This document shows positions 1 through 64,000 of a stretch of DNA of 64,000 nucleotides, one piece after another. The translations under genes were made by a program, and so were the position numbers. The notes under the pieces were generated by a model. The model worked only from the letters and a program-made list of their open reading frames with translations. It made no database searches and had not been told where the DNA came from. The stretch lies in assembly GCA_017622845.1 (NCBI GenBank), contig JAGAQJ010000074.1, positions 44,541 to 108,540 of the forward strand. Reading direction: 5' to 3'. The DNA comes from Lachnospiraceae bacterium. Its GTDB lineage: Bacteria; Bacillota; Clostridia; Lachnospirales; Lachnospiraceae. The stretch's first letter is position 1; each line of letters starts with the position of its first letter.

Positions 1-27
1 ATGGTTACCGCGGAAGGAGTATGTTAA

Positions 28-2469
28 ATGTTTCAGGTTATTAAGAGGGATGGCAGCATAGCTGAATTTGGTCTGGGGAAGATAAGCGGGGCAATCATCA
101 AGGCATTTGACGCAACAGAGATACAATTTAACCAGGATATTGTAGATTTGCTTTCTCTGAGAGTGACAGCCGATATACAGGGAAAGGTAAAAGAGGGGAA
201 GGTTCATGTAGAGGACATTCAGGACAGCGTGGAAAAGGCGCTGGAGCAGGCAGGCTATGCCGAGACAGCGAAGGCGTTTATTCTCTATAGAAAACAGAGG
301 GAAAAAATGCGCAATATGAAATCCACGATTCTTGACTATAAAGAAGTGGTAGACAGCTATGTAAAGGTAGAGGACTGGAGAGTGAAGGAGAACTCTACCG
401 TCACCTATTCCGTGGGCGGACTGATTCTCTCAAACTCGGGAGCGGTTACTGCAAATTACTGGCTTTCCGAAATCTATGATGAGGAGATTGCCAATGCGCA
501 CAGAAATGCAGACATTCATATTCATGACCTTTCCATGCTGACCGGATACTGTGCAGGCTGGTCTTTAAAGCAGCTGATTCAGGAAGGTCTGGGAGGCATC
601 ACGGGCAAGATTACTTCGGCGCCTGCAAAGCATTTGTCGGTGCTTTGCAATCAGATGGTGAATTTTCTTGGTATCATGCAGAATGAGTGGGCAGGCGCAC
701 AGGCATTTTCTTCCTTTGACACCTATCTTGCCCCATTCGTCAAGGCAGACAACCTCTCCTATCCGGAGGTGAAAAAGTGCATTGAGGCATTTATCTATGG
801 CGTCAATACGCCGAGCCGGTGGGGAACACAGGCGCCGTTCAGCAATATTACGCTTGACTGGACCGTTCCCAATGACCTTGCTGAGCTTCCTGCGATTGTC
901 GGCGGCAAAGAGATGGATTTCTGCTACAAGGACTGCAAGGCGGAGATGGATATGGTCAATAAGGCATTCATTGAGATTATGATAGAGGGTGATGCTAACG
1001 GCAGAGGCTTCCAATATCCGATACCGACCTATTCCATCACGCGTGATTTTGACTGGTCAGATACAGAAAACAACCGGCTGCTGTTTGAGATGACAGCAAA
1101 GTACGGAACGCCGTATTTTTCAAACTATATCAACTCTGACATGGAGCCTTCTGATGTCCGGAGCATGTGCTGCAGGCTGCGTCTTGATTTAAGGGAGCTG
1201 CGCAAAAAAACAGGAGGATTCTTCGGTTCCGGTGAGAGTACGGGAAGTGTCGGCGTTGTTACCATCAATATGCCGCGTATCGCTTATCTGGCGGCTGATG
1301 AGGCAGACTTTTACAAGCGTCTTGACCGCATGATGGATATCAGCGCACGTTCTCTTAAAATTAAGCGAAATGTAATTTCAAAGCTTCTGGAGGAAGGACT
1401 GTATCCGTATACAAAGCGCTATCTTGGAAACTTTGACAGCCATTTTTCAACCATTGGATTGATTGGTATGAATGAGGCAGGGTTAAATGCCAAATGGCTC
1501 AGGGCAGATTTGTCTCATGAAAAGACACAGAAGTTTACAATCGATGTGCTCAACCATATGAGAGAGCGGCTGTCTGATTATCAGGAGCAGTACGGCGACC
1601 TTTACAATCTTGAGGCGACTCCGGCAGAGAGTACGACTTACAGGCTTGCAAAGCATGACAAGGCAAAATGGAGCGATATTATCACGGCAGGTCATGAGGG
1701 CGATAAGCCGTACTATACCAATTCATCGCATTTGCCGGTTGATTACACGACAGATATTTTTGATGCGCTTGATATACAAGATGAACTGCAGACGCTCTAT
1801 ACATCGGGAACCGTATTCCATGCCTTCCTGGGAGAGAAGCTTCCCGACTGGAAGGCGGCGGCAAACCTGGTGCGCACGATTGCCGAGAATTATAAGCTTC
1901 CGTATTATACGATGTCACCGACTTATTCGATTTGTAAGGAGCATGGCTATCTGGCAGGCGAGCAGAAAACCTGCCCGAAGTGCGGAAGCGTCACGGAGGT
2001 GTACAGCCGTATTACAGGTTATTACAGACCGGTGCAGAACTGGAATGACGGTAAGCTTCAGGAGTACGAAAACCGTACCGAGTACAAGATGGGAAATATG
2101 GTATATGCGGCGCATCAGAAGAACGCTGACAAGAAGGATAAGAAGCAGCAGGAGCGGACGGCAGCAGGCAAGGCGGCAGTGCGTGAGATTGTAGCAGCAG
2201 AGCGTGCGAATGAGAAAAACAGCGATAAAAGCACTTATCTGTTTACGACAAAGACCTGTCCGAACTGCAGGCTTGCAAAGGAATATCTCAAGGATGTCGA
2301 TTATACCATCATTGACGCCGAGGAAAATATGGACCTTGCAGCAAAGTATGGGGTCATGCAGGCGCCGACGCTTGTAATTGTTGCTGGACAATCCCGGCAG
2401 AAGTATGTTAATGTATCTAATATAAGGAAGTACGCGGAATTTCTCAACACAAAGATGCAGGAAGCGTAA
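28..2469 (+). CDS. nrdD: anaerobic ribonucleoside-triphosphate reductase with C-terminal redoxin domain
   Basis: This is the class III (glycyl radical) reductase that makes deoxyribonucleotides without oxygen. It has 813 residues. An ATP-cone starts at the N-terminus (FQVIKRDGS). The barrel follows. Near the C-terminus there is a zinc site made by C636, H639, C649 and C652, and then the glycyl-radical motif RITGYYRP with Gly664. A linker rich in Lys, Ala and Glu leads to a glutaredoxin/NrdH-like domain (about 734-813) with the active motif CPNC at 744-747. That fusion suggests a thiol electron donor rather than formate; this is inference from known NrdD subtypes. The start is fixed by GGAAGGAG at 12-19. 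The activase nrdG is not in view and may lie upstream. pyrF follows after 31 bases. Confidence 0.95.
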   Translation: MFQVIKRDGSIAEFGLGKISGAIIKAFDATEIQFNQDIVDLLSLRVTADIQGKVKEGKVHVEDIQDSVEKALEQAGYAETAKAFILYRKQREKMRNMKSTILDYKEVVDSYVKVEDWRVKENSTVTYSVGGLILSNSGAVTANYWLSEIYDEEIANAHRNADIHIHDLSMLTGYCAGWSLKQLIQEGLGGITGKITSAPAKHLSVLCNQMVNFLGIMQNEWAGAQAFSSFDTYLAPFVKADNLSYPEVKKCIEAFIYGVNTPSRWGTQAPFSNITLDWTVPNDLAELPAIVGGKEMDFCYKDCKAEMDMVNKAFIEIMIEGDANGRGFQYPIPTYSITRDFDWSDTENNRLLFEMTAKYGTPYFSNYINSDMEPSDVRSMCCRLRLDLRELRKKTGGFFGSGESTGSVGVVTINMPRIAYLAADEADFYKRLDRMMDISARSLKIKRNVISKLLEEGLYPYTKRYLGNFDSHFSTIGLIGMNEAGLNAKWLRADLSHEKTQKFTIDVLNHMRERLSDYQEQYGDLYNLEATPAESTTYRLAKHDKAKWSDIITAGHEGDKPYYTNSSHLPVDYTTDIFDALDIQDELQTLYTSGTVFHAFLGEKLPDWKAAANLVRTIAENYKLPYYTMSPTYSICKEHGYLAGEQKTCPKCGSVTEVYSRITGYYRPVQNWNDGKLQEYENRTEYKMGNMVYAAHQKNADKKDKKQQERTAAGKAAVREIVAAERANEKNSDKSTYLFTTKTCPNCRLAKEYLKDVDYTIIDAEENMDLAAKYGVMQAPTLVIVAGQSRQKYVNVSNIRKYAEFLNTKMQEA

Positions 2470-2500
2470 GGACCTAATAAAATATACAGGAGAATGTATC

Positions 2501-3436
2501 ATGATTAATAAGCTCATTGATAAGATTCAGAAGACCGGGGCGCCTATCGTGGTAGGACTTGACCCCATGATGAAGTTTGTACCGGATCACATTAAAAAAG
2601 CAGCCTTCGAAGAAAAGGGCGAGACCTTAGACGGAGCTGCAGAAGCAATCTGGCTTTTTAATAAGGAAATCATAGACAAGACCTATGACCTGATTCCGGC
2701 AGTGAAACCGCAGATTGCCATGTATGAGCAGTTCGGCATACCGGGTCTGGCTGCCTTTCAAAAGACAGTTGATTACTGTAAGCAGAAGGGGCTGGTCGTT
2801 ATCGGAGACATTAAGCGCGGCGATATCGGTTCCACATCGGCAGCATATGCCGCAGCACATCTTGGAAAGGTGCAGGTCGGAAGTAACTTATGTGCAGGCT
2901 TTGATGAAGATTTCGCAACAGTGAATCCTTATCTTGGCACAGACGGCGTACAGCCGTTTATCGATGTATGCAAGGAGGAAAAGAAGGGATTATTTATCCT
3001 GGTCAAGACCTCTAATCCAAGCAGCGGAGAATTTCAGGACAGATTGATTGACGGTAAGCCGTTGTATGAGCATGTCGGCGAGAAGGTTGCCGCTTGGGGA
3101 GAACAGCTTATGGGAGATAAGGGCTACAGCTATATTGGTGCAGTTGTAGGCGCTACCTATCCTGAGCAGGGCAAGGTGCTTCGCAAAGTGATGCCGAAGT
3201 CCTTTATTCTGGTCCCCGGTTATGGTGCACAGGGAGCCTCCGGCAAGGATTTGATACATTTCTTTGATGACAACAGGCTTGGTGCGATTGTGAACTCGTC
3301 AAGAGGAATCATAGCAGCATATCAGAATGAGAAATACAGCCAATACGGCGCGTTCCACTTTGCTGATGCGTCAAGACAGGCAGTCATTGATATGATTACC
3401 GATATCGATCAGGCATTTGCAAATGCAGGTAAATAA
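2501..3436 (+). CDS. pyrF: orotidine 5'-phosphate decarboxylase (type 2)
   Basis: The product decarboxylates OMP to UMP, the last step of pyrimidine synthesis, in the cytoplasm. At 311 residues it is the longer type-2 subfamily. The motifs VVGLDP near residue 20 and GDIKRGDIGSTS near residue 105 hold the catalytic Lys/Asp set. SSRGI near the C-terminus belongs to the phosphate-binding region. The gene lies between nrdD and the LytTR regulator in one run of genes, with an AGGAG site at 2490-2494. pyrE lies 4.8 kb downstream in a different transcription unit, so the pyrimidine genes are scattered. Confidence 0.95.
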   Translation: MINKLIDKIQKTGAPIVVGLDPMMKFVPDHIKKAAFEEKGETLDGAAEAIWLFNKEIIDKTYDLIPAVKPQIAMYEQFGIPGLAAFQKTVDYCKQKGLVVIGDIKRGDIGSTSAAYAAAHLGKVQVGSNLCAGFDEDFATVNPYLGTDGVQPFIDVCKEEKKGLFILVKTSNPSSGEFQDRLIDGKPLYEHVGEKVAAWGEQLMGDKGYSYIGAVVGATYPEQGKVLRKVMPKSFILVPGYGAQGASGKDLIHFFDDNRLGAIVNSSRGIIAAYQNEKYSQYGAFHFADASRQAVIDMITDIDQAFANAGK

Positions 3437-3439
3437 AAT

Positions 3440-4135
3440 ATGTTTCAGATAGCAGTCTGTGACAAAGACCCGGCGTTTTGTGAATATTTGAAGAACTGTC
3501 TGGAAACGGTGCTTCCGAAATGGAATACAGAATATCATTTATCAGTGTGGCATCAGGGCAGCAGTATCAGGGAACAGCTGATGAGCGGAAGCAGAGTGGA
3601 TTTACTGTTTTTGGAAATAGAGCTGGAAGAAGACAGCGGCATCAGCATAGGGAAATTTATCAGGGAAAAACTGCAGAATTTTAACATGCAGCTGGTATAT
3701 CTTTCTCAGGACCAGGGATATGCCATGCAGCTGTTTGAGACACAGCCGACGGATTTTCTGATAAAGCCTGTCAGTAAGGAACAGATAACCAAACTGCTGC
3801 AGCGTTTTTTAAGATACAATGAGGCAGACGGAAAGGTATTTGTTTATAAAGGAGAACAGGGAAATGTTCTGATTCCCTATGATTCCATCTATTATTTTCA
3901 GAGCATGAATCATAAAGTGGTAATTCATACCACAGAGGGACCGAAGGAATTTTACGGCAAACTGGCAGATGTGGAAGGAAGCGTGCCGGAGCATTTTGTG
4001 AGAATCCACAAATCGTATCTGGTGAATGAACATTTTATAAGCTGCTTTTATTGTGATAAGGTTATCCTGCAGAATAATCAGAAGCTCACAATCAGCCGTA
4101 CCTACCGAAATGCCGTTCGGGAGCGGAAATCATAG
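3440..4135 (+). CDS. LytTR-family response regulator with altered receiver
   Basis: This 231-residue protein has a CheY-like receiver (about 1-120) and a C-terminal LytTR DNA-binding domain (about 130-231, with VRIHKSYLVN as the family signature). The acidic pocket is present (CDKDP, D8 and D10). The usual phospho-acceptor motif FLDI reads FLEI, so position 59 is Glu instead of Asp. The Lys of the receiver is present in LIKPVS. No histidine kinase gene is adjacent. The start codon lies three bases after the pyrF stop, so translation is probably coupled. A stem-loop terminator follows at 4173. What it regulates is unknown. Confidence 0.85.
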   Translation: MFQIAVCDKDPAFCEYLKNCLETVLPKWNTEYHLSVWHQGSSIREQLMSGSRVDLLFLEIELEEDSGISIGKFIREKLQNFNMQLVYLSQDQGYAMQLFETQPTDFLIKPVSKEQITKLLQRFLRYNEADGKVFVYKGEQGNVLIPYDSIYYFQSMNHKVVIHTTEGPKEFYGKLADVEGSVPEHFVRIHKSYLVNEHFISCFYCDKVILQNNQKLTISRTYRNAVRERKS

Positions 4136-4172
4136 AAAACCTTTCGAATGGTACAGAGGGCGGCATTTCAGA

Positions 4173-4207
4173 GAACATATATGGAAAAACATATATGTTC
4201 TTTTTTT
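4173..4207 (+). terminator. rho-independent terminator after the LytTR gene
   Basis: An 11-bp perfect stem (GAACATATATG at 4173-4183 and its complement at 4190-4200) has a 6-base loop and runs into seven T. It would end the nrdD-pyrF-LytTR transcript. Confidence 0.85.
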
Positions 4208-4542
4208 GCAGCAAATCAGCTTTGCAGTTGTCTGTTTGAGGCTTTGAACGGTCCATCCTTACATTTTCTTCCGGATGTTCATGCATAAATGGCTGAATCA
4301 TTACCTTTATTGCATAGACCCGGGCAGGGAAAAATCCTGTCAATGCTATTTTCGCTAAAAATATGGTCATTTTCGCAAATCGGGTGTACAGATAAGAAAA
4401 ATATAGTATAATTTTACTACAAAATAAAGCTATTTTTTGCAATTTATGTACAATATGTATAAATAAATTAAAAAAATAGGAACTAAAGAGGGAGCGAAAA
4501 GTAAAATGCTTATTCCCAAAAGTAAACATAGGAGGGACAAAT
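4208..4542. other. AT-rich intergenic region with a degenerate copy of the dispersed repeat
   Basis: No gene is seen here. Bases 4260-4304 read like a weak copy of the window's palindromic repeat family (CCGGATGTTCATGCATAAA then GGCTGAATCATTAC). The rest is very AT-rich and must hold the promoter of the hydrolase gene. A TATAAA at 4459-4464 is a possible -10 box, but no convincing -35 is visible. Confidence 0.45.
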
Positions 4543-5325
4543 ATGTCAAATGGAAGAATTATGCTTAAATATAAGCAGACAGGAAACAGCAGCAGTGAAA
4601 CTACATTGATTTTTCTTCATGGTTCCACCATGACAAAAGAAAGCATGCTGCCTGTTGCGGAAGGCTTTCCGCAGTACAACTGCATTGTGTTTGATCTGAC
4701 AGCGCACGGTGAGTCGGAAGGAGAAGAGCCATATGAGGTTGCAGGATTTTTGGAGGATCTCGAATATTCTGTGGAACAATTGCAGCAGGCGGGGGTTGCA
4801 GGAGAAAAGGTTGTGCTGCTTGGCTACTCAATGGGCGGCGCCATTACCTGTGAAGCAGCACTGCGAAAGAAGCTGAAATTAGCAGGAATAGTGCTTATGG
4901 GCAGCGGAGCGGATTTAAGCAGCCATACGCCGCTGGTAGACGGTTTAAAGGGGCTCCCGGCATCAGAATTTAAAACCGCTGCCCTCTATTCATGCCTTTT
5001 TGGAACAGATACGCCAGAGGAAGATCAGAGAGCGATTACGGAATTGTTTGCTTCGACGAAAACCGCTGAGGAGGAAACCGGTTATGGCGACCTGATGGCA
5101 TCAAACCGGTACAACAGGCTGGCGGACTGCGGAGCAATTGATATTCCCGTGCTTATGGTACAGGGGAATGATGACAGAGTCGTGCTTCCGGCAGCGGCAG
5201 TGGAAACATGGAAGGCGATTCCGGGCAGCGAACTGCTGATGATACCATATAAAGGACATGCGGCAATTTTTGAAGATAAAGAACTTGTCCGGGACAAGGT
5301 ACAGTCCTTTGTGGAGAAGCTTTAG
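4543..5325 (+). CDS. alpha/beta hydrolase
   Basis: The 260-residue product is a soluble alpha/beta-hydrolase-fold enzyme with no signal peptide. The oxyanion-hole segment FLHGSTM (near 24), the nucleophile elbow GYSMGG with Ser96, the acid in GNDDRVV and the His in GHAAIF near residue 240 make a full triad. The substrate cannot be told. The start is supported by AGGAGG at 4531-4536. The stop is 18 bases ahead of the ketoacyl-synthase-like gene, so the two are probably co-transcribed; the pairing hints at acyl or ester chemistry, which is inference only. Confidence 0.85.
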   Translation: MSNGRIMLKYKQTGNSSSETTLIFLHGSTMTKESMLPVAEGFPQYNCIVFDLTAHGESEGEEPYEVAGFLEDLEYSVEQLQQAGVAGEKVVLLGYSMGGAITCEAALRKKLKLAGIVLMGSGADLSSHTPLVDGLKGLPASEFKTAALYSCLFGTDTPEEDQRAITELFASTKTAEEETGYGDLMASNRYNRLADCGAIDIPVLMVQGNDDRVVLPAAAVETWKAIPGSELLMIPYKGHAAIFEDKELVRDKVQSFVEKL

Positions 5326-5343
5326 AAGACGGAGGGACTGTGC

Positions 5344-6345
5344 GTGGAAAATAATGCAATGATTAAAGGAGCTGCCTACTACCATCCGGCCAAGGCAGTC
5401 GGCAATGAGTATTATATTGAATATTATAAAAAGCAGGGAAAGGATATCGAAGGACTGTTAAAGGCAACCGGAAGAAAGAACAGATATGTTTCAGAGAGTG
5501 AGGAAGAGAATGTGCTTACAATGGGGTATCAGGCGAGTGTGGAGGTCCTGCAGAAAACATATGTAAAGCCTTCTCAGATTAATCTGATTGTATTTTCATC
5601 GGGAACGCCGGAGTATATTGCGCCGACCAACGCCATGAAGCTGCATGACATGCTGCATGCAGGGCAGAAGTGCGCCGTGTATGATCTGAATGCGAACTGC
5701 GCGGGCATGGTAGTCGCGCTGGAGCAGGTATCCAGGATTATGAGGAGCAATAAAAATATAAAATATGCTCTGATTGTAGGCTCCGATCAGTTAAGCCGTT
5801 ATGCAAGATACGACGAGGAGATTGCTTATGCAAATTTTGCAGATTCCGCATGTGCAATTCTTGTTGAAAACATATTTGATACATACAGAGGCTTTATTGA
5901 TTCTGATTTTTATACCAATTCAAGCAACCACAACAAGATACTGATGCCGGCAAAGGGAATGTCGCATGTGGCAATGGACAAAAACCTGCCGACAAAGGAT
6001 AAGCTGGTTACATACGGACAGTTTGACTTTGGCGGCGCTTTTCACAGCGCGAAGGTTTCCATCGAGGAGCTTCTTTTCAGAAATAACATCAGGAAGAAAG
6101 ATATCAAGAAGTATTTCTTCTCACAATTTTCCTGGAAGTATCTGGAAAAAGTTTCCGAAGATATGGATGAGGATATCTCAAAGTTCAAATTTGTAGGAGA
6201 TGAATTCGGCTATACCGGAACAACAAGCCCTATGCTGGCTTACGCCAAGGCGCTTGAGGCAGAGGAGCTTGATATAGGCGATTATGTCGTATTTTGGACT
6301 GTGGGAGCAGGAACTACATGTCCGACTGTTTTATACAAATATTAA
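5344..6345 (+). CDS. 3-oxoacyl-ACP synthase III-like protein with altered active site
   Basis: The 333-residue protein has the FabH/thiolase-like fold. The nucleophile region NANCAGM gives Cys119. The conserved HQAN motif aligns with SQFS (260-263), and the conserved NTS motif aligns with YTG (290-292). Two of the three catalytic residues of KAS III (His and Asn) are therefore missing by this eye alignment. A classic fatty-acid initiation role is doubtful; acyl transfer or another Claisen-type partner is possible. Translation starts at a GTG (5344) eight bases after GGAGG. It follows the hydrolase closely and precedes a chemoreceptor gene. Confidence 0.7.
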   Translation: MENNAMIKGAAYYHPAKAVGNEYYIEYYKKQGKDIEGLLKATGRKNRYVSESEEENVLTMGYQASVEVLQKTYVKPSQINLIVFSSGTPEYIAPTNAMKLHDMLHAGQKCAVYDLNANCAGMVVALEQVSRIMRSNKNIKYALIVGSDQLSRYARYDEEIAYANFADSACAILVENIFDTYRGFIDSDFYTNSSNHNKILMPAKGMSHVAMDKNLPTKDKLVTYGQFDFGGAFHSAKVSIEELLFRNNIRKKDIKKYFFSQFSWKYLEKVSEDMDEDISKFKFVGDEFGYTGTTSPMLAYAKALEAEELDIGDYVVFWTVGAGTTCPTVLYKY

Positions 6346-6397
6346 TCAAATTATTATTTATCTGCATTAACTATTACAAAACCAGGAGGAATCATTT

Positions 6398-7891
6398 ATG
6401 CAGCTGCAGTCAATAAAGAGTGAGGAAAAATTAGTAAATAACATAATGTTTGCATACATACTGGGAGTGGCAATTTCAGGCTGGGCTTTTGTTATGCTGT
6501 TTCTCCACGGCGGAATACGGGAATGTATCTTTCTGTCAACCGGAGTATGCGCAATCTTAACAAAGCTTTTCGAAAAACAACTGGGGAGTGCGGCGAAGTA
6601 TGTATATGCCTGCATACCGCCCGTATTGGGCGCGGTTACGGCAGCTGTCTGCAGCACGCCTGACAGCGACAGCTATGTCTGCCTGACGCATTATTATTTC
6701 GTGGCAACTCTGCTGCTCGTACCATATTATGACTTGAAGCTGATTCGGGTAAGCACCATTGTCACCATTGTGGTAAATGCCGGAATGATGATTGCATTTC
6801 CGGCAGGCTTCTTAAAGCTTCACGGCGTGATTGGCTGGATATTTACCGGAATTGTCTATGTAGTGCTGTTCGCAGCATGTACATTTATCAGCTACCGTGC
6901 AAATGTATTGTTTGGCGTGGTAGAGGAAAAGGGAAAAGAATCCGAAAAGGTGCTGAATAATGTCCAGAGCACCTTTGAGCATCTGGAAAGCGCTTCTGCC
7001 ATGATTTTCAGCTCCCTTGAGGAATTTGAGACAAAGACTGAGGAAATCGCGGCATCTACTCAGGAAATTACCGGAAGCGCCGATACCCAGATACAGGAGG
7101 TAAAGGGAAGCCTGTCCATCTTCGGCGACCTGAATGATAAGATAGCCAATTCTGAGGAACGCATCAGCCGGACCGTGGAAATCATGAAGGATTTAAAGAA
7201 TAAAAACGATGAAGGCATTGTAGCGATTGAGGTGCTGGCGAAGAAATTTGACGAGAATATTGAGACGACACAGGTTGCTTCGGACGGAGTGGCAGCACTG
7301 TCACAGAAATCAAGCTCCATCGGAGGCATTATTGAGAGCATCCGGAGCATTGCGCAGCAGACGAACCTGCTTGCCCTGAATGCAGCGATTGAAGCCGCAA
7401 GAGCAGGCGAGGCAGGCAAAGGCTTTGCAGTAGTAGCAGACGAGATTAATTCCCTGTCAGCAGAATCATCGAATGCAACCGGAAAGATTGATGCGATTTT
7501 AAAAGACATCATTGAGAATGTCGATGACACACATAAGGTTATCGACCGCAACAGCAAAGCGGTTATTGAGTCTAATGAGAAGCTGGAAGATACCGTAAAG
7601 ATATTTAAGGCAATGCTGGAATCATCCGAGGAAGTGATTGAGATGACGGATTTGCTAAAGAGCGAGCTGGAAGATATTGTGGTTATCAAGGATCAGCTCC
7701 TGAGTGCAATGCAGCGGGTAGAAGATATTTCCCAGAAATCAGCAAATGCATCAAATGAGATTAGTCTTGCAATCGAAGGACAGGCAGCAGAAGTCGAGAA
7801 TATTGTGACAAACATGGAAACAGTAAAAAGCGGCATGGATTGTCTGGCGGAAATATTAAACGGGAGCAATGAAGCAAAACAGGCAAAATAG
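6398..7891 (+). CDS. methyl-accepting chemotaxis protein with multi-pass membrane sensor
   Basis: The 497-residue receptor has about five to six hydrophobic helices in the first 170 residues with very short loops, so it lacks the usual large extracellular ligand domain. A long helical region follows, with the signalling hairpin near residues 320-355 ([19 protein letters not shown], then [11 protein letters not shown]). It would sense a membrane-linked or intracellular signal and work through CheA/CheW. The start is set by CAGGAGG at 6382-6388. A strong terminator lies directly downstream. Confidence 0.92.
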
Positions 7892-7907
7892 AATGTGCCA
7901 AGTCATA

Positions 7908-7947
7908 AGCGCCAACGGAAAGGATAGTCTTTCCGTTGGCGCTTTTT
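7908..7947 (+). terminator. rho-independent terminator after the chemoreceptor gene
   Basis: A 14-bp perfect stem (AGCGCCAACGGAAA at 7908-7921, complement at 7930-7943) encloses an 8-base loop and is followed by T residues. Confidence 0.88.
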
Positions 7948-7995
7948 ATGGTCTGGAATCGAAATACAGGAAAATTGGTTTGCCGTTTGGGATTT

Positions 7996-8040
7996 GTAAC
8001 AGTTCAGCCTTTTATGTATTCGTATCCGGACGAAAACAGT
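7996..8040. repeat. dispersed palindromic repeat, partial copy
   Basis: The segment starts with GTAACAGTTCAGCC and continues with a sequence that matches the reverse complement of the right half of the 48.5-kb copy (TATCCGGACGAAAAC). The right-hand terminal repeat is missing. It is the main content of the 309-base gap between the chemoreceptor gene and pyrE, apart from the terminator and the pyrE promoter. Confidence 0.75.
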
Positions 8041-8073
8041 TGCCTGCGATTTACAGATAGCCCTATTTGTCAG

Positions 8074-8102
8074 TTGAAAAATCAAGGATTTGGTGGTATA
8101 CT
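8074..8102 (+). promoter_or_regulatory. sigma-A-type promoter of pyrE
   Basis: TTGAAA at 8074-8079 and TATACT at 8097-8102 are separated by 17 bases. It lies about 100 bases ahead of pyrE. No PyrR attenuator or other pyrimidine-responsive structure was recognised in the leader. Confidence 0.7.
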
Positions 8103-8200
8103 ATAAAAAGTATATTTGCGCTTATTGTTTTAGTACAGCAGCACTGAAATCAAAGAGATAAATGCCTGAAAACGGCTTAAAATAAGGAGGGTTTAACAAA

Positions 8201-8875
8201 ATGGAGTCCTATAAAAAAGAATTTATCGAGTTTATGGTTGACAGCAATGTGCTGAAATTTGGCGAGTTCACGTTGAAAAGCGGCAGAAAATCACCGTTTT
8301 TTATGAATGCAGGGGCATATGTCACGGGTTCACAGCTTAGAAGGCTCGGGGAGTATTATGCGAAAGCGATTCACGACAATTATGGTACAGACTTTGATGT
8401 TCTGTTCGGACCGGCATACAAGGGAATTCCTCTTGCAGTGGCAACTGCCATGGCGTTTAGTGAGCTGTACGGCAGAGACATTAAATACTGCTCAAACAGA
8501 AAAGAGATAAAGGATCATGGTGATGTGGGAATCCTGCTCGGAAGCGATTTGAATGACGGAGACAGGGTCGTGATTATAGAAGACGTTACAACCTCCGGCA
8601 AGTCGATTGAGGAAACCTTCCCGATTCTTAAGGAGCAGGCAAATGTAGATGTTGTAGGGCTGATGGTAAGCTTAAACCGTCAGGAGCGCGGAAAGACACA
8701 GAAGAATGCGCTGGCAGAAATCCGTGAAGTATACGGGATTGAGACAGGCGCCATCGTAACGATGGAGGAAGTTGTTGAGCATCTGTATAACAAAACCTAT
8801 AATGGCAGAGTGCTGATTGATGATAAGATGAAGGAAGCCATTGATGCATATTATGCTCAGTATGGCGCGAAATAA
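8201..8875 (+). CDS. pyrE: orotate phosphoribosyltransferase
   Basis: The enzyme joins orotate to PRPP to give OMP. The 224-residue protein shows the PRPP-binding signature VVIIEDVTTSGKS near 127-139, and the flexible-loop region with KEIKDHGD near 103. The N-terminal part LKSGRKSPFF is typical of the family. An AGGAGG site at 8186-8191 sets the start. It heads a run of four genes (small membrane protein, second membrane protein, M29 aminopeptidase). Confidence 0.96.
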   Translation: MESYKKEFIEFMVDSNVLKFGEFTLKSGRKSPFFMNAGAYVTGSQLRRLGEYYAKAIHDNYGTDFDVLFGPAYKGIPLAVATAMAFSELYGRDIKYCSNRKEIKDHGDVGILLGSDLNDGDRVVIIEDVTTSGKSIEETFPILKEQANVDVVGLMVSLNRQERGKTQKNALAEIREVYGIETGAIVTMEEVVEHLYNKTYNGRVLIDDKMKEAIDAYYAQYGAK

Positions 8876-8889
8876 AATGGAGGTATTGT

Positions 8890-9042
8890 ATGGACGAGAG
8901 AGTATATAAAACAATGAGCCGTTCAGGGGCGCTTTCCATTGTGATAGGAGTGATTTCCATCGCAGTGGGGCTGGCAAGCGGAGTGATGCTTCTAATCAGC
9001 GGGGGCAGGCTTTTGTCCGGTAAATCCAAAATACTGTTTTAG
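8890..9042 (+). CDS. small membrane protein (50 aa)
   Basis: This short gene begins 14 bases after pyrE with a good GGAGG site (8879-8883). The 50-residue product has a charged N-terminus (MDERVYKTMSRSG), one glycine-rich hydrophobic helix of about 25 residues (from ALSIVIGVIS to LLISGG) and a short basic tail. The spacing, the ribosome binding site and the clean membrane helix support a real gene. The function is not known. It may partner with the next membrane protein. Confidence 0.65.
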   Translation: MDERVYKTMSRSGALSIVIGVISIAVGLASGVMLLISGGRLLSGKSKILF

Positions 9043-9139
9043 CATTGGCTTGATATGGTGGGCATTTCATACGGAATGCCCATTTCGTATGCACACGGGT
9101 GGCATTTCCTGCCCGGTTGAAATGAAAAGGATTGAGGAT

Positions 9140-9466
9140 ATGCTTCGGATTTTTGGTAGGACAGGGTACATTTTTACAGACAAGAAGAATCCTAAGTGGG
9201 GAATTATGGCATCCATTCTGGGATTGATTGCAATTGTGTCTATTTGTCTGGCGGTTCATTTGACATATCTGAACCAGGGAGCTGCGAGGATGCAGTATGG
9301 CGCGGCAGTGCTTCTTGCCATGATTTATGCGGCTGCAGGTTTGATACTTGGCATTCGCTCATTGTCAGAAAAGGATATTTTCAAAGTATTTCCGGTCTTA
9401 GGAATCGTGTTGAGCCTGCTGGCAGTGGCAGCAGGCGGCATTATTTTGTATTTAGGAGTGGTTTAG
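9140..9466 (+). CDS. small multi-pass membrane protein of unknown function
   Basis: The protein of about 108 residues has a short soluble start (MLRIFGRTGYIFTDKK) and three hydrophobic helices. The start is uncertain. ATG 9140 has AAAAGG nine bases upstream, and ATG 9122 in the same frame is the alternative. The TAG stop is one base before the next gene's ATG, so the two are translationally coupled. A small stem-loop (GGGCATT at 9060-9066 with AATGCCC at 9075-9081) lies in the gap upstream. I do not recognise a function. The tight linkage with pyrE and an aminopeptidase gives no clear clue. Confidence 0.6.
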   Translation: MLRIFGRTGYIFTDKKNPKWGIMASILGLIAIVSICLAVHLTYLNQGAARMQYGAAVLLAMIYAAAGLILGIRSLSEKDIFKVFPVLGIVLSLLAVAAGGIILYLGVV

Positions 9467-9467
9467 C

Positions 9468-11537
9468 ATGGATATGATAACAGAGAGATATGAGCTTTCC
9501 TGTGACAGAATAAAGGAGATTGCGGCGGTACAGGAGACTGCCGGAGATTTCAGAGAATATTTTAAGAAAACAGCAGATTTTATCCTGCAGGTGGCAGACA
9601 TTTGTCAGAATCCGGGAAAAACAGGGGAGCTTGAGAGTCTGAGGGCTCAAAACAGAGCTTTGTACGAAGATATTTTAGGGGATCAGTATGAGACAAGCTA
9701 TGCGAATCCATCCTATGCATGCAGCAGGCTCGGAAGGGATTTTGGGCAGCTTTTGTCTTTCCTGTATACGGAGATCAGGGCTATGATACCATATGCGTAT
9801 GAAGCAAGGCTTGAGGATATGGCAATCCGTATGGAGCTTTTTGTGGAGGTTTACAATGCCTTTGCTTATGCGTATTCCGAGGCAGCGCTTCATGCTCTGC
9901 CGGAAAAAGCAGCAATTCCGGAGAAGGAGGAGATCAGAGAGACGCTTTACTGGTTTGTCAGTGATTATTCTGAGACTGCTTCGCAGTGGAGAGTGCGCAC
10001 CCAGGTGGATGCAGACTGTGATTTTGCTGCAAAGATTATTATGGAAAGCGATTTGAACGATATCCGTTACCTGTATCAGTATGGCGAGTTTGTATCCCCT
10101 GAGATTGAACAGATGGCGCAGTATTTAAATTCACTTCCCGAGGAGCGGATACAGATGATAGCAGATACCTATACGGAGGGGTACCGCATCGGCTTTGTCA
10201 AGGGAAATAAGGACCTGAGCAAGAAGGAAACGGTGGATATCCGCTATATGCTGGGATTTGAACGCATTGTCAGGGCTGCGATTCAAAATTTTGCCAAGAT
10301 GGGATTAAGACCTGCAATTTACAGGGCGAGCAACAGTGTTTTCCATAAAAAGGGAGTCAATAAAATCGGATATTTCGGGGCAGATGCCAATAAGCAGTTT
10401 TTGTATGACCATAAAGATGATATTGCGCTTTTCCTTGACAAGAAGCTTGTAAACAGAAGGCTTGAGGTATTGAAGCTTGCTTATGAGGAAGTAAAAGACA
10501 AGGCTGCAAAATATGCGGGTCCTGCGGTAATTGAGGTATTTGGCGAGACACCGTTTGCGCCTGTTTCCAAAAAAGAAGCATGCAGCCTGAGCGCAGAGCA
10601 GCAGAAGCTTTCTGCCGAGTATACCGGCGCTTCTGCCGATATTGTCAACCGGTATATTATTGGTGAGGAGAGAAGCTTTACGATTATCGCGTTTCCGGTT
10701 CCTGATATCGGAGAACATTTCGCGGAGATTTTTGATGAAACGGTGAAATTAAATACATTGGATTATACCACTTACGAGCGGATACAGGCGGCGATAATCG
10801 ATACCCTCAATAAGACGAAATACGTGGAAGTCAAGGGCATGAACGGCAACCGGACCGATTTGCGCGTAGCGCTTTATCCGATATCGGACCCTGAAAAGGA
10901 AGCAATATTTGAAAACTGTGTGGCAGATGTGAATATTCCGGTGGGAGAGGTCTTTACATCACCTGTTCTGGAAGGAACAAACGGCAAGCTTCATGTCAGC
11001 CGCGTATTTCTGAATGAGCTGGAGTACCATAATTTGGAGATTGACTTCCAGGATGGCATGATTGCAGACTATACCTGCACCAACTTTGACAGCGAGGAGG
11101 AAAACAAGGCGTATGTCAAGGAGAATGTGCTGTACAATCATGACACGCTTCCGATGGGAGAGTTTGCCATCGGCACGAACACGACAGCCTATATGACGGC
11201 TAAAAAGTATAATATAGCAAATCTGTTTCCTATTTTAATAGCTGAGAAGACAGGACCTCATTTTGCAGTGGGCGATACCTGCTACTCAAGAAGCGAAGAT
11301 GTCAGGGTATATAATGAAGACGGCAGGGAGATTGTGGCAAAGGATAATTCCGTATCTGCCTTGAGAAAAACAGACCCGTCTAAGGCATACTTTGCATGCC
11401 ATACGGATATTACCATTCCCTATGATGAGCTGGGGTCTATCATAGCATATGATCAAGCCGGCAATGTATATACAATTATCGAAAAGGGGAGATTTGTGCT
11501 GGAAGGAACAGAGGAACTGAATGCTCCTTTTGATTAA
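9468..11537 (+). CDS. M29-family aminopeptidase with long N-terminal region
   Basis: The 689-residue protein carries the M29 (thermophilic-type AmpS/PepS) metallopeptidase fold in its C-terminal half. Motifs include NRTDLRVAL, the ligand segment GEVFTSP, EFAIGTN, the His in GPHFAVGDT and the HTD in the last 50 residues, which together fit the two-metal site. It is much longer than the usual 370-410 residues. The extra N-terminal 270 residues look helical and have no motif I know. AGGAG (9454-9458) is well placed for ATG 9468. It ends the pyrE operon and is followed by a strong terminator. It is probably a cytoplasmic peptidase. Confidence 0.82.
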   Translation: MDMITERYELSCDRIKEIAAVQETAGDFREYFKKTADFILQVADICQNPGKTGELESLRAQNRALYEDILGDQYETSYANPSYACSRLGRDFGQLLSFLYTEIRAMIPYAYEARLEDMAIRMELFVEVYNAFAYAYSEAALHALPEKAAIPEKEEIRETLYWFVSDYSETASQWRVRTQVDADCDFAAKIIMESDLNDIRYLYQYGEFVSPEIEQMAQYLNSLPEERIQMIADTYTEGYRIGFVKGNKDLSKKETVDIRYMLGFERIVRAAIQNFAKMGLRPAIYRASNSVFHKKGVNKIGYFGADANKQFLYDHKDDIALFLDKKLVNRRLEVLKLAYEEVKDKAAKYAGPAVIEVFGETPFAPVSKKEACSLSAEQQKLSAEYTGASADIVNRYIIGEERSFTIIAFPVPDIGEHFAEIFDETVKLNTLDYTTYERIQAAIIDTLNKTKYVEVKGMNGNRTDLRVALYPISDPEKEAIFENCVADVNIPVGEVFTSPVLEGTNGKLHVSRVFLNELEYHNLEIDFQDGMIADYTCTNFDSEEENKAYVKENVLYNHDTLPMGEFAIGTNTTAYMTAKKYNIANLFPILIAEKTGPHFAVGDTCYSRSEDVRVYNEDGREIVAKDNSVSALRKTDPSKAYFACHTDITIPYDELGSIIAYDQAGNVYTIIEKGRFVLEGTEELNAPFD

Positions 11538-11546
11538 ATGGAAAAT

Positions 11547-11584
11547 AAAAAATTATCGCGGACCAAAATTCGCGGTAATTTTTT
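11547..11584 (+). terminator. rho-independent terminator of the pyrE-M29 operon
   Basis: A 14-bp stem with one G-U pair (11547-11560 with 11571-11584, core TCGCG/CGCGG) has a 10-base loop. The 3' arm supplies the U-rich tail. Confidence 0.85.
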
Positions 11585-11595
11585 GTCGTTTTAAG

Positions 11596-11624
11596 TTGAC
11601 GTATGAAAGTATTATTTGTAAACT
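11596..11624 (+). promoter_or_regulatory. promoter of the purE operon
   Basis: TTGACG at 11596-11601 and TAAACT at 11619-11624 are 17 bases apart. About 100 bases of leader separate it from purE. The leader contains GGAAGCCGTAAGGCTGAA, but no purine riboswitch consensus was found. Confidence 0.65.
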
Positions 11625-11721
11625 ATAAGTGAATGTGCACTGCTTTGGCTGATGCACAGTAAAGGTAGCAGGAAGCCGTAAGGCTGAATTGCTGCCAATA
11701 AAGATTTTCAGGAGGTTTATT

Positions 11722-12231
11722 ATGGCACAGGTTGGTATTGTTATGGGATCTGATTCAGATATGCCTGTTATGGCAAAGGCAGCAGATATATTGGAGGAGC
11801 TTGGCGTTTCCTATGAGATGAAGATTATCTCGGCTCACAGAGAACCGGAAGTATTTTTCGAGTATGCGAAGACAGCAGAAGAAAAGGGATTTAAGGTAAT
11901 CATCGCAGGAGCAGGTATGGCAGCTCATCTGCCGGGAATGTGTGCAGCTATTTTCCCGATGCCTGTGATTGGCATACCGATGCATACAACCTCGCTTGGC
12001 GGCCGTGATTCCCTTTACTCGATTGTACAGATGCCGTCCGGGATTCCGGTAGCGACAGTAGCAATTAACGGAGGTGCAAATGCCGGACTTCTTGCGGCAA
12101 AGATTCTTGCAACCTCTGACGCGGAGCTTCTTGCAAAACTTAAGGAGTACTCAGCAAAGCTCAAAGAGCAGGTAATGGCAAAAGATGCCAGACTTCAGGA
12201 GATTGGTTATCAGGAATACCTTAAGAAATAG
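11722..12231 (+). CDS. purE: N5-carboxyaminoimidazole ribonucleotide mutase (class I PurE)
   Basis: The enzyme shifts the carboxyl group of N5-CAIR to CAIR in purine synthesis. The 169-residue product begins MAQVGIVMGSDSD, the PurE signature. SAHREP (near 45) and the AGMAAHLPG segment bind the substrate. A longer reading upstream is possible, but GGAGG at 11711-11715 clearly selects ATG 11722. No purK is adjacent, so CAIR may be formed directly or purK lies elsewhere. Confidence 0.95.
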   Translation: MAQVGIVMGSDSDMPVMAKAADILEELGVSYEMKIISAHREPEVFFEYAKTAEEKGFKVIIAGAGMAAHLPGMCAAIFPMPVIGIPMHTTSLGGRDSLYSIVQMPSGIPVATVAINGGANAGLLAAKILATSDAELLAKLKEYSAKLKEQVMAKDARLQEIGYQEYLKK

Positions 12232-12271
12232 TCACGCTTTCACAATAATATATTAAAATTTGGAGGAAATT

Positions 12272-13297
12272 ATGGATTACAAGAACGCAGGTGTTGATAT
12301 TGAAGCCGGATATAAGTCAGTGGAGCTTATGAAAAAGCATGTAAAGGAGACGATGAGACCCGAGGTACTCGGAGGAATCGGAGGCTTTTCAGGAGCTTTT
12401 TCCATGGAAAAGTTTAAGGATATGGAAAAACCGACACTTGTTTCCGGCACAGACGGAGTGGGAACAAAGATTAAGCTGGCATTTTTGATGGACAAGCACG
12501 ATACGGTAGGTATCGACTGTGTCGCAATGTGTGTCAATGATATAGCATGTGCGGGCGGAGAGCCGCTGTTTTTCCTTGATTATATTGCATGCGGCAAGAA
12601 TGAGCCGGAAAAAATCGCGACAATCGTAAAGGGTGTTGCTGAGGGCTGCAAGCAGTGCGGCGCAGCGCTGATTGGCGGAGAAACTGCGGAGCACCCGGGA
12701 CTGATGCCTGAGGACGAGTATGACCTTGCAGGCTTTGCAGTTGGTGTGGTTGATGAGAAGGATTTGATTACCGGTGCGGACCTCAAGGCAGGAGATGTGC
12801 TGATCGGCATTGCTTCAAGCGGTGTGCACAGCAATGGCTTCTCCCTTGTCAGAAAGGTATTTGACATGACGAAGGAGAGCCTGGATACATATTATGACGA
12901 GCTTGGAAAAACACTCGGCGAGGCGCTTATCGAGCCGACAATCATTTATGTAAAGGCGCTTAAGAGTGTTAAGGATTCCGGAGTCAGAATCAAAGCATGC
13001 AGTCATATTACAGGCGGCGGTTTCTATGAGAATGTGCCGAGAATGCTTCATGACGGTGTGCATGCAGTGATTCGGAAGGACAGCTATGAGGTGCCTGCAA
13101 TCTTTAAGCTGCTGCAGAAAAAGGGAAATATCGACGAGCATATGATGTACAATACGTACAATATGGGTATCGGTATGATTGTTGCAGCAGACCCTTCTGA
13201 TGCGGACAAGACGATGGAAGCAATCAGGGCAGCAGGCGAGACCTGCTATGTAATCGGTGAAATCAAGGACGGAGAAAAGGGAGTAACACTATGCTAA
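12272..13297 (+). CDS. purM: phosphoribosylformylglycinamidine cyclo-ligase (AIR synthetase)
   Basis: The product closes the imidazole ring to make AIR, using ATP. It has 341 residues with GTDGVGTK (near 61), the [12 protein letters not shown] segment (near 135) and the [10 protein letters not shown] region typical of AIR synthetases. GGAGG at 12262-12266 fits ATG 12272; an upstream in-frame TTG overlaps the ribosome binding site and is not a likely start. The gene overlaps purN by 7 bases, which indicates coupled translation. Confidence 0.96.
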
Positions 13298-13887
13298 GAG
13301 TATGCGTATGCGTATCCGGAGGCGGCACGAATCTGCAGGCAATTATGGATGCGATAGATTCCGGCAGGATTACCAACACACAGATTGTGAGAGTAATCAG
13401 CAACAATAAGGGAGCTTTTGCGCTTGAGAGGGCGCGGAGTAAGGGAATTGACGCGGTCGCCGTATCACCGAAGGATTATGAGGACAGGGAGCTTTTTAAT
13501 GAGGCATTGACACGTTGTGTGGATGAAGCCGGGCCTGATTTAATCGTGCTTGCAGGATTTTTGGTGGTGCTTCCCATGATGATAATCAAAAAATACGAGG
13601 GACGTATCATCAATATTCACCCGTCATTGATTCCGTCTTTCTGCGGAAAAGGCTTCTATGGGCTGAGAGTGCATGAGGCAGCCCTGGAGCGCGGAGTAAA
13701 GGTTACCGGTGCGACAGTGCATTTCGTAGATGAGGGAACAGATACCGGTCCGATTATCTTGCAGAAGGCTGTGGAGGTACTGCCTGATGATACGCCAAAG
13801 ACACTCCAGCAGAGGGTGATGGAGCAGGCGGAATGGCAGATACTGCCGCAGGCGATTCATATGATTGCAAACGGTCAGATAAAGTAA
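13291..13887 (+). CDS. purN: phosphoribosylglycinamide formyltransferase
   Basis: The enzyme moves a formyl group from 10-formyl-THF to GAR. It has 198 residues. The active-site set is visible: Asn and His in [10 protein letters not shown] (near 109) and Asp in [10 protein letters not shown] (near 145). It starts inside the 3' end of purM. The following 58 bases contain a GGAAGCCGAAGGCTC stem-loop-like segment and then purD. purH, often found between purN and purD, is not here. Confidence 0.96.
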
Positions 13888-13945
13888 CAGGAAGCCGAAG
13901 GCTCGATGGAAATTCGGTTAGAGAAAAAGGAAAGGACAATAGATT

Positions 13946-15220
13946 ATGAAGGTTTTAATCGTAGGAAGCGGCGGAAGAGAGCATGCAATTGCTGTAAGCG
14001 TGGCAAAAAGTCCGAAGGTTGATAAGATATATTGCGCACCCGGAAATGCCGGAATTGGTCAGATTGCAGAATGCGTGGCAATCGGTGCGATGGAATTTGA
14101 CAAACTCGTGGCATTTGCAAAGGAAAAAGAGATTGATCTTACTATTATCGGTATGGACGACCCTCTGGTAGGCGGTGTGGTTGATGCATTTGAGGCAGAG
14201 GGCTTAAGAGTCTTCGGGCCAAGAAAGAATGCAGCGATTCTGGAAGGCTCCAAGGCATTTTCCAAGGATTTGATGAAAAAGTATAACATTCCTACAGCAG
14301 CATATGAGAACTTTGATGATGCGGATAAGGCGCTGGCTTATCTGGAGACAGCAGATTTTCCTATCGTGTTAAAGGCGGATGGTCTGGCGCTTGGAAAGGG
14401 TGTGTTAATCTGCAATACGCTTGAGGAGGCAAAGGACGGCGTCAAATCCATTATGCTTGACAAACAGTTCGGCGCAGCCGGAAACCGTATGGTTATTGAG
14501 GAATTTATGACCGGACGTGAAGTGTCGGTGCTTTCTTATGTAGACGGAAAGACCATCAAGACGATGACTTCTGCACAGGATCACAAGCGTGCCAAGGATG
14601 GTGATCAGGGACTCAATACCGGAGGCATGGGAACCTTCTCGCCAAGCCCCTTCTACACAGATGAGGTAGATGCATTCTGCAAAGAGCATATCTATCAGGC
14701 TACCGTTGACGCGATGGCAGCAGAAGGACGCGAATTTAAAGGAATCATCTTCTTTGGACTGATGCTGACGCAAAAAGGACCAAGAGTGCTGGAATATAAT
14801 GCAAGATTTGGAGACCCGGAGGCACAGGTTGTACTTCCGCGTATGAAAAATGATATTATTGAAGTGATGGAGGCATGCATTGACGGAAGGCTCGATGAGA
14901 CAGACCTTCAGTTTGAAGAGAATGCTGCAGTCTGCGTCGTGCTTGCAAGTGACGGATATCCTGTTAAATACGACAAGGGACTTGAGATCAGAGGGCTTGA
15001 AAATTTTGACGGTCGGGAGGGATATTACTGCTTCCATGCAGGTACCAAACTGGATGACAACGGCAGATTTGTCACCAATGGCGGCCGCGTGTTGGGCGTG
15101 ACAGCGAAGGGAGCAAATCTTAAGGAAGCAAGAGCAAACGCTTATGCGGCAACAGAGTGGATTGATTTTGACAACAAGTATATGCGCCACGATATCGGTA
15201 AAGCGATAGATGAGGCGTAG
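13946..15220 (+). CDS. purD: phosphoribosylamine-glycine ligase
   Basis: This ATP-grasp enzyme makes GAR from phosphoribosylamine, glycine and ATP. The 424-residue protein starts with the typical KVLIVGSGGREHAIA. It contains KADGLALGKGV near 142 and EYNARFGDPEAQ near 287, the metal-binding segment of the ATP-grasp fold. It is the last purine gene of this cluster. The next gene, for an SH3 protein, begins 15 bases later and may be read from the same transcript. Confidence 0.96.
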   Translation: MKVLIVGSGGREHAIAVSVAKSPKVDKIYCAPGNAGIGQIAECVAIGAMEFDKLVAFAKEKEIDLTIIGMDDPLVGGVVDAFEAEGLRVFGPRKNAAILEGSKAFSKDLMKKYNIPTAAYENFDDADKALAYLETADFPIVLKADGLALGKGVLICNTLEEAKDGVKSIMLDKQFGAAGNRMVIEEFMTGREVSVLSYVDGKTIKTMTSAQDHKRAKDGDQGLNTGGMGTFSPSPFYTDEVDAFCKEHIYQATVDAMAAEGREFKGIIFFGLMLTQKGPRVLEYNARFGDPEAQVVLPRMKNDIIEVMEACIDGRLDETDLQFEENAAVCVVLASDGYPVKYDKGLEIRGLENFDGREGYYCFHAGTKLDDNGRFVTNGGRVLGVTAKGANLKEARANAYAATEWIDFDNKYMRHDIGKAIDEA

Positions 15221-15235
15221 CAGAGGAGTAAAAAG

Positions 15236-16873
15236 ATGAAAAAAAACGGAAGAAACGGTATGAAGCATGCACTGGCAGCAGCCCTTTTCTGCATGGTTAT
15301 GAGTATCGGGATAATATGCTTTGCGGACGAGAAGGGAACTGTGACCGTGGCAAGCGCCAAGATAAGAGCCTCAGCAGACACATCAAGCGAACAGCTTGGA
15401 AGCGTGGCACAGGGAGGCACTGTGGATATTGTTGGCGAGACAACAGGAACAGACGGCAAAACATGGTATGAGGTCTATGTAGATGCCAATACAAAGGGCT
15501 ATATCAGAGCAGACCTTGTCAATAAAAACGGCGGTTCTACAACCTCCAACACAACCTCTGCAAACCAGGCAGAGACAACTGCTTCATCAATTGAGGCGAA
15601 AAAAGGTACGGTCGTCACAAACAATGTGCGTATCAGAAAGGGTGCCTCTACAAGTCATGATGTGGTAGCGACAGCAAACCGCGGAATGGTCGTGACAGTT
15701 ACCGGAGAAGCCAACGGCGCTGATGGAAATAAATGGTATCAGATTTCCTTTACATACAACAATAAGGAGATAACCGGTTTTATCCGCTCTGATCTTGTAA
15801 CTTTTGATAATGTTCCGGCAGATACGGCAACATCAGAGATTACGGGAGAGGAGACTCCGGAAGAACAGCCGGCGACGGAAGAGGTACCGGAGGAGACACA
15901 GCAGCAGGAGGAACCGGAGCAGACAAATCAGTCAGGAAACAACAGCAGCGAAGTGACCCCTATGCAGGTGGACGAAGTACCCTATATCATGCCCGGTTTT
16001 GTTCCGGTTACAATTAAGAGCGGTGATGTAGAGTGCACGGGATATCAGAACGGAAGTTTTTATATTTTTTATGCGCAGAAGTCAAATGGCGAGCAAGGCT
16101 GGTATCTCCTGGATCAGGAGCAGGGGACGTATCAGAGGTATGTTTATACAGCTTCGGGAGTGACGACACCAAGCGACAGCGGCTCCGTCGGTATCATTCC
16201 TCTGATTATTCTTGTAGTGATTATCGTGATACTGGCTGTTGTTGTGGTAATTTTAGTCCTGAAATTAAGAGAATCTTCAGCTTATGAAGACGACTATGAA
16301 GGCGAAGAAGACAGCGAATATCCGGAAGATGATTTGGAAGATATTGAAGAGCTTGAGGAAGAGGAGGAAGCTGAACCGATAAGACGTCCGGCACCGCAGG
16401 GAAGTCCACAGGTCAGGGCGCAGGCAGCAGCGCATCCGGCAAGACGTCCGGTACCGCAGGGGCAGGCGGCAGCACAGGCGGCAAGGCGTCCGGCACCGCA
16501 GGGAACGCCCATGCCCCAGGGAACAAGACCGCAGCAAAGACCGGTAACCGGACAGGGAACAGCACCGGTAAGGCGCCCGGCACCGCAGGGAGCCAATATG
16601 CCGCAGGGCCAGCAGGCGGCAGCACAGACGGTAAGGCGTCCGGCACCACAGGGAACGCCTATGCCCCAGGGAACAAGACCGCAGCAAAGACCAGTAACCG
16701 GACAGGGAACAGCACCGGTAAGGCGCCCGGCACCGCAGGGAGCCAATATGCCGCAGAGCCAGCAGGCGGTAAGACGTCCGGCACCGCAGGCTGACAGACC
16801 TCAGCTTCAAAAAGGGTATAAAGCAAAGAACCTGATGGAAGATGATGAGGATATCGATTTTATGGACATTTAA
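15236..16873 (+). CDS. membrane-anchored bacterial SH3 protein with repetitive Arg/Pro/Gln tail
   Basis: The 545-residue protein has a signal peptide (1-30, ending at CFADE) and two SH3b domains (about 33-96 and 122-190). A Thr/Glu/Gln-rich linker follows, then a small folded segment (250-305), one membrane helix (about 319-343), an acidic stretch and a cytoplasmic tail built from repeats of RRPAPQG. The SH3b domains would bind cell-wall peptide outside. The tail is basic, proline-rich and probably disordered, and could bind a cytoplasmic partner. A 150-bp unit is present twice in the tail. It follows purD by 15 bases; no functional link is evident. Confidence 0.75.
   Translation: MKKNGRNGMKHALAAALFCMVMSIGIICFADEKGTVTVASAKIRASADTSSEQLGSVAQGGTVDIVGETTGTDGKTWYEVYVDANTKGYIRADLVNKNGGSTTSNTTSANQAETTASSIEAKKGTVVTNNVRIRKGASTSHDVVATANRGMVVTVTGEANGADGNKWYQISFTYNNKEITGFIRSDLVTFDNVPADTATSEITGEETPEEQPATEEVPEETQQQEEPEQTNQSGNNSSEVTPMQVDEVPYIMPGFVPVTIKSGDVECTGYQNGSFYIFYAQKSNGEQGWYLLDQEQGTYQRYVYTASGVTTPSDSGSVGIIPLIILVVIIVILAVVVVILVLKLRESSAYEDDYEGEEDSEYPEDDLEDIEELEEEEEAEPIRRPAPQGSPQVRAQAAAHPARRPVPQGQAAAQAARRPAPQGTPMPQGTRPQQRPVTGQGTAPVRRPAPQGANMPQGQQAAAQTVRRPAPQGTPMPQGTRPQQRPVTGQGTAPVRRPAPQGANMPQSQQAVRRPAPQADRPQLQKGYKAKNLMEDDEDIDFMDI
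16465..16769 (+). repeat. in-frame 150-bp tandem duplication within the SH3 protein gene
   Basis: The segment from 16465 recurs from 16615 with few changes, a period of exactly 150 bp (50 codons). Shorter RRPAPQG units occur inside each copy and on either side. Such repeats vary easily by slippage or unequal recombination. Confidence 0.85.
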
Positions 16874-16968
16874 CAGAAATACAATAAGTATAGACAAGAA
16901 GCCTTGAAAACATGGAACTTTAAGCATTTTACGAGACACACAATAGGAATTTGTAACATAAGCATGAC

Positions 16969-16996
16969 AAAAGGTCACTTTAATAGTGGCCTTTTT
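16969..16996 (+). terminator. rho-independent terminator after the SH3 protein gene
   Basis: AAAGGTCAC and GTGGCCTTT pair across a 7-base loop, followed by T residues. Confidence 0.8.
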
Positions 16997-17172
16997 CGAT
17001 TCAGCAAAAGTATCTGATAAGTGAATAAAGTATTTTTTTGATAGCTAAATGATGCTTGAGCAATTGGCAGAAGGGAGCAAATCGAATATTCGAACAAACG
17101 TCAGGTATCGGACTGAACACATTAGCATTAATTCAAGCATTACAGTTTCGTCATGCTATATTATGCTGATTT

Positions 17173-17526
17173 GGAACAATTGTCAGTACACAGAAGGGCA
17201 GCAGTCCTATGCTGGAACAGGCTGGCGGAGAATGCTGACATTTTCTTATGGGTGATTTGATACATCAGCGAAAATCCGCATGGATGCGGATTTAGGACGA
17301 AACGCGTCCATGGACGGCGCGCAGAGTCCGGTCGCGGACGCATTCAAAAACTTTGGCATCACCCATTAGAAAATTCGCATTTGGAGTCCAATTGCCTGTA
17401 CCGGCATAGGACTGCCGACCTTCGTTTGGATTGCGTCCGCCCTATAGAAATGATTGTACAAACTGCCCTTAGTGAGCAAGCTCCCACGGTCACTTTGCAC
17501 AATCATTTCTGCATGGCTGAACTGGT
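17173..17526. repeat. composite structured intergenic element
   Basis: The 753-base gap before the GntR gene has no coding region. Its core looks like an enlarged member of the dispersed palindromic family. The left end (GGAACAATTGTCAGTACACA) matches the left part of the 49.9-kb copy, and the right end reads GGCTGAACTGGTAC. Inside are several hairpins. ATGGGTGAT (17248-17256) pairs with 17358-17366. A 10-bp stem with a 2-base loop lies at 17272-17293. A 12-bp arm at 17446-17457 pairs with 17499-17510. The last hairpin encloses GAGCAAGCTC, which recurs near 61.5 kb. Confidence 0.6.
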
Positions 17527-17551
17527 ACGACACTTTCTAAAAATTTTATAA

Positions 17552-17586
17552 CTTCTCTTGTATACAGAGAAGCAGTGTGCTACAAT
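17552..17586 (+). promoter_or_regulatory. promoter with overlapping palindrome ahead of the GntR gene
   Basis: TTGTAT (17558-17563) and TACAAT (17581-17586) are 17 bases apart. The palindrome CTTCTCT-7-AGAGAAG (17552-17572) covers the -35 box. This is a likely autoregulatory operator of the regulator that follows. Confidence 0.65.
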
Positions 17587-17626
17587 TTATATAACAGCCG
17601 GTTAAAATGAAGGAGCGTGGGCACAT

Positions 17627-18004
17627 ATGTATATAGAGATTGATTTTAACAGTGATGAAGCCCTTTATCTACAACTGCGCAACCAAATAATAATCGGGAT
17701 AGCCACGTCTCAGTTTCAGGAAGGGGACGCGCTTCCTTCGGTGAGACAGCTTGCAGATACGATTGGTATCAACATGCATACAGTCAATAAGGCATATTCT
17801 GTCTTAAAGCAGGAGGGCTTTGTGAAGGTGGACAGAAGAAAGGGTGCAGTGATTGCCATTGATATAGACAAGATGCAGGCGATCGAGGATTTGAAGCGTG
17901 ATATGCAGGTATTGCTGGCAAAAAGCAGCTGTAAGCAGATATCGCGTGAAGAGGTTCATGCACTGATTGATGAGATATACGAGAGCTATGAGAATGAAGG
18001 GTGA
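17627..18004 (+). CDS. GntR-family (YtrA/YhcF-type) transcriptional regulator
   Basis: The 125-residue protein is a winged-helix regulator with only a short C-terminal helical part, as in the YtrA subfamily. The helix-turn-helix is at about 35-65 (LPSVRQLADTIGIN, then NKAYSVLKQEG). Such small GntR proteins usually act on a nearby ABC transporter or on their own operon. Here the next gene is clpC, 55 bases downstream, where a CtsR regulator might be expected. A palindrome over the promoter suggests autoregulation. Confidence 0.88.
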   Translation: MYIEIDFNSDEALYLQLRNQIIIGIATSQFQEGDALPSVRQLADTIGINMHTVNKAYSVLKQEGFVKVDRRKGAVIAIDIDKMQAIEDLKRDMQVLLAKSSCKQISREEVHALIDEIYESYENEG

Positions 18005-18059
18005 GGCATGCATCCTTTTCAACTGATATTATAAAGTATAACATGGAGGCATAAGGGAA

Positions 18060-20513
18060 ATGCAGCAGTTTACGGATAAAGCAAAGACAGCCTTGCAGAA
18101 GGCTGCCAAGGCTGCCAGGGATTTGCATCAGAGCTATATCGGAAGCGAACACATATTGGTAGGGCTTGTGAAAGAAAAAACAGGCGTTGCCGCCAGGGTT
18201 CTTGTGGAAAATGGTGTAGACGAAGTGCAGCTTATCAGTATGATTAAGGAGTTAATCGCTCCGGAAGGAAATATCGCCATGCTTGAGCGTGACGGATATT
18301 CGCCAAGAGCAGCCAAAGTACTCGAAGACAGTCATAAGCTGGCGCAGAAATACAAAAGCCAGCTGACAGGCACAGAACATATTCTGCTTGCCCTGATAAG
18401 AGAAGGCGAGAATGTAGGACTCAGGCTGTTAAATACCGTAGGCGTCAATGTTCAGAAATTGTATATGGACACACTGATTGCTATGGGGGAGGACATCAAC
18501 CAGCATAAAGATGACCTTAATAAAAACAGAAATAAAAGGAAAAAAGACGGCACGACGCAGACATTGAACCAATACAGCAGGGACCTCACATACCTGGCAA
18601 AAGAGGGAAAGCTTGACCCGGTAATCGGCAGGGAAACAGAAATTATGCGTGTCGTACAGATTCTGTCAAGGCGCACGAAAAATAATCCCTGCCTGATAGG
18701 CGAGCCGGGTGTTGGAAAAACCGCTATTGCAGAAGGGCTTGCGCTCAGAATCGTGAGCGGAGAGGTTCCGGATACGGTCAAGAACAAGCGTGTTGTTACG
18801 CTTGACCTTGCCGGAATGGTAGCAGGCTCAAAATATCGCGGAGAGTTTGAGGAGCGCATCAAGAAAGTGATTAAAGAGGTTATCGAGGCAGGAAACATCT
18901 ACCTTTTCCTCGATGAAATCCATACGCTGATCGGAGCAGGCGGTGCAGAGGGGGCAATCGATGCTTCCAATATCCTTAAGCCGTCATTGTCAAGAGGCGA
19001 GATACAGCTCATCGGCGCTACGACTATAGCCGAATACAGAAAGTATATTGAAAAGGACGCAGCGCTTGAGCGCCGTTTCCAGCCGGTAATGGTTGAGGAA
19101 CCAAACGAAAGCGAAGCAGTGGAGATACTAAACGGAGTGGCTCATAAATATGAAGAGCATCACAATGTGACCATTACACAGGAAGCGATAGAAGCAGCCG
19201 TGAAGCTGTCAGACCGTTACATTAATGACCGAAACCTGCCGGATAAGGCAATTGACCTGATTGATGAGGCATCAGCAGCAGTCAAACTGAAAAATATGAA
19301 TGTTCCGGATACATTCAAGGAAATGACAGAGCAGATTAAAAAATATGATGTTCAGATAGAACGCTCTATCAGAATGGAGGCTTATACGCAGGCAGCCGAG
19401 CTTCGGACAGCCCAGGAGGAGCTGCTGAAAAAGTATGATAAGGCAGTGAGCAAATACGAGAAAAATCAGGCTGAGAAGAATCTTGTTGTGACGGAGAACG
19501 ATATTGCGGAGGTTGTGGCAAACTGGACAAAAATTCCTGTAAAGAAGCTTACGCAGAAAGAAAGTGAGAGGCTGTTAAAACTCGAATCCATTCTTCACAA
19601 GCGCGTGATAGGTCAGGAGGAGGCTGTTACGGCTGTTGCACAGACGATGAAACGCGGACGTGTAGGACTGCAGGACCCCAACAGGCCAATCGGTTCCTTC
19701 CTGTTTCTGGGACCTACCGGTGTGGGAAAGACGGAGCTTTCCAAAGCGCTTGCGGAAGCCATGTTTGGCTCTGAAAATGCACTGATACGAGTCGATATGT
19801 CAGAGTACATGGAGTCTCACTCTGTGTCAAAAATGGTCGGCTCGCCGCCGGGCTATGTCGGCTTTGAGGAGGGCGGACAGCTCAGCGAGAAGGTTCGCAG
19901 AAATCCTTATTCCGTAGTGCTGTTTGACGAGATTGAGAAGGCGTATCCGGATGTGTTCAATATTCTCCTGCAGGTGCTCGATGACGGACACATCACAGAT
20001 TCAAAGGGCAGAAAGGTAAGCTTTAAGAATACGATTCTGATTATGACCTCCAATGCAGGCGCACAGAGGATTATAGACCCCAAGAATCTTGGTTTTGCTA
20101 CGACAAGAGATGCAGACGCAGATTATAATAAAATGAAATCCAACGTGATGGAAGAAGTAAAACGTCTGTTTAAGCCGGAGTTTATCAATCGAATTGATGA
20201 GATTATGGTATTCCATCCGCTGACCGAACAGGATATGAAGCAGATTGTGACGCTTCTGTCCAAAAATCTCTGTGAGCGCTGCAAGACACAGATGGACATT
20301 GACCTGACCTTTACCAACACGTTGAAGGAGTTTTTGGTAAAAAAACATTCTGACCTCAAGATGGGTGCAAGACCGCTCAAACGTGCGATTCAAAATGTCG
20401 TGGAAAATGAACTTGCCACCGCCATATTGGAGGGCAGGATAAAAAGAGGCGATACGGTGACAGCCGGAGTGCGTAACGACAAGGTTACGTTTACGGTAAA
20501 GGATACAGAATAA
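18060..20513 (+). CDS. clpC: ATP-dependent Clp protease ATP-binding subunit ClpC
   Basis: This AAA+ unfoldase feeds proteins to ClpP. The 817 residues hold two N-terminal Clp repeats (about 1-145), a first ATPase with GEPGVGKT (near 217) and LFLDEIHTL, a UVR-like middle segment ([11 protein letters not shown] near 443), and a second ATPase with GPTGVGKT (near 553), VLFDEIEKA and the C-terminal D2-small domain. GGAGG at 18045-18049 lies ten bases before the ATG. No mcsA, mcsB or ctsR is adjacent. It sits directly behind the small GntR regulator and is probably in its transcript. Confidence 0.95.
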
Positions 20514-20646
20514 ATTCGTCATAATCATTTCATAAATATTATGTGGAAAAAGAGAAAGAGATAGTATATTATTATATATAGGTAGCGATACCGGTTGAAG
20601 ATTATTAAAACACTTTAAAACTTGTTAATTTAGGAGGACAAAAGAA

Positions 20647-21060
20647 ATGGCAGTAGTTGAAGAATTACTACGTTCCGAGAGTGACGGCAGCATCAGCTTT
20701 GGCAATCATGAGCTTGCGGCAAAGGCAAAGCTTGAGGATTATGAGCATGCCGGAGATATGTATAAGGTAAAGACCTATCAGGCTATGACAAAGTTGGAGA
20801 AGAATGGATTGTTTTTATACGAATCTGTTCCGGGAACCTCCGTTCATGACTTTTGCGAGAATGAAAGCGGCATATCTTTTACTGTAGAAGGCAGTCAGGA
20901 TGCACAGATTACGCTCGGTGCGGAGGACGATTCTGAATACGAAATTATAGTAGCAGGCGAGAGTGCGGGAATCATGAAGACAAACCTTTCCGGAAAGCTC
21001 AATATCAGCGTTGAGCTGGAGGGAACAGGTGCAGTTGAAGTTAAAATTATAAAAAAATAA
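20647..21060 (+). CDS. conserved small protein of unknown function
   Basis: The 137-residue protein has no signal peptide or membrane helix. It is acidic and appears to be mostly beta strand in its second half (ISFTVEGSQDAQITLG, then NISVELEGTGAVEVKI). The strong TTAGGAGG site at 20631-20638 and the isolated promoter region suggest good expression. I recognise the type as common in Lachnospiraceae, where similar proteins sometimes carry an endosialidase label, but nothing in the sequence supports that activity. A terminator-like hairpin follows at once. Confidence 0.7.
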   Translation: MAVVEELLRSESDGSISFGNHELAAKAKLEDYEHAGDMYKVKTYQAMTKLEKNGLFLYESVPGTSVHDFCENESGISFTVEGSQDAQITLGAEDDSEYEIIVAGESAGIMKTNLSGKLNISVELEGTGAVEVKIIKK

Positions 21061-21070
21061 TAAGAATAAG

Positions 21071-21100
21071 AAAATACCTTCTCATCTGAGGAGGTATTTT
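21071..21100 (+). terminator. terminator-like hairpin after the small protein gene
   Basis: A 14-bp stem (AAAATACCTTCTCA with TGAGGAGGTATTTT) has a 2-base loop as drawn. The stem's own T run ends it. Confidence 0.7.
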
Positions 21101-21155
21101 ATGTACAAGGGCAGGGGATAAGGATATTCTCCTGCTCTATTAGATGGGAGGAAAA

Positions 21156-22529
21156 ATGGCGAAAAAGATTACTACGGCTTTTTTTTGTCAGGAGTGCGGA
21201 CATGAGTCATCAAAATGGATGGGACAGTGCCCTGCCTGCAAAAAGTGGAATACCTTTGTGGAGGAACGGGTCAATGTGACTGGAAGCGGCATGGGAGGCA
21301 GTGCGAAAACAGCCGCTTTCAAAGACGCTCCAAAGCCTGTAGAGATTGGCAGTATCTCCATGCATGAGGAGGAGCGGATGCACACCGGAATTGCCGAGCT
21401 TGACCGTGTTCTTGGCGGCGGCATTATGCGAGGTTCGCTGACCCTGGTGGGAGGTGACCCCGGAATCGGAAAATCGACGCTGCTTTTGCAGATGTGCAGA
21501 CTTCTTGCCAATGCCGGAAGAAAGGTACTGTATATTTCAGGGGAGGAGTCGCTGAAGCAGATTAAGCTTCGGGCGATGAGAATCGGTGAGTTTCAGGCAA
21601 ACATGCTTCTTTTGTGTGAGACGAATCTTGGACTTGTGGAGGAGGCAATCCGCCATACGGAGCCGGAGGTCGTCATTATTGATTCGATACAGACGATGTA
21701 TCAGGAAGCGGTCTCAGCAGCACCGGGAAGTGTTTCGCAGGTAAGGGAAGCAACGAATGTATTTCTGCAGCTTGCAAAAGGAATCGGAGTTTCTATTTTT
21801 ATTGTGGGGCATGTGACGAAGGAAGGAACAGTAGCAGGACCGAGAGTTCTCGAACATATGGTTGATACAGTACTGTATTTTGAGGGAGACCGCTATGCCT
21901 CCTACAGAATCCTCAGAGGCGTCAAAAACCGCTTTGGTTCTACCAATGAAATCGGTGTATTCGAGATGAGAAAGGAAGGACTTGTAGAGGTTGAGAATCC
22001 TTCCGAGTATATGCTGAGCGGTAAGCCGGTTGGCGCAAGCGGTTCGGTTGTGGTGTGCTCTGTGGAGGGGACAAGACCGATTTTAATTGAAATACAGGCG
22101 CTTGTCTGCCGTACTAATTTTGGAATACCAAGACGGCAGACCACCGGTACGGATTTTAACAGGGTCAATCTGCTGATGGCAGTGCTGGAAAAGCGGTTAG
22201 GCTTGCAGATTGGGAACTGTGATGCGTATGTCAATATAGCAGGCGGCATGAAAATCAATGAGCCTGCCATCGACTTAGGTTTGATTATGGCGATTGTTTC
22301 AAGCTTTAAAAACCGCGCCATAGATGAAAAGACACTCGTGTTCGGCGAGGTAGGCTTAAGCGGCGAGGTGCGTGCAGTCAATATGGCGCAGCAGAGAGTA
22401 CAGGAGGCAAGAAAGCTTGGCTATGAGACGGTGATTATGCCGAGAGTAAATCTGGAAGGCATGGACAAGATAAATGGTATCAAGGTTATCGGCGTAGGCG
22501 GCATTGGCGAGGCGATTGACCTGATTTGA
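21156..22529 (+). CDS. radA: DNA repair protein RadA
   Basis: RadA is a RecA-like ATPase that aids branch migration in recombination. The 457-residue protein has the N-terminal zinc finger CQECGHESSKWMGQCPAC, Walker A GDPGIGKST near 98, the KNRFG motif near 254, and a C-terminal Lon-protease-like domain (VEGTRPILIEIQALV onward). ATG 21156 has GGGAGG at 21146-21151; an earlier in-frame ATG overlaps that site and is unlikely. Confidence 0.95.
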   Translation: MAKKITTAFFCQECGHESSKWMGQCPACKKWNTFVEERVNVTGSGMGGSAKTAAFKDAPKPVEIGSISMHEEERMHTGIAELDRVLGGGIMRGSLTLVGGDPGIGKSTLLLQMCRLLANAGRKVLYISGEESLKQIKLRAMRIGEFQANMLLLCETNLGLVEEAIRHTEPEVVIIDSIQTMYQEAVSAAPGSVSQVREATNVFLQLAKGIGVSIFIVGHVTKEGTVAGPRVLEHMVDTVLYFEGDRYASYRILRGVKNRFGSTNEIGVFEMRKEGLVEVENPSEYMLSGKPVGASGSVVVCSVEGTRPILIEIQALVCRTNFGIPRRQTTGTDFNRVNLLMAVLEKRLGLQIGNCDAYVNIAGGMKINEPAIDLGLIMAIVSSFKNRAIDEKTLVFGEVGLSGEVRAVNMAQQRVQEARKLGYETVIMPRVNLEGMDKINGIKVIGVGGIGEAIDLI

Positions 22530-22626
22530 CAACCGTTTTCTGTTCGTTAGAAGCGTAGGACTGTGGACGATAACAAACAGATTTTGCTGTAGTGTCTGAA
22601 TTTAAACGAAAGGATAGCATGCGTTT

Positions 22627-23928
22627 ATGAATAATACTTTAAAGGATTTAATGGATTTTTTAGATAAGGGACTGACCTGCTATCAAGCCGTGAAAGAGCT
22701 TGAGGAGCGGTTTACGGAAAATGGCTTTGAGAAGCTTAGCGAGAAGAAGCTGTGGGAGCTGGAACAGGGAAAATCGTATTATGCTGTAAGAAATGATTCT
22801 TCTCTTATGGCTTTTCGTATTCCATCATGTGATATCAAAGATATCAAAGGTTTTCACATCTATGCGGCGCATTCAGATTCCCCGGCATTTAAGCTCAAGG
22901 ATTCTCCGGAGATGGTCAAAGAAGGCAGCTATGTGGGCATCAATGTGGAAAAGTACGGGGGTATGATACTGTCTGCGTGGATGGACAGACCGCTTACGAT
23001 TGCAGGGCGGGTATGCGTAGAGAAAAACAGTGAGCTTGTGTCCTATCCAATCCAGCTTAAGGATAATATCTGTATGATACCAAACCTTGCAATACACATG
23101 AATCGGGAAATGAACAATGGAGTAGCGCTGAATCCGCAGACAGATATGATACCGCTCCTGATGATGAAACCGGAAGGGGATATGCAGACTGTCAATGCAA
23201 TGCTTGCCCGGGAACTTACAAGACAGACAGGGGAGCAGTACTGTGAGGAGGATATCCTTGCTTCGGATTTATTTGTGGAGAACAGCCAGAAGGCAGTGCT
23301 TGCAGGTGCCGATGATGAATTTATCATGTCGGCAAGATATGATGATTTGGCATGTGCTTTTGCCGGAATGAAGGCAATGCTGGAAGCAAAATCTGATAGA
23401 TATATCAATGTGCTTGCCATATTTGATAATGAAGAAGTGGGAAGCCTTACAAGGCAGGGGGCGGATTCCACCTTTTTAAAGGATACGCTGGAAAATATCG
23501 CAGATACACTCGGCGTATCCGCCGCCGTATTCAGAACATGGAAGGCAGAGAGCTTTCTGGTCAGCGCCGATAATGCCCATGCCTGCCATCCGAATCAGGG
23601 GGGGAAAGCCGACCCTGTGAACCGGCCCTATCTCAACAAGGGAATTGTGCTCAAATATCATGGCAGTCAGAAATATGCAACAGATGCCTGCTCAGCAGCC
23701 TTTGTCAAGCGTATCTGCAAAAAACAGAACATTCCCTGTCAGACCTACACCAACCGCTCTGATATTCCGGGAGGTTCCACGCTTGGCAATCTTGCGATGG
23801 CGCAGGTATCCATGGCAGCAGCGGATATCGGACTGCCGCAGCTTGCCATGCATTCTGCCTATGAGACAGCGGGAACAAAGGATATGGAATACCTGCTCTG
23901 CTTTGCAGCAGCGTTTTTTAACGCTTAG
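22627..23928 (+). CDS. M18-family aminopeptidase
   Basis: The 433-residue zinc aminopeptidase shows the metal-binding set of the family: HSDSPAF near 80, the Asp in SARYDDLACAF near 240, IFDNEEVGS near 263 with the catalytic Glu, and a late His in LAMHSAYETAG. It would release N-terminal residues from peptides in the cytoplasm. The only ribosome site is AAAGGA, about 12 bases upstream, which is weak. The BlaR1-like gene lies downstream in the opposite direction. Confidence 0.92.
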   Translation: MNNTLKDLMDFLDKGLTCYQAVKELEERFTENGFEKLSEKKLWELEQGKSYYAVRNDSSLMAFRIPSCDIKDIKGFHIYAAHSDSPAFKLKDSPEMVKEGSYVGINVEKYGGMILSAWMDRPLTIAGRVCVEKNSELVSYPIQLKDNICMIPNLAIHMNREMNNGVALNPQTDMIPLLMMKPEGDMQTVNAMLARELTRQTGEQYCEEDILASDLFVENSQKAVLAGADDEFIMSARYDDLACAFAGMKAMLEAKSDRYINVLAIFDNEEVGSLTRQGADSTFLKDTLENIADTLGVSAAVFRTWKAESFLVSADNAHACHPNQGGKADPVNRPYLNKGIVLKYHGSQKYATDACSAAFVKRICKKQNIPCQTYTNRSDIPGGSTLGNLAMAQVSMAAADIGLPQLAMHSAYETAGTKDMEYLLCFAAAFFNA

Positions 23929-23985
23929 AAATGACTCGCAGCAGTGCTTTTTTGGCATTCAGTGCGAATTAAAGCAGCAAGCCTG

Positions 23986-25716
23986 TTATGGAAGTTCTTC
24001 TGCAACAGCAGTTTCTTCGGCGGTTGAAAAAACTGCCGAAGAACGGTACTGCCCTTGCTGCCTTCTGATATCCTCCGTGCGGCGGTCAAATTCCGCATCG
24101 CCCTCATGCAATGCCGTAACATCAGTGATGATTCCCTGACGATTCCGCACGATAGTTATATCGACAGTTCCGGTGGCACTGGACTGATACCTGCCAAGCA
24201 TTTCATCAGAATAAGTGCGGATGGTTTCGCCTTGGTACAGCATGAAGTCGCTGCTTTCATTTTCGCGGACAAGTCCCCATGCGGCATATTCCTGATACAT
24301 CTCCTCACGGTCTAAGCAGAGTGAAATATGAATGGAAAAAGCACTTTTTTCTACCTGAAATTCATCAGATAGCGCACTTTTTACTTCTGCTTCCAAAATC
24401 TCAGGGTCATTTGCAGTATCTTCTTTTAAGATACGAAATATCACATTCTCAGCTCTTTTTCCAGGATTTTCTCCCAGTGCAATATCTCTTGTCAGGCTGG
24501 CCTGAACACCCCATCGGCAGTTATCGCTTGCACAAAAGGCAGTCAGATAAGGTGAGAACGGAGCCTGCCCTCCGGTCGCAAACACAACGCTGCTGCTTAA
24601 CACAAGGCAGACAGAGAGCACAAGCAGCGCCGCCGGGGATTTTTTATAGTGCAGAACATGCTCAATCCGCTTCTCGACCTCGGTTTTCGAAAATGCACTG
24701 TAGAGCAGTGTCGGACGGTTTCCGGTGATTGCCATGGTAAGCAGGCTCATGGCATATTGCTTTTTGGATTCTTCGTCACTGTACAAGTCAAGAACAGCTG
24801 CATCGCATGCTGTTTCCAAGTCAGCAGAAAGACATTTTGACATAATCCATACAAGCGGATTAAACCAGTTTACACATAGGGCAGTCAGCATCGCTGCCTT
24901 TATCCAGTTGTCTTTTCGGCGGATATGCATGGTTTCATGGCATAACACATGGCGCAGAAGCTCAGTATTGGAAAAATCCATGCGCGTAGGCAGATAGATT
25001 TTCGGAGTTATCAGGCCGCACACAAGAGGAGAAGCAATCTCGTCATTGGTAAATACCAGAATATGTCCCATATTCCGCTCGCGCAGGAGTTTGTTAATCG
25101 TCTCGTTGTGCTCGACCAAGAGACGGCTTTTCAGGCGTTTTGAATAGCAGTGCCTTTGAACAGAAAGGATTCCTGCCATGATAACAATACCGGCAAAATA
25201 GACAAACAAAATAATTCTGCCAGGATTTTGTGAACCCATGATTGCATAAGAGCTGTCAACAGCAGTTTCAACAACAGAAATTTCTGTATCAGGAGTTTCT
25301 GTAACAGTATTGCTGTCAATGCCTGCCGCAGCCTCCTGTATACTATTTGAAATTGCATTGCCTCCAATATTTTCTGCCGCAGCCGGTGTGTTATTTGAAA
25401 CCACACTGCTGTCAATGCCTGCCGCAGCCTCCTGTGCAGTATTCGGAACAGATGTATACACGACATCTTCTACAATCGAAACAGCAGTTTCGTTTCCAAA
25501 ATACGGCATGGAAAATTCAGGAACCTTCATGCTTAACGGACTGCTCAATGAGAAAGGAATTAACAGGCGCAGCAGAACGACACTCCAGAGCACCGGAAAG
25601 ACAAATTTGGGCAGATGGTTTTTCAAAAGTGCACGCAGAATGAGCACGGTTATAATCATGATGCTTCCATAAAAGCTCATCAAGTAAAAGGGCATATTCA
25701 TTGTAAAATGCAGCAT
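23986..25716 (-). CDS. BlaR1-like M56 membrane metallopeptidase without a penicillin-sensing domain
   Basis: The 576-residue protein has four predicted membrane helices and the zinc motif HETMHIRR near 259, as in BlaR1/MecR1. In that family, signal binding outside triggers cleavage of the BlaI repressor. Here a Ser/Thr/Ala-rich loop between helices 2 and 3 carries imperfect repeats of QEAAAGIDS. The C-terminal 220 residues show none of the penicillin-binding SxxK/KTG motifs, so the signal is unknown. The start lies one base from the blaI-like stop. No beta-lactamase gene is near. Confidence 0.82.
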   Translation of the reverse strand: MLHFTMNMPFYLMSFYGSIMIITVLILRALLKNHLPKFVFPVLWSVVLLRLLIPFSLSSPLSMKVPEFSMPYFGNETAVSIVEDVVYTSVPNTAQEAAAGIDSSVVSNNTPAAAENIGGNAISNSIQEAAAGIDSNTVTETPDTEISVVETAVDSSYAIMGSQNPGRIILFVYFAGIVIMAGILSVQRHCYSKRLKSRLLVEHNETINKLLRERNMGHILVFTNDEIASPLVCGLITPKIYLPTRMDFSNTELLRHVLCHETMHIRRKDNWIKAAMLTALCVNWFNPLVWIMSKCLSADLETACDAAVLDLYSDEESKKQYAMSLLTMAITGNRPTLLYSAFSKTEVEKRIEHVLHYKKSPAALLVLSVCLVLSSSVVFATGGQAPFSPYLTAFCASDNCRWGVQASLTRDIALGENPGKRAENVIFRILKEDTANDPEILEAEVKSALSDEFQVEKSAFSIHISLCLDREEMYQEYAAWGLVRENESSDFMLYQGETIRTYSDEMLGRYQSSATGTVDITIVRNRQGIITDVTALHEGDAEFDRRTEDIRRQQGQYRSSAVFSTAEETAVAEELP

Positions 25717-25717
25717 A

Positions 25718-26071
25718 TTATTTCGCCTCCTGAATCATTTTGGCAAGACGGGCAGCCTCTTCCTCTGAAATTCCCTGATTTTTTAAGAATGAGGAGAAGA
25801 AAAGCTCACTCGAACCTCCGAACATTTTGTCGATGAGCTGTTCTGTTTCACTTTGGGCAACCTCATCGCGTGTTACAAGGGCAGTACACAGAAATCCCGG
25901 CTCGCCGCGCTCAACGGCTCCCTTTTCAATGCACTTCTTAATGACCGTATAAGTTGTATTTTTGTTCCAGCCGATGCGGTTTGAGAGGATATCAACAATA
26001 TCACGGGCAGACGTCTGCCCCTTTTCCCATAAAACCTCCATGACCTTCAACTCAGAATCAAACAGTTTCAT
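25718..26071 (-). CDS. BlaI/MecI-family transcriptional repressor
   Basis: The 117-residue protein is a winged-helix repressor of the penicillinase-repressor family. The DNA-binding part includes VMEVLWEKGQTSARDIVD and the NTTYTVIKKCIEKG wing. The C-terminal half forms the dimer and carries the cleavage region. GGAGG on the minus strand (26079-26083) precedes the ATG. Two near-identical palindromes cover the promoter upstream, which indicates autoregulation together with the BlaR1-like partner. Confidence 0.92.
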   Translation of the reverse strand: MKLFDSELKVMEVLWEKGQTSARDIVDILSNRIGWNKNTTYTVIKKCIEKGAVERGEPGFLCTALVTRDEVAQSETEQLIDKMFGGSSELFFSSFLKNQGISEEEAARLAKMIQEAK

Positions 26072-26091
26072 ATCTTATACCTCCTTTCAGT

Positions 26092-26118
26092 GTACTGACA
26101 AAATGAATGTGTCAGTAC
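26092..26118 (-). promoter_or_regulatory. leader hairpin just ahead of the blaI ribosome binding site
   Basis: GTACTGACA (26092-26100) and TGTCAGTAC (26110-26118) form a perfect 9-bp inverted repeat that ends eight bases before the GGAGG on the transcript. It may protect the 5' end or tune translation. Confidence 0.55.
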
Positions 26119-26121
26119 GCT

Positions 26122-26181
26122 AGACTATTACAATAGTCTGATTCCTGTTTTTAGACTATCACAATAGTCTGAGCGTGTCAA
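26122..26181 (-). promoter_or_regulatory. blaI promoter with two BlaI-type operators
   Basis: On the minus strand TTGACA (26176-26181) and TAGTCT (26153-26158) are 17 bases apart. Two 18-bp palindromes, AGACTATTACAATAGTCT at 26122-26139 and the same with TCA in place of TTA at 26153-26170, lie 31 bp apart, three helical turns. One covers the -10 box and spacer, the other the transcribed start region. Paired dyads of this sort are typical BlaI operators. Confidence 0.8.
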
Positions 26182-26196
26182 CAGGAAACAGATACT

Positions 26197-26724
26197 TTAT
26201 TTGAGAATGCGTTCGTTGATAGTTCCCACAATATCAATTAAATACGCGTTATCTACCTCGTTGGAATGAGACAAAAAAGCACGGAAGCCTCCCTGGATAA
26301 GAAAGCTTAATAAAATATCCCATTCAAGGCTGTCTTTATATTCAGGATAAATGCTGAAAATCTGATGCTTCATTCGCTCTTCTACTTTGTTGATAAATAC
26401 ATGAGTCCGGCTGCCGGAAAAGAGAATCTCCAACAGGCTGTTTTGGGAAGTAAATGCAGCGCTGAGTATTTCAACAAATGGTTTTGGTTTTGTAAGAAGT
26501 TCTTCCGGATGCGGAATATTGGCCAGAATCATATCAATCGTTTCGTTTTCAAGCTGCTCTGACAAATCATAAATATCCTTGTAATGAGAATAAAAGGTTG
26601 CCTTGTTAATAAATGCCAGCTCTGCCAGCTCCTTAACGGTTATCTTTTCTAAAGGTTTCCTGGAACGGAGTTCAATAAATGCATTGATAATGCTTCGCCT
26701 TGTGCGTTCAATTCTTAAATCCAT
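26197..26724 (-). CDS. TetR/AcrR-family transcriptional regulator
   Basis: The 175-residue protein starts with the classic TetR helix-turn-helix (RRSIINAFIELRSR to KATFYSHYKDIYDL, residues 8-50). The C-terminal ligand domain is of the short TetR_C type and its ligand cannot be told. The gene is divergent from glgB, and a perfect 9-bp inverted repeat sits between the two. It probably controls itself and may control glgB. Confidence 0.88.
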   Translation of the reverse strand: MDLRIERTRRSIINAFIELRSRKPLEKITVKELAELAFINKATFYSHYKDIYDLSEQLENETIDMILANIPHPEELLTKPKPFVEILSAAFTSQNSLLEILFSGSRTHVFINKVEERMKHQIFSIYPEYKDSLEWDILLSFLIQGGFRAFLSHSNEVDNAYLIDIVGTINERILK

Positions 26725-26773
26725 AATGTCTCCTTAATTGACAATTCTGCAAATCAGTTGTATAAATAACGAT

Positions 26774-26805
26774 ACTGCAAAATTGACAGTGGTTGTTTTT
26801 GCAGT
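26774..26805. promoter_or_regulatory. candidate TetR operator between the tetR-like gene and glgB
   Basis: ACTGCAAAA (26774-26782) and TTTTGCAGT (26797-26805) form a perfect inverted repeat with a 14-base centre that begins with TTGACA. The position in a divergent promoter region fits a TetR-type site. Confidence 0.5.
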
Positions 26806-26884
26806 GTCATGTTACAATAATTTTACCAAAAAAGCAACGGCTGTCAATTAAAACATAAGCAGTCGGCAAAAAGGAGCGGATGGA

Positions 26885-28678
26885 ATGGATTATTATGGAT
26901 TTTACACCGGAAAAATATTAGATGCATATGAATATTTAGGATGTCATTTTACAGAGGACGGCGCAGTGTTCCGGACATTTGCCCCGGCAGCAGTTCATAT
27001 TTCCGTGATTGGGGAATTTAATAACTGGTCGGAAGAGCCTATGCATAAGGTATATGATGGGAACTTCTGGGAGTGCACAATACCAAATGTGCAGCAGGGA
27101 ATGAAGTATAAGTACCGCATTTATAGAAGGGACGGCATGTTTATTGACCATGCAGACCCTTACGGCTTCCGGATGGAGCTGCCGCCCGATTCGGCTTCCA
27201 TAACTTGGAGAATGAACAATTACCAATGGAATGACTGCCAGTGGATGAAGAAAAGAAGCGACTGCCGGAAAGGAGCGTTAAATATCTATGAAGTTCATCT
27301 GGGGTCATGGAAAAAGAAAGCAGAGAATGCCTGGTATTCCTACGCTGAAATAGCCGAACCGCTGATTTCCTATGTAAAAGAGAACGGATACAATTATATT
27401 GAACTTATGCCGATAGCAGAACACCCATGCGATAATTCATGGGGATATCAGCAGACAGGCTTTTACAGTCCAACGGCACGCTACGGTACACCGGACGAAC
27501 TGCGCTTTTTCATTGATTATGCCCACCAGAATAACGTAGGCGTTATTTTAGATTTTGTACCGGTCCATTTTGCCGTAGATGGGTATGCATTGACGGAATA
27601 TGACGGAACTGCATTATATGAATATCCGCATAGCGATGTAGGGTCAAATGAGTGGGGAAGCAGAAATTTTAATCATTCCAGAGGCGAGGTTCAGAGCTTC
27701 TTACAGTCATGCGCCTGTTACTGGCTTAAGGAATTTCATTTTGACGGTCTGCGGATTGATGCGCTCAGCAATATGATATACTGGCAGGGAAACAAGCAGC
27801 GCGGCATGAATGAGAGAGCTGTCGGATTTATCAGGCATATGAATGCATCCTTGAAGGCTATGGATTCCTCAATTATGCTGATTGCAGAGGATTCAACAGC
27901 TTATGAGGGGGTTACGAGGCCGGCAGACAAGGGCGGTCTTGGATTTGATTATAAATGGGATATGGGCTGGATGAATGATACCCTGTCATATTTTCAGACT
28001 CACCCCTATGACAGAAAAAAAGATTACCACAAATTAACCTTTTCCATGATGTATTTTGGCAGTGAAAATTTCTTGATGCCGTTTTCACATGATGAAGTTG
28101 TCCACGGAAAAGCAACCATACTGCAGAAGATGCATGGTCAATATGAAGAAAAGTTTCCGCAGGCAAGGGCTTTATATATGTATATGTACGCACATCCGGG
28201 CAAGAAATTGAATTTTATGGGAAATGAAATCGGACAGCTTCGTGAATGGGACGAAAAAAGGGAGCAGGACTGGGATATTGTCAAATATCCGATACATCAT
28301 TCCTTTTCAAGATATATGAAAGACCTGTGTATGATTTATCAAAACAATCCTGCACTGTACGAATGGGACTATGAAAAAGAAGGATTTGAATGGATAGACT
28401 GCCATCAGGAAGATAAATGCATCTATGTATTTGAACGAAGAAGTAAAAAACAGAGAATCCTCGTAATCTTTAATTTTTCGGATAAAGACCAGATATACAA
28501 GCTGGCAGTAAAAGATGCTGATTGTCTGGAATTAATGATTGCCAGCGATAATGAGATATATGGCGGCTCTGGGAAGTATCCGGCGAAAACAGTTCTGAAA
28601 CTGGAAGAAGGAGGAGCAGATGTGGAAGTAAGCGCTTTTACCGGATTCATGTATGCAATCAGGCAGTTTTCTGCTTAG
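26885..28678 (+). CDS. glgB: 1,4-alpha-glucan branching enzyme
   Basis: The GH13 enzyme puts alpha-1,6 branches into glycogen. The 597-residue protein has an N-terminal CBM48 domain (about 15-110) and then the catalytic barrel. The nucleophile is in FDGLRIDAL, the acid in LIAEDSTAY, and FSHDEVVHG follows as the third conserved region. It lacks the extra N1 module of long branching enzymes. AAGGAG at 26872-26877 sets the start. No other glycogen genes are near, so it stands alone beside a TetR regulator. Confidence 0.94.
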   Translation: MDYYGFYTGKILDAYEYLGCHFTEDGAVFRTFAPAAVHISVIGEFNNWSEEPMHKVYDGNFWECTIPNVQQGMKYKYRIYRRDGMFIDHADPYGFRMELPPDSASITWRMNNYQWNDCQWMKKRSDCRKGALNIYEVHLGSWKKKAENAWYSYAEIAEPLISYVKENGYNYIELMPIAEHPCDNSWGYQQTGFYSPTARYGTPDELRFFIDYAHQNNVGVILDFVPVHFAVDGYALTEYDGTALYEYPHSDVGSNEWGSRNFNHSRGEVQSFLQSCACYWLKEFHFDGLRIDALSNMIYWQGNKQRGMNERAVGFIRHMNASLKAMDSSIMLIAEDSTAYEGVTRPADKGGLGFDYKWDMGWMNDTLSYFQTHPYDRKKDYHKLTFSMMYFGSENFLMPFSHDEVVHGKATILQKMHGQYEEKFPQARALYMYMYAHPGKKLNFMGNEIGQLREWDEKREQDWDIVKYPIHHSFSRYMKDLCMIYQNNPALYEWDYEKEGFEWIDCHQEDKCIYVFERRSKKQRILVIFNFSDKDQIYKLAVKDADCLELMIASDNEIYGGSGKYPAKTVLKLEEGGADVEVSAFTGFMYAIRQFSA

Positions 28679-28748
28679 AGCGTTTTCTGCCATCTGTACG
28701 CTTCAAGCGCGCTCTGGCGTTTTTTCTTAAATTGGTTAAAAAATAAAA

Positions 28749-28784
28749 CTGCCGTTTCACAATTTTATAAACGTGAAGCGGCAG
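28749..28784 (-). terminator. terminator of the tRNA-Trp transcript
   Basis: On the minus strand a 12-bp stem (GTGAAACGGCAG with CTGCCGCTTCAC, one G-U pair) is followed by a T-rich tract at 28741-28748. It lies 20 bases beyond the tRNA. Confidence 0.8.
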
Positions 28785-28803
28785 CCTGTTCTCAAAACAA
28801 AAA

Positions 28804-28874
28804 CAGGGGCAGCAAGAATCGAACTCGCGTTAACGGTTTTGGAGACCGCTGTTCTACCGCTGAACTATGCCCCT
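28804..28874 (-). tRNA. trnW: tRNA-Trp (CCA anticodon)
   Basis: The reverse strand folds into a full cloverleaf. The acceptor arm is AGGGGCA/TGCCCCT, the anticodon loop CTCCAAA gives CCA, and the T-arm loop contains TTCGATT. The 3' CCA end is not encoded. Confidence 0.95.
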
Positions 28875-28969
28875 ATAATCAGCCTGTGTAAACTTCTCAC
28901 TCGCTGACGAACTATAGTATAACACATACCAATATAAAATTGCAAGCATAAATTTAAAAAAATAAAAAA

Positions 28970-29191
28970 TTATTTTTCCCTCTTGGCAGCTTTTTTTAGT
29001 TGATCCTGAACGATATATCTTTTCACGGTTCTTTCTGTATGTGAGAAAATGACATACATGATTTCGTCAAGATTTAATCCGGATTCAAATGCATTTTGCA
29101 GTGCGCTGTCCAGACCTGATTGCAGAAGCTCTGCATCGAAAGCAGCAGCAGACGGGTTTAATGTGGAACGGTCGTCATTAAATATACTCAT
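28970..29191 (-). CDS. small conserved protein of unknown function
   Basis: The 73-residue product starts MSIFNDDRSTLNPS and is acidic at the N-terminus and basic at the C-terminus (QLKKAAKREK). AAAGGAG lies eight bases ahead of the ATG at 29191, so the shorter start is preferred over an in-frame one ten codons upstream. It appears helical throughout, and no motif is recognised. The terminator and tRNA-Trp follow on the same strand. Confidence 0.6.
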   Translation of the reverse strand: MSIFNDDRSTLNPSAAAFDAELLQSGLDSALQNAFESGLNLDEIMYVIFSHTERTVKRYIVQDQLKKAAKREK

Positions 29192-29254
29192 GAAAATACT
29201 CCTTTCAAGCCTCGAATACATTAATTATAGCAATATACTGCCTGTGAGTCAATG

Positions 29255-29295
29255 GTAACAGTTCAGCCATATGGATTATTTGTAACAGTTCAGCC
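29255..29295. repeat. dispersed palindromic repeat, two left ends in tandem
   Basis: GTAACAGTTCAGCC occurs at 29255-29268 and again at 29282-29295, in the same orientation, 27 bases apart. No right end is found here. Confidence 0.75.
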
Positions 29296-29301
29296 AATGA
29301 G

Positions 29302-29351
29302 ATATGCAAAATAGATATTTAATTGACACTATTTTGCATATAGCGTATAAT
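29302..29351 (+). promoter_or_regulatory. consensus promoter with a 13-bp perfect inverted repeat
   Basis: TTGACA (29323-29328) and TATAAT (29346-29351) match the sigma-A consensus exactly with a 17-base spacer. ATATGCAAAATAG (29302-29314) and its exact complement (29329-29341) flank the -35 box, so a bound dimer would block RNA polymerase. The downstream helix-turn-helix gene is the first candidate for the binding protein. Confidence 0.85.
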
Positions 29352-29420
29352 TATAATAAATATCCATGCCGTTAGCTGATAAAAAAATATTCAGGGCATT
29401 GGGCAAAATGGAGGAGAAAA

Positions 29421-29924
29421 ATGCCGGGATTTGAAAAAGATGCATTCTGGGCAAAAATATTGTCCATGTATGATGAAGCAAAAGAGAATCATTATCTTTT
29501 AAAACTGGACGAAGAGCAGGTTCGGGAACTGAAAGCCCTTTACATTGATCTGTACATACCGATGGAAAAGCTGGGTCATTATGATGATGAAAAGATTATG
29601 AAGAAAATGATGACAACAATTGTTTCCATATACAAGATTGATAAAGATGCGATGGGAAATTCAGGCGAGGTCGTTCAGCTTGTCAATACCGTAAAATACG
29701 ACGGCAGAAATATGTACCTTCAATTTGCCAGGATATCACCGGTTAAAATGAGACGTTTTCAGTTGGGGAAGAGCAGACAGCAGATTGCTGAAAAAATGGG
29801 TTACAGCGTATCAGCAGTGAAAAATTGTGAGGAAGCCTTTTGTGATTTGTCAAGGCAGCCGGAAAATTTAGTCAGGAAGCTTGCGAAAGCACTGGAATGT
29901 GATCCGGAAACACTGATGCAGTAG
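29421..29924 (+). CDS. helix-turn-helix (XRE-like) protein
   Basis: The 167-residue protein has a helical N-terminal domain of no known family (1-100) and a C-terminal Cro/C1-type helix-turn-helix (about 115-167; SRQQIAEKMGYSVSAVKNCE, then LVRKLAKALECD). A DNA-binding domain at the C-terminus is less common. GGAGG at 29410-29414 precedes the ATG. It stands behind a perfect promoter and operator-like repeat, and ahead of a CheC-like gene with 21 bases between them. Confidence 0.8.
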   Translation: MPGFEKDAFWAKILSMYDEAKENHYLLKLDEEQVRELKALYIDLYIPMEKLGHYDDEKIMKKMMTTIVSIYKIDKDAMGNSGEVVQLVNTVKYDGRNMYLQFARISPVKMRRFQLGKSRQQIAEKMGYSVSAVKNCEEAFCDLSRQPENLVRKLAKALECDPETLMQ

Positions 29925-29945
29925 GAAGAAATGGAGGTTTAGCGA

Positions 29946-30566
29946 ATGAGTAATTACGTATTTTCGCCGATGGAGATTGACGCTATAGGAGAAATATCCA
30001 ATATATGTCTTGGAAGCTCGGCATCAACGCTTAGCATGCTGGTGCGGCAAACAGTGGAAATTACACCGCCAAGGGTTGAAATTATAGAGAAGAGCGAATA
30101 TACCAAAAATGTTTCGTCAAAAAAGGTTTTTGTGAAGGTCAATTATGTAGAGGGTGTAAAGGGATGCAGTATCCTGATGCTTGAGGAGCAGGATGCCAAG
30201 GTGATAGCAGACTTAATGATGGGAAGCGACGGACAGGGAGACTTTGCCAGGATGGAGCTGGGCGATCTTCATATCAGTGCGGTTTCGGAAGCAATGAATC
30301 AGATGATGGGGGCAGCGGCGACTGCCATGAGTGTCATGCTGGAGAGAAGAACCGATATCTCTACTCCGGAGGCGGAATTCATGGAGGATGGAGAGTATCT
30401 GGCATGTGTATTTCCTGATGATGACAAGTTTGTGAAGGTTGGCTTTAAGATTCAGATAGGGGACATTATCAGCAGTCCTGTGGTGCAGCTCTATCCGCAT
30501 GATCTCGGTAAGGCAATCAGTGATTTGTTCCTAATCAAGAAAGCCAGGGAAAAGGGACAGCAATAG
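29946..30566 (+). CDS. CheC/FliY-type CheY-P phosphatase-like protein
   Basis: The 206-residue protein has the two pseudo-symmetric active-site motifs of the CheC/FliY/CheX family: EISNICLGSSA (Glu16, Asn19) and SEAMNQMMGAAATA (near 114-127). These would take phosphate from CheY-P and so adapt flagellar switching. The C-terminal SpoA/FliN domain of FliY is absent. It lies away from a main flagellar operon, together with an HTH protein and a YihY protein. GGAGG is close ahead of the ATG. Confidence 0.82.
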   Translation: MSNYVFSPMEIDAIGEISNICLGSSASTLSMLVRQTVEITPPRVEIIEKSEYTKNVSSKKVFVKVNYVEGVKGCSILMLEEQDAKVIADLMMGSDGQGDFARMELGDLHISAVSEAMNQMMGAAATAMSVMLERRTDISTPEAEFMEDGEYLACVFPDDDKFVKVGFKIQIGDIISSPVVQLYPHDLGKAISDLFLIKKAREKGQQ

Positions 30567-30569
30567 CCG

Positions 30570-31574
30570 ATGCATAAGAAAAAGAAACGGGTGACCGGTA
30601 AGAAAATCAGAAAAATATATGAAATATCTTACAGCTTTGTGAGAAAAATCAAATATGACCACGTGTCCTCATTTGCAGGGCACGCGGCTTTGTTTTTATT
30701 AATGTCGCTTTTTCCGATGGCGATGTTCTGCATATCCATGTTCAGCTATCTGCCGTTTGATACAACACGTTTTTCAGGATATCTGCTTTCCGTGATTCCG
30801 GAGGGCTTTACTCCGCTTCTGAACCAGATTTTGGCGGAGGCATATGCAGAGAGCACTGCGATGGTAAAGTCCTTTACAATTGTTGTCATGCTTTTTTGTG
30901 CGTCCAAGGGAGTGTATGCAGTTATCATCGGAATGAATGCAGTATATGGCATCCGGGAGACCAGGGGAATGGTGCTGTTATATGCGCTCGCTATAAGCTA
31001 TGTAGTGTTTTTCTTTGCTGCGATAGGTCTTATGATGGTACTCATCGTTCTGGGAAATCACATTTTTGACTGGATTCTTGGGTTTATTCCTGCTCTTGCA
31101 GTGTTTGATAATATTTTCCGGTATGGAAAATATCTCTGCATGCTGGTAGTTTTGATTGTATTTTTCCTGTTGATTTATATGAATGTGCCAAACAGAAAAT
31201 CAAAGCTCCGTTATGAGTTTCCCGGCGCATTTTTCTCAACGATTGCATGGCTGGTATTTTCATGGGCATTTTCCTTTTATATCAGTAATTTTGCTAATTA
31301 TTCTGTTACATATGGAAGCCTTGCAACCATTGTCGTCTTTATTCTGTGGCTGTATGGAACCATGAATATTATATTTGTCGGGGCTGAAATGAATGTGGTG
31401 CTCCGCAAGTTTGCAGAATACGGTTATAATTACAACAGAGCGTATGCATACTATAAGGACAAGTATCATGGTGATTTGTCAAGGCAGAGCGAGATTGTCA
31501 TAAAGCTCAGGGCAAAAAGGAGAGCAGACAGAAGAGAACGTGAGAAAAATCGAGAAGAAGCAATGAATAAATAG
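30570..31574 (+). CDS. YihY/BrkB-family inner membrane protein
   Basis: The 334-residue protein has six predicted membrane helices and the family pattern (HAALFLLMSLFPMAMF near 31, NRKSKLRYEFPGAFF near 210, and YGSLATIVVFILWLY near 250). The ends are strongly basic (KKKKRVTGKKIRK at the start, RAKRRADRREREK at the end). The role of this family is not settled. It starts 3 bases after the CheC-like gene. The stop codon lies inside a hairpin shared with the convergent gene. Confidence 0.9.
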   Translation: MHKKKKRVTGKKIRKIYEISYSFVRKIKYDHVSSFAGHAALFLLMSLFPMAMFCISMFSYLPFDTTRFSGYLLSVIPEGFTPLLNQILAEAYAESTAMVKSFTIVVMLFCASKGVYAVIIGMNAVYGIRETRGMVLLYALAISYVVFFFAAIGLMMVLIVLGNHIFDWILGFIPALAVFDNIFRYGKYLCMLVVLIVFFLLIYMNVPNRKSKLRYEFPGAFFSTIAWLVFSWAFSFYISNFANYSVTYGSLATIVVFILWLYGTMNIIFVGAEMNVVLRKFAEYGYNYNRAYAYYKDKYHGDLSRQSEIVIKLRAKRRADRREREKNREEAMNK

Positions 31575-31605
31575 TGTGTGCTTATGCGCGCACTATTTAT
31601 TCATT
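31562..31605. terminator. bidirectional terminator overlapping both convergent stop codons
   Basis: A 20-bp stem with two G-U pairs (31562-31581 with 31586-31605) has a 4-base loop. The stem includes the TAG of the YihY gene and the stop codon of the SH3 gene on the other strand. Confidence 0.8.
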
Positions 31606-32016
31606 TACGACGATTACAAAGCTGGAGGAAATATATGCTTCGGCACCATCATACTGGATTTTCGTCCAGCCGTTGTTCTGAATTTCCAGAATATCAAAGG
31701 TGGTTCCTTCCTCCACGGTGTCAAGGACCTTTGCATCTTCGGAAGCAGCATCACGTATATTTACTCTGGTCGAGGTTTTTCCGCGCAGACTGCCGGAAGG
31801 CGTGTCCTCTGCAAGACTCTTGGCTTCGGGAACAGCAGCGTCAGCAGTCTGTGGCTCGTTAGGAAGATTGGATACTTCCGTAATGACGGCGGTTTCCGGT
31901 TCGGTGTTGATGATATAGCGGGGTCTTGTAACAATGCAGAATATTAAAAAGCAGATTGATACGGACATTAAGGCTATGATGGTTATCAGAATAGTATTAA
32001 TAGTTGTTTTTTTCAT
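31597..32016 (-). CDS. membrane-anchored SH3b-domain protein
   Basis: The 139-residue protein has one N-terminal membrane helix (about 8-30) that serves as an uncleaved anchor. A short Pro/Glu-rich linker and one bacterial SH3 domain follow (about 78-139; STRVNIRDAASEDAKVLDTV, then GWTKIQYDGAEAYISS). It should bind the cell wall from the outside. It is convergent with the YihY gene and shares its terminator. A GAGGTGATTTC segment precedes the start. Confidence 0.82.
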   Translation of the reverse strand: MKKTTINTILITIIALMSVSICFLIFCIVTRPRYIINTEPETAVITEVSNLPNEPQTADAAVPEAKSLAEDTPSGSLRGKTSTRVNIRDAASEDAKVLDTVEEGTTFDILEIQNNGWTKIQYDGAEAYISSSFVIVVNE

Positions 32017-32210
32017 GAAATCACCTCGATGTATTTATTTCTGCACACTGCCTGCAGTAAGTGAAAACAGAGCCGGCCAGCACAGCATAATGCGTAAAGA
32101 TATCTACAGTATAGCTTATGTTATCCTGAATGGCAAGAAATCGAAGATTTGATATATTATCCTAACAATTTATTAATATTTGCGTAATAATTTTGAAGGG
32201 GATACTGTCT

Positions 32211-32254
32211 GCCGTTTTCGTCCGGATAGGAATGCATAAAAGGCTGAACGGTTG
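32211..32254. repeat. dispersed palindromic repeat, right half
   Basis: The segment GCCGTTTTCGTCCGGATAGG and the following AATGCATAAAAGGCTGAAC are identical to the 48.5-kb copy. The end reads GGCTGAACGGTTGTCAC. Confidence 0.8.
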
Positions 32255-32284
32255 TCACAAATTTAATAAAATTTGAAAATATAA

Positions 32285-32313
32285 TTGACAGATTTCCCTG
32301 TTTATGATATCAT
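32285..32313 (+). promoter_or_regulatory. promoter of tRNA-Thr
   Basis: TTGACA (32285-32290) and TATCAT (32308-32313) are 17 bases apart, and the tRNA begins 37 bases after the -10 box. Confidence 0.8.
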
Positions 32314-32349
32314 ATTTTACGGTAACAGCGGTTTGACCGTTGGTAACTG

Positions 32350-32422
32350 GCTGCTATAGCACAGTCGGTAGTGCGTCGCATTGGTAGTGCGGAGGTCACG
32401 GGTCCGATTCCCGTTAGCAGCT
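32350..32422 (+). tRNA. trnT: tRNA-Thr (GGT anticodon)
   Basis: The acceptor arm GCTGCTA/TAGCAGC, D-arm, anticodon loop TTGGTAG (anticodon GGT) and T-arm ACGGG/CCCGT with TCCGATT loop all fold. CCA is not encoded. Confidence 0.94.
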
Positions 32423-32437
32423 TTTAAGAACGGCAGA

Positions 32438-32484
32438 AATAAAGGCTTTTCGAGGAAAGATACTTCGGAAGGCTTTTATTTTTT
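32438..32484 (+). terminator. terminator of the tRNA-Thr transcript
   Basis: An 18-bp stem with four G-U pairs (32438-32455 with 32463-32480) is followed by T residues. Confidence 0.75.
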
Positions 32485-32674
32485 GGAATCTGATGCGTGA
32501 GGCGGCTTCTCCTGCCGCCTTATACAGTTGCATCGTATCACGATATCGGAGAGAATCCCGAACAGACCTATATGGGATAATAAATGATAATCCGATGATT
32601 GAATGACAGGTATCCTCATACTGGATTTACGAATGTATAGCGCCTCCGGCAATTTCCAAGCCGGAGGCGCTTTT
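32485..32674 (+). other. gene-free stretch ending in a strong terminator
   Basis: No coding region is seen between the tRNA terminator and the penicillin-binding protein gene. A small hairpin (AGGCGGC/GCCGCCT, near 32501-32521) is followed by a 12-bp perfect GC-rich hairpin at 32639-32671 with TTTT on the plus strand. The T run is on the plus side, so it either backs up the tRNA terminator or ends an unknown short plus-strand RNA. On the minus strand it may also slow read-through from the convergent gene. Confidence 0.5.
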
Positions 32675-32733
32675 GCTGGTTTAATAAAATGAAATTTTTC
32701 TATCAGATTACAGCATGCTCAACCTTGATACAA

Positions 32734-35391
32734 TCAATCTGTATCAGATGCGGGAACCACCGGCTCAACCGGAGTCTGGGCTGCCTGCGCTGCAGTTCTT
32801 TGCTGAAGCTCGAGCATCTGCTGCTGGAGAACTTCCTGCGCATTCGGCGCTGACATAAAGGTACTGTTGTGCGGACACATCTGTGTATTTTCTGTCGTAG
32901 TGTCTTCAGGAAGACCGGTAAGTGCAGTCGCAAGGTTGCTGTCCTGAAGTCTTGCAGGAATCTGCTCTACAACGGAAGCCTGTTTAAATGGACACTCCTC
33001 AGTAGCAGTAAGTCCTGAATACAGACATGTATTGGAATAATAATGCACATCACAGTATTCTGTCGGTACCGTTCCTTCGGCAAAGTATTCAGTCTTTACA
33101 CAGCCGTCACATACGCCGGCGATAGGAAGCTTGCCGGATTTTGAGCAGATGCTTGCCGTAACGATGCCGTTTGCCATCGGGAAGGACTTGTATTCAAGGT
33201 TTTCATGAATCTTTGACATAACAGCTTTCCACATTTTCTTGGAAAGATTCTTTTCGGCGGATGAAGTCATGCTGACATTGTTGTCATATCCTGTCCAGGT
33301 AGTTGCCGTATAGTAAGGCGTATATCCTGAGAACCATACATCTTTGTAATCGGAGGTCGTACCTGTCTTTCCGGCAATTGCCATGTTGCCGAAGTTTACA
33401 GAGCCGCCTGTACCTGAAGTGACAACATCGACCATGGCGCTGGTAAGGAGCCATGCCGTTGATTCCTTGATAACCTGCTTGGATTCAGGAGCAGTATTGT
33501 CAATCAGTACATTTCCGTCGTGGTCTACAATCTTTGTATAGAGCTTGGGTTTGATATAGGTGCCCTGGTTTGCGACAGCGGCATATGCAGCATTCAGCTC
33601 CATATTGGTTACGCCGTCTGTGATACCGCCAAGAGCAAGGGGCTGACCGATATCCGATACTACGGTGCCGTCGTTTTCGACACGTTTATCTACTAATGTC
33701 GTGAAACCGAAATTCAGCAGATAATCAAAACCAAGCTGGGGTGAAATCTGGGTCAGCGTTTTAACTGCTACAATATTTGCAGACTGTGCAATACCGTAAC
33801 GCAGACTCAGCAGACCTCTGTAATTACTGCCCCACCAGTTGCTGACCGGGCGTCCGCTTGCATAATTGTAAGGAGCATCGTTTTGTACATCAGCAAGTGT
33901 AAGTCCGGCACTGTCAAGGGCAGGTGCGTAGGTGGATAACACCTTAAAGGTAGAGCCGGGCTGCCTTGTCGTGTTGGAAGCCCTGTTTAGCGTACGGCTT
34001 GCTTCCTTGACGCCTCGTCCGCCTACCATGGCAACAACGCAGCCTGTCGACTGGTCTTCAACCGTGATGGATACCTGGGGCTGGGGCGTCAGTGTCACGC
34101 GCTCTCCGTCAACCTTGTCGCCCTCGGACATGACAGCATCTTTGTATTGGTCAATCGCTGCATAGGCTTCCTCCCTGGAGGAATAGAGCAGATTAAAGGA
34201 GGCGTTTTGCTCCTTGTAGAAGGATTTAAACATTTCGGTACTATGGTTTTCTTTTTCTCCGTTTGCCTTTTCAATCGTCAGAACGTAATTCAGATACCAT
34301 TTCGTATTTTCGGGATAATTTTCCTCGTTTTCATATACCTCGTCACAGATTGCCTGAATATCAGGATCCTGTGTAGTATAGATGCTCAGACCGCCGCTGT
34401 ATAAGAGCCTGTATGCCTGCGTTTCGTTGAAGCCTTTTATCTCCATAAGGTCGCTTAAAACCTGTTCCGTAACCTCGTCTACAAAGTATGTATAGACGGA
34501 ATTGGTTTCTGTCTCCTCGTTAACGGCAGCAATCCGGCTGTAGACATCGTCAGCCATTGCCTCATCGTATTCCTCCTGCGTGATGTAGCCCTGTTCTTTC
34601 ATTTTTTCAAGGACAGTATCACGCCGTTTTACATTTTCCTCAGGATGCGATATCGGATTGTATCTGGAAGGATTCTGCGTTATGGCAGCAATGACAGCGC
34701 ACTCGGAAAGCGTCAGCTGATAGGGCTGCTTATTGAAGTAGCGCGCAGACGCAGCCTTTACGCCCAGCGTATTCTGGCCAAGGTTAATGGTGTTCATGTA
34801 GATTTCAAGTATTTTTTCCTTGGACATTTTCTTTTCCAGCTCGATTGCCAGGTACTGCTCCTGAATTTTCCGCTTTATTTTTTGCATTGTGCTTTCGTTT
34901 GTCCAGTTATCAAAAACGTTATTTTTAATAACCTGCTGCGTGATGGTCGATGCACCCTGTGTAAGTCCCTTGCTCTTGATGGCGTCAACGCCCGCACGCA
35001 GGATACCCTTGATGTCAATACCGTTATGGCTGTAGAAACGCTCATCTTCAATTGCCACAAATGCGTCTGCAAGGTATTGGGGAATCATATCCATCTCTTC
35101 GGAAATTCTGTTTGAGTTGGCAGCTACCAGCTTTGCCACCTGATTTCCCTTTGCATCATAAACGATTGTGGCATAGCCCTGGGGAAGAACGGCAGCAGGG
35201 TCCACATCAGGAGCAGAACTCAGTATTCCCTTGAACATGCCGATACCAAGGCATACACCGATTACGGCTATGGACATGGCAGCAATCAGGATCAGCTTAA
35301 GCACAGACACGCCGAACATTTTTTTGAATTTTATGGTCTTTGAAGTCAGGGATTTTTGGACCTTGGATATTCCTTTTTTCCCATAATTCAT
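32734..35391 (-). CDS. class A penicillin-binding protein (transglycosylase/transpeptidase)
   Basis: The 885-residue enzyme builds peptidoglycan outside the membrane. It has a basic cytoplasmic start, one membrane helix (about 27-52), a GT51 glycosyltransferase domain (VAIEDERFYSHNGID near 112, STITQQVIKN near 147) and a transpeptidase domain. The active motifs are STFK (near 478), SAN (near 535) and KTGTT (near 670). A Cys-containing segment (CSKSGKLPIAGVCDGC) and a Gln/Ala-rich tail end the protein. It is monocistronic, with an intergenic repeat about 200 bases upstream. Confidence 0.94.
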   Translation of the reverse strand: MNYGKKGISKVQKSLTSKTIKFKKMFGVSVLKLILIAAMSIAVIGVCLGIGMFKGILSSAPDVDPAAVLPQGYATIVYDAKGNQVAKLVAANSNRISEEMDMIPQYLADAFVAIEDERFYSHNGIDIKGILRAGVDAIKSKGLTQGASTITQQVIKNNVFDNWTNESTMQKIKRKIQEQYLAIELEKKMSKEKILEIYMNTINLGQNTLGVKAASARYFNKQPYQLTLSECAVIAAITQNPSRYNPISHPEENVKRRDTVLEKMKEQGYITQEEYDEAMADDVYSRIAAVNEETETNSVYTYFVDEVTEQVLSDLMEIKGFNETQAYRLLYSGGLSIYTTQDPDIQAICDEVYENEENYPENTKWYLNYVLTIEKANGEKENHSTEMFKSFYKEQNASFNLLYSSREEAYAAIDQYKDAVMSEGDKVDGERVTLTPQPQVSITVEDQSTGCVVAMVGGRGVKEASRTLNRASNTTRQPGSTFKVLSTYAPALDSAGLTLADVQNDAPYNYASGRPVSNWWGSNYRGLLSLRYGIAQSANIVAVKTLTQISPQLGFDYLLNFGFTTLVDKRVENDGTVVSDIGQPLALGGITDGVTNMELNAAYAAVANQGTYIKPKLYTKIVDHDGNVLIDNTAPESKQVIKESTAWLLTSAMVDVVTSGTGGSVNFGNMAIAGKTGTTSDYKDVWFSGYTPYYTATTWTGYDNNVSMTSSAEKNLSKKMWKAVMSKIHENLEYKSFPMANGIVTASICSKSGKLPIAGVCDGCVKTEYFAEGTVPTEYCDVHYYSNTCLYSGLTATEECPFKQASVVEQIPARLQDSNLATALTGLPEDTTTENTQMCPHNSTFMSAPNAQEVLQQQMLELQQRTAAQAAQTPVEPVVPASDTD

Positions 35392-35597
35392 AGAGTCACC
35401 TCCGTAATAAAAAGTTGTTGATTAACATGATGTAAAAACATTATAATTGTTCCTGATATGTTTTTGCACAAGCTTTCTGATGACAGCGGAAAACTGACAG
35501 GTCTGGGTTCTGCATGGAACAATTACAAATTATCTACTCATTATACCAAATTATGTTACGTAAATAAAGGATTTTTTCTATTTATATGGTTATGCCG

Positions 35598-35690
35598 GTA
35601 ACAGTTCAGCCTTTTAATGGTTCCGAATGGGAATTTCCTCACTGCTGCCCTTCGTCCTGATTAAAATAATCCATACGGCGGAACTGTTAC
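35598..35690. repeat. dispersed palindromic repeat, complete 93-bp copy
   Basis: The left end GTAACAGTTCAGCC (35598-35611) and the right end GGCGGAACTGTTAC (35677-35690) are inverted repeats with one mismatch. It lies in the 385-base gap between the divergent penicillin-binding protein and YigZ genes; the remaining sequence is AT-rich and must contain both promoters. Confidence 0.85.
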
Positions 35691-35776
35691 TGTTATTCTA
35701 ATAATTTTTAACAGCTGTTTTACATTTTATACAGGGTTATGATATGATAATATCATATATTATGAGGAGAAGTGAG

Positions 35777-36427
35777 ATGGCAAAGGAAATAAATAATCAG
35801 GAATATGAAGATTTTCTGCTGCTGACAAAGGGCGCAGAGGCGGAGCTTGTGGAGAAAAAGTCAAGGTTTATCGCGACCGTACGGCCCGCTGCCAGTGAGG
35901 AGGAGGCAGCAGCTTTTATTGATGAGATGAAAAAGAAGTATTATGATGCGCGGCATAACTGTTCCGCATTTGTAATAGGGAGCAAAGCACAGATTACGAG
36001 AAGCAGTGACGATGGCGAGCCAGGCGGCACTGCAGGAAGACCGATGCTCGAGGTACTGCTTGGAAGTGGGATAAGGAACGCGGCGGCAGTGGTCACCCGG
36101 TATTTTGGAGGAACGCTGCTGGGAACAGGCGGACTGGTCCGCGCCTATTCCGGTGTGCTCAAAGAGGCGCTTGAAAAATGCGAGACAGCCCGTCAGCATT
36201 TCGGCGTCAGGATTACAATCAGGACAGATTATAATACGGTTGGGAAAATCCAGTATTTATTGGCAGGCAAAAATATTAATATAGAGGACAGCAGTTATGC
36301 GGCTGATGTTGTAATGACGGTCATAGCGCCAATAGAGGAGTATGACCGTCTGTGCAAGGAGCTGATTGAGGCGACAAGCGCCCGTGTGGTACTTGAGGAG
36401 GTTGAACGCCTTTATTATGTGCGGTAG
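35777..36427 (+). CDS. YigZ/IMPACT-family protein
   Basis: The 216-residue protein has the UPF0029/IMPACT N-terminal domain (VEKKSRFIATV near 24, DARHNCSAFVIG near 59, SSDDGEPGGTAGRPML near 76) and a C-terminal DUF1949-type ferredoxin fold. Family members are linked to translation control, but the bacterial function is not settled. GAGGAG at 35764-35769 selects ATG 35777 over an earlier in-frame ATG. Confidence 0.9.
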   Translation: MAKEINNQEYEDFLLLTKGAEAELVEKKSRFIATVRPAASEEEAAAFIDEMKKKYYDARHNCSAFVIGSKAQITRSSDDGEPGGTAGRPMLEVLLGSGIRNAAAVVTRYFGGTLLGTGGLVRAYSGVLKEALEKCETARQHFGVRITIRTDYNTVGKIQYLLAGKNINIEDSSYAADVVMTVIAPIEEYDRLCKELIEATSARVVLEEVERLYYVR

Positions 36428-36434
36428 GGAAGCG

Positions 36435-37017
36435 TTATCCCGGCTCTGAAATTCTGGACACGCCGACAAAGATTTCAGATACCTTATACCATGTGGGATA
36501 GTCAACAATGCCCGAAGCAGGAAGTCCAAAGATGCGCTGAAAAGTGCGGACTGCATCGGCAGTTGCGCTTCCATAGATGCCGTCTTCGGTAATGCGCGGC
36601 AGGGCAGGATAGTTCTGTGCGATTCGGTTTAACTGCTGCTGGAGCTGCAGAACTTTCTGGCCGGAGGAGCCGATTGTCAGGTCATAGCCGGGCCAGGAGG
36701 AGGGAACGCCTGATATATATGTGGTAGAGTTAATATACATATCGCTTCCGTAGTAGTAGTGTATAATTTCAATCGGCGTGTACCCCTGGTCGCCCAGGTA
36801 TTTGCTTCCCCACTGAGAGAGTCCGTAACAGGTGGTGCGGTTTCCGTCACAGTAAGAGGTAAATATCGGCTGGCTGACTCCCGGACGTGAGAGAAAGTTC
36901 GAAAAGACAGAGTCTACGATACGGCTGATATTCTCATAAATATTTCTGCCGTATATCCACTTTTGGTCATAGGCAGTGGAGGAGGTAATCGTGAAGTCAT
37001 AGCCTTGGTTGCGGTAC
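36435..37017 (-). pseudogene. sleC: C-terminal part of an interrupted sleC-like spore cortex-lytic gene
   Basis: This part encodes about 190 residues. It covers the C-terminal half of the SpoIID-like lytic domain (GYDFTITSSTAYDQKWIYG, then CYGLSQWGSKYLGDQGY) and a peptidoglycan-binding domain (SSGQKVLQLQQQLNRI, then TEDGIYGSATADAVRTFQ). In clostridial SleC these modules cut spore cortex during germination. The frame runs on into the mobile element up to about 37115 with unrelated residues. It has no start of its own with a ribosome binding site. The missing front half lies at 40070-40763. It is inactive while the element is in place. Confidence 0.85.
37007..37017 (-). repeat. left attachment-site core
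   Basis: GTACCGCAACC on the minus strand is repeated exactly at 40070-40080. The codons Tyr-Arg-Asn of sleC fall within it. Confidence 0.85.
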
Positions 37018-37237
37018 AGCGAGACGAATAGTTTCAAGTAAAGCCCTTGGTAGGAAAAAGAGGTATTTCTGTAGGGAATTGGTGGTTTATCCGGAGGATA
37101 GAAAATATAAGACAAGTGGACAAGCCTATGAGGTCATTGCAAAATAGTTAAAATACAGGGATAAATTGTTATGGATTTTGAGAACCATAGGAAGTATAAT
37201 AAAGAAAAGGCAGGATGCGAAAGGAGTTGGTTAAGAC

Positions 37238-37348
37238 ATGGGTATAGCAGAATTGACAGCAAAAATCGAGAGTTTGTCGGAGGAAGATTACAACATGGTC
37301 AGTGAAGATACCCTAGTGGAACAATTCTCTGAATCCATTAAAAAGTGA
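37238..37348 (+). pseudogene. short antitoxin-like relic
   Basis: A 36-codon frame (MGIAELTAKIESLSEEDYNM at its start) is preceded by AAAGGAG. The opening resembles the start of small antitoxins of the RelB/YefM sort, and then it stops early. A second 23-codon frame (37350-37421) follows directly and could be the shifted remainder. It looks like the worn front half of an antitoxin ahead of an intact pair. A TATAAT at 37195-37200 may be the -10 box of the module. Confidence 0.4.
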
Positions 37349-37425
37349 TATGGGAGCAACAAAACCTGCCAGAGAAGTGTCAAAGAGCATGAGGGAACTT
37401 TTGACAGCGAAAGGAGCGTAGATTT

Positions 37426-37632
37426 ATGAGTACCGCAAAACAAATAGTAATGAATGAACTTTTAAATATATCGGATGACATACAGGACGAATTTGAGATT
37501 TTGGAAAGTTTATATAAAATGGTAAAGTTAGAGCAGAGCCGAAAGTCTGCCAGAGAAGAGGGAACACTGACTACAGAAGAGGTCAGAGCACATTTTGCAA
37601 GAAAGCATGAAGAGGATGGAGTGCTTGCATGA
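37426..37632 (+). CDS. antitoxin of a ParE-type toxin-antitoxin pair
   Basis: The 68-residue acidic, helical protein (MSTAKQIVMNELLNISDDIQ, later TTEEVRAHFARKHEED) is placed just before a RelE/ParE toxin and overlaps it by 4 bases (ATGA). This size, charge and order are those of a type II antitoxin. AAAGGAG lies ahead of the ATG. It probably stabilises the mobile element that carries it. Confidence 0.75.
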   Translation: MSTAKQIVMNELLNISDDIQDEFEILESLYKMVKLEQSRKSAREEGTLTTEEVRAHFARKHEEDGVLA

Positions 37633-37919
37633 GAGTAAGGTGGACACGATTTGCATTAAAAGACCTTGATGATATAGAGAACTATATTGCATTAGACGAC
37701 GTAGGCAGGGCGGCAGATTTTGTTGGCGAATTAATTGATTTGGGTGAATCTTTAGAGTTTAATTGGGAAAGAGGAACACAGGCAAAATGGACGAAAGATA
37801 CTTCTATTAGAGAACTTTATTATCATAATTATACGCTTATATACGAAGTTCTGGAAAATGAGATACAGATTCATGAAGTTCATAATAACGCAAAAATGAT
37901 TCGACATTTTAATAGATAG
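37629..37919 (+). CDS. RelE/ParE-family toxin
   Basis: The 96-residue protein shows the ParE/RelE pattern: an N-terminal strand and helices (VRWTRFALKDLDDIENYIA), then RELYYHNYTLIYEV and a C-terminal VHNNAKMIRHF strand. ParE members poison gyrase and RelE members cut mRNA; which applies here cannot be told. Overlap with the antitoxin gene by ATGA and the terminator 11 bases downstream define a two-gene module. Confidence 0.82.
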   Translation: MRVRWTRFALKDLDDIENYIALDDVGRAADFVGELIDLGESLEFNWERGTQAKWTKDTSIRELYYHNYTLIYEVLENEIQIHEVHNNAKMIRHFNR

Positions 37920-37930
37920 TTTATTTATGG

Positions 37931-37958
37931 GACAGCATCAATATGGTGCTGTCTTTTT
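37931..37958 (+). terminator. terminator of the toxin-antitoxin module
   Basis: GACAGCATC pairs with GGTGCTGTC (one wobble pair) over a 5-base loop, followed by five T. Confidence 0.85.
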
Positions 37959-38104
37959 CTTGCACTTCGTACATTTCACAGGCAAATCATTGGCTATTCC
38001 CACCACAGACACAGCATTTTTTCAGCGTTAATATGTATATTTCGTTCAGAGGCCCCCTTTTCTTTATTTTACCATAAAAGAGAGAGATGAACATATTTTT
38101 TGTG

Positions 38105-38125
38105 CATTTTTTAAACACGCTCTAG
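38105..38125 (-). repeat. solitary MITE end inside the element
   Basis: On the minus strand the 21 bases start with CTAGAGCGTGTTT and continue with an A run ending in TG. They match the left terminal repeat of the 149-bp element at 61663 at all but one position. No partner end is seen within the 220-base gap. Confidence 0.6.
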
Positions 38126-38139
38126 GAACAGTATTTATC

Positions 38140-38430
38140 ATGGTAGAATATCAAAAGGCACTGTCACATAAAGATATAAAAAGCTGTAAGAGCAAGTGTG
38201 ACAATATGGAGAATATGGAAACATATTCGGAAGAAGTAGAAATTGGAAAGAAAAAAGTGCGAATCACTTTAGAATTTCCATACACAGTTGACCCTAAGGA
38301 TGCAGACAGATTTGAGCATATGCTGAAAGAAGTTTATCTGAATAAAATTCAAAAAGGGTCTTTACAAAGCAATTCCCAAGCGGTATCATTCCCAACCCCA
38401 AAGGGGAAAGGAGGAATGAGCCATGAGTAA
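38140..38430 (+). CDS. small accessory protein ahead of the recombinase
   Basis: The product has up to 96 residues; an internal ATG at 38206 is the other likely start and gives 74. It holds a predicted beta-hairpin and helix (EVEIGKKKVRITLEF, then DADRFEHMLKEVY). Size and position are like the TnpW-type proteins found before serine recombinases in clostridial elements, but I cannot confirm homology. It overlaps the recombinase start by 8 bases, and its last codons supply GGAGG for it, so the two are coupled. Confidence 0.55.
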   Translation: MVEYQKALSHKDIKSCKSKCDNMENMETYSEEVEIGKKKVRITLEFPYTVDPKDADRFEHMLKEVYLNKIQKGSLQSNSQAVSFPTPKGKGGMSHE

Positions 38431-40108
38431 AAAAGTAAGAACCTTACTTCGGGTATCATCCAGACAGCAGTTGCATGATGATGACATTCCGATACAGAGA
38501 GCAGAAGCCAAGCAGTACATAGAAAAACATACAGATTGGGTATTTGACAAAGAGTATCTGGAAAAAGGTATCTCTGCATATCACAATGTAGTGGAGGACA
38601 GAGAGGTACTCCAGGATATCATGCAGGATGCCAAGAACGGAGAATTTGACATTTTGTTAGCATACATGTCAGACCGAATCGGCAGACAGGAAGAATACAG
38701 CTTCTATGTAGCAGAATTGAATCGTCTGGGGATAGAGGTCTGGACGATTAAAGACGGTCAGCTAAAGACAGAGGAGCATATTGATAAGCTTCTCAACTAT
38801 ATCCGCTTCTGGCAGAACGAGGGAGAATCCAAGAAAACAGGGATGCGCGTGCATGATACCATGGTAGAAATGGTAAAGGATGGGAAGTTTGTAGGTGGAA
38901 AAGCACCCTATGGATACAAATTAGTCCTATCGGGAGAAATCAGCAACCATGGAAGAGCACTTCACAAGCTTGTAATTGTTTCCAAGCAGGCAGAGGTGGT
39001 ACGTCAGATATATTCCTATGCGGTGAATCAAGGAATGGGATTTCAGAAGATTGCAAATACGCTGAATGAAAATGATATTCCTGCTCCAATTTTAGAAAAG
39101 TGGAAAAGTGGGACAGTAAGAAGTATTCTGATGAACCCTATTTATATGGGCTATATCGCATATAACAGAAGAAAAGACGGACACGCAAATTACACGAGAC
39201 TTGACCGGAAGGAATGGACATATGCAAGAGAACAAAATACAGAGATTATGATTGTGCCACAGGAAACTTGGGAAAGAGCACAGGAGATACGCGAAGCAAG
39301 AAAGAAGCGAATCAATGAATCCAGGCAGTCTACAAGTGATTTGTACATGGAGCAGCACAATGTGCCATTTTCAACACGAGGAAAACTGGCACTCACAGGC
39401 TTGGTTTATTGCGGGTATTGTGGAAAGAGATTGAAAAACACAGGGTATGCAAATCATTGGACTTGCAAAAAAACAGGAGAAGAAAAAGTTTCTTATGCAG
39501 GGCGCTATGGCTGTCCGAATCATTGCAAGCCAAGAAACTCCTACTCACAGGAATATTTAGAATCCATTGTGTTTGCAACAGTAGAAAGTTATCTGGAAAA
39601 TCTCAAAAAGTTTGATATATCAAGTGAAATCGAGGAAATGCAGTCACAGCAAAGCAAAAGTATAGCACGGGAAATGAAAGACCTTGAGAAAGAGATAAAA
39701 AAGCTGGTGTCAGATATAGCAATACTGGAAGAAAAGCTGCCGGATGCAATTCGGGGAGATTTTTCCTTTAGTGTAGATAAGTTATCTGCAATTATCAAAG
39801 AGAAAGAGTCAAGGAAAAATGAGATAGAGATTACAAAGAAAAGACTGAAAAAGCAGTTAGAAGAGATTTCAGTACAGAGTGAGGAAATGAAGCAGTTTAT
39901 AGACCTCATGCCAAAATGGAATGAACTGTTTCAAGAATCCGATACTCAGACTAAGCAGATGATGATTTCTACCTTAGTTGATAAGATTATCGTAAAAGAT
40001 GAAGAAATCACCATAAAATTTAAGATTCGTCTGGAGGAATATATGTATAAATCTTTACCTGAATGTGGTGGTTGCGGTACCACTCCGTGTAAACGCGGTT
40101 CAGTGTAA
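38423..40108 (+). CDS. large serine recombinase
   Basis: The 561-residue protein has the resolvase catalytic domain (LLRVSSRQQ with Ser12 as the likely nucleophile, and LAYMSDRIGR), a recombinase domain (GGKAPYGYKLV to NPIYMGYIAYNRR), a zinc-ribbon with paired Cys (VYCGYCGKRLKN and later WTCKKTG) and a long coiled coil (about 395-500). This is the set used by phage-type integrases to insert and excise. The last nine codons (553-561) lie past the attachment core, in sleC sequence read backwards. In the excised circle the frame would run into the left end of the element. Confidence 0.95.
   Translation: MSKKVRTLLRVSSRQQLHDDDIPIQRAEAKQYIEKHTDWVFDKEYLEKGISAYHNVVEDREVLQDIMQDAKNGEFDILLAYMSDRIGRQEEYSFYVAELNRLGIEVWTIKDGQLKTEEHIDKLLNYIRFWQNEGESKKTGMRVHDTMVEMVKDGKFVGGKAPYGYKLVLSGEISNHGRALHKLVIVSKQAEVVRQIYSYAVNQGMGFQKIANTLNENDIPAPILEKWKSGTVRSILMNPIYMGYIAYNRRKDGHANYTRLDRKEWTYAREQNTEIMIVPQETWERAQEIREARKKRINESRQSTSDLYMEQHNVPFSTRGKLALTGLVYCGYCGKRLKNTGYANHWTCKKTGEEKVSYAGRYGCPNHCKPRNSYSQEYLESIVFATVESYLENLKKFDISSEIEEMQSQQSKSIAREMKDLEKEIKKLVSDIAILEEKLPDAIRGDFSFSVDKLSAIIKEKESRKNEIEITKKRLKKQLEEISVQSEEMKQFIDLMPKWNELFQESDTQTKQMMISTLVDKIIVKDEEITIKFKIRLEEYMYKSLPECGGCGTTPCKRGSV
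40070..40080 (-). repeat. right attachment-site core
   Basis: This is the second exact copy of GTACCGCAACC (minus strand). It lies inside both the recombinase reading frame and the sleC frame on the opposite strand. Confidence 0.85.
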
Positions 40109-40763
40109 ACGACATGATAACTAAGGTGTTCGCATAGATGGTGTTTTCGGGCCATGTGGCATAGATTTCCGAGGAGACTACATTTTTAATGTAATCGGTA
40201 TAGCGAACATAGTAGTTTTTCGCTGTGGGGTCCTGAGGCACACCGTCATGAACAATGATATATTCGGGTATCACGACGCGGCTTAATACAATTTCACCGG
40301 ATTCGTCCATAGGCTTGATTTCATCCTCAGGTATTTTGGGAGGATATTCGCCGTATAAAGTGTGGTCAGGTATCACGACCGTTTCCTCAGCAGGCGCCTC
40401 CGGAGATTCGATTTCTATCGGAGTCATTGTTACCGGCTGCACAGCAGTGACGTCGGGAAGGATTTCCGTACCGGAAATAAATACCGGTTCATAGCCCGGC
40501 GCACTGACAGAGATATTGTATTCTGCGTAGGGCATTACTTCGCTTGGCTCGGTACTGTAGGAAAGGCTCGGAGCCGGAAGGGAGATGGTAGAGGTCTGAC
40601 CGGAATCATTGGTCGTGAGTGTCTGAACCACAGAATCAGGGTCTCCGGAATAGGATATTGTGATTGTGGCATTATTTATGGGGATAAAGCCCAGCGACGA
40701 GTTAACGTTGATGGTTAATTCTCCCGAGTAGGCGGGGGTCTCCGCTTTGATAATATTAGACAT
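40070..40763 (-). pseudogene. sleC: N-terminal part of the interrupted sleC-like gene
   Basis: About 231 residues of the front half remain. They include an Ig/carboxypeptidase-regulatory-like domain (INNATITISYSGD, YNISVSAPGYEPVFISGTEI), a Pro/Glu-rich linker (GEYPPKIPEDEIKP), and the start of the SpoIID-like domain (IIVHDGVPQDPTAKNYYVRY, VVSSEIYATWPENTIYANTL, SFTLNRVYTEWYRN). The order is that of clostridial SleC proenzymes. The start ATG (40763) has AGGGG six bases upstream. Past the core the frame runs 15 codons into the recombinase 3' end and stops. Confidence 0.88.
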
Positions 40764-40765
40764 AA

Positions 40766-40807
40766 AAATCCCCTGCATATGTTTTTAATAATATATGCAG
40801 GGGATTT
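40766..40807 (-). terminator. hairpin that ends the upstream gene and covers the sleC ribosome site
   Basis: A perfect 15-bp inverted repeat (AAATCCCCTGCATAT with its complement, 40793-40807 and 40766-40780) is followed on the minus strand by T residues and then the sleC ATG. Its 3' arm contains the AGGGG site of sleC. Confidence 0.75.
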
Positions 40808-40834
40808 CTTTGTGTTACTTTTCAGATATAAAAA

Positions 40835-41356
40835 TTATACGGACTCGTCAATCACTGCGCCGACAGCAGCTTCGGAAACCTGCGTGGTATTAGAAGCTGT
40901 ATTGGCAGCAGAAGTGTCATTCGTATCTGCAGCTTCGGTTTTGTTTACAACAGTGCCGTCTTCAGTAGTCACAGTGTCAGTTTTATTATTTTTGGAAAGC
41001 AGCTTATCCAGTACGCTGTTTTTGATGCTGGATTGGTAGGGGGTATGATCTAAGAGATCGTCTAATACCTTGTTCTTTATGGAAGAACCTGACTTCTGTG
41101 CATCTTTGTCATACGTATATGCATTTGCCTTGGTTCTTTTCTTGGAAGAATCAGAAGAAGAGGTACTCTTATCCTTGGAAGAACCTGACTCCACTTCGTT
41201 GACATAAGACCGCATCAGCTTCTTGTAAGAACCTGACTTAATCATAGCTGCATCATTGAGGCTGCTGTATAAACCGCTGAAAGGTGAGCTGCCTGTATTT
41301 AATGAAGTATTAAAAAAACTGCTAAGAGAAGAAGATGTCCATGAAATGTTAGCCAT
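40835..41356 (-). CDS. Ser/Thr/Asn-rich protein of unknown function
   Basis: The 173-residue protein (MANISWTSSSLSSFF at the start) has low-complexity Ser/Lys and Thr/Ala/Asn stretches, no signal peptide and no membrane helix. A segment LYSSLNDAAMIKSGSYKKLM resembles short segments of uncharacterised, often motility-linked, Lachnospiraceae proteins, by memory only. Two copies of a SIKN-VLD-LL unit occur near 94-120. AAAGGAG precedes ATG 41356. It lies upstream of sleC on the same strand with a terminator-like hairpin between. Confidence 0.6.
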   Translation of the reverse strand: MANISWTSSSLSSFFNTSLNTGSSPFSGLYSSLNDAAMIKSGSYKKLMRSYVNEVESGSSKDKSTSSSDSSKKRTKANAYTYDKDAQKSGSSIKNKVLDDLLDHTPYQSSIKNSVLDKLLSKNNKTDTVTTEDGTVVNKTEAADTNDTSAANTASNTTQVSEAAVGAVIDESV

Positions 41357-41431
41357 AAATATCACTCCTTTGGTAAAACGATTCTGTTTCTTTGCCTATA
41401 TGTTAACACAAAACAAAGAAAAATGCAATTT

Positions 41432-43261
41432 TTACTTTTTAAAGCCTGCCCGTTTTCTCAGGGTCGGGTCAAGGATTTTCTTCCTGATGCGCAGGCTCTC
41501 GGGAGTAACCTCCAGAAGTTCATCGGTGTCAATAAAGTCAAGCGCCTGTTCAAGACTTAAAATCTTAGGAGGCGTCAGCCTTAATGCCTCATCCGCACTG
41601 GAAGAACGCGTGTTTGTAAGCTGCTTTTTCTTGCAGACATTCAGCTCAATATCCTCGCCCTTTCCGTTCTGGCCGACAACCATACCGGAGTAAACCTTTT
41701 CGCCTGGTCCGATAAATAATGTACCGCGCTCCTGTGCATTATACAGACCGTATGTGATTGCCTCTCCTGCCTCAAATGCAATCAGAGAACCCTGCTTGCG
41801 GTATTGGATATCTCCTTTGTAAGGTCCATAGCCGTCAAAAATTGTGTTCAGAATGCCGTTGCCCTTGGTATCGGTCATAAACTCGCCGCGGTAGCCGATT
41901 AATCCGCGTGACGGGATAGAGAACTCAAGACGTGCGTAGCCGCCGCTTGCTTTTCCCATGTTCTGCAGCTCGCCTTTTCTCTGGCTGAGCTTCTCGATGA
42001 CAGTGCCGGAAAATTCTTCAGGGACATCTACATACGCAAGCTCCATCGGCTCAAGCCGCTTTCCGTTTTCATCGGTCTTGTAAAGCACTTCAGCCTTGCT
42101 CACGGCAAACTCATATCCCTCACGGCGCATATTTTCGATTAATACGGAAAGATGCAGCTCACCGCGCCCTGAAACCTTAAAGGAATCTGCATTCTCTGTT
42201 TCTTCGACACGAAGTGACACATCGGTGTTCAGCTCACGGAACAGCCTGTCGCGCAGATGGCGGCTTGTCACATACTTGCCCTCCTGGCCGGCAAGAGGGG
42301 AATCGTTTACGATAAACTGCATGGCAATAGTCGGCTCGCTGATTTTCTGGAAAGGAATCGGGACAACATTGTCAACTGCGCAGAGCGTATCGCCGATGTG
42401 GATATCTGCAATGCCGGAAATCGCTACGATGGAACCGATGCCGGCTTCCTTTACCTCAACCTTATTCAGACCGTCAAACTCATACAATTTGCTGACCTTA
42501 ACCTTTTTCTGCTTATCCGGTTCATGATGGTTGCAGATGACAACCTCCTGATTAACCCTGATGGTTCCGTTGTCAACCTTGCCGACACCGATTCTTCCGA
42601 CGTATTCGTTGTAGTCAATCGTACTAATCAGCACCTGTGTACCTGCTTCCGGGTCACCCTCCGGTGCAGGAATATAGTCAAGAATTGTTTCAAATAACGG
42701 TGTCATGTCAACGCCCGGCTCATCCTCCTCAAGGGAAGCAATGCCTGCCTTGGCAGAAGCGAATACAAACGGGCAGTCGAGCTGGGAATCGTCAGCGTCA
42801 AGCTCTAAAAACAGCTCTAAAACCTCGTCCACAACCTCAGATGCGCGTGCCTCGGGACGGTCTATTTTATTGATGCATACAATAACGGGAAGCTTTAACT
42901 CAAGCGCCTTTCGCAAGACAAATTTGGTCTGCGGCATAGCGCCCTCAAAAGCATCAACAACAAGGATAACGCCGTTTACCATTTTCAGGACACGCTCAAC
43001 CTCGCCGCCAAAGTCCGCATGTCCCGGAGTGTCGATAATGTTAATCTTTGTATTTTTATACATAACGGCTGTATTTTTGGATAAAATTGTGATGCCGCGT
43101 TCGCGTTCAATGTCATTAGAGTCCATGACGCGCTCCGCAACCTCCTGATTTTCACGGAAAACGCCGCTTTGCTTCAGCAGCTCGTCGACAAGAGTTGTCT
43201 TGCCATGGTCTACATGGGCGATGATAGCTACGTTTCTGACATCTTCTCTTTTCTGAATCAT
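41432..43261 (-). CDS. typA: translational GTPase TypA/BipA
   Basis: The ribosome-binding GTPase has 609 residues. The G motifs are [10 protein letters not shown] (near 15), [14 protein letters not shown] (near 77) and NKIDRP (near 131). EF-G-like domains and the BipA-specific C-terminal part ([17 protein letters not shown] near 405) follow. It aids 50S assembly and stress adaptation. GGAGG lies just ahead of the ATG. The 281-base gap upstream towards the ssb-like gene is AT-rich with no other feature that I can support. Confidence 0.97.
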
Positions 43262-43542
43262 ACAAATCCTCCATTATAAAAAGGTGAAATCCGCGCTTCA
43301 CCTGACATACAAATCCTCAAAACTGTAATAGTATATCACTTGTCCATATTTTTTGCAACTCTCTAAAAACATTTCTACGGCATTTCACAAAATCTCAGGT
43401 ATTTGTGCAAAGATACTTGTCGAAATCAGGATTATTATGTAAAATATCAGGGGATTATAGACTTTTTTGCGATATTTCAAGCTTTATTTACCGTATAAAC
43501 TGGCATATGATTTAACTACAAGAACGAAGGGAGAATAAAAAA

Positions 43543-44214
43543 ATGCAAGAAACATTAAAGACAAAAAACGGATATCATGAGCAGGTGATTGAAAACAATC
43601 AGGTAACAATTATGGGCGAAATCGTAAGCGAGTTCTCATTCAGCCATGAGATATTCGGCGAGGGCTTCTATATGGTGGATATTCAGGTAGCAAGATTATC
43701 TGAGTCCATGGACATCATACCGGTGATGATTTCCGAGAGGCTGCTTGATGTAAATGGAGACTATCGGGGGATGACAGTTGTGGTGAACGGTCAGTTCCGT
43801 TCCTATAACAGGCATGAGGAGCACAAAAACAAGCTGGTTCTTTCCGTATTTGCAAGAGAGATTGAATTCGTGGAGGAAATCAGTGAGAACATCAAGACGA
43901 ATCAGATATTCCTTGACGGCTATGTGTGCAAGGAGCCTGTGTACAGGAAGACCCCTCTTGGACGGGAAATCGCGGATCTTCTGCTTGCTGTCAACCGTCC
44001 ATATGGCAAGTCAGACTATATTCCATGCATCTGCTGGGGAAGAAATGCCCGTTATGCCTCTAATTTTGAGGTAGGAGAGCGCTGTCTGGTGTGGGGGCGC
44101 ATTCAGTCAAGAGAATATATGAAGAAGCTTTCTGAGGAAGAGCTTGAAAAGCGGATTGCTTATGAGGTTTCAGTAAGTAAGCTGGAGCTTCCGGAAGATG
44201 AGGAGGAGATGTAA
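43543..44214 (+). CDS. single-stranded DNA-binding protein, long variant
   Basis: The 223-residue protein carries an SSB-type OB fold in the second half (NQIFLDGYVCKEPVYRKTP, LLLAVNRPYGKSDYIPCICW, RIQSREYMKK). The first half (NQVTIMGEIVSEFSFSHEIF) looks like another, more diverged OB fold. The usual acidic DDIPF tail is absent, but the C-terminus is acidic (PEDEEEM). It is longer than normal SSB (about 150-170), so it is probably an accessory paralogue. Confidence 0.8.
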   Translation: MQETLKTKNGYHEQVIENNQVTIMGEIVSEFSFSHEIFGEGFYMVDIQVARLSESMDIIPVMISERLLDVNGDYRGMTVVVNGQFRSYNRHEEHKNKLVLSVFAREIEFVEEISENIKTNQIFLDGYVCKEPVYRKTPLGREIADLLLAVNRPYGKSDYIPCICWGRNARYASNFEVGERCLVWGRIQSREYMKKLSEEELEKRIAYEVSVSKLELPEDEEEM

Positions 44215-44365
44215 GCCGGAGGGTGAAATACAGGTCCTGCAGCAGGAAGCCGCAAAGCCGGGTTGTTACAGGAAATATCATAAATTAATAAATCGAAGTT
44301 GCAAAATCTTATGTGGTATGCTATTATGTTTGCAGTTACAAGGAAAGGACATAAGGTATGAATCA

Positions 44366-44857
44366 ATGGAAAAAGGATTAATACAGGTGTACAGTGGGGA
44401 AGGACACGGTAAATCTGCTGCAGCGCTTGGAAGAGCCATTCAGATGGCAAGTACAGGCAGAGATGTAGTTATTATCAATTTCCTGAAGGGTAACCAGAGT
44501 GAGGAATTCCTTAAGAGAATGGAGCCGGAAATCAAAATTTTCCGTTTTGAAAAAAGCGAGGAGGAATTCGCACAGCTTTCTGATGAACGCAAGCAGGAGG
44601 AAATCCACAATATCAAAAACGGTCTGAATTTTGCAAAAAAGGTTCTCACAACCGGCGAATGCAGCCTGTTGATTTTAGATGAAGTGCTGGGACTGATTGA
44701 TAACGGCATTATCACGATTGAGGATTTAAGCCACATTTTGGAGGCAAAGGGTGAGGATGTCGATATCATTCTGACAGGAATCAGGCTGAATGATGCGGTG
44801 TGCCAGCTTGCCGATGAGGTCTTTAAGATCGAGGCAGTCAACTATAAAATATATTAA
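44366..44857 (+). CDS. CobO/BtuR-like corrinoid adenosyltransferase
   Basis: The 163-residue P-loop ATPase begins with IQVYSGEGHGKSAAALG (Walker A at 10-17) and has LLILDEVLGLIDNG near 100 as the Walker B region. These are features of the cob(I)alamin adenosyltransferase CobA/CobO/BtuR family. It is slightly shorter than classic members and lacks part of the C-terminal strand. No other cobalamin gene is close. ATG 44366 is preferred; the open frame extends 56 codons upstream through a region with a GGAAGCCGCAAAGCCGGG-type repeat, which is not coding. Confidence 0.78.
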   Translation: MEKGLIQVYSGEGHGKSAAALGRAIQMASTGRDVVIINFLKGNQSEEFLKRMEPEIKIFRFEKSEEEFAQLSDERKQEEIHNIKNGLNFAKKVLTTGECSLLILDEVLGLIDNGIITIEDLSHILEAKGEDVDIILTGIRLNDAVCQLADEVFKIEAVNYKIY

Positions 44858-44867
44858 TGATTTCAGA

Positions 44868-44893
44868 CAAGGAGCTTTTGCGGCTCCTTGTTT
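44868..44893 (+). terminator. terminator after the adenosyltransferase-like gene
   Basis: CAAGGAGC and GCTCCTTG pair over a 7-base loop and run into TTT. Confidence 0.8.
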
Positions 44894-45010
44894 GCTGCTT
44901 TACAGAGTGAAACGGAACAGTAAGGAACTGTTAATACAGAGTAAAATTTTTGGTTACATGCAGTTGACAGTCCATACATTAGGTTATATAATGAAATGAC
45001 ATAAAGAAAA

Positions 45011-45173
45011 GATAGAGGTTGCGTTTTTTATGAGTACCTTTTATGAGGTGGCAGGCATCGTTGAGGAGAAGGGAAAGGAAGGAACGCCGAAAGCGGAAGC
45101 CGCCTGAGGGCTTTTTGGCTTGGGCATACGGTTAACAGCCGTATGACTGTCATCAAACAGATGGAGAGCTATC
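45011..45173 (+). promoter_or_regulatory. lysine riboswitch (L-box) aptamer
   Basis: The region has the L-box landmarks: GATAGAGGTTGCG at the 5' end, GAGGAGAAGGGAAAGG, GAACGCCGAAAGCGG, CTTTTTGGCTTGGGCA, the ACGGTTAACAGCCGT arm, GACTGTCATC and the closing GGAGAGCTATC that pairs with the 5' end. It sits 200 bases ahead of dapA, the first lysine-branch gene. Lysine binding should end transcription early. Confidence 0.9.
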
Positions 45174-45229
45174 AATATTAAGTCAGAGCCGGCAGACGCC
45201 GGTATATGGTGTTTTGCAAGTATTGAGGT

Positions 45230-45267
45230 GCCGACCATCTAGCAATTAGGTGTTCGGTCTTTTTTTG
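45230..45267 (+). terminator. riboswitch-controlled terminator
   Basis: GCCGACCA and TGTTCGGT pair with one mismatch over an AT-rich loop, followed by seven T. It lies between the aptamer and dapA and is the expected expression platform. A GCCGGC-AGA-CGCCGG segment upstream may be part of the alternative fold. Confidence 0.75.
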
Positions 45268-45370
45268 CACACAAGCACCCGGATGAAAATGTCAGCAGAG
45301 CTGACATGTGCCCGGCACGCGGGTAGTGGAAAAGGACAAAAGGAAATTATTATAAAGGAGGACGTATATT

Positions 45371-46255
45371 ATGTCTATATTCAAAGGAGCAGGTGTTGCA
45401 ATCGTTACACCGATGAAACCAAATGGAGAAGTAAATTATGAAGCATTTGCAAAGCTGATTGAGTTTCAGATTGCAAATAAAACAGATGCTATTATTGTCT
45501 GCGGCACAACAGGCGAGGCATCGACACTCACTCATGAGGAGCATCTTGACTGTATCCGGTTCTGTGTAAAGCAGGTAGACAAGAGAGTTCCTGTTATCGC
45601 AGGAACAGGCTCTAACTGTACCGAGACTGCAATCTATCTCTCACAGGAGGCAGAGAAGGCAGGCGTAGACGGTTTGCTTTTGGTGACGCCGTATTATAAT
45701 AAGGCAACACAAAATGGCCTGTTTGAACACTTTAAGATGATTGCAGAGTCCGTTCATGTACCGGCTGTTCTTTATAATGTTCCAAGCAGAACAGGCTGCA
45801 ACATGACTCCTGCAACGATTGTCCGTCTCTGCAAGGAGGTGGAGAATATCGTCGGTGTGAAGGAAGCAAGCGGTAATATAGCGCAGGTAGCTAAGATTAT
45901 GGCATTGGCTGACGGCTGTGTAGACCTTTATTCCGGAAATGACGACCAGATTGTGCCGATTCTTTCTCTTGGCGGAAAGGGCGTTATCTCAGTGCTTTCC
46001 AATATCGCACCGGAACAGACGCACAATATCTGCCAGCTTTACTTTGACGGAAAGACAGACGAAAGCTGCAGGGAGCAGTTAAGGGCGCTTGATTTGATAG
46101 ACGCTTTGTTCTGCGAGGTGAATCCGATTCCTGTCAAAAAGGCAGTCAATCTGCTTGGCATGGAGGGCGGCGTGCTCAGAAGGCCATTGTCGGAGATGGA
46201 GGAGGCAAACGCAGCAAGACTTGAGAAGGCAATGAAGGATTACGGCGTATTATAG
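45371..46255 (+). CDS. dapA: 4-hydroxy-tetrahydrodipicolinate synthase
   Basis: The enzyme condenses pyruvate with aspartate semialdehyde at the entry of the lysine/diaminopimelate branch. It has 294 residues. The motifs are GTTGEASTLTHEEH near 45, YYNKATQNGL near 107, LYNVPSRTGCNM near 133 with the catalytic Tyr, and the Schiff-base Lys in VGVKEASGNI near 161. AAAGGAGG is placed ahead of the ATG. It lies under the lysine riboswitch and precedes dapB. Confidence 0.96.
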   Translation: MSIFKGAGVAIVTPMKPNGEVNYEAFAKLIEFQIANKTDAIIVCGTTGEASTLTHEEHLDCIRFCVKQVDKRVPVIAGTGSNCTETAIYLSQEAEKAGVDGLLLVTPYYNKATQNGLFEHFKMIAESVHVPAVLYNVPSRTGCNMTPATIVRLCKEVENIVGVKEASGNIAQVAKIMALADGCVDLYSGNDDQIVPILSLGGKGVISVLSNIAPEQTHNICQLYFDGKTDESCREQLRALDLIDALFCEVNPIPVKKAVNLLGMEGGVLRRPLSEMEEANAARLEKAMKDYGVL

Positions 46256-46317
46256 GCAGGATTACAGGAAATAATACGATACAGCAGGAACGACATTTCG
46301 GAAAGGACCATTCAAAG

Positions 46318-47070
46318 ATGACAAAGGTTATAATGCACGGTTGTAACGGAAAAATGGGTCAGATGATAACAGGCATCATTGCGGCTGACCCTGATATAGA
46401 GATAGTGGCAGGAGTGGATGCATCAGACCATATTAAAAATGCATATCCTGTGTTTCAGAGCATTGCAGAGTGTGATGCAGCAGCAGACGTGGTAATTGAC
46501 TTCTGTGCTGCCCAGGCTGTTGACGGACTTCTTGATTACTGTGTGGAGAAGCAGATTCCCTGCGTACTCTGTACGACGGGGCTTTCAGAGACACAGCTTG
46601 CCCATGTTGAGGAGGCGTCAAAGAAGGTTGCAGTGCTGAAATCTGCCAATATGTCGCTTGGTATCAATATGCTGCTGAAGATACTTAAGGATGCGGCGCA
46701 GGTTCTTGTGCCGGCAGGCTTTGACATTGAAATCGTAGAGAAGCACCACAATCTCAAGGTAGATGCGCCAAGCGGTACGGCGCTTGCGCTTGCAGACAGC
46801 ATTAACGAGGAGTTTGATAACGAGTACGAGTATGTATATGACAGAAGTCAGGTGAGACAAAAGCGCACGGACAAGGAAATCGGAATCAGCGCGGTGCGGG
46901 GCGGCACGATTGTCGGCGACCATGACATAATCTTTGCAGGCGAGGACGAGGTTATTACTTTTTCGCATAGAGCTTATTCAAAGGCGCTTTTTGGAAAAGG
47001 TGCGGTTCAGGCGGCAAAATTCCTTAAGGGAAAGCCAGCCGGCAGATATGACATGAAAGACGTCGTATAG
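46318..47070 (+). CDS. dapB: 4-hydroxy-tetrahydrodipicolinate reductase
   Basis: The second enzyme of the branch reduces the dapA product with NAD(P)H. It has 250 residues with the nucleotide-binding GCNGKMGQMI at the start, the catalytic EKHHNLKVDAPSGTA near 141 (His pair and Lys) and the GTIVGDHDIIF segment. AAAGGA precedes the ATG. The 62-base gap from dapA has no terminator, so it should share the riboswitch-controlled transcript. Confidence 0.96.
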   Translation: MTKVIMHGCNGKMGQMITGIIAADPDIEIVAGVDASDHIKNAYPVFQSIAECDAAADVVIDFCAAQAVDGLLDYCVEKQIPCVLCTTGLSETQLAHVEEASKKVAVLKSANMSLGINMLLKILKDAAQVLVPAGFDIEIVEKHHNLKVDAPSGTALALADSINEEFDNEYEYVYDRSQVRQKRTDKEIGISAVRGGTIVGDHDIIFAGEDEVITFSHRAYSKALFGKGAVQAAKFLKGKPAGRYDMKDVV

Positions 47071-47105
47071 GATTGAAGCTGTAAGACGCCGTAACGGAGG
47101 CTAAG

Positions 47106-47891
47106 ATGGAATTCAGACCATGCATTGATATACACAACGGGCAGGTGAAGCAGATTGTCGGAAGCTCTCTTGCAGATGAAAATGATTATGCAGATGAAAA
47201 TTTTGTGGCAGTCAGGGGTGCAGAGTATTATGCAGAGCTTTATAAAGAAAATGGGATAAAAGGGGGACACATTATTCTTCTCAATCCTGTGTCAAGTGCG
47301 TATTACGAGGCTACGAAGGCTCAGGCGATGAAAGCGCTTGCAGCCTACCCGCAGGGACTTCAGACAGGCGGAGGCATTAATGCAGACAATGCCTCTGAAT
47401 ATCTTGAAGCAGGCGCTTCCCACGTGATTGTGACTTCTTATGTATTTCAGGACGGATATATTAATATGGAGCATTTGGAGAAAATCAACAGAGCTGTGGG
47501 AAAAGAACATCTGGTGCTTGATCTAAGCTGCCGTATGAGAGAAGGAAAATACTATATTGTGACTGACCGCTGGCAGAAATTTACGGACGAAACGGTTGAC
47601 GACAGAACGCTTGATATGCTGATGCAGTACTGTGATGAATTTTTGATTCATGCTGTTGATGTGGAGGGAAAGAATCAGGGAATTGAGAAGGCCCTTGTAG
47701 AACAGCTTGGAGCCTGGAGCAGCCAGCCTGATAAAATTCCTGTTACGTATGCAGGCGGCGTACATAGTTATGAGGATATCGGGCTGCTTAAGCGGCTTGG
47801 CGGTGGAAAAATCAACGTCACAATAGGCAGTGCGCTGAATCTTTTCGGCGGAGAGCTTGCGTTTGATGAGGTTATCAGAAGAATACAATAG
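47106..47891 (+). CDS. hisA: HisA, eukaryotic-type ProFAR isomerase
   Basis: The 261-residue barrel enzyme isomerises ProFAR to PRFAR in histidine synthesis. It reads like the HIS6 type found in fungi and plants: CIDIHNGQVKQIVG near 6, QTGGGINADN near 82, HVIVTSYVF near 101, DLSCRMREG near 139, LIHAVDVEG near 181 and the end IGSALNLFGG. The usual bacterial HisA is shorter and differs at these places. It begins 35 bases after dapB with GGAGG, and a strong terminator follows. Histidine output may thus fall under lysine control, which is unexpected. Confidence 0.88.
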   Translation: MEFRPCIDIHNGQVKQIVGSSLADENDYADENFVAVRGAEYYAELYKENGIKGGHIILLNPVSSAYYEATKAQAMKALAAYPQGLQTGGGINADNASEYLEAGASHVIVTSYVFQDGYINMEHLEKINRAVGKEHLVLDLSCRMREGKYYIVTDRWQKFTDETVDDRTLDMLMQYCDEFLIHAVDVEGKNQGIEKALVEQLGAWSSQPDKIPVTYAGGVHSYEDIGLLKRLGGGKINVTIGSALNLFGGELAFDEVIRRIQ

Positions 47892-47892
47892 T

Positions 47893-47927
47893 AAAAAGCT
47901 TCGTGATATCAATTCACGAAGCTTTTT
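47893..47927 (+). terminator. terminator of the dapA-dapB-hisA operon
   Basis: A 14-bp perfect stem (AAAAAGCTTCGTGA with TCACGAAGCTTTTT) has a 7-base loop. The U run is part of the 3' arm. Confidence 0.9.
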
Positions 47928-48020
47928 AATGAGTGGAGAAGACATTCCTCTATTAAAAAATTTATGATTGTTCAGGGTAGGAATCTGCACTTGCTGCAAA
48001 TTCCGTAAGATAATGTAACG

Positions 48021-48082
48021 TTTACAGGCATGAAGCCGTTTCCGGAGAAAATTCTGCGTGGCTTTATGTTCGCAGCTGTAAA
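48021..48082. repeat. imperfect inverted repeat between hisA and the cold-shock gene
   Basis: TTTACAG and CATGAAGCC (48021-48037) pair with GGCTTTATG and CTGTAAA (48060-48082), giving a two-part stem. There is no T run on either strand, so it may be a structured 3' end of the cold-shock transcript rather than a plain terminator. Confidence 0.5.
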
Positions 48083-48104
48083 TGCATAAAATAGCAGCGA
48101 AATC

Positions 48105-48305
48105 TTATAATTTCGTCACATTAACTGCCTGAGGTCCCTTTTCACCGTTTACTATCTCAAACTCTACGCTGGCGCCTTCTTCCAATGACTTGAAGCCTTC
48201 CATTAAGAGTCCTGAGTAATGAACGAAGACGTCATTGCCGGCTTCATCTGAGATAAAGCCATAACCCTTCTGATTGTTGAACCACTTTACTGTACCTTTG
48301 TTCAT
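48105..48305 (-). CDS. cold-shock protein (CspA family)
   Basis: The 66-residue protein is a single cold-shock domain with RNP1 KGYGFISDE and RNP2 VFVHYSGL. It binds single-stranded RNA/DNA and acts as an RNA chaperone. GGAGGT on the minus strand precedes ATG 48305. The leader towards 48425 is long and could fold, as in other csp genes, and it contains a CGGAAGCTGCAGGGCTGAA segment like the small motif seen near purE and purD. Confidence 0.95.
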
Positions 48306-48471
48306 GATAGATACCTCCAAAATATATTCAATACTGCAGGCGCCCTTCGGCGCTGCATTCCGTTAACCGGAAGCTGCAGGGCTGAATTGTCATATACTTC
48401 CTGCAACGTTTATAGAATAGCATAGCATGTTCCAAAAGTAAAGATATTATGTTTGCATTTTCCTCATTCGG

Positions 48472-48543
48472 GTAACAGTTCAGCCGTATGGATTATTTGC
48501 CGTTTTCGTCCGGATAGGAATGCATAAAAGGCTGAACTGTTAT
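48472..48543. repeat. dispersed palindromic repeat, complete 72-bp copy
   Basis: The left end GTAACAGTTCAGCC (48472-48485) and right end GGCTGAACTGTTA (48530-48542) are perfect inverted repeats. The centre carries CCGTTTTCGTCCGGATAGGA, shared with the 32.2-kb and 8.0-kb copies. It lies in the 368-base gap between the cold-shock and M23 genes. The rest of the gap holds the cold-shock leader and a weak TTGTAA-18-TAAAAT promoter for the M23 gene. Confidence 0.9.
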
Positions 48544-48673
48544 AAAAAATGTGTTGTTCATTTTGTGTGCCCTTGTAAACCGGGGGGATAGTATGGTAAA
48601 ATAGAAATGTTCGGAGTCAGGAAATTCGAGGTTTGCTTCGAATCATGATGTGATGTTTATGGAGGTGTGCGTG

Positions 48674-49405
48674 TTGGACGACAAAGAAGTGAAGAAAAAA
48701 AGAGAAAAGATAAACTATAATGTATTGTTTGTTCCGGATAAGGATACAGAAGCAGTTAAGCACCTTTCAGTCAGCCTGGAGGTATTGATTGGTTTCTTTG
48801 CAGCAATCGCTTTTCTTATTATAGCAGCGCTGGCATACTGCTTTATCGTTACAGGCGAACTGAACCGCGCAAACAACAATGTACTTACGCTCAAGACACA
48901 GGTTGATGAGATTACGCAGAAAAATACAGAACTGACAGATGAAAATAATGTCCTTCAGGAGAAGGTTACAATACTGAGCGATACGGTAAACGATAAGGTA
49001 CAGCAGGAGGAGGAGCGGGAGGCGGAAATCGCGAAATCCTATATCCCGACGGGATTTCCGCTGAAGGGAACTGCTTCATACAGCGAGGAAGAAACGGAGC
49101 TTGACGGAAATCCGATTGCAATCTTTCACGCGTCCCGGGGCACAAGCGTGATAGCAACGGCAAACGGTACAGTGTCCTCAATCGCAGGCAGCGCAGAGGC
49201 GGGCTATATCGTGATGATTGACCACGGCAACGGATACTATTCCGTGTATCGAAACGGTGCGGAGCCTGAGGTTAAGGAGGGCGATGAGGTTACCAGTTCA
49301 ACGGAGCTTTTTGATATACAAACAGGATATGAGCAGCTGGGGTATCAGATTATCGAAAACGAGGCATATATAGACCCGCTTGAGCTTATGGAAATCTATG
49401 GGTAA
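48674..49405 (+). CDS. membrane-anchored M23/LytM-like protein with lost zinc ligands
   Basis: The protein of about 243 residues has a basic start, one membrane helix (about 32-58), a coiled coil (NNNVLTLKTQVDEI onward) and a C-terminal LytM fold (VIATANGTVSSI, GYIVMIDHGNGYYSVY, VKEGDEVT). The expected first ligands (HxxxD) are replaced by FHASRG, and the last HxH reads YRN. It should not cut peptidoglycan and may act as a regulator, like EnvC-type factors. The likely start is TTG 48674, eight bases after GGAGG; a GTG at 48671 or an ATG at 48659 is possible. Confidence 0.75.
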   Translation: MDDKEVKKKREKINYNVLFVPDKDTEAVKHLSVSLEVLIGFFAAIAFLIIAALAYCFIVTGELNRANNNVLTLKTQVDEITQKNTELTDENNVLQEKVTILSDTVNDKVQQEEEREAEIAKSYIPTGFPLKGTASYSEEETELDGNPIAIFHASRGTSVIATANGTVSSIAGSAEAGYIVMIDHGNGYYSVYRNGAEPEVKEGDEVTSSTELFDIQTGYEQLGYQIIENEAYIDPLELMEIYG

Positions 49406-49407
49406 AT

Positions 49408-49442
49408 AAAAAGGTCAGAAGTTTTGAAGCTTCTGACCTTTT
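49408..49442 (+). terminator. terminator after the M23-like gene
   Basis: A stem of at least 12 bp (AAAGGTCAGAAG with CTTCTGACCTTT) is followed by T residues. It may also serve the convergent TrpR-like gene. Confidence 0.85.
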
Positions 49443-49500
49443 GTGCATGCTGACACCTGATTTCCTCCGCTGAATTGCATACGGGTTCGGTCCACCCTTA

Positions 49501-49800
49501 CTAATTTTTGCCGGATTCGGCAAGACGCTCGAATATCAGTTCGTAACCATCGCTTCCGTAATTCAGGGAACGGTTGACACGGCTTATGGTGGCAGTTGAG
49601 GCGCCTGTTTTTTCGGCTATTTCCAGATACGTTTTCCGGTCGCGCAGCATCGTGGCAACTTCAAAACGCTGGGAAAGGGACAACAATTCATTTACGGTGC
49701 ATAAATCCTCAAGGAAATTATAGCTTTCTTCTCTCGTTCTGAGACATAAGAGCGCATCAATCAGATGGTCTACCGCCTCCGTTTTTATCTTTTTATTCAT
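49501..49800 (-). CDS. YerC/YecD-type TrpR-like DNA-binding protein
   Basis: The 99-residue protein matches the TrpR superfamily by its helical core and helix-turn-helix (LSLSQRFEVATMLRDRKTYL, then EKTGASTATISRVNRSLNYG). The YerC family is widespread in Firmicutes and its regulon is not clear. GAGGTAAGCC on the minus strand precedes the ATG. Confidence 0.88.
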   Translation of the reverse strand: MNKKIKTEAVDHLIDALLCLRTREESYNFLEDLCTVNELLSLSQRFEVATMLRDRKTYLEIAEKTGASTATISRVNRSLNYGSDGYELIFERLAESGKN

Positions 49801-49940
49801 TGGCTTACCTCCATAAGATTTATCGGTACAGGCATTGCTGCGGTAAAAATATTTGCTTTAATACTGTAAAATTTTAAAGTTTTAAATATTGTAGCATATT
49901 TTCCTGATAATGTAAATGCAAACGTGTGGAAGGAATTGAC

Positions 49941-50025
49941 AGAACAGTTGCCAGTACACAGAAGGGCGGCATAGAACTACCGCCCTTCGTTCCGGCTAAA
50001 ACAATGCATAAGGCTGAACTGTTAC
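49941..50025. repeat. dispersed palindromic repeat with internal hairpin
   Basis: The left end is degenerate (AGAACAGTTGCCAGTACACA) and the right end is GGCTGAACTGTTAC (50012-50025). The centre has a perfect 9-bp stem GAAGGGCGG/CCGCCCTTC (49961-49969 with 49980-49988). It is the main content of the 465-base gap between the TrpR-like and ABC transporter genes. From 50026 to 50265 I see no gene and no clear promoter. Confidence 0.8.
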
Positions 50026-50265
50026 AACAAGGGTTGGCTGTCAAACACGTGAAGCAGGCTGCTGATTGCCGTGGATTGCACTGGCTGCATGGCTGCTGCC
50101 GTGGAAATCAGTCACAGAAAAAACACATTTTTACCATATTTTATACAAACTTCCTGCATACAATATTTATGGGACAATCGGAGAGGAACTTTTTCCGGTT
50201 GCCGGTGCGAGCCTAAAGCTTCTGCAGTGCGGCTCCGTACATATAAAAACGGGAGGTAGAAGGAT

Positions 50266-51231
50266 TTGATTGAGGTACAAAATCTTACAAAAAAATACGG
50301 CAGTCATCTGGCAGTTGACAATCTGTCCTTTCAGGTAGACAAGGGCATGATTTATGGGTTTCTTGGTCCGAACGGCGCCGGAAAATCAACAACGATGAAT
50401 ATTATGACCGGTTATATCGCAGCAACGGACGGCACGGTTAGAATTAACGGCTATGATATATTAAAGGAGCCGGAGAAGGCGAAAAAGTGCATTGGCTATC
50501 TGCCGGAGCTGCCGCCTGTGTATCCGGACATGACGGTTTATGAATATCTGAAATTCGCAGCGGAAATCAAACAAATCAAAAAAGCACAGCGTAACGGGCA
50601 GATTGAATCAGTAATGGAACAGACACAGATTGCGGATGTTCAAAACAGACTGATTAAAAATCTGTCGAAAGGATATAAGCAGCGAGTCGGGCTTGCGCAG
50701 GCAATTCTGGGGGAGCCGGAGGTTATCATATTAGATGAACCGACAGTCGGACTTGACCCCAAGCAGATTATTGAGATACGAGAGCTTATCCGTACGCTTT
50801 CTGACAAACATACTATTCTTTTAAGCTCCCATATCCTTTCCGAGGTCAGTGCAGTGTGCGACCATATTTTGATTATCTCGAAGGGAAAGCTGGCAGCAAG
50901 CGGTACGCCCGAGGAATTAATGACACTGCTTAAGGGAGGAAAGCAGCTTGAAATTACAGTTCTTGGAGAGCAGGAGCGTTTTGAAAATATTTTGAAAGAA
51001 ATGGACGAGGTAGAAAGCTTTCACGTCGAAACAGGCGCGAAGGAAGGCGAATTGCATGGACTTGTGCGTTTTGCAGCGGAAAAAGATATTCGAAAGGAAC
51101 TGTTTTACCGCCTGGCGGCATCGGATATGCCGATCATGTCGCTTGGCCTGTCTGAGAAATCATTGGAGGACGTGTTCTTAGAGCTTACGGACGAAGGAAA
51201 GGGGGAGAGCGGAAATGACGGCAATTTATAA
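50266..51231 (+). CDS. ABC transporter ATP-binding protein (GldA-like)
   Basis: The 321-residue ATPase has Walker A GPNGAGKST near 36, signature LSKGYKQRVGLAQAI near 136, Walker B VIILDEPTVGLDP near 157 and the switch His in LLSSHIL. A C-terminal extension of about 90 residues is typical of exporters of the CcmA/GldA type. It starts with TTG (50266), ten bases after GGGAGG. The stop overlaps the permease gene by 17 bases. Confidence 0.93.
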   Translation: MIEVQNLTKKYGSHLAVDNLSFQVDKGMIYGFLGPNGAGKSTTMNIMTGYIAATDGTVRINGYDILKEPEKAKKCIGYLPELPPVYPDMTVYEYLKFAAEIKQIKKAQRNGQIESVMEQTQIADVQNRLIKNLSKGYKQRVGLAQAILGEPEVIILDEPTVGLDPKQIIEIRELIRTLSDKHTILLSSHILSEVSAVCDHILIISKGKLAASGTPEELMTLLKGGKQLEITVLGEQERFENILKEMDEVESFHVETGAKEGELHGLVRFAAEKDIRKELFYRLAASDMPIMSLGLSEKSLEDVFLELTDEGKGESGNDGNL

Positions 51232-53380
51232 AAAGGAGCTGCATTCCCTGATGCATACTATGATCGGGTGGCTGTTTATGCTCGTAATCATATGCCTTTT
51301 CAGCATATATGCTTCTGTCTACAATATGGCGTATGGTTCGCCGTATGTGGCATATTCTTTGGACGCCATTCTGTTTTTATTTTTTATAACTGTTCCGATT
51401 TTGTCCATGCGGGTTCTTGCAGAGGAAAGAAAGCAGAAAACAGATCAATTACTGCTTACGTCGCCTGTTTCCGTAGGAAAAATTGTGTTGGGAAAGTATC
51501 TTGCCATGGTTACGGTTTTTCTGATTCCTGTGGCATTATTTTGCCTGTTTCCGCTGTTTTTGAGCAGATACGGCACGGTGCCGATGGCTGAGTCCTATGT
51601 TGCGGTCCTTGCATTTACCTTGTATGGTCTGGCAGCAATTGCCGTGGGATTGTTTTTGTCAAGTCTTACGGAAAATATCGTGATAGCAGCAGTCGTCACG
51701 TTTGTCGTGCTGTTTATAACATATATGATGCAGGGAATCAAAGGATTGATATCAAGTACGGGAAATCTGATTACGGATTTTCTGGGGATTTTTGATTTTT
51801 ATTCGCATTACAGCGGTATGATCAGCAGTGTGACAGATGTAACAGGAAACAGCAGAATTACGACGGTGTTTGATGTAACAGTTGTTGTTTATTTTATATC
51901 AGTCATTGTCTTGATGTTGTTCCTGACGACACAGTCTATCCAGAAAAGGCGCTATACGGTATCCGTAAAGAATCATTCCATGCGGAACATCACAATGGGT
52001 GCATACAGTTCAATAACAATTGTTATCGTAATTGCCCTGACTGCGGCAGTAAATTTAATTGTTCAAAAGCTGCCTGATAAGTATACCAGCATTGATGTTT
52101 CCTCCAACCAGCTTTACAGTATTACGGAACAGACGCAACAGGTTGTCAGGGGACTTGAGGAGGAGGTTCAGATTTATGTATTGGCAAAGGAGGAAAATGC
52201 GGACGAAGTGCTCAGGCAGACGCTTGCAAAATATGCTGAGCTTTCCTCTCAGGTGAAAATAAGCTATATTGATCCTTTGCTGAATCCGAACTTTGCAAGC
52301 TCTTATACCTCTGACAGTATTTCGCAGAATACAGTAATCGTGGAGACGCAGAAACGGTACAAGGTGATTCCGTATTCGGATTTTTATGAGACAGAGTTTG
52401 ATTATTCTACATATCAGCAGAGCGTTACCGGATATGACGGTGAAGGGCAGCTTACCAGTGCCATTGCATATTGCACCAGTGATGATATGCCTAAAATTTA
52501 TGTGATTGCAGGTCACAACGAGTATACGCTTGACACAGGCTTTACGACGGCTATCGAGAAGGAGAACATTGCGTATGAGACGATTAGCCTGATGGATTAT
52601 GACGCGGTGCCGGAGGATGCCCGGTGCATCATTATCCATGCACCCGAAAAGGACTTTTCTGCAGATGATGCAGATAAGGTTATCGCATATCTCAACAATG
52701 GCGGAAAAGCAATTATCACAACGGAGTATGTAAATGCTGAGCTGCCGAATTTTAAACGCATTTTGTCTGAGTATGGAATGACGCTTCAAGAAGGCTGTGT
52801 TGTGGATAATAACGCAGAAAACTATTATCAGGCACAGATTTTCCTGCTTTCTTCGGTGGAGTATGCCGATGAGACAGAAGGACTGCATGGCAGCTACAGT
52901 TATGTCATGGCACCGTTTGCGCAGGCTGTGACGGTTCCTGAAAACGAAGTCGAACAGATGACTTATACAAAGCTGCTTACAACCTCAGAGGATTCTGTGC
53001 TGAAAAGCGCAGATAAGGAAATAACGACATTTGAAAAGGAGGAAGGGGACATTGAAGGTCCGTTCTGCATTGGGGTCAAGGCCGAAAAAACAGATGGAGA
53101 GATAACTTCTGTATTATATGTGTTCACCAGTGCACAGCTTTTTACAGACCAGTATGACAGCTATGTGTCAGGAAATAACAAACAGCTCTTCTCTAATATT
53201 ATGGGAACCATTGCAAACCATGAGGTCAGCGTCTCGATTCCTGTAAAGAGCTATACGCTTGACTGGCTCACAGTGCCTGAGAAGGATTCGCGAATATTTA
53301 AATCAATCGGAATGATTGTTATTCCGGCGGTGCTTTTCATAGCAGGTCTGGGCATTTGGCTTGTGCGGAGAAAACAGTAG
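51215..53380 (+). CDS. ABC permease fused to a GldG-like extracellular domain
   Basis: The 721-residue protein combines an ABC-2 permease (about six helices within 1-240), a further helix near 265, a long outside region of the GldG/ABC-type uncharacterised-transport kind (about 285-690) and a last helix (about 693-715) with a basic end (VRRKQ). In other bacteria GldF and GldG are separate proteins. With the ATPase before it and the DUF4340 protein after it, it forms a complete three-gene exporter set. The substrate is not known. Confidence 0.87.
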   Translation: MTAIYKKELHSLMHTMIGWLFMLVIICLFSIYASVYNMAYGSPYVAYSLDAILFLFFITVPILSMRVLAEERKQKTDQLLLTSPVSVGKIVLGKYLAMVTVFLIPVALFCLFPLFLSRYGTVPMAESYVAVLAFTLYGLAAIAVGLFLSSLTENIVIAAVVTFVVLFITYMMQGIKGLISSTGNLITDFLGIFDFYSHYSGMISSVTDVTGNSRITTVFDVTVVVYFISVIVLMLFLTTQSIQKRRYTVSVKNHSMRNITMGAYSSITIVIVIALTAAVNLIVQKLPDKYTSIDVSSNQLYSITEQTQQVVRGLEEEVQIYVLAKEENADEVLRQTLAKYAELSSQVKISYIDPLLNPNFASSYTSDSISQNTVIVETQKRYKVIPYSDFYETEFDYSTYQQSVTGYDGEGQLTSAIAYCTSDDMPKIYVIAGHNEYTLDTGFTTAIEKENIAYETISLMDYDAVPEDARCIIIHAPEKDFSADDADKVIAYLNNGGKAIITTEYVNAELPNFKRILSEYGMTLQEGCVVDNNAENYYQAQIFLLSSVEYADETEGLHGSYSYVMAPFAQAVTVPENEVEQMTYTKLLTTSEDSVLKSADKEITTFEKEEGDIEGPFCIGVKAEKTDGEITSVLYVFTSAQLFTDQYDSYVSGNNKQLFSNIMGTIANHEVSVSIPVKSYTLDWLTVPEKDSRIFKSIGMIVIPAVLFIAGLGIWLVRRKQ

Positions 53381-53533
53381 ACTGCAGAACCGGACGTGAA
53401 GGATATTGCAGACGTTACGGGAGAGGCTTGGACAAATGAACGGGTCTGTTAATCAGATGATGCCGGTATCCTGTCTTATCCGGTCCAAAGACGACCGGAC
53501 AGGGTACCGCTGTATTGATAAAGGAGGATTTGC
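53381..53533 (+). other. gap with a hairpin between permease and DUF4340 gene
   Basis: The 153-base gap contains an imperfect inverted repeat (CGGTATCCTGTC near 53465 with GGACAGGGTACCG near 53498). There is no T run. It may limit read-through or stabilise the upstream message. Confidence 0.35.
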
Positions 53534-54097
53534 ATGGTAAAACAGAGAAAACAAATGGCTGTTTTGCTGCTGATATTATTTGCGGCATGCGGCGTGCTGG
53601 GATTTGTTTCCCTCTCATCAAAGGAGGAGGCGGAGGCGATGGCAGAGGAGGGCTTTGTGGTCAATGATATTGAAGCAGACGAGGCAACAAAGCTGATTTT
53701 TACGAATAGCACCGGAACCTATTCCCTTCGTAAGGAGGAGGAAAAATGGATTCTTGAAGAGGATAAAACTGCTGAGGTTGACGAAACAGAGGTTACAAGG
53801 CTGCTTGCCGCCGTAGCGCCGCTTCGCTCGGCGGACAGGATTGAACAGGCAGAGGATTTAAGCCTTTACGGACTGGATTCGCCAGTGCGTACGATTATGG
53901 TTTCAAACAGTGAAAAAAACAGCACCATATTGGTGGGAGACTTTAATGAGATTACAGACACCTACTATATCTGCCTGGAGGAGGATACAAGTACCGTTTA
54001 CACGGCGGAATATGATACGGTCAGTGCTTTCGAGGTGCAGACTGAGGACCTGATAATAGAACCGGATGAGGAGGAAACAACGGAAGAAGCGGAGTAG
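53534..54097 (+). CDS. DUF4340 membrane-anchored protein
   Basis: The 187-residue protein has an N-terminal membrane helix (about 7-26), an acidic outside domain with the DUF4340 pattern (YSLRKEEEKWILEED, DLSLYGLDSPVRTIMV) and a Glu-rich tail. In other genomes DUF4340 genes follow GldG-like permeases, as here, so it is probably the accessory subunit of that exporter. AAAGGAGG precedes the ATG. Confidence 0.85.
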   Translation: MVKQRKQMAVLLLILFAACGVLGFVSLSSKEEAEAMAEEGFVVNDIEADEATKLIFTNSTGTYSLRKEEEKWILEEDKTAEVDETEVTRLLAAVAPLRSADRIEQAEDLSLYGLDSPVRTIMVSNSEKNSTILVGDFNEITDTYYICLEEDTSTVYTAEYDTVSAFEVQTEDLIIEPDEEETTEEAE

Positions 54098-54221
54098 CTG
54101 TGAGCAGAAAGACTAAAAATAAAAGCAAAACTCTTGATAAGTAGTTTTGAATACTATATAATGAAAGTTATCTGATATAAATATACGAGTGCTGACGATA
54201 TGACAGCACTCCGGGAAAGGT

Positions 54222-54863
54222 ATGGTAATACATATGCATATAGATACAAAAGATTTGCTGAACAGTATCATGGAGAGTTTTGACAGAATTAGTTATGTTA
54301 AGTCTCAGGATATACCCAATATCGATTTATATATGGATCAGGTAACGACTTTCATGGATAAAAATTTCCGCAAGCATTCCAGATATCCGGAAGAAGACAA
54401 GGTTATGACAAAGACCATGATTAACAATTATGCGAAAAATAATCTTCTGCCGCCGCCTGTCAAAAAGAAATATTCCAGAGAACATATCCTGGTATTGATT
54501 TTTATCTATTATTATAAGGGAATTCTGTCAATCAGTGATATACAGACGCTTCTGGAACCCGTCACAGAGAAGTTTTTCAACACAGATGAAGGGTTTGACA
54601 TACAGTCCGTCTATGATGAGGTATTCCGTGTAGGATATGATCAGATTGATGCACTCAAGCAGCATGTTATGACTGAATATGCCCGTGCGGAGGAAACCTT
54701 TGCCGATGCGCCGGAGGAGAATAAGGAATTTTTACAATTGTTTTCCTTTATATGCTTCTTAAGCTTTGATGTATATATGAAAAAGCAGTTGATTGAAAAG
54801 CTGATTGATGAGATTAAGGCGGACAAAACGGCAAAAAATGCGGGCAAAGAAGAAACGAAATAG
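54222..54863 (+). CDS. DUF1836-domain protein
   Basis: The 213-residue protein has a MerR-like winged-helix front (RYPEEDKVMTKTMINNYAKN, then LLPPPVKKKYSREH), which is the DUF1836 signature, and a helical C-terminal part. It is probably a DNA-binding protein. The start is open. ATG 54222 lies one base after the AAAGG site, while ATG 54234 has better spacing. A perfect 8-bp hairpin (GAGTGCTG/CAGCACTC, 54187-54211) stands directly upstream. Confidence 0.78.
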   Translation: MVIHMHIDTKDLLNSIMESFDRISYVKSQDIPNIDLYMDQVTTFMDKNFRKHSRYPEEDKVMTKTMINNYAKNNLLPPPVKKKYSREHILVLIFIYYYKGILSISDIQTLLEPVTEKFFNTDEGFDIQSVYDEVFRVGYDQIDALKQHVMTEYARAEETFADAPEENKEFLQLFSFICFLSFDVYMKKQLIEKLIDEIKADKTAKNAGKEETK

Positions 54864-54965
54864 GGATGGAAAGAATGAAACTATTGTATTAAAATAATGA
54901 TAATATATTGAAATTATCTGACAATAGTTTTATAATGGTATGGACGGATGGAAAGGAGGTATTCC

Positions 54966-55355
54966 ATGGGCATATCAGGAATTACAGGTTTTTCAGGTCT
55001 TCAGAATTACAGAGTTTCATCCATACATGGAAATCCGTATAGTATGAATGCGATACAGAGAATCAGCCGTGATAATGATAGGTCGGGCAAACCGCTTGTC
55101 ATTGCTTCTGAGGAGACATCGAAGGATTTATATGTAAAGGACTATGGTGAGCTTGCTGCACCGAAAAGTACCGCGACAGGTGATTTTGCCGAGATGCTGA
55201 ATATTCAGGAAAGCATGTTCGCACAGGAAGAGGAAGAAAGCAGTGCAAGCCAGTCCGCTTATGCGTCTTACTTAAACGATACCATAGGAATGATGGGATT
55301 TCAGAACCGTCTGAGAGATCAGCTAAATGGAGCAGGTTTTGCACCATTTGCTTAA
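54966..55355 (+). CDS. small protein of unknown function
   Basis: The 129-residue protein (MGISGITGFSGLQNYRVSSI at the start) has no signal peptide or membrane helix. The middle is acidic with EEEESSASQS. The end is hydrophobic with a Gln-Asn-Arg stretch. The AAAGGAGG site is well spaced for ATG 54966. I know no function; the style is like secretion- or flagellum-related small proteins of Lachnospiraceae, which is a guess. Confidence 0.65.
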   Translation: MGISGITGFSGLQNYRVSSIHGNPYSMNAIQRISRDNDRSGKPLVIASEETSKDLYVKDYGELAAPKSTATGDFAEMLNIQESMFAQEEEESSASQSAYASYLNDTIGMMGFQNRLRDQLNGAGFAPFA

Positions 55356-55356
55356 G

Positions 55357-55379
55357 GACACCTTGACAGGTGTCTTTTT
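55357..55379 (+). terminator. terminator after the small protein gene
   Basis: GACACCT and AGGTGTC pair over TGAC and are followed by five T. Confidence 0.88.
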
Positions 55380-55389
55380 ATTTCAAGGA

Positions 55390-55498
55390 AAAGCGTGCAA
55401 AAATCCGCATTTGGAGTCCGGTCGAAACGTCAGATGCAGGGATACTATCTTATTTTTTCGGCAGGGCGTTAATGCATAGAGGGCTGAACTGATGCCGG
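55390..55498. repeat. dispersed palindromic repeat, composite copy
   Basis: The first part (ATCCGCATTTGGAGTCCGG) matches the middle of the 17.3-kb composite element, and the second part (AATGCATAGAGGGCTGAACTGA) is the right end of the repeat family. Confidence 0.65.
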
Positions 55499-55588
55499 AA
55501 ATGCAGAGATTCGTTATGGTTGTTGTTGCAAAACGATGAAAAATAGTGTAACATAGAACATATTGTTGATTCTTGGGAGGATTTGTCA

Positions 55589-56482
55589 GTGAGAGGATAT
55601 TTACAAAGCTTTCGTACAAGGCGTATTGCAGCAGTCTGCCTTGTGCTTTGCATGTGCTTTTGCCTTTTTCCGCACATCAATGTATATGCGGATGAAACAA
55701 AAACGGAATATAAAATTATGGTAAATCGCGCAGCAAATTGCGTGACGGTATATGAAAAAGATACAGACGGAACATTCAGTGTGCCAGTTAAGGCATTTGT
55801 ATGTTCATGCGGCAGAGAAGGTCATGAGACGCCGCTTGGAACTTTTAAAACAAGCAATTATTACCAATGGCGTCTGATGGTAGATCATTCGTATGGTCGT
55901 TATGCGGTTCGGTTTAATAAAGGAATCATGTTTCATTCGGTACCGTATTATACGCAGAATGCCGGAAATATGGAGTGGGAACAGTTCAATCTGCTTGGAG
56001 AGCCTGCATCACTTGGCTGCGTGAGGCTGACCTGTGCAGACGCCAAGTGGATTTATGATAACTGTGCTGTCGGCACGGAGGTTGTTGTGTATGATGATGC
56101 CGAGAATCCGGGACCGCTTGGAAAGCCTGATGAGGTGAAGCTCACAGAGGAAAATCCCATGAGAAAGTGGGATCCGACCGATATCACCAGCAAGAACCCA
56201 TGGAACCAGGTTAGGCCGTCGCTTTATCTGACAGGGGATTATGGCGACGGAGTGCTCAGGCTGCCAGTCGGTGCATCGCAGAATGACATATACAGTGTGG
56301 TCGGCGTGAAGGATGCGCAAGGACTGGATTATCAGATGGGCGAATATACCATCAGTATATCCGGCAGATATGATTTGAATACTGCAGGCATTTATGAGAT
56401 ATCTGTGCGCGGTGTTGACAAGCTTGGCGTAAGAGTGGAGAGGAATATGACATTGTGCGTGGAGGAGCAGGCAGTCTCTTGA
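55589..56482 (+). CDS. L,D-transpeptidase with signal peptide
   Basis: The 297-residue secreted enzyme has a signal peptide (about 1-37, ending VYADE), an YkuD catalytic domain with IMFHSVPYY (His) and PASLGCVRLT (the catalytic Cys), and a C-terminal domain of Ig/cadherin-like strands (YTISISGRYDLNTAGIYEIS). It would form 3-3 cross-links or attach proteins to the wall. GTG 55589 is eight bases after GGGAGG and is preferred over an in-frame TTG that is too close. Confidence 0.88.
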   Translation: MRGYLQSFRTRRIAAVCLVLCMCFCLFPHINVYADETKTEYKIMVNRAANCVTVYEKDTDGTFSVPVKAFVCSCGREGHETPLGTFKTSNYYQWRLMVDHSYGRYAVRFNKGIMFHSVPYYTQNAGNMEWEQFNLLGEPASLGCVRLTCADAKWIYDNCAVGTEVVVYDDAENPGPLGKPDEVKLTEENPMRKWDPTDITSKNPWNQVRPSLYLTGDYGDGVLRLPVGASQNDIYSVVGVKDAQGLDYQMGEYTISISGRYDLNTAGIYEISVRGVDKLGVRVERNMTLCVEEQAVS

Positions 56483-56512
56483 ATGAGATGCCTCCCCGTT
56501 GGTTTGCAGCGT

Positions 56513-56538
56513 AGCCAGCGCACTTAAGTGCGCTGGCT
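56513..56538. terminator. perfect palindrome between convergent genes
   Basis: The 26-bp perfect palindrome (AGCCAGCGCACTT and its complement) has no loop bases as drawn. It lies between the L,D-transpeptidase and the binding-protein genes. Neither strand has a long T run, so it is a weak or bidirectional terminator. Confidence 0.6.
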
Positions 56539-56558
56539 GGCATGTTTCTGTTAACCAG

Positions 56559-57602
56559 CTAGTTAACCTGTTCAGAAAACGTGTTATTTACCAAGTCTTC
56601 ATATGGAACATAGTTTTCAAGTTCCCCTGCTTCCAGAAGAATATTTTGCAGGAGCATAAAGCTGTCTTCGGTGAATACAAGATCCTTTTTCCAAGTATCC
56701 TGTGCCTGATAACGGGCTACGATGGTGGTGATTGTGTCAAGTTCTGTTTCCGGAAATTGAGGTTTGATAACAGATGCTATTTCATCAGCAGAGTGGCTTG
56801 CTACGTAGTCCATACCTTTTTGGAGAGCTTTTGTGAAAGCAAGCAGAACTTCCGGATGCTCGTCAATATAGCTTTTCCGTGCACTGAATGCAGTATAAGG
56901 AACATATCCGGAATCCACACCAAGAGAAGCAACGATATATCCTGTCTGCTGCGTTTCAAGGGAAGTAGCGTGCGGTTCAAATTCTACAGTGAAGTCTGCA
57001 TATCCGGCGTCGCCTTCGCGGGCGCCTGCAAATGCTGCTGCGGTAGAACCAAAGTCAATGCTGGTATCAATGGTAAGGTCGGTATCAGGGTCAATATTAT
57101 TCATTTTCAATATGTATTCAAAAACCATCTGCGGCATTCCGCCTTTGCGTCCTCCAAGAACATAAGTTCCTTTCAGCATATCCCAGTGGAAGTCGTCAAT
57201 TGGGGTACGGCTTACAAGGAAGTTGCCTGCACGCTGAGTCAGTTGGGCAAAATTTACGGCATAATCCTGTGCGCCCTGTAAATAGGTATAGATAGATGCC
57301 TCACTTCCCATAAAACCAATATCTGCTTCGCCCGTAAGCAGCGCAGTCATCGTTTTGTCAGCGCCGTAACCAGTCACTAGCTCAAGATTGATTCCTTCAT
57401 CAGTAAAATACCCTTCCTCTATTGCTACGTACATAGGGGCATAGAAAATAGAGTGCGCAACCTCATTTAAGGTAACCTTAGTCAGGTCAGAATCATTCGT
57501 GCTTTTTTGCCCGCATCCGCAGAGCAAGGAAGGAAGGAGCAAAGCTGCTATGAGAACTGTAGATAAAATTTTAAAATGCATATGTTTTTTAATGTGTCTC
57601 AT
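56559..57602 (-). CDS. NMT1/SsuA-type ABC substrate-binding lipoprotein
   Basis: The 347-residue protein has a lipoprotein signal (PSLLCGC, Cys30 the likely lipidation site). The NMT1/THI5-like fold follows: SIFYAPMYVAIEEGYFTDEG near 52, TGEADIGFMGSEA near 90 and a late FTKALQKGMDYVA near 260. Such proteins bind thiamine precursors, sulfonates, riboflavin or related small molecules. No permease or ATPase gene lies next to it, so its transporter is elsewhere or lost. Residue choice does not reveal the ligand. Confidence 0.85.
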   Translation of the reverse strand: MRHIKKHMHFKILSTVLIAALLLPSLLCGCGQKSTNDSDLTKVTLNEVAHSIFYAPMYVAIEEGYFTDEGINLELVTGYGADKTMTALLTGEADIGFMGSEASIYTYLQGAQDYAVNFAQLTQRAGNFLVSRTPIDDFHWDMLKGTYVLGGRKGGMPQMVFEYILKMNNIDPDTDLTIDTSIDFGSTAAAFAGAREGDAGYADFTVEFEPHATSLETQQTGYIVASLGVDSGYVPYTAFSARKSYIDEHPEVLLAFTKALQKGMDYVASHSADEIASVIKPQFPETELDTITTIVARYQAQDTWKKDLVFTEDSFMLLQNILLEAGELENYVPYEDLVNNTFSEQVN

Positions 57603-57923
57603 GATAATCCCCGATATACTTTTTTCTAATATATGTTAAAAAAAATAAAAAGTGCCAAAAGTTTGTTCTGATTTTTTGGAAAAAAGCTTTTAAAATGAAA
57701 TGTTTTTTGATATACTTGAAAAACATGAGATGCATTGAAATTTTCTTGTGAATGAATGGAAAAACGGTGTAGAATCAGACTTTTGATAAGAATCAGGCCT
57801 TCTAAATATGCTTTTCAGGTTCGTGGAAATACGAAACAGGAGCAAACTGATATGGCAACTGCTAATAGAGCTTATTAGAAATAGTGATATCGAATCAATT
57901 GATGGATAGAAAGGATAAAAGCT
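57603..57923. other. divergent intergenic region ahead of pcrA
   Basis: There is no gene. A perfect inverted repeat ATGTTTTT/AAAAACAT lies around 57702-57726. A possible pcrA promoter is TTGTGA (57746-57751) with TAGAAT (57770-57775) at 18 bases. The promoter of the binding-protein gene must be in the AT-rich part near 57610-57680. Confidence 0.45.
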
Positions 57924-60485
57924 ATGGGCTTATATGATACATTGAACGAACAGCAAAAAAAAGGCGTGTTTACTACTGATGGACCAGTATTAATCCTTGC
58001 AGGTGCAGGCTCCGGCAAGACAAGCGTGCTTACGACACGAATCGCCTACCTGATACAGAATGCAGGCGTCAATCCCTGGAATATCATGGCAATCACATTT
58101 ACCAACAAGGCAGCAGGGGAGATGCGTGACAGAGTTGACAATATTGTTGGCTATGGTTCAGAAAGCATATGGGTGTCAACCTTTCATTCAACCTGTGTCC
58201 GTATTCTCAGGAGATATATAGACAGGCTCGGCTTTGACAACAATTTTACAATATATGATACAGATGATTCCAAAAGTGTGATGAAGGAAGTGTGCAAAAA
58301 GCTGGATATTGATACAAAACAGCTGAAAGAACGGACGATTCTGAGTGCAATATCCTCAGCAAAGGATAATCTGATATCGACAACAGAGTATGAAATGTCG
58401 GCTGTGGGCGACTATATGAAAAAACGCATATCAGCAGCATATGCAGAGTATCAGCTAACGCTGAAGAAAAATAATGCACTTGATTTTGATGATTTAATTG
58501 TAAAAACAGTGGAGCTTTTTAAAAGCTGTCCGGATGTGCTGGAAAATTATCAAAAACGTTTTGAGTACATCATGGTTGATGAATATCAGGACACCAATAC
58601 TGCGCAGTTTGAGCTGATCCGGCTGCTTGCATCGCGAAACCGCAACCTCTGTGTAGTGGGAGACGATGATCAGTCAATCTATAAATTCCGGGGAGCAAAC
58701 ATCAGAAATATTCTTGATTTTGAAAAGGTATATCCTGATGCAGAGGTGATCAAGCTGGAACAGAATTACCGTTCTACTCAGAACATTCTTGATGCTGCCA
58801 ATGCGGTGATTCGAAATAATATCGGACGAAAGGATAAGGCGCTTTGGACAGATAAAGGAGCTGGAAACCGTATTCATTTCAGGGCTTTTGACAATGCCTA
58901 TGAGGAAGCAGAATACATAGCAGGCGATATAAAACGTAAGAAACGGGAGCTTGTGAGCGATTATCAGCAATGCGCAGTGCTGTACAGGACAAATGCACAG
59001 TCGCGTCTTCTTGAGGAGAGTTTTATTGCATTGAACATTCCTTATAATGTGGTAGGCGGAGTCAATTTTTATGCAAGGAAAGAAATTAAAGATGTTCTGG
59101 CGTATTTGAAGACGATAGACAATGGTAAAGACGATTTAGCAGTGAAGCGCATTATTAATGTGCCGAGACGCGGAATCGGCGCTGCAAGCATTGCAAAGGT
59201 TCAGGATTATGCGGATCACATGGGACTGAGCTTTTTTGAGGCTTTGCAGCAGGTAGATGAGATACCGTCGATTGCCAGGGGAAAGGCGGCGGAGAAGCTC
59301 AGAGATTTTGTGCTGATGATCAGAATGTTCCGGACGAAGCTTCAGACAGGTTCTCTCGAGGATTTGATATCAGATGTTATTGAAACGACGGGGTATGTAA
59401 AGGAGCTGGAGGAGTCCGATGAGGATGACGCAAGGGACCGGCTTGAAAATATAGATGAGTTAATCACAAAGCTGGTGAGCTTTGAGATGGAGCGTGAGGA
59501 GCTTGGGGAGGAGGCTACGCTTTCGGCATTTCTTGAGGAGGTTGCTCTGGTGGCAGACATAGACGGTGTCAATAAAGATGACAACAAAGTGCTGCTGATG
59601 ACCCTTCACAGCGCGAAAGGGCTTGAATTTTCCCAAGTATATCTGGCCGGACTTGAGGACGGCGTATTTCCCGGCTATATGACAATTACATCAGATGATC
59701 CGGAGGAAATTGAGGAGGAGAGACGTCTTGCCTATGTAGGGATTACAAGGGCGAAGGAGGATTTGACCATAACCTATGCAAAATCCAGAATGATCAGAGG
59801 CGAGACACAGTATAATGCTGTCAGCCGTTTTGTGAAGGAAATACCTGCAAATCTTCTTGATAATAAACTGCCGTCTGCAAAACGCTGGGATGAAGAGGAA
59901 TATGAAAGTGATTCCTATGAGAGGAATCTTTTTCGGACAAAGCCATTTCAGACAGGGGCAGGCAGAAGCGGAGACAACCGTTGGACAGAAGCCGCATCGT
60001 ATCTTGAGACATATAATAAAAAGGTAAATGCTAAGCTTTCTGCAAGCCCCGATACGTTAAGCGACACAGTGTTTGACAAGCCAGGGAATAATTGGGAAGC
60101 AGCAGTGCAGCCGTCCGCTGCGCCGCTGCAGAAGCCTGCAAGAGCTGCAGCATCGCAAGGTAGTGCAAAGCCTGCGGCTAAAAAAGACCTATCAGAGATT
60201 CTTGCTTCACGTCCCAAGGCCGTTGTTAAGAAAAAAGAAACGCCTGACGCCAATAAGCCATATATAGCAAAATCCCTGAACGGTCTTTCGAAAGGAATCC
60301 CTGCTATGCCGTCAGGAGGTCTTGACTATGCGGTCAGAGACAGAGTACAGCACATCAAATACGGAGAAGGCACGGTACTGAATATTGTACAGGATACAAG
60401 GGACTTTAAGGTAACTGTAAACTTTGATGAATACGGCAATAAGATTATGTATGCGGCATTTGCAAAGCTGAAAAAGATAGAATGA
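57924..60485 (+). CDS. pcrA: ATP-dependent DNA helicase PcrA/UvrD
   Basis: The superfamily 1 3'-5' helicase acts in repair and in removing RecA filaments. The 853-residue protein has motif I LAGAGSGKT near 29, Ia ITFTNKAAGEM, II MVDEYQDTN near 216, III VVGDDDQSIYKFRGA, IV VIKLEQNYRS, V TLHSAKGLEF near 562 and VI RRLAYVGITRAKE. After a variable linker rich in Ala and Pro, the RNA-polymerase-binding Tudor-like end (DRVQHIKYGEGTVL) follows. AAAGGAT precedes the ATG. Confidence 0.96.
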   Translation: MGLYDTLNEQQKKGVFTTDGPVLILAGAGSGKTSVLTTRIAYLIQNAGVNPWNIMAITFTNKAAGEMRDRVDNIVGYGSESIWVSTFHSTCVRILRRYIDRLGFDNNFTIYDTDDSKSVMKEVCKKLDIDTKQLKERTILSAISSAKDNLISTTEYEMSAVGDYMKKRISAAYAEYQLTLKKNNALDFDDLIVKTVELFKSCPDVLENYQKRFEYIMVDEYQDTNTAQFELIRLLASRNRNLCVVGDDDQSIYKFRGANIRNILDFEKVYPDAEVIKLEQNYRSTQNILDAANAVIRNNIGRKDKALWTDKGAGNRIHFRAFDNAYEEAEYIAGDIKRKKRELVSDYQQCAVLYRTNAQSRLLEESFIALNIPYNVVGGVNFYARKEIKDVLAYLKTIDNGKDDLAVKRIINVPRRGIGAASIAKVQDYADHMGLSFFEALQQVDEIPSIARGKAAEKLRDFVLMIRMFRTKLQTGSLEDLISDVIETTGYVKELEESDEDDARDRLENIDELITKLVSFEMEREELGEEATLSAFLEEVALVADIDGVNKDDNKVLLMTLHSAKGLEFSQVYLAGLEDGVFPGYMTITSDDPEEIEEERRLAYVGITRAKEDLTITYAKSRMIRGETQYNAVSRFVKEIPANLLDNKLPSAKRWDEEEYESDSYERNLFRTKPFQTGAGRSGDNRWTEAASYLETYNKKVNAKLSASPDTLSDTVFDKPGNNWEAAVQPSAAPLQKPARAAASQGSAKPAAKKDLSEILASRPKAVVKKKETPDANKPYIAKSLNGLSKGIPAMPSGGLDYAVRDRVQHIKYGEGTVLNIVQDTRDFKVTVNFDEYGNKIMYAAFAKLKKIE

Positions 60486-60788
60486 AATGTTGAAACAGCG
60501 TTTTTGCAATACTGTATGCAGCCGGTTTTCCTTGACTTTCTTTAATATATTTTGTCAAATCAATGTTGCTGTGCGATGACTTGTCAGGGATGTGGTGAAG
60601 TTTTCCGCTTCAATTGTAATTCTGCAGGTCACAAAACGAATCAGAAAGTATTGAGAGAAGGAAATAGGATATAAAAATGAATATTAAGTTTAAATCCGGA
60701 TTTTAAAAAGGGTGTATCTGTAACTTTTTGAATAAAGACGAAAAAGACTTATAAGAGATTGAGGTTAAAAAATAAATATCTGCATACT
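60486..60788. other. AT-rich gap after pcrA
   Basis: No gene, clear terminator or repeat is supported here. The composition changes from that of the core genes to AT-rich accessory sequence. Confidence 0.4.
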
Positions 60789-60953
60789 ATGAGACAAGGC
60801 GGATATATTGCATTAAGCAGTGCTGCTGTACCGGATTATATTTATTTTGGTGAAATGGGGAATGAAACGACTAATTGATACGATTTATGGGATATGGATT
60901 TGAATTTAAATGAAGCAGTAAGGATAAAAGAAGAAAACATGGTTTCTATCTGA
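60789..60953 (+). pseudogene. decayed gene fragment
   Basis: A frame of 54 codons (MRQGGYIALSSAAVPDYIYF at the start, later YDLWDMDLNLNEAVRIKEEN) is cut by a TGA at 60876-60878 and ends at TGA 60951. The text on both sides of the stop is protein-like, with the same character. No ribosome site is seen. It may be the worn front part of the gene that continues in another frame at 60979. I do not recognise the family. Confidence 0.45.
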
Positions 60954-60978
60954 AAAAAGTGATGGCATACAGGAACGA

Positions 60979-61392
60979 TTGGAGAAAAATGAAACGGAGA
61001 TGAAGGAATTTCAAAATGGCATTGTAAGTTATCATGCGGATATACTTCATTTTTCTTTAGAGCATATGTCTTCTGAAGAGGTAAACACTTATTATAAAGA
61101 AATTTATCAATTTTTAGAAATGGATTATGATGATTTAAAGTTTCTGAGTGGATTGGAAGCTTTTAGAACCACAGACTTGGAAGATGAGGAAGTTGACAGC
61201 TTGGAATTTTGATTGTCTATGCCCAAGTTGAAAATTTTAGAGATTGGAGGATATTATGCTATAAAATCTGACAAAGGATTAAATAGTCTAAAAAATTGAA
61301 TCAGCTATGTATTTGGGACAGTTAAATTTGAAAATTTCGAGGAACTTTCTGTATTTGTGGATTATCTTACAGAAAAAGCTGAATATTTTTAA
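60979..61392 (+). pseudogene. decayed gene with two in-frame TGA codons
   Basis: One frame runs from TTG 60979 (or ATG 61000) to TAA 61390-61392. It is broken by TGA at 61210-61212 and 61297-61299. The three pieces read as one protein (MKEFQNGIVSYHADILHFSL, then MPKLKILEIGGYYAIKSDKG, then ISYVFGTVKFENFEELSVFV). It looks like a small immunity-type protein, but the family is not recognised. The first piece of 77 codons alone could still be made. It sits with a SUFU-domain gene in an accessory region. Confidence 0.5.
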
Positions 61393-61662
61393 TCGGGTTA
61401 TTGTTCACCAAAACATACATTATATTTTGTGACCTTGCCGTCACGACATTGACTTAATCATGTCATTTGGCAGCGCCTGAGAAATAAGTGCAAACTACTC
61501 TTGGCGAGCAAGCTCTCACGCTCATTTGTACAATGATATCTGAAATATAACCCTGTTATAAAAATTATAATAATTTTAGCAATAAAAAGGTAGTAAAATT
61601 ATTGATTTAGTGATATTATATATATAGCATGACTGTTCAGCAGTTTTTCAACAATTAGTTGG
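61393..61662. other. AT-rich gap with a copy of the GAGCAAGCTC hairpin
   Basis: Bases 61491-61540 resemble the last hairpin of the 17.4-kb element (CAAACTACTCTTGGCGAGCA, then AGCTCTCACGCTC and TTTGTACAATGAT). No gene is seen. Confidence 0.5.
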
Positions 61663-61811
61663 CTAGAGCGTGTTTGAAAAATGATTTCTGTCACATGTAT
61701 GTTACAAATTGTGGCAGATATATTCCGAATGAGGGGGTAAATTACCACAATATGACGAAAACAACAAGTCGTTGTACAGATGATAGGAATAATTTTTCAA
61801 ACATTCTCTAG
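61663..61811. mobile_element. 149-bp MITE-like element
   Basis: The two ends are 24-bp inverted repeats with three mismatches: CTAGAGCGTGTTTGAAAAAT plus GATT on the left, and CTAGAGAATGTTTGAAAAAT plus TATT read from the right. There is no coding frame. Its left end matches a solitary end at 38105. A parent transposase is not in view. Confidence 0.75.
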
Positions 61812-61881
61812 GGTATGGCTGAAAGAAAGCATGTTATGAGCGCATAACATGATGATACCAATAATGAAAGGGGCTTTTGAA

Positions 61882-62205
61882 ATGAAAAAGTGGGATGACT
61901 TAGTAGAATATCTACAGGATAAAAATTTAGTAGGCAGTGATATTTTAAGTAAGTACTATACCAAATGTGACCTTAACAAGGAGAATGAAAAAAAAGGCAA
62001 TACATTACTCTGGGTGCTTGCTATCATAGGTGCAGTAGCAGCAGTAGCAGCGATTGCGTATGCAGTATACCGTTATATGACACCAGACTATCTTGACGAT
62101 TTCGACGATGAGTTTGATGATGATTTCGAGGACGACTTCTTTGATGATGAGGAAGACGAGGAGCAGGAGCCTGCGAAAGAAAATGAGTACACAACTGTTA
62201 AATAA
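61882..62205 (+). CDS. small membrane protein with acidic tail
   Basis: The 107-residue protein has a short soluble helical front (MKKWDDLVEYLQDKNLVGSD), one Ala-rich membrane helix (about 42-65) and a C-terminal part of almost only Asp, Glu and Phe. AAAGGGG is about eight bases before ATG 61882, and an in-frame ATG further up is less likely. The function is unknown; proteins with this layout are common in Lachnospiraceae. A clear terminator follows 119 bases on. Confidence 0.7.
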   Translation: MKKWDDLVEYLQDKNLVGSDILSKYYTKCDLNKENEKKGNTLLWVLAIIGAVAAVAAIAYAVYRYMTPDYLDDFDDEFDDDFEDDFFDDEEDEEQEPAKENEYTTVK

Positions 62206-62323
62206 TGGTTGAAACAAATTTGACAAATTAAGGAATAAGGGTGCTGGCAAATGGGAGATGCTCATAAAACAGTTTTAGCTGACAAACTGAAATAGGGTAG
62301 CTGCCATACAGAGTGCGAAAGAA

Positions 62324-62360
62324 GACGAGTGAGAAGCGATTACTTTTCGCCCGTCTTTTT
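62324..62360 (+). terminator. terminator after the acidic membrane protein gene
   Basis: A 13-bp stem with one mismatch and wobble pairs (GACGAGTGAGAAG with CTTTTCGCCCGTC) is followed by five T. Confidence 0.75.
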
Positions 62361-62393
62361 CATGTCCTTCTTCTTTATGATAACTAGTGTCTT

Positions 62394-62549
62394 GCCTCGT
62401 TGATATTTGGCAAAACTACACAGAATATTTGTTCATCTGCAAGGCGGATTTTCGACGGCGTAGCGGTGGTTACGGCTAGAAAATCCAATGCCGCAGATGG
62501 ACGGATAGGCAAGTAGGTTTGGCTAATTATCAATAAGACAAGACACTAG
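62394..62549. mobile_element. 156-bp MITE-like element with nested inverted repeats
   Basis: The ends are long imperfect inverted repeats of about 36 bases (CTAGTGTCTTGCCTCGTTGA on the left, CTAGTGTCTTGTCTTATTGA read from the right). A second inverted repeat inside (CATCTGC with GGATTTTC, and GAAAATCC with GCAGATG) makes it a long hairpin. There is no coding frame. Confidence 0.75.
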
Positions 62550-62691
62550 GTCTAATGTCATTTTCCATTCTTGCAGAAGCTGAATATACCATCCATCAAT
62601 ATTATAACTTGTATATATGATGTCCATCTGAATTTTTCCAATCCTGATTTTTCAGCTCAAAAACCGGAAGTGCCATAATCAAACTTCCAAA

Positions 62692-63282
62692 TTAGAAAAT
62701 TGATTTTCGGTATAAATCGTAGATATCAATATTAGCCTCTACAAATGCGTCTATCAATTTTTGATAACCATTTGTCTGCATAAAAGTATATTCGTTTTCG
62801 GATATAGGATTGAGCATTAACCATGTGATAACACGTTTATCTGTTTCTATTGTTCCCAAATCAGACTTGAGTGAAAACGGCGGAATTAAAAGAATATGTT
62901 TCATGTCGATATTGGGTTGGTATATCGGAATGATATCCTTATAAACTTCGTATGGATGCGCTCGTACTTTTCCCTTTATCATAGCAAATGCACAAGTGGA
63001 TAAAAGCCCGTCAAACCAATTATTCCTGCTATCGCAAATTCCCATGAACTCAATATTTAATTCCTTATTATCTGCTGTCAACAGATTTTGACATTTATAA
63101 ACACCTAATGTAGAGTAAGCAGTGACTCCTTCAAAGGGACTATCTGGGCATTTAATAATCTCAATAGAAGCTTGTTCGTCATCCGAATCAAATGTTCCAA
63201 ATTGAAGAGGCTTTTCAAAAACCTCTTGGACTCTGGATAAAACTAAATGTCTTTGTTTCATATCTGAATATGTCTGTTCCAT
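62692..63282 (-). CDS. suppressor-of-fused (SUFU) domain protein, immunity-like
   Basis: The 196-residue protein resembles bacterial SUFU-family proteins (SSTLG-like STLGVYKCQNLL, AHPYEVYKDIIPIYQPNIDM, LLIPPFSLKSDLG, ITWLMLNPISENEY, NIDIYDLYRKSIF at the end). In Firmicutes such proteins, for example YqcF types, act as immunity or antitoxin partners of polymorphic toxins. No toxin gene is next to it, so it may be an orphan. ATG 63282 is chosen because the earlier GTG abuts the GAGGAG site. It lies 50 bases from the CRISPR array. Confidence 0.78.
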   Translation of the reverse strand: MEQTYSDMKQRHLVLSRVQEVFEKPLQFGTFDSDDEQASIEIIKCPDSPFEGVTAYSTLGVYKCQNLLTADNKELNIEFMGICDSRNNWFDGLLSTCAFAMIKGKVRAHPYEVYKDIIPIYQPNIDMKHILLIPPFSLKSDLGTIETDKRVITWLMLNPISENEYTFMQTNGYQKLIDAFVEANIDIYDLYRKSIF

Positions 63283-63334
63283 ACAATTATCCACTCCTCA
63301 GCTTGTGCTGTATTCTAAATCTCGATTTAGGTAA

Positions 63335-63889
63335 ATTTAAATACATCTCATGTTTCTATTAATCGGTTGCTGACAATGCTCCTTTGTCTCCGGTTGCTGA
63401 ATTTAAATACATCTCATGTTTCTATTAATCGAGTCTATGTGGAATAATGGAGCACCGTATTACTAATTTAAATACATCTCATGTTTCTATTAATCTTGCT
63501 CGCTATTGATTTATGTTGGTGCTTAATAATTTAAATACATCTCATGTTTCTATTAATCCCGCACCGGTGCGCCGATCAAACCGTCAAATGACATATTTAA
63601 ATACATCTCATGTTTCTATTAATCGCCTGATTTCTTTTTCAACAGATAGTACTCAATATCATTTAAATACATCTCATGTTTCTATTAATCTTCCTAGCCA
63701 TTTGCAGCCCTCCTGTCATGCTCATCATTTAAATACATCTCATGTTTCTATTAATCCAGCCGAGCAGCTTACAAAGAAAGCAAAGACATATCTATTTAAA
63801 TACATCTCATGTTTCTATTAATCTCCATTAAATCCTTACTAATAATTCCACCATTCTCCATTTAAATACATCTCATGTTTCTATTAATC
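63335..63889 (-). CRISPR. CRISPR array, nine identical 30-bp repeats
   Basis: The plus-strand repeat begins ATTTAAATACATCTCATG and ends TCTATTAATC. The nine copies start at 63335, 63401, 63466, 63529, 63595, 63661, 63727, 63794 and 63860, and no base differs between them. The eight spacers are 33-37 bp and all different. Read on the minus strand the repeat ends in TATTTAAAT, like clostridial type I-B repeats, so transcription is probably on the minus strand with the leader at the right. No cas gene lies in the window. At the right, 35 bases after the last repeat, ATTTAA is followed by unrelated sequence. Confidence 0.95.
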
Positions 63890-64000
63890 GTCCGTTTCCG
63901 AAGCAAAAGGATTTTTGGAATATAATTTAACCTGTTGTGCTAGTTGATTGTCGGTATAGAAAAACTTCAACAAAATATGCTATCCTATAGTTGTAAATCA

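What the first reader, a model, noticed from the sequence alone, without database searches (positions are those of the whole stretch)
36435..40763. Skin-like serine-recombinase element splits a SleC-type spore germination gene
The front half (40070-40763) and back half (36435-37017) of one cortex-lytic gene lie on the minus strand on either side of a 3.06-kb element. The 11-bp core GTACCGCAACC is present at both ends (37007-37017 and 40070-40080). Joining at the core keeps the frame (Glu-Trp-Tyr-Arg-Asn-Gln-Gly-Tyr-Asp) and gives 421 codons plus stop, the expected size of SleC. Serine-recombinase elements that interrupt sporulation genes and leave in the mother cell (skin in sigK) are established. 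I know of no established example in a cortex-lytic gene, so this could be a new switch on germination.
Basis: partly seen in the sequence, partly recalled or inferred. Interest (0 to 1): 0.88.

Follow-up and report, generated by a model that had tools for sequence, protein, structure and literature searches.

The report
Excisable element splitting germination gene sleC
In this gut bacterium the one gene found for a main spore-germination enzyme is cut in two by a small piece of mobile DNA that carries its own cutting-and-joining enzyme, and many relatives carry different such pieces at the same spot, so the gene is probably rejoined when the cell makes a spore.

Summary
A 3,063-bp element with a large serine recombinase (LSR) splits sleC at 37007-37017/40070-40080. 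Joined, the gene has 421 codons; both halves match solved SleC (PDB 9h68). No second sleC was found in the genome; its best sigK candidate is uninterrupted.

This is a recurrent system. Of 38 genomes in the genus, 12 have sleC split at the same Trp-Tyr codons and 22 have it contiguous. Of 27 recombinases found at E<=1e-60 (own included), 22 lie beside a sleC half, in the genus and 11 other genera. Recombinase and sleC trees disagree, so the elements are mobile. Bounded elements span 2-20 kb; the smallest holds little beyond the recombinase and a small upstream ORF. Such an ORF, present in 19 of 19 loci checked, is a candidate directionality factor. Split halves stay open and constrained, and sleC has a sigma-K-type promoter.

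Best reading: a skin-like element that excises in the mother cell and restores sleC. Excision is inferred, not shown; mother-cell control of the recombinase rests on weak motif evidence. The kind is known (skin, gin, yin); my searches found no report of sleC as target. Cousin recombinases interrupt an M23 peptidase gene.

The parts
40071..40778 (-). front half of sleC (start ATG 40763, alternative in-frame ATG 40778)
   Evidence: PDB 9h68_A E 9.5e-62; weak Pfam SpoIID match, below cut-off
36435..37016 (-). back half of sleC with stop: rest of the SpoIID-like domain and PG_binding_1
   Evidence: PDB 9h68_A E 6.6e-65; Pfam PF01471 6.7e-16 on the longer ORF
40070..40080 (-). core repeat at the front-half end of the element
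37007..37017 (-). core repeat at the back-half end of the element
37018..40069 (.). body of the sleC-intervening element (3,063 bp with one core)
38423..40108 (+). large serine recombinase, 561 aa; last codons and stop lie in sleC antisense DNA
   Evidence: Pfam PF00239, PF07508; phrog_95 integrase 1.6e-83
38140..38430 (+). small ORF, 96 aa, directly upstream of the recombinase: candidate recombination directionality factor
   Evidence: a small ORF in this place in 19 of 19 loci checked, 14 of them aligned (mean column identity 26%); predicted strand-strand-helix (pTM 0.33)
37629..37919 (+). ParE/RelE-type toxin of a toxin-antitoxin pair (cargo)
   Evidence: Pfam PF05016 6.2e-10
37426..37632 (+). 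probable antitoxin (by position only)
   Evidence: overlapping ORF upstream of the toxin; no family match of weight
40790..40815 (-). sigma-K-type promoter of sleC (AC-N16-CATATATT)
   Evidence: this pattern is upstream of 9 of 9 front halves examined; sleC of C. difficile is sigma-K dependent (PMC3789822, passages)
38074..38099 (+). possible sigma-E-type promoter of the small ORF and recombinase (ATA-N15-CATATTTT)
   Evidence: suggestive only

Best explanation
This is a sleC-intervening element. A small mobile element inserted, through its own large serine recombinase, at one fixed site in sleC: within GTA of the Trp-Tyr codons TGG-TAC. The insertion cuts the SpoIID-like domain, so neither half should work alone. 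During vegetative growth sleC should be silent and the split costs nothing. During sporulation the mother cell is expected to make the small upstream protein and the recombinase, which cut the element out precisely and restore the 421-codon sleC in time for sigma-K transcription. The mother cell is terminal and the forespore chromosome keeps the element, so the element is still inherited. Shown here: the insertion, the frame-keeping core, restored coding capacity, one fixed site used by many different elements, the recombinase with a small upstream ORF, constraint on split genes, a sigma-K-type promoter. Inferred: that the small ORF is the directionality factor, that excision happens, and that it is confined to the mother cell.
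For: Exact in-frame reconstitution. In the genus 12 of 38 genomes are split at the same codon pair with no stop reported in any half found, whereas 2 of 22 contiguous genes carry an in-frame TAG. Pairwise dN/dS of back halves is the same with a split partner (median 0.028, 73 pairs) as without (0.027, 36 pairs), and at most 0.077 in every computed split-contiguous pair of either half; G023-G061, both split, differ by 44 synonymous and 2 non-synonymous changes (143 of 435 back pairs computable, the rest saturated). Of 27 recombinases at E<=1e-60, own included, 22 lie beside a sleC half. Small ORF upstream of the recombinase in 19 of 19 loci. In G375 a roughly 1.96-kb element in a SleC-like paralogue holds little beyond this pair. 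sleC promoter of sigma-K type in 9 of 9, as in C. difficile. No second sleC in this genome. Splits also occur in assemblies of 1 and 3 contigs (G379, G159).
Against: No excised junction or circle was seen; no reads are available. Sporulation-sigma motifs upstream of the small ORF are weak: CATANNNTA within 100 nt in 4 of 18 loci against 0.55 expected (3 of 500 random draws reach it), but I tried many patterns and some (sigma-K type, CATA[CT]NNT within 100-150 nt) show no excess. The host is a 76-contig assembly of unknown sporulation ability; its best sigma-K-like gene scores below the model cut-off, as in all 38 genus genomes. Insertion ages are unknown, so part of the purifying signal may predate insertion, and a shared insertion in G023 and G061 is not shown. 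The genome also has two SleB/CwlJ-family (PF07486) proteins, so SleC need not be the only cortex lytic enzyme. The small ORF is poorly conserved (26% mean column identity) and has no structural or family match.
Confidence: 0.75

Rival explanations
1. A site-specific mobile element that uses sleC only as a docking site. Excision is rare or tied to transfer, not to sporulation, so restored sleC appears in a random minority of cells (bet-hedging at most).
For: Elements are mobile: recombinase and sleC trees disagree, and the split label needs 9 changes on a 36-row sleC tree, no clear clustering against shuffled labels (mean 10.3; 127 of 500 as low). Cargo differs between elements. Sporulation-sigma motifs upstream of the small ORF are weak. 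The yin element of PMC10747680 is excised in part of the population at all times sampled (passages).
Against: Constraint on both halves; a nearly cargo-free form of about 2 kb exists; the target carries a sigma-K-type promoter.
Confidence: 0.17
2. The insertion simply inactivates sleC and carriers manage with other cortex hydrolases; there is no functional excision.
For: Two SleB/CwlJ-family proteins in the genome; three genus genomes have no close sleC at all (G004, G007, G019).
Against: No stop reported in split halves; dN/dS of 0.077 or less in computed split-contiguous pairs; repeated insertion at a frame-restoring site with open recombinase genes.
Confidence: 0.06
3. Assembly or binning artefact.
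For: Many of the genomes are fragmented, and several splits fall on two contigs.
Against: The split lies on one contig in G000, G003, G013, G023, G159, G237, G375 and G379, of which G379 is a one-contig and G159 a three-contig assembly; different DNA in each at the same site.
Confidence: 0.01
4. The two halves act as separate proteins without excision.
For: Each half is an open frame with possible starts.
Against: The cut lies inside the SpoIID-like domain. In the split loci listed the back-half ORFs differ in length (146 to 226 aa), several starting well inside the conserved region.
Confidence: 0.01

Closest known systems
skin of sigK (B. subtilis, C. difficile)
   Same: Serine-recombinase element splits a mother-cell gene and precise excision restores it; in C. 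difficile a separate small RDF (CD1234, 72 aa) gives mother-cell control (PMC5025042, passages).
   Different: Target is sleC; the best sigK candidate here is uninterrupted. No phage gene other than the integrase-type recombinase was recognised among the element ORFs scanned. The candidate RDF lies directly upstream of the recombinase.
gin of gerE (B. cereus ATCC10987)
   Same: Non-prophage intervening element; GirC recombinase plus GirX of 6.5 kDa; 9-bp core (PMC5595907, passages).
   Different: gin is 28.6 kb with three recombinases; here 3.06 kb with one; different gene and host family.
yin of yabG (C. botulinum V73)
   Same: Intervening element in a sigma-K gene of the germination pathway; YabG processes pre-pro-SleC in C. 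difficile (PMC10747680, passages).
   Different: yin is called a prophage and reported as unique to one strain; the sleC elements recur in many species.
SPbeta in spsM (B. subtilis)
   Same: LSR (SprA) and small RDF (SprB) restore a spore gene (PMC4191935 seen as listing abstract only; also passages of PMC5595907 and PMC10747680).
   Different: Active prophage; different target.

Membership tests
Large serine recombinase | Resolvase catalytic domain, Recombinase domain, Zn ribbon, long C-terminal part | tested here: met
   PF00239 and PF07508 above cut-off; PF13408 below cut-off (22.1 vs 25.3 bits); phrog_95 integrase
SleC | Homology to SleC over pro-region, SpoIID-like domain and PG-binding domain | tested here: met
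Gene-intervening element of the skin/gin kind | Element with its own site-specific recombinase splits a sporulation-related gene, with short direct repeats at both ends | tested here: met
Gene-intervening element of the skin/gin kind | Joining at the repeat restores the full reading frame | tested here: met
Gene-intervening element of the skin/gin kind | Directionality factor encoded in the element | tested here: inconclusive
   Small ORF in the same place in 19 of 19 loci; no family or fold match; not compared directly with known RDFs
Gene-intervening element of the skin/gin kind | Excision occurs and is specific to sporulation | not testable with these tools
   Needs cells or reads
Gene-intervening element of the skin/gin kind | Mother-cell sigma control of recombinase or RDF | tested here: inconclusive
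   Weak motif excess, not in every pattern tried
Prophage / skin proper | Phage genes, or insertion in sigK | tested here: not met
   Four element ORFs scanned: only the recombinase (phrog_95) and the toxin (phrog_2455, unknown function) match PHROGs, no structural gene; target is sleC; best sigK candidate open
TnpW (Tn4451-type small protein; resemblance recalled) | Match to PF14202 | tested here: inconclusive
   No PF14202 match of the small ORF at E<=1, nor of four other small ORFs found upstream of such recombinases; PF14202 rang nowhere, controls included

The most novel reading that the evidence does not exclude
Lachnospiraceae carry a family of self-excising 'DNA introns': a dedicated recombinase clade plus a small partner, in minimal form about 2 kb, that repeatedly and independently occupies one codon pair of sleC (and, with cousin recombinases, a site in an M23 peptidase). 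The cell's ability to hydrolyse its own spore cortex with SleC then exists only after a programmed DNA rearrangement in the mother cell.
Probability: 0.5. Interest if true: 0.86.

Novelty: new variant of a known kind. Interest (0 to 1): 0.74.

Why it matters
If true, a cortex-lytic gene of the germination pathway comes under DNA-rearrangement control, and this is common in gut Lachnospiraceae: 12 of 38 genomes in one genus and scattered species in other genera. It explains how unrelated small elements can sit in a conserved spore gene without loss, offers a set of recombinases with a common attachment site, and makes it testable whether germination of gut commensal spores depends on element excision. 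It also warns that annotation may call sleC a pseudogene in such genomes.

Tried and rejected
Assembly artefact: rejected because the split lies on single contigs in eight genomes, one of them a one-contig and one a three-contig assembly.

Single ancient insertion: rejected, since the recombinase of G028 is 89% identical to that of G005 while G028 sleC groups with G025, whose recombinase is 36% identical to it.

Opposite insertion orientation in the genomes where the recombinase abuts the back half: considered and set aside. The same kind of attachment half-site (TGAAACTAT-type in G000/G013/G197, AACCC..AAT-type in the other group) stays on the back-half side, so the recombinase gene, not the site, seems to have changed sides (read by eye).

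TnpW identity of the small ORF: no support. Fold search of the small ORF: no match at E<=0.001; model pLDDT 66.8, pTM 0.33. Viral contig origin: none found in one scan. Close phage or plasmid integrases: best about 30% identity.

Rows dropped: the front halves of G016 and L053 aligned at 5% identity. They, and the outgroup rows L071, L075 and L083, were left out of dN/dS; all five were still in the tree, where G016 and L053 form a long branch. Of 435 back pairs 143, and of 378 front pairs 147, gave a dS; the others were saturated and dropped. In the family scan G153, G241, G184, G129 and G252 have short frames but are not split: front runs straight into back at contig ends in G153, G241, G184, G129, and G252 has a frameshift. 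In some searches the start of the small ORF of G015 was set by eye, and G237 was not included.
Full report
OBSERVATION. The window is part of a 3.6-Mb, 76-contig assembly. The 80 best relatives kept by a sleC search of named genomes are almost all labelled Lachnospiraceae, mostly metagenome assemblies, and include Lachnospiraceae bacterium COE1 (capped list). Joined at the core, the gene has 421 codons plus stop. An uninterrupted orthologue (L045) matches the solved SleC chain 9h68_A over residues 18-422 at 8e-136. The window's two halves match adjacent parts of the same chain. The break falls inside the SpoIID-like domain: SpoIID/LytB matches lie on both sides of it in the orthologue.

THE ELEMENT. 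It holds a ParE/RelE-type toxin with a probable antitoxin, a 96-aa ORF, and a 561-aa large serine recombinase. No phage structural gene was recognised among these four. The recombinase ORF ends inside sleC, using sleC antisense DNA for its last codons and stop; in a circle it would read on to 595 codons. Where the recombinase abuts the front half in the genus, the ORF runs into sleC in 9 of 10 elements, not in G003. Where it abuts or lies nearest the back half in other genera, the ORF runs into sleC in 6 of 8.

CENSUS IN THE GENUS. Searches with the back half and the front half over 38 genomes give: 12 split (G000, G003, G005, G006, G012, G013, G015, G023, G024, G025, G028, G061), 22 contiguous, 1 undetermined (G011, contig end), and 3 without a match (G004, G007, G019). 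Limits: for G006 only the back half reached the threshold, but the end of the front half is readable at the start of its recombinase contig; for G015 only the front half with the recombinase was found; for G061 the recombinase was not seen and the front contig ends inside the core, the split being read from the element end beside the back half. No stop is reported in a split half. Two contiguous genes (G016, G060) carry a TAG. The junctions read share GTA of TGG-TAC; the shared core is as short as GTA in G003 and 11 bp or more in several others.

WIDER FAMILY. Of 200 genomes (199 genera), 115 had a sleC match at E<=1e-58; of these G237, G197, G098, G088 and G159 are split outside the genus. 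Recombinases at E<=1e-60 number 13, own included, and 14 more; at most 23 and 3 candidates a genome were scored there, so some may be missed. Of these 27, 22 lie beside a sleC half: the window's own, 10 in the genus, and 11 in 11 other genera (front: G281, G409, G251; back: G197, G375, G159, G424, G237, G088, G098, G379). For G379 the recombinase is about 1 kb from the back half, for G024 the link is to the back half, and in G375 the gene is a SleC-like paralogue (front 32%, back 51% identical). Five do not lie beside sleC: G012:C8, G046, G166, G214 and G380, which are the least similar (30-34% identity). Among the 80 named contigs, 15 look split: L047, L048, L051, L052, L054, L056, L061, L062, L063, L067, L100, L103, L104, L111, L121. 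Bounded elements measure about 1.96 (G375), 3.06 (G000), 3.4 (G237), 4.6 (G013), 4.7 (G003), 9.4 (G159), 18.1 (G379) and 20.1 kb (G023).

MOBILITY. The 11 recombinases compared in the genus (one partial) are 34-89% identical to each other, while the split sleC back halves are 85-92% identical to the window's. The sleC tree and the recombinase tree disagree; the split label needs 9 changes, about as scattered as shuffled labels (mean 10.3; 127 of 500 as low) (quick tree, with one badly aligned pair forming a long branch).

SMALL ORF. A short ORF just upstream of the recombinase was found in 18 of 19 loci by script and in the nineteenth (G237) in an ORF list. G028, G025 and G098 were not checked. 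Fourteen were aligned: mean column identity 26%, with a K-x-V-x-L-E-F stretch followed by a predicted helix; the rest were judged by eye, and G003 fits least well. It is kept in the 2-kb element of G375. This is why I call it the candidate directionality factor. Short ORFs of similar look also lie upstream of the cousin recombinases of G012:C8 and G166 (by eye).

SELECTION AND REGULATION. Median pairwise dN/dS of back halves is 0.028 (split-contiguous, 73 pairs), 0.024 (split-split, 34) and 0.027 (contiguous, 36). For front halves the medians are 0.041 (66 pairs), 0.041 (23) and 0.061 (58). Most pairs were saturated and dropped, median dS of those kept is 1.5-2.0, and insertion ages are unknown, so this shows constraint but cannot date it. 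All 9 front halves examined have AC-N15..17-CATANNNT upstream, the form that PMC3789822 describes for sigma-K (passages), where C. difficile sleC is sigma-K dependent. For the small ORF the evidence is weak: one sigma-E-like site in the window (38074-38099), and an excess of the shared -10 form in 18 loci that is clear for CATANNNTA (4 vs 0.55 expected) but not for every variant tried. The best sigma-K-like gene of the window's genome is uninterrupted (235-aa frame), though below the model cut-off as in all 38 genomes.

LITERATURE. Searches of the held library gave no report of an element in sleC. PMC10747680 (passages) names sigK, spsM, spoVFB, gerE and its own yabG as interrupted sporulation genes. 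PMC5595907 and PMC5025042 (passages) describe recombinase plus small RDF as the working pair. Word searches in PMC6907783 and PMC10083194 found no mention of sleC. Preprints and most subscription papers are not in the library.

MECHANISM AND VERDICT. The anatomy matches known intervening elements in the points that could be settled here; proof of excision and of mother-cell control is missing. Most likely the element leaves in the mother cell and sleC is restored; the mother cell dies, so the element loses nothing. I rate this a new variant of a known kind: a new target in the germination pathway, a recombinase group largely dedicated to it, and recurrence across a family.

Noticed in passing
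L181:6242-8909 with L200:7574-8161 (G012:C8); L168:2015-9712 (G166:C13): Cousin recombinases (30-34% identical to the window's) sit in a different gene, an M23 peptidase (PF01551), split near Gly-Thr-Pro, with elements of about 16 kb (G012) and 6.4 kb (G166) and front and back halves both present. Whether this gene belongs to sporulation was not tested.
   Followed up: partly
L191:6025-6501 (G000:C56); also G002, G005, G007, G012, G016, G019, G022, G060, G061: The same M23 gene has a short open frame (148-214 aa against 338-396) in the window's own genome and nine others of 30 with a match; in G061 this may only be the contig end. Breaks fall at two or more places in the gene; the nearby DNA of G002 and G007 carries three distant serine recombinases in a row. 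In G000 no front half was found within about 9.5 kb upstream.
   Followed up: partly
window 40770-40803: A palindrome CCCCTGCATAT...ATATGCAGGGG followed by T's overlaps the sleC -10 element and start region and is seen, with small changes, in 9 of 9 front-half upstream stretches printed; it looks like a terminator with the promoter nested in it.
   Followed up: no
L100, L103, L104, L121: Four contigs share one element end at the sleC junction (CATAGGTTTCTCTGTATCG), and three of them (L100, L104, L121) have a small resolvase-like ORF nearby; no close relative of the window's recombinase was found in the DNA held.
   Followed up: no
window 37239-37410: Short broken-looking reading frames upstream of the toxin-antitoxin pair, possibly remains of another antitoxin gene (read by eye).
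   Followed up: no
L178 (G061:C217) end: The contig with the front half ends inside the core itself, which could be an assembly fork between joined and split forms, or chance.
   Followed up: no
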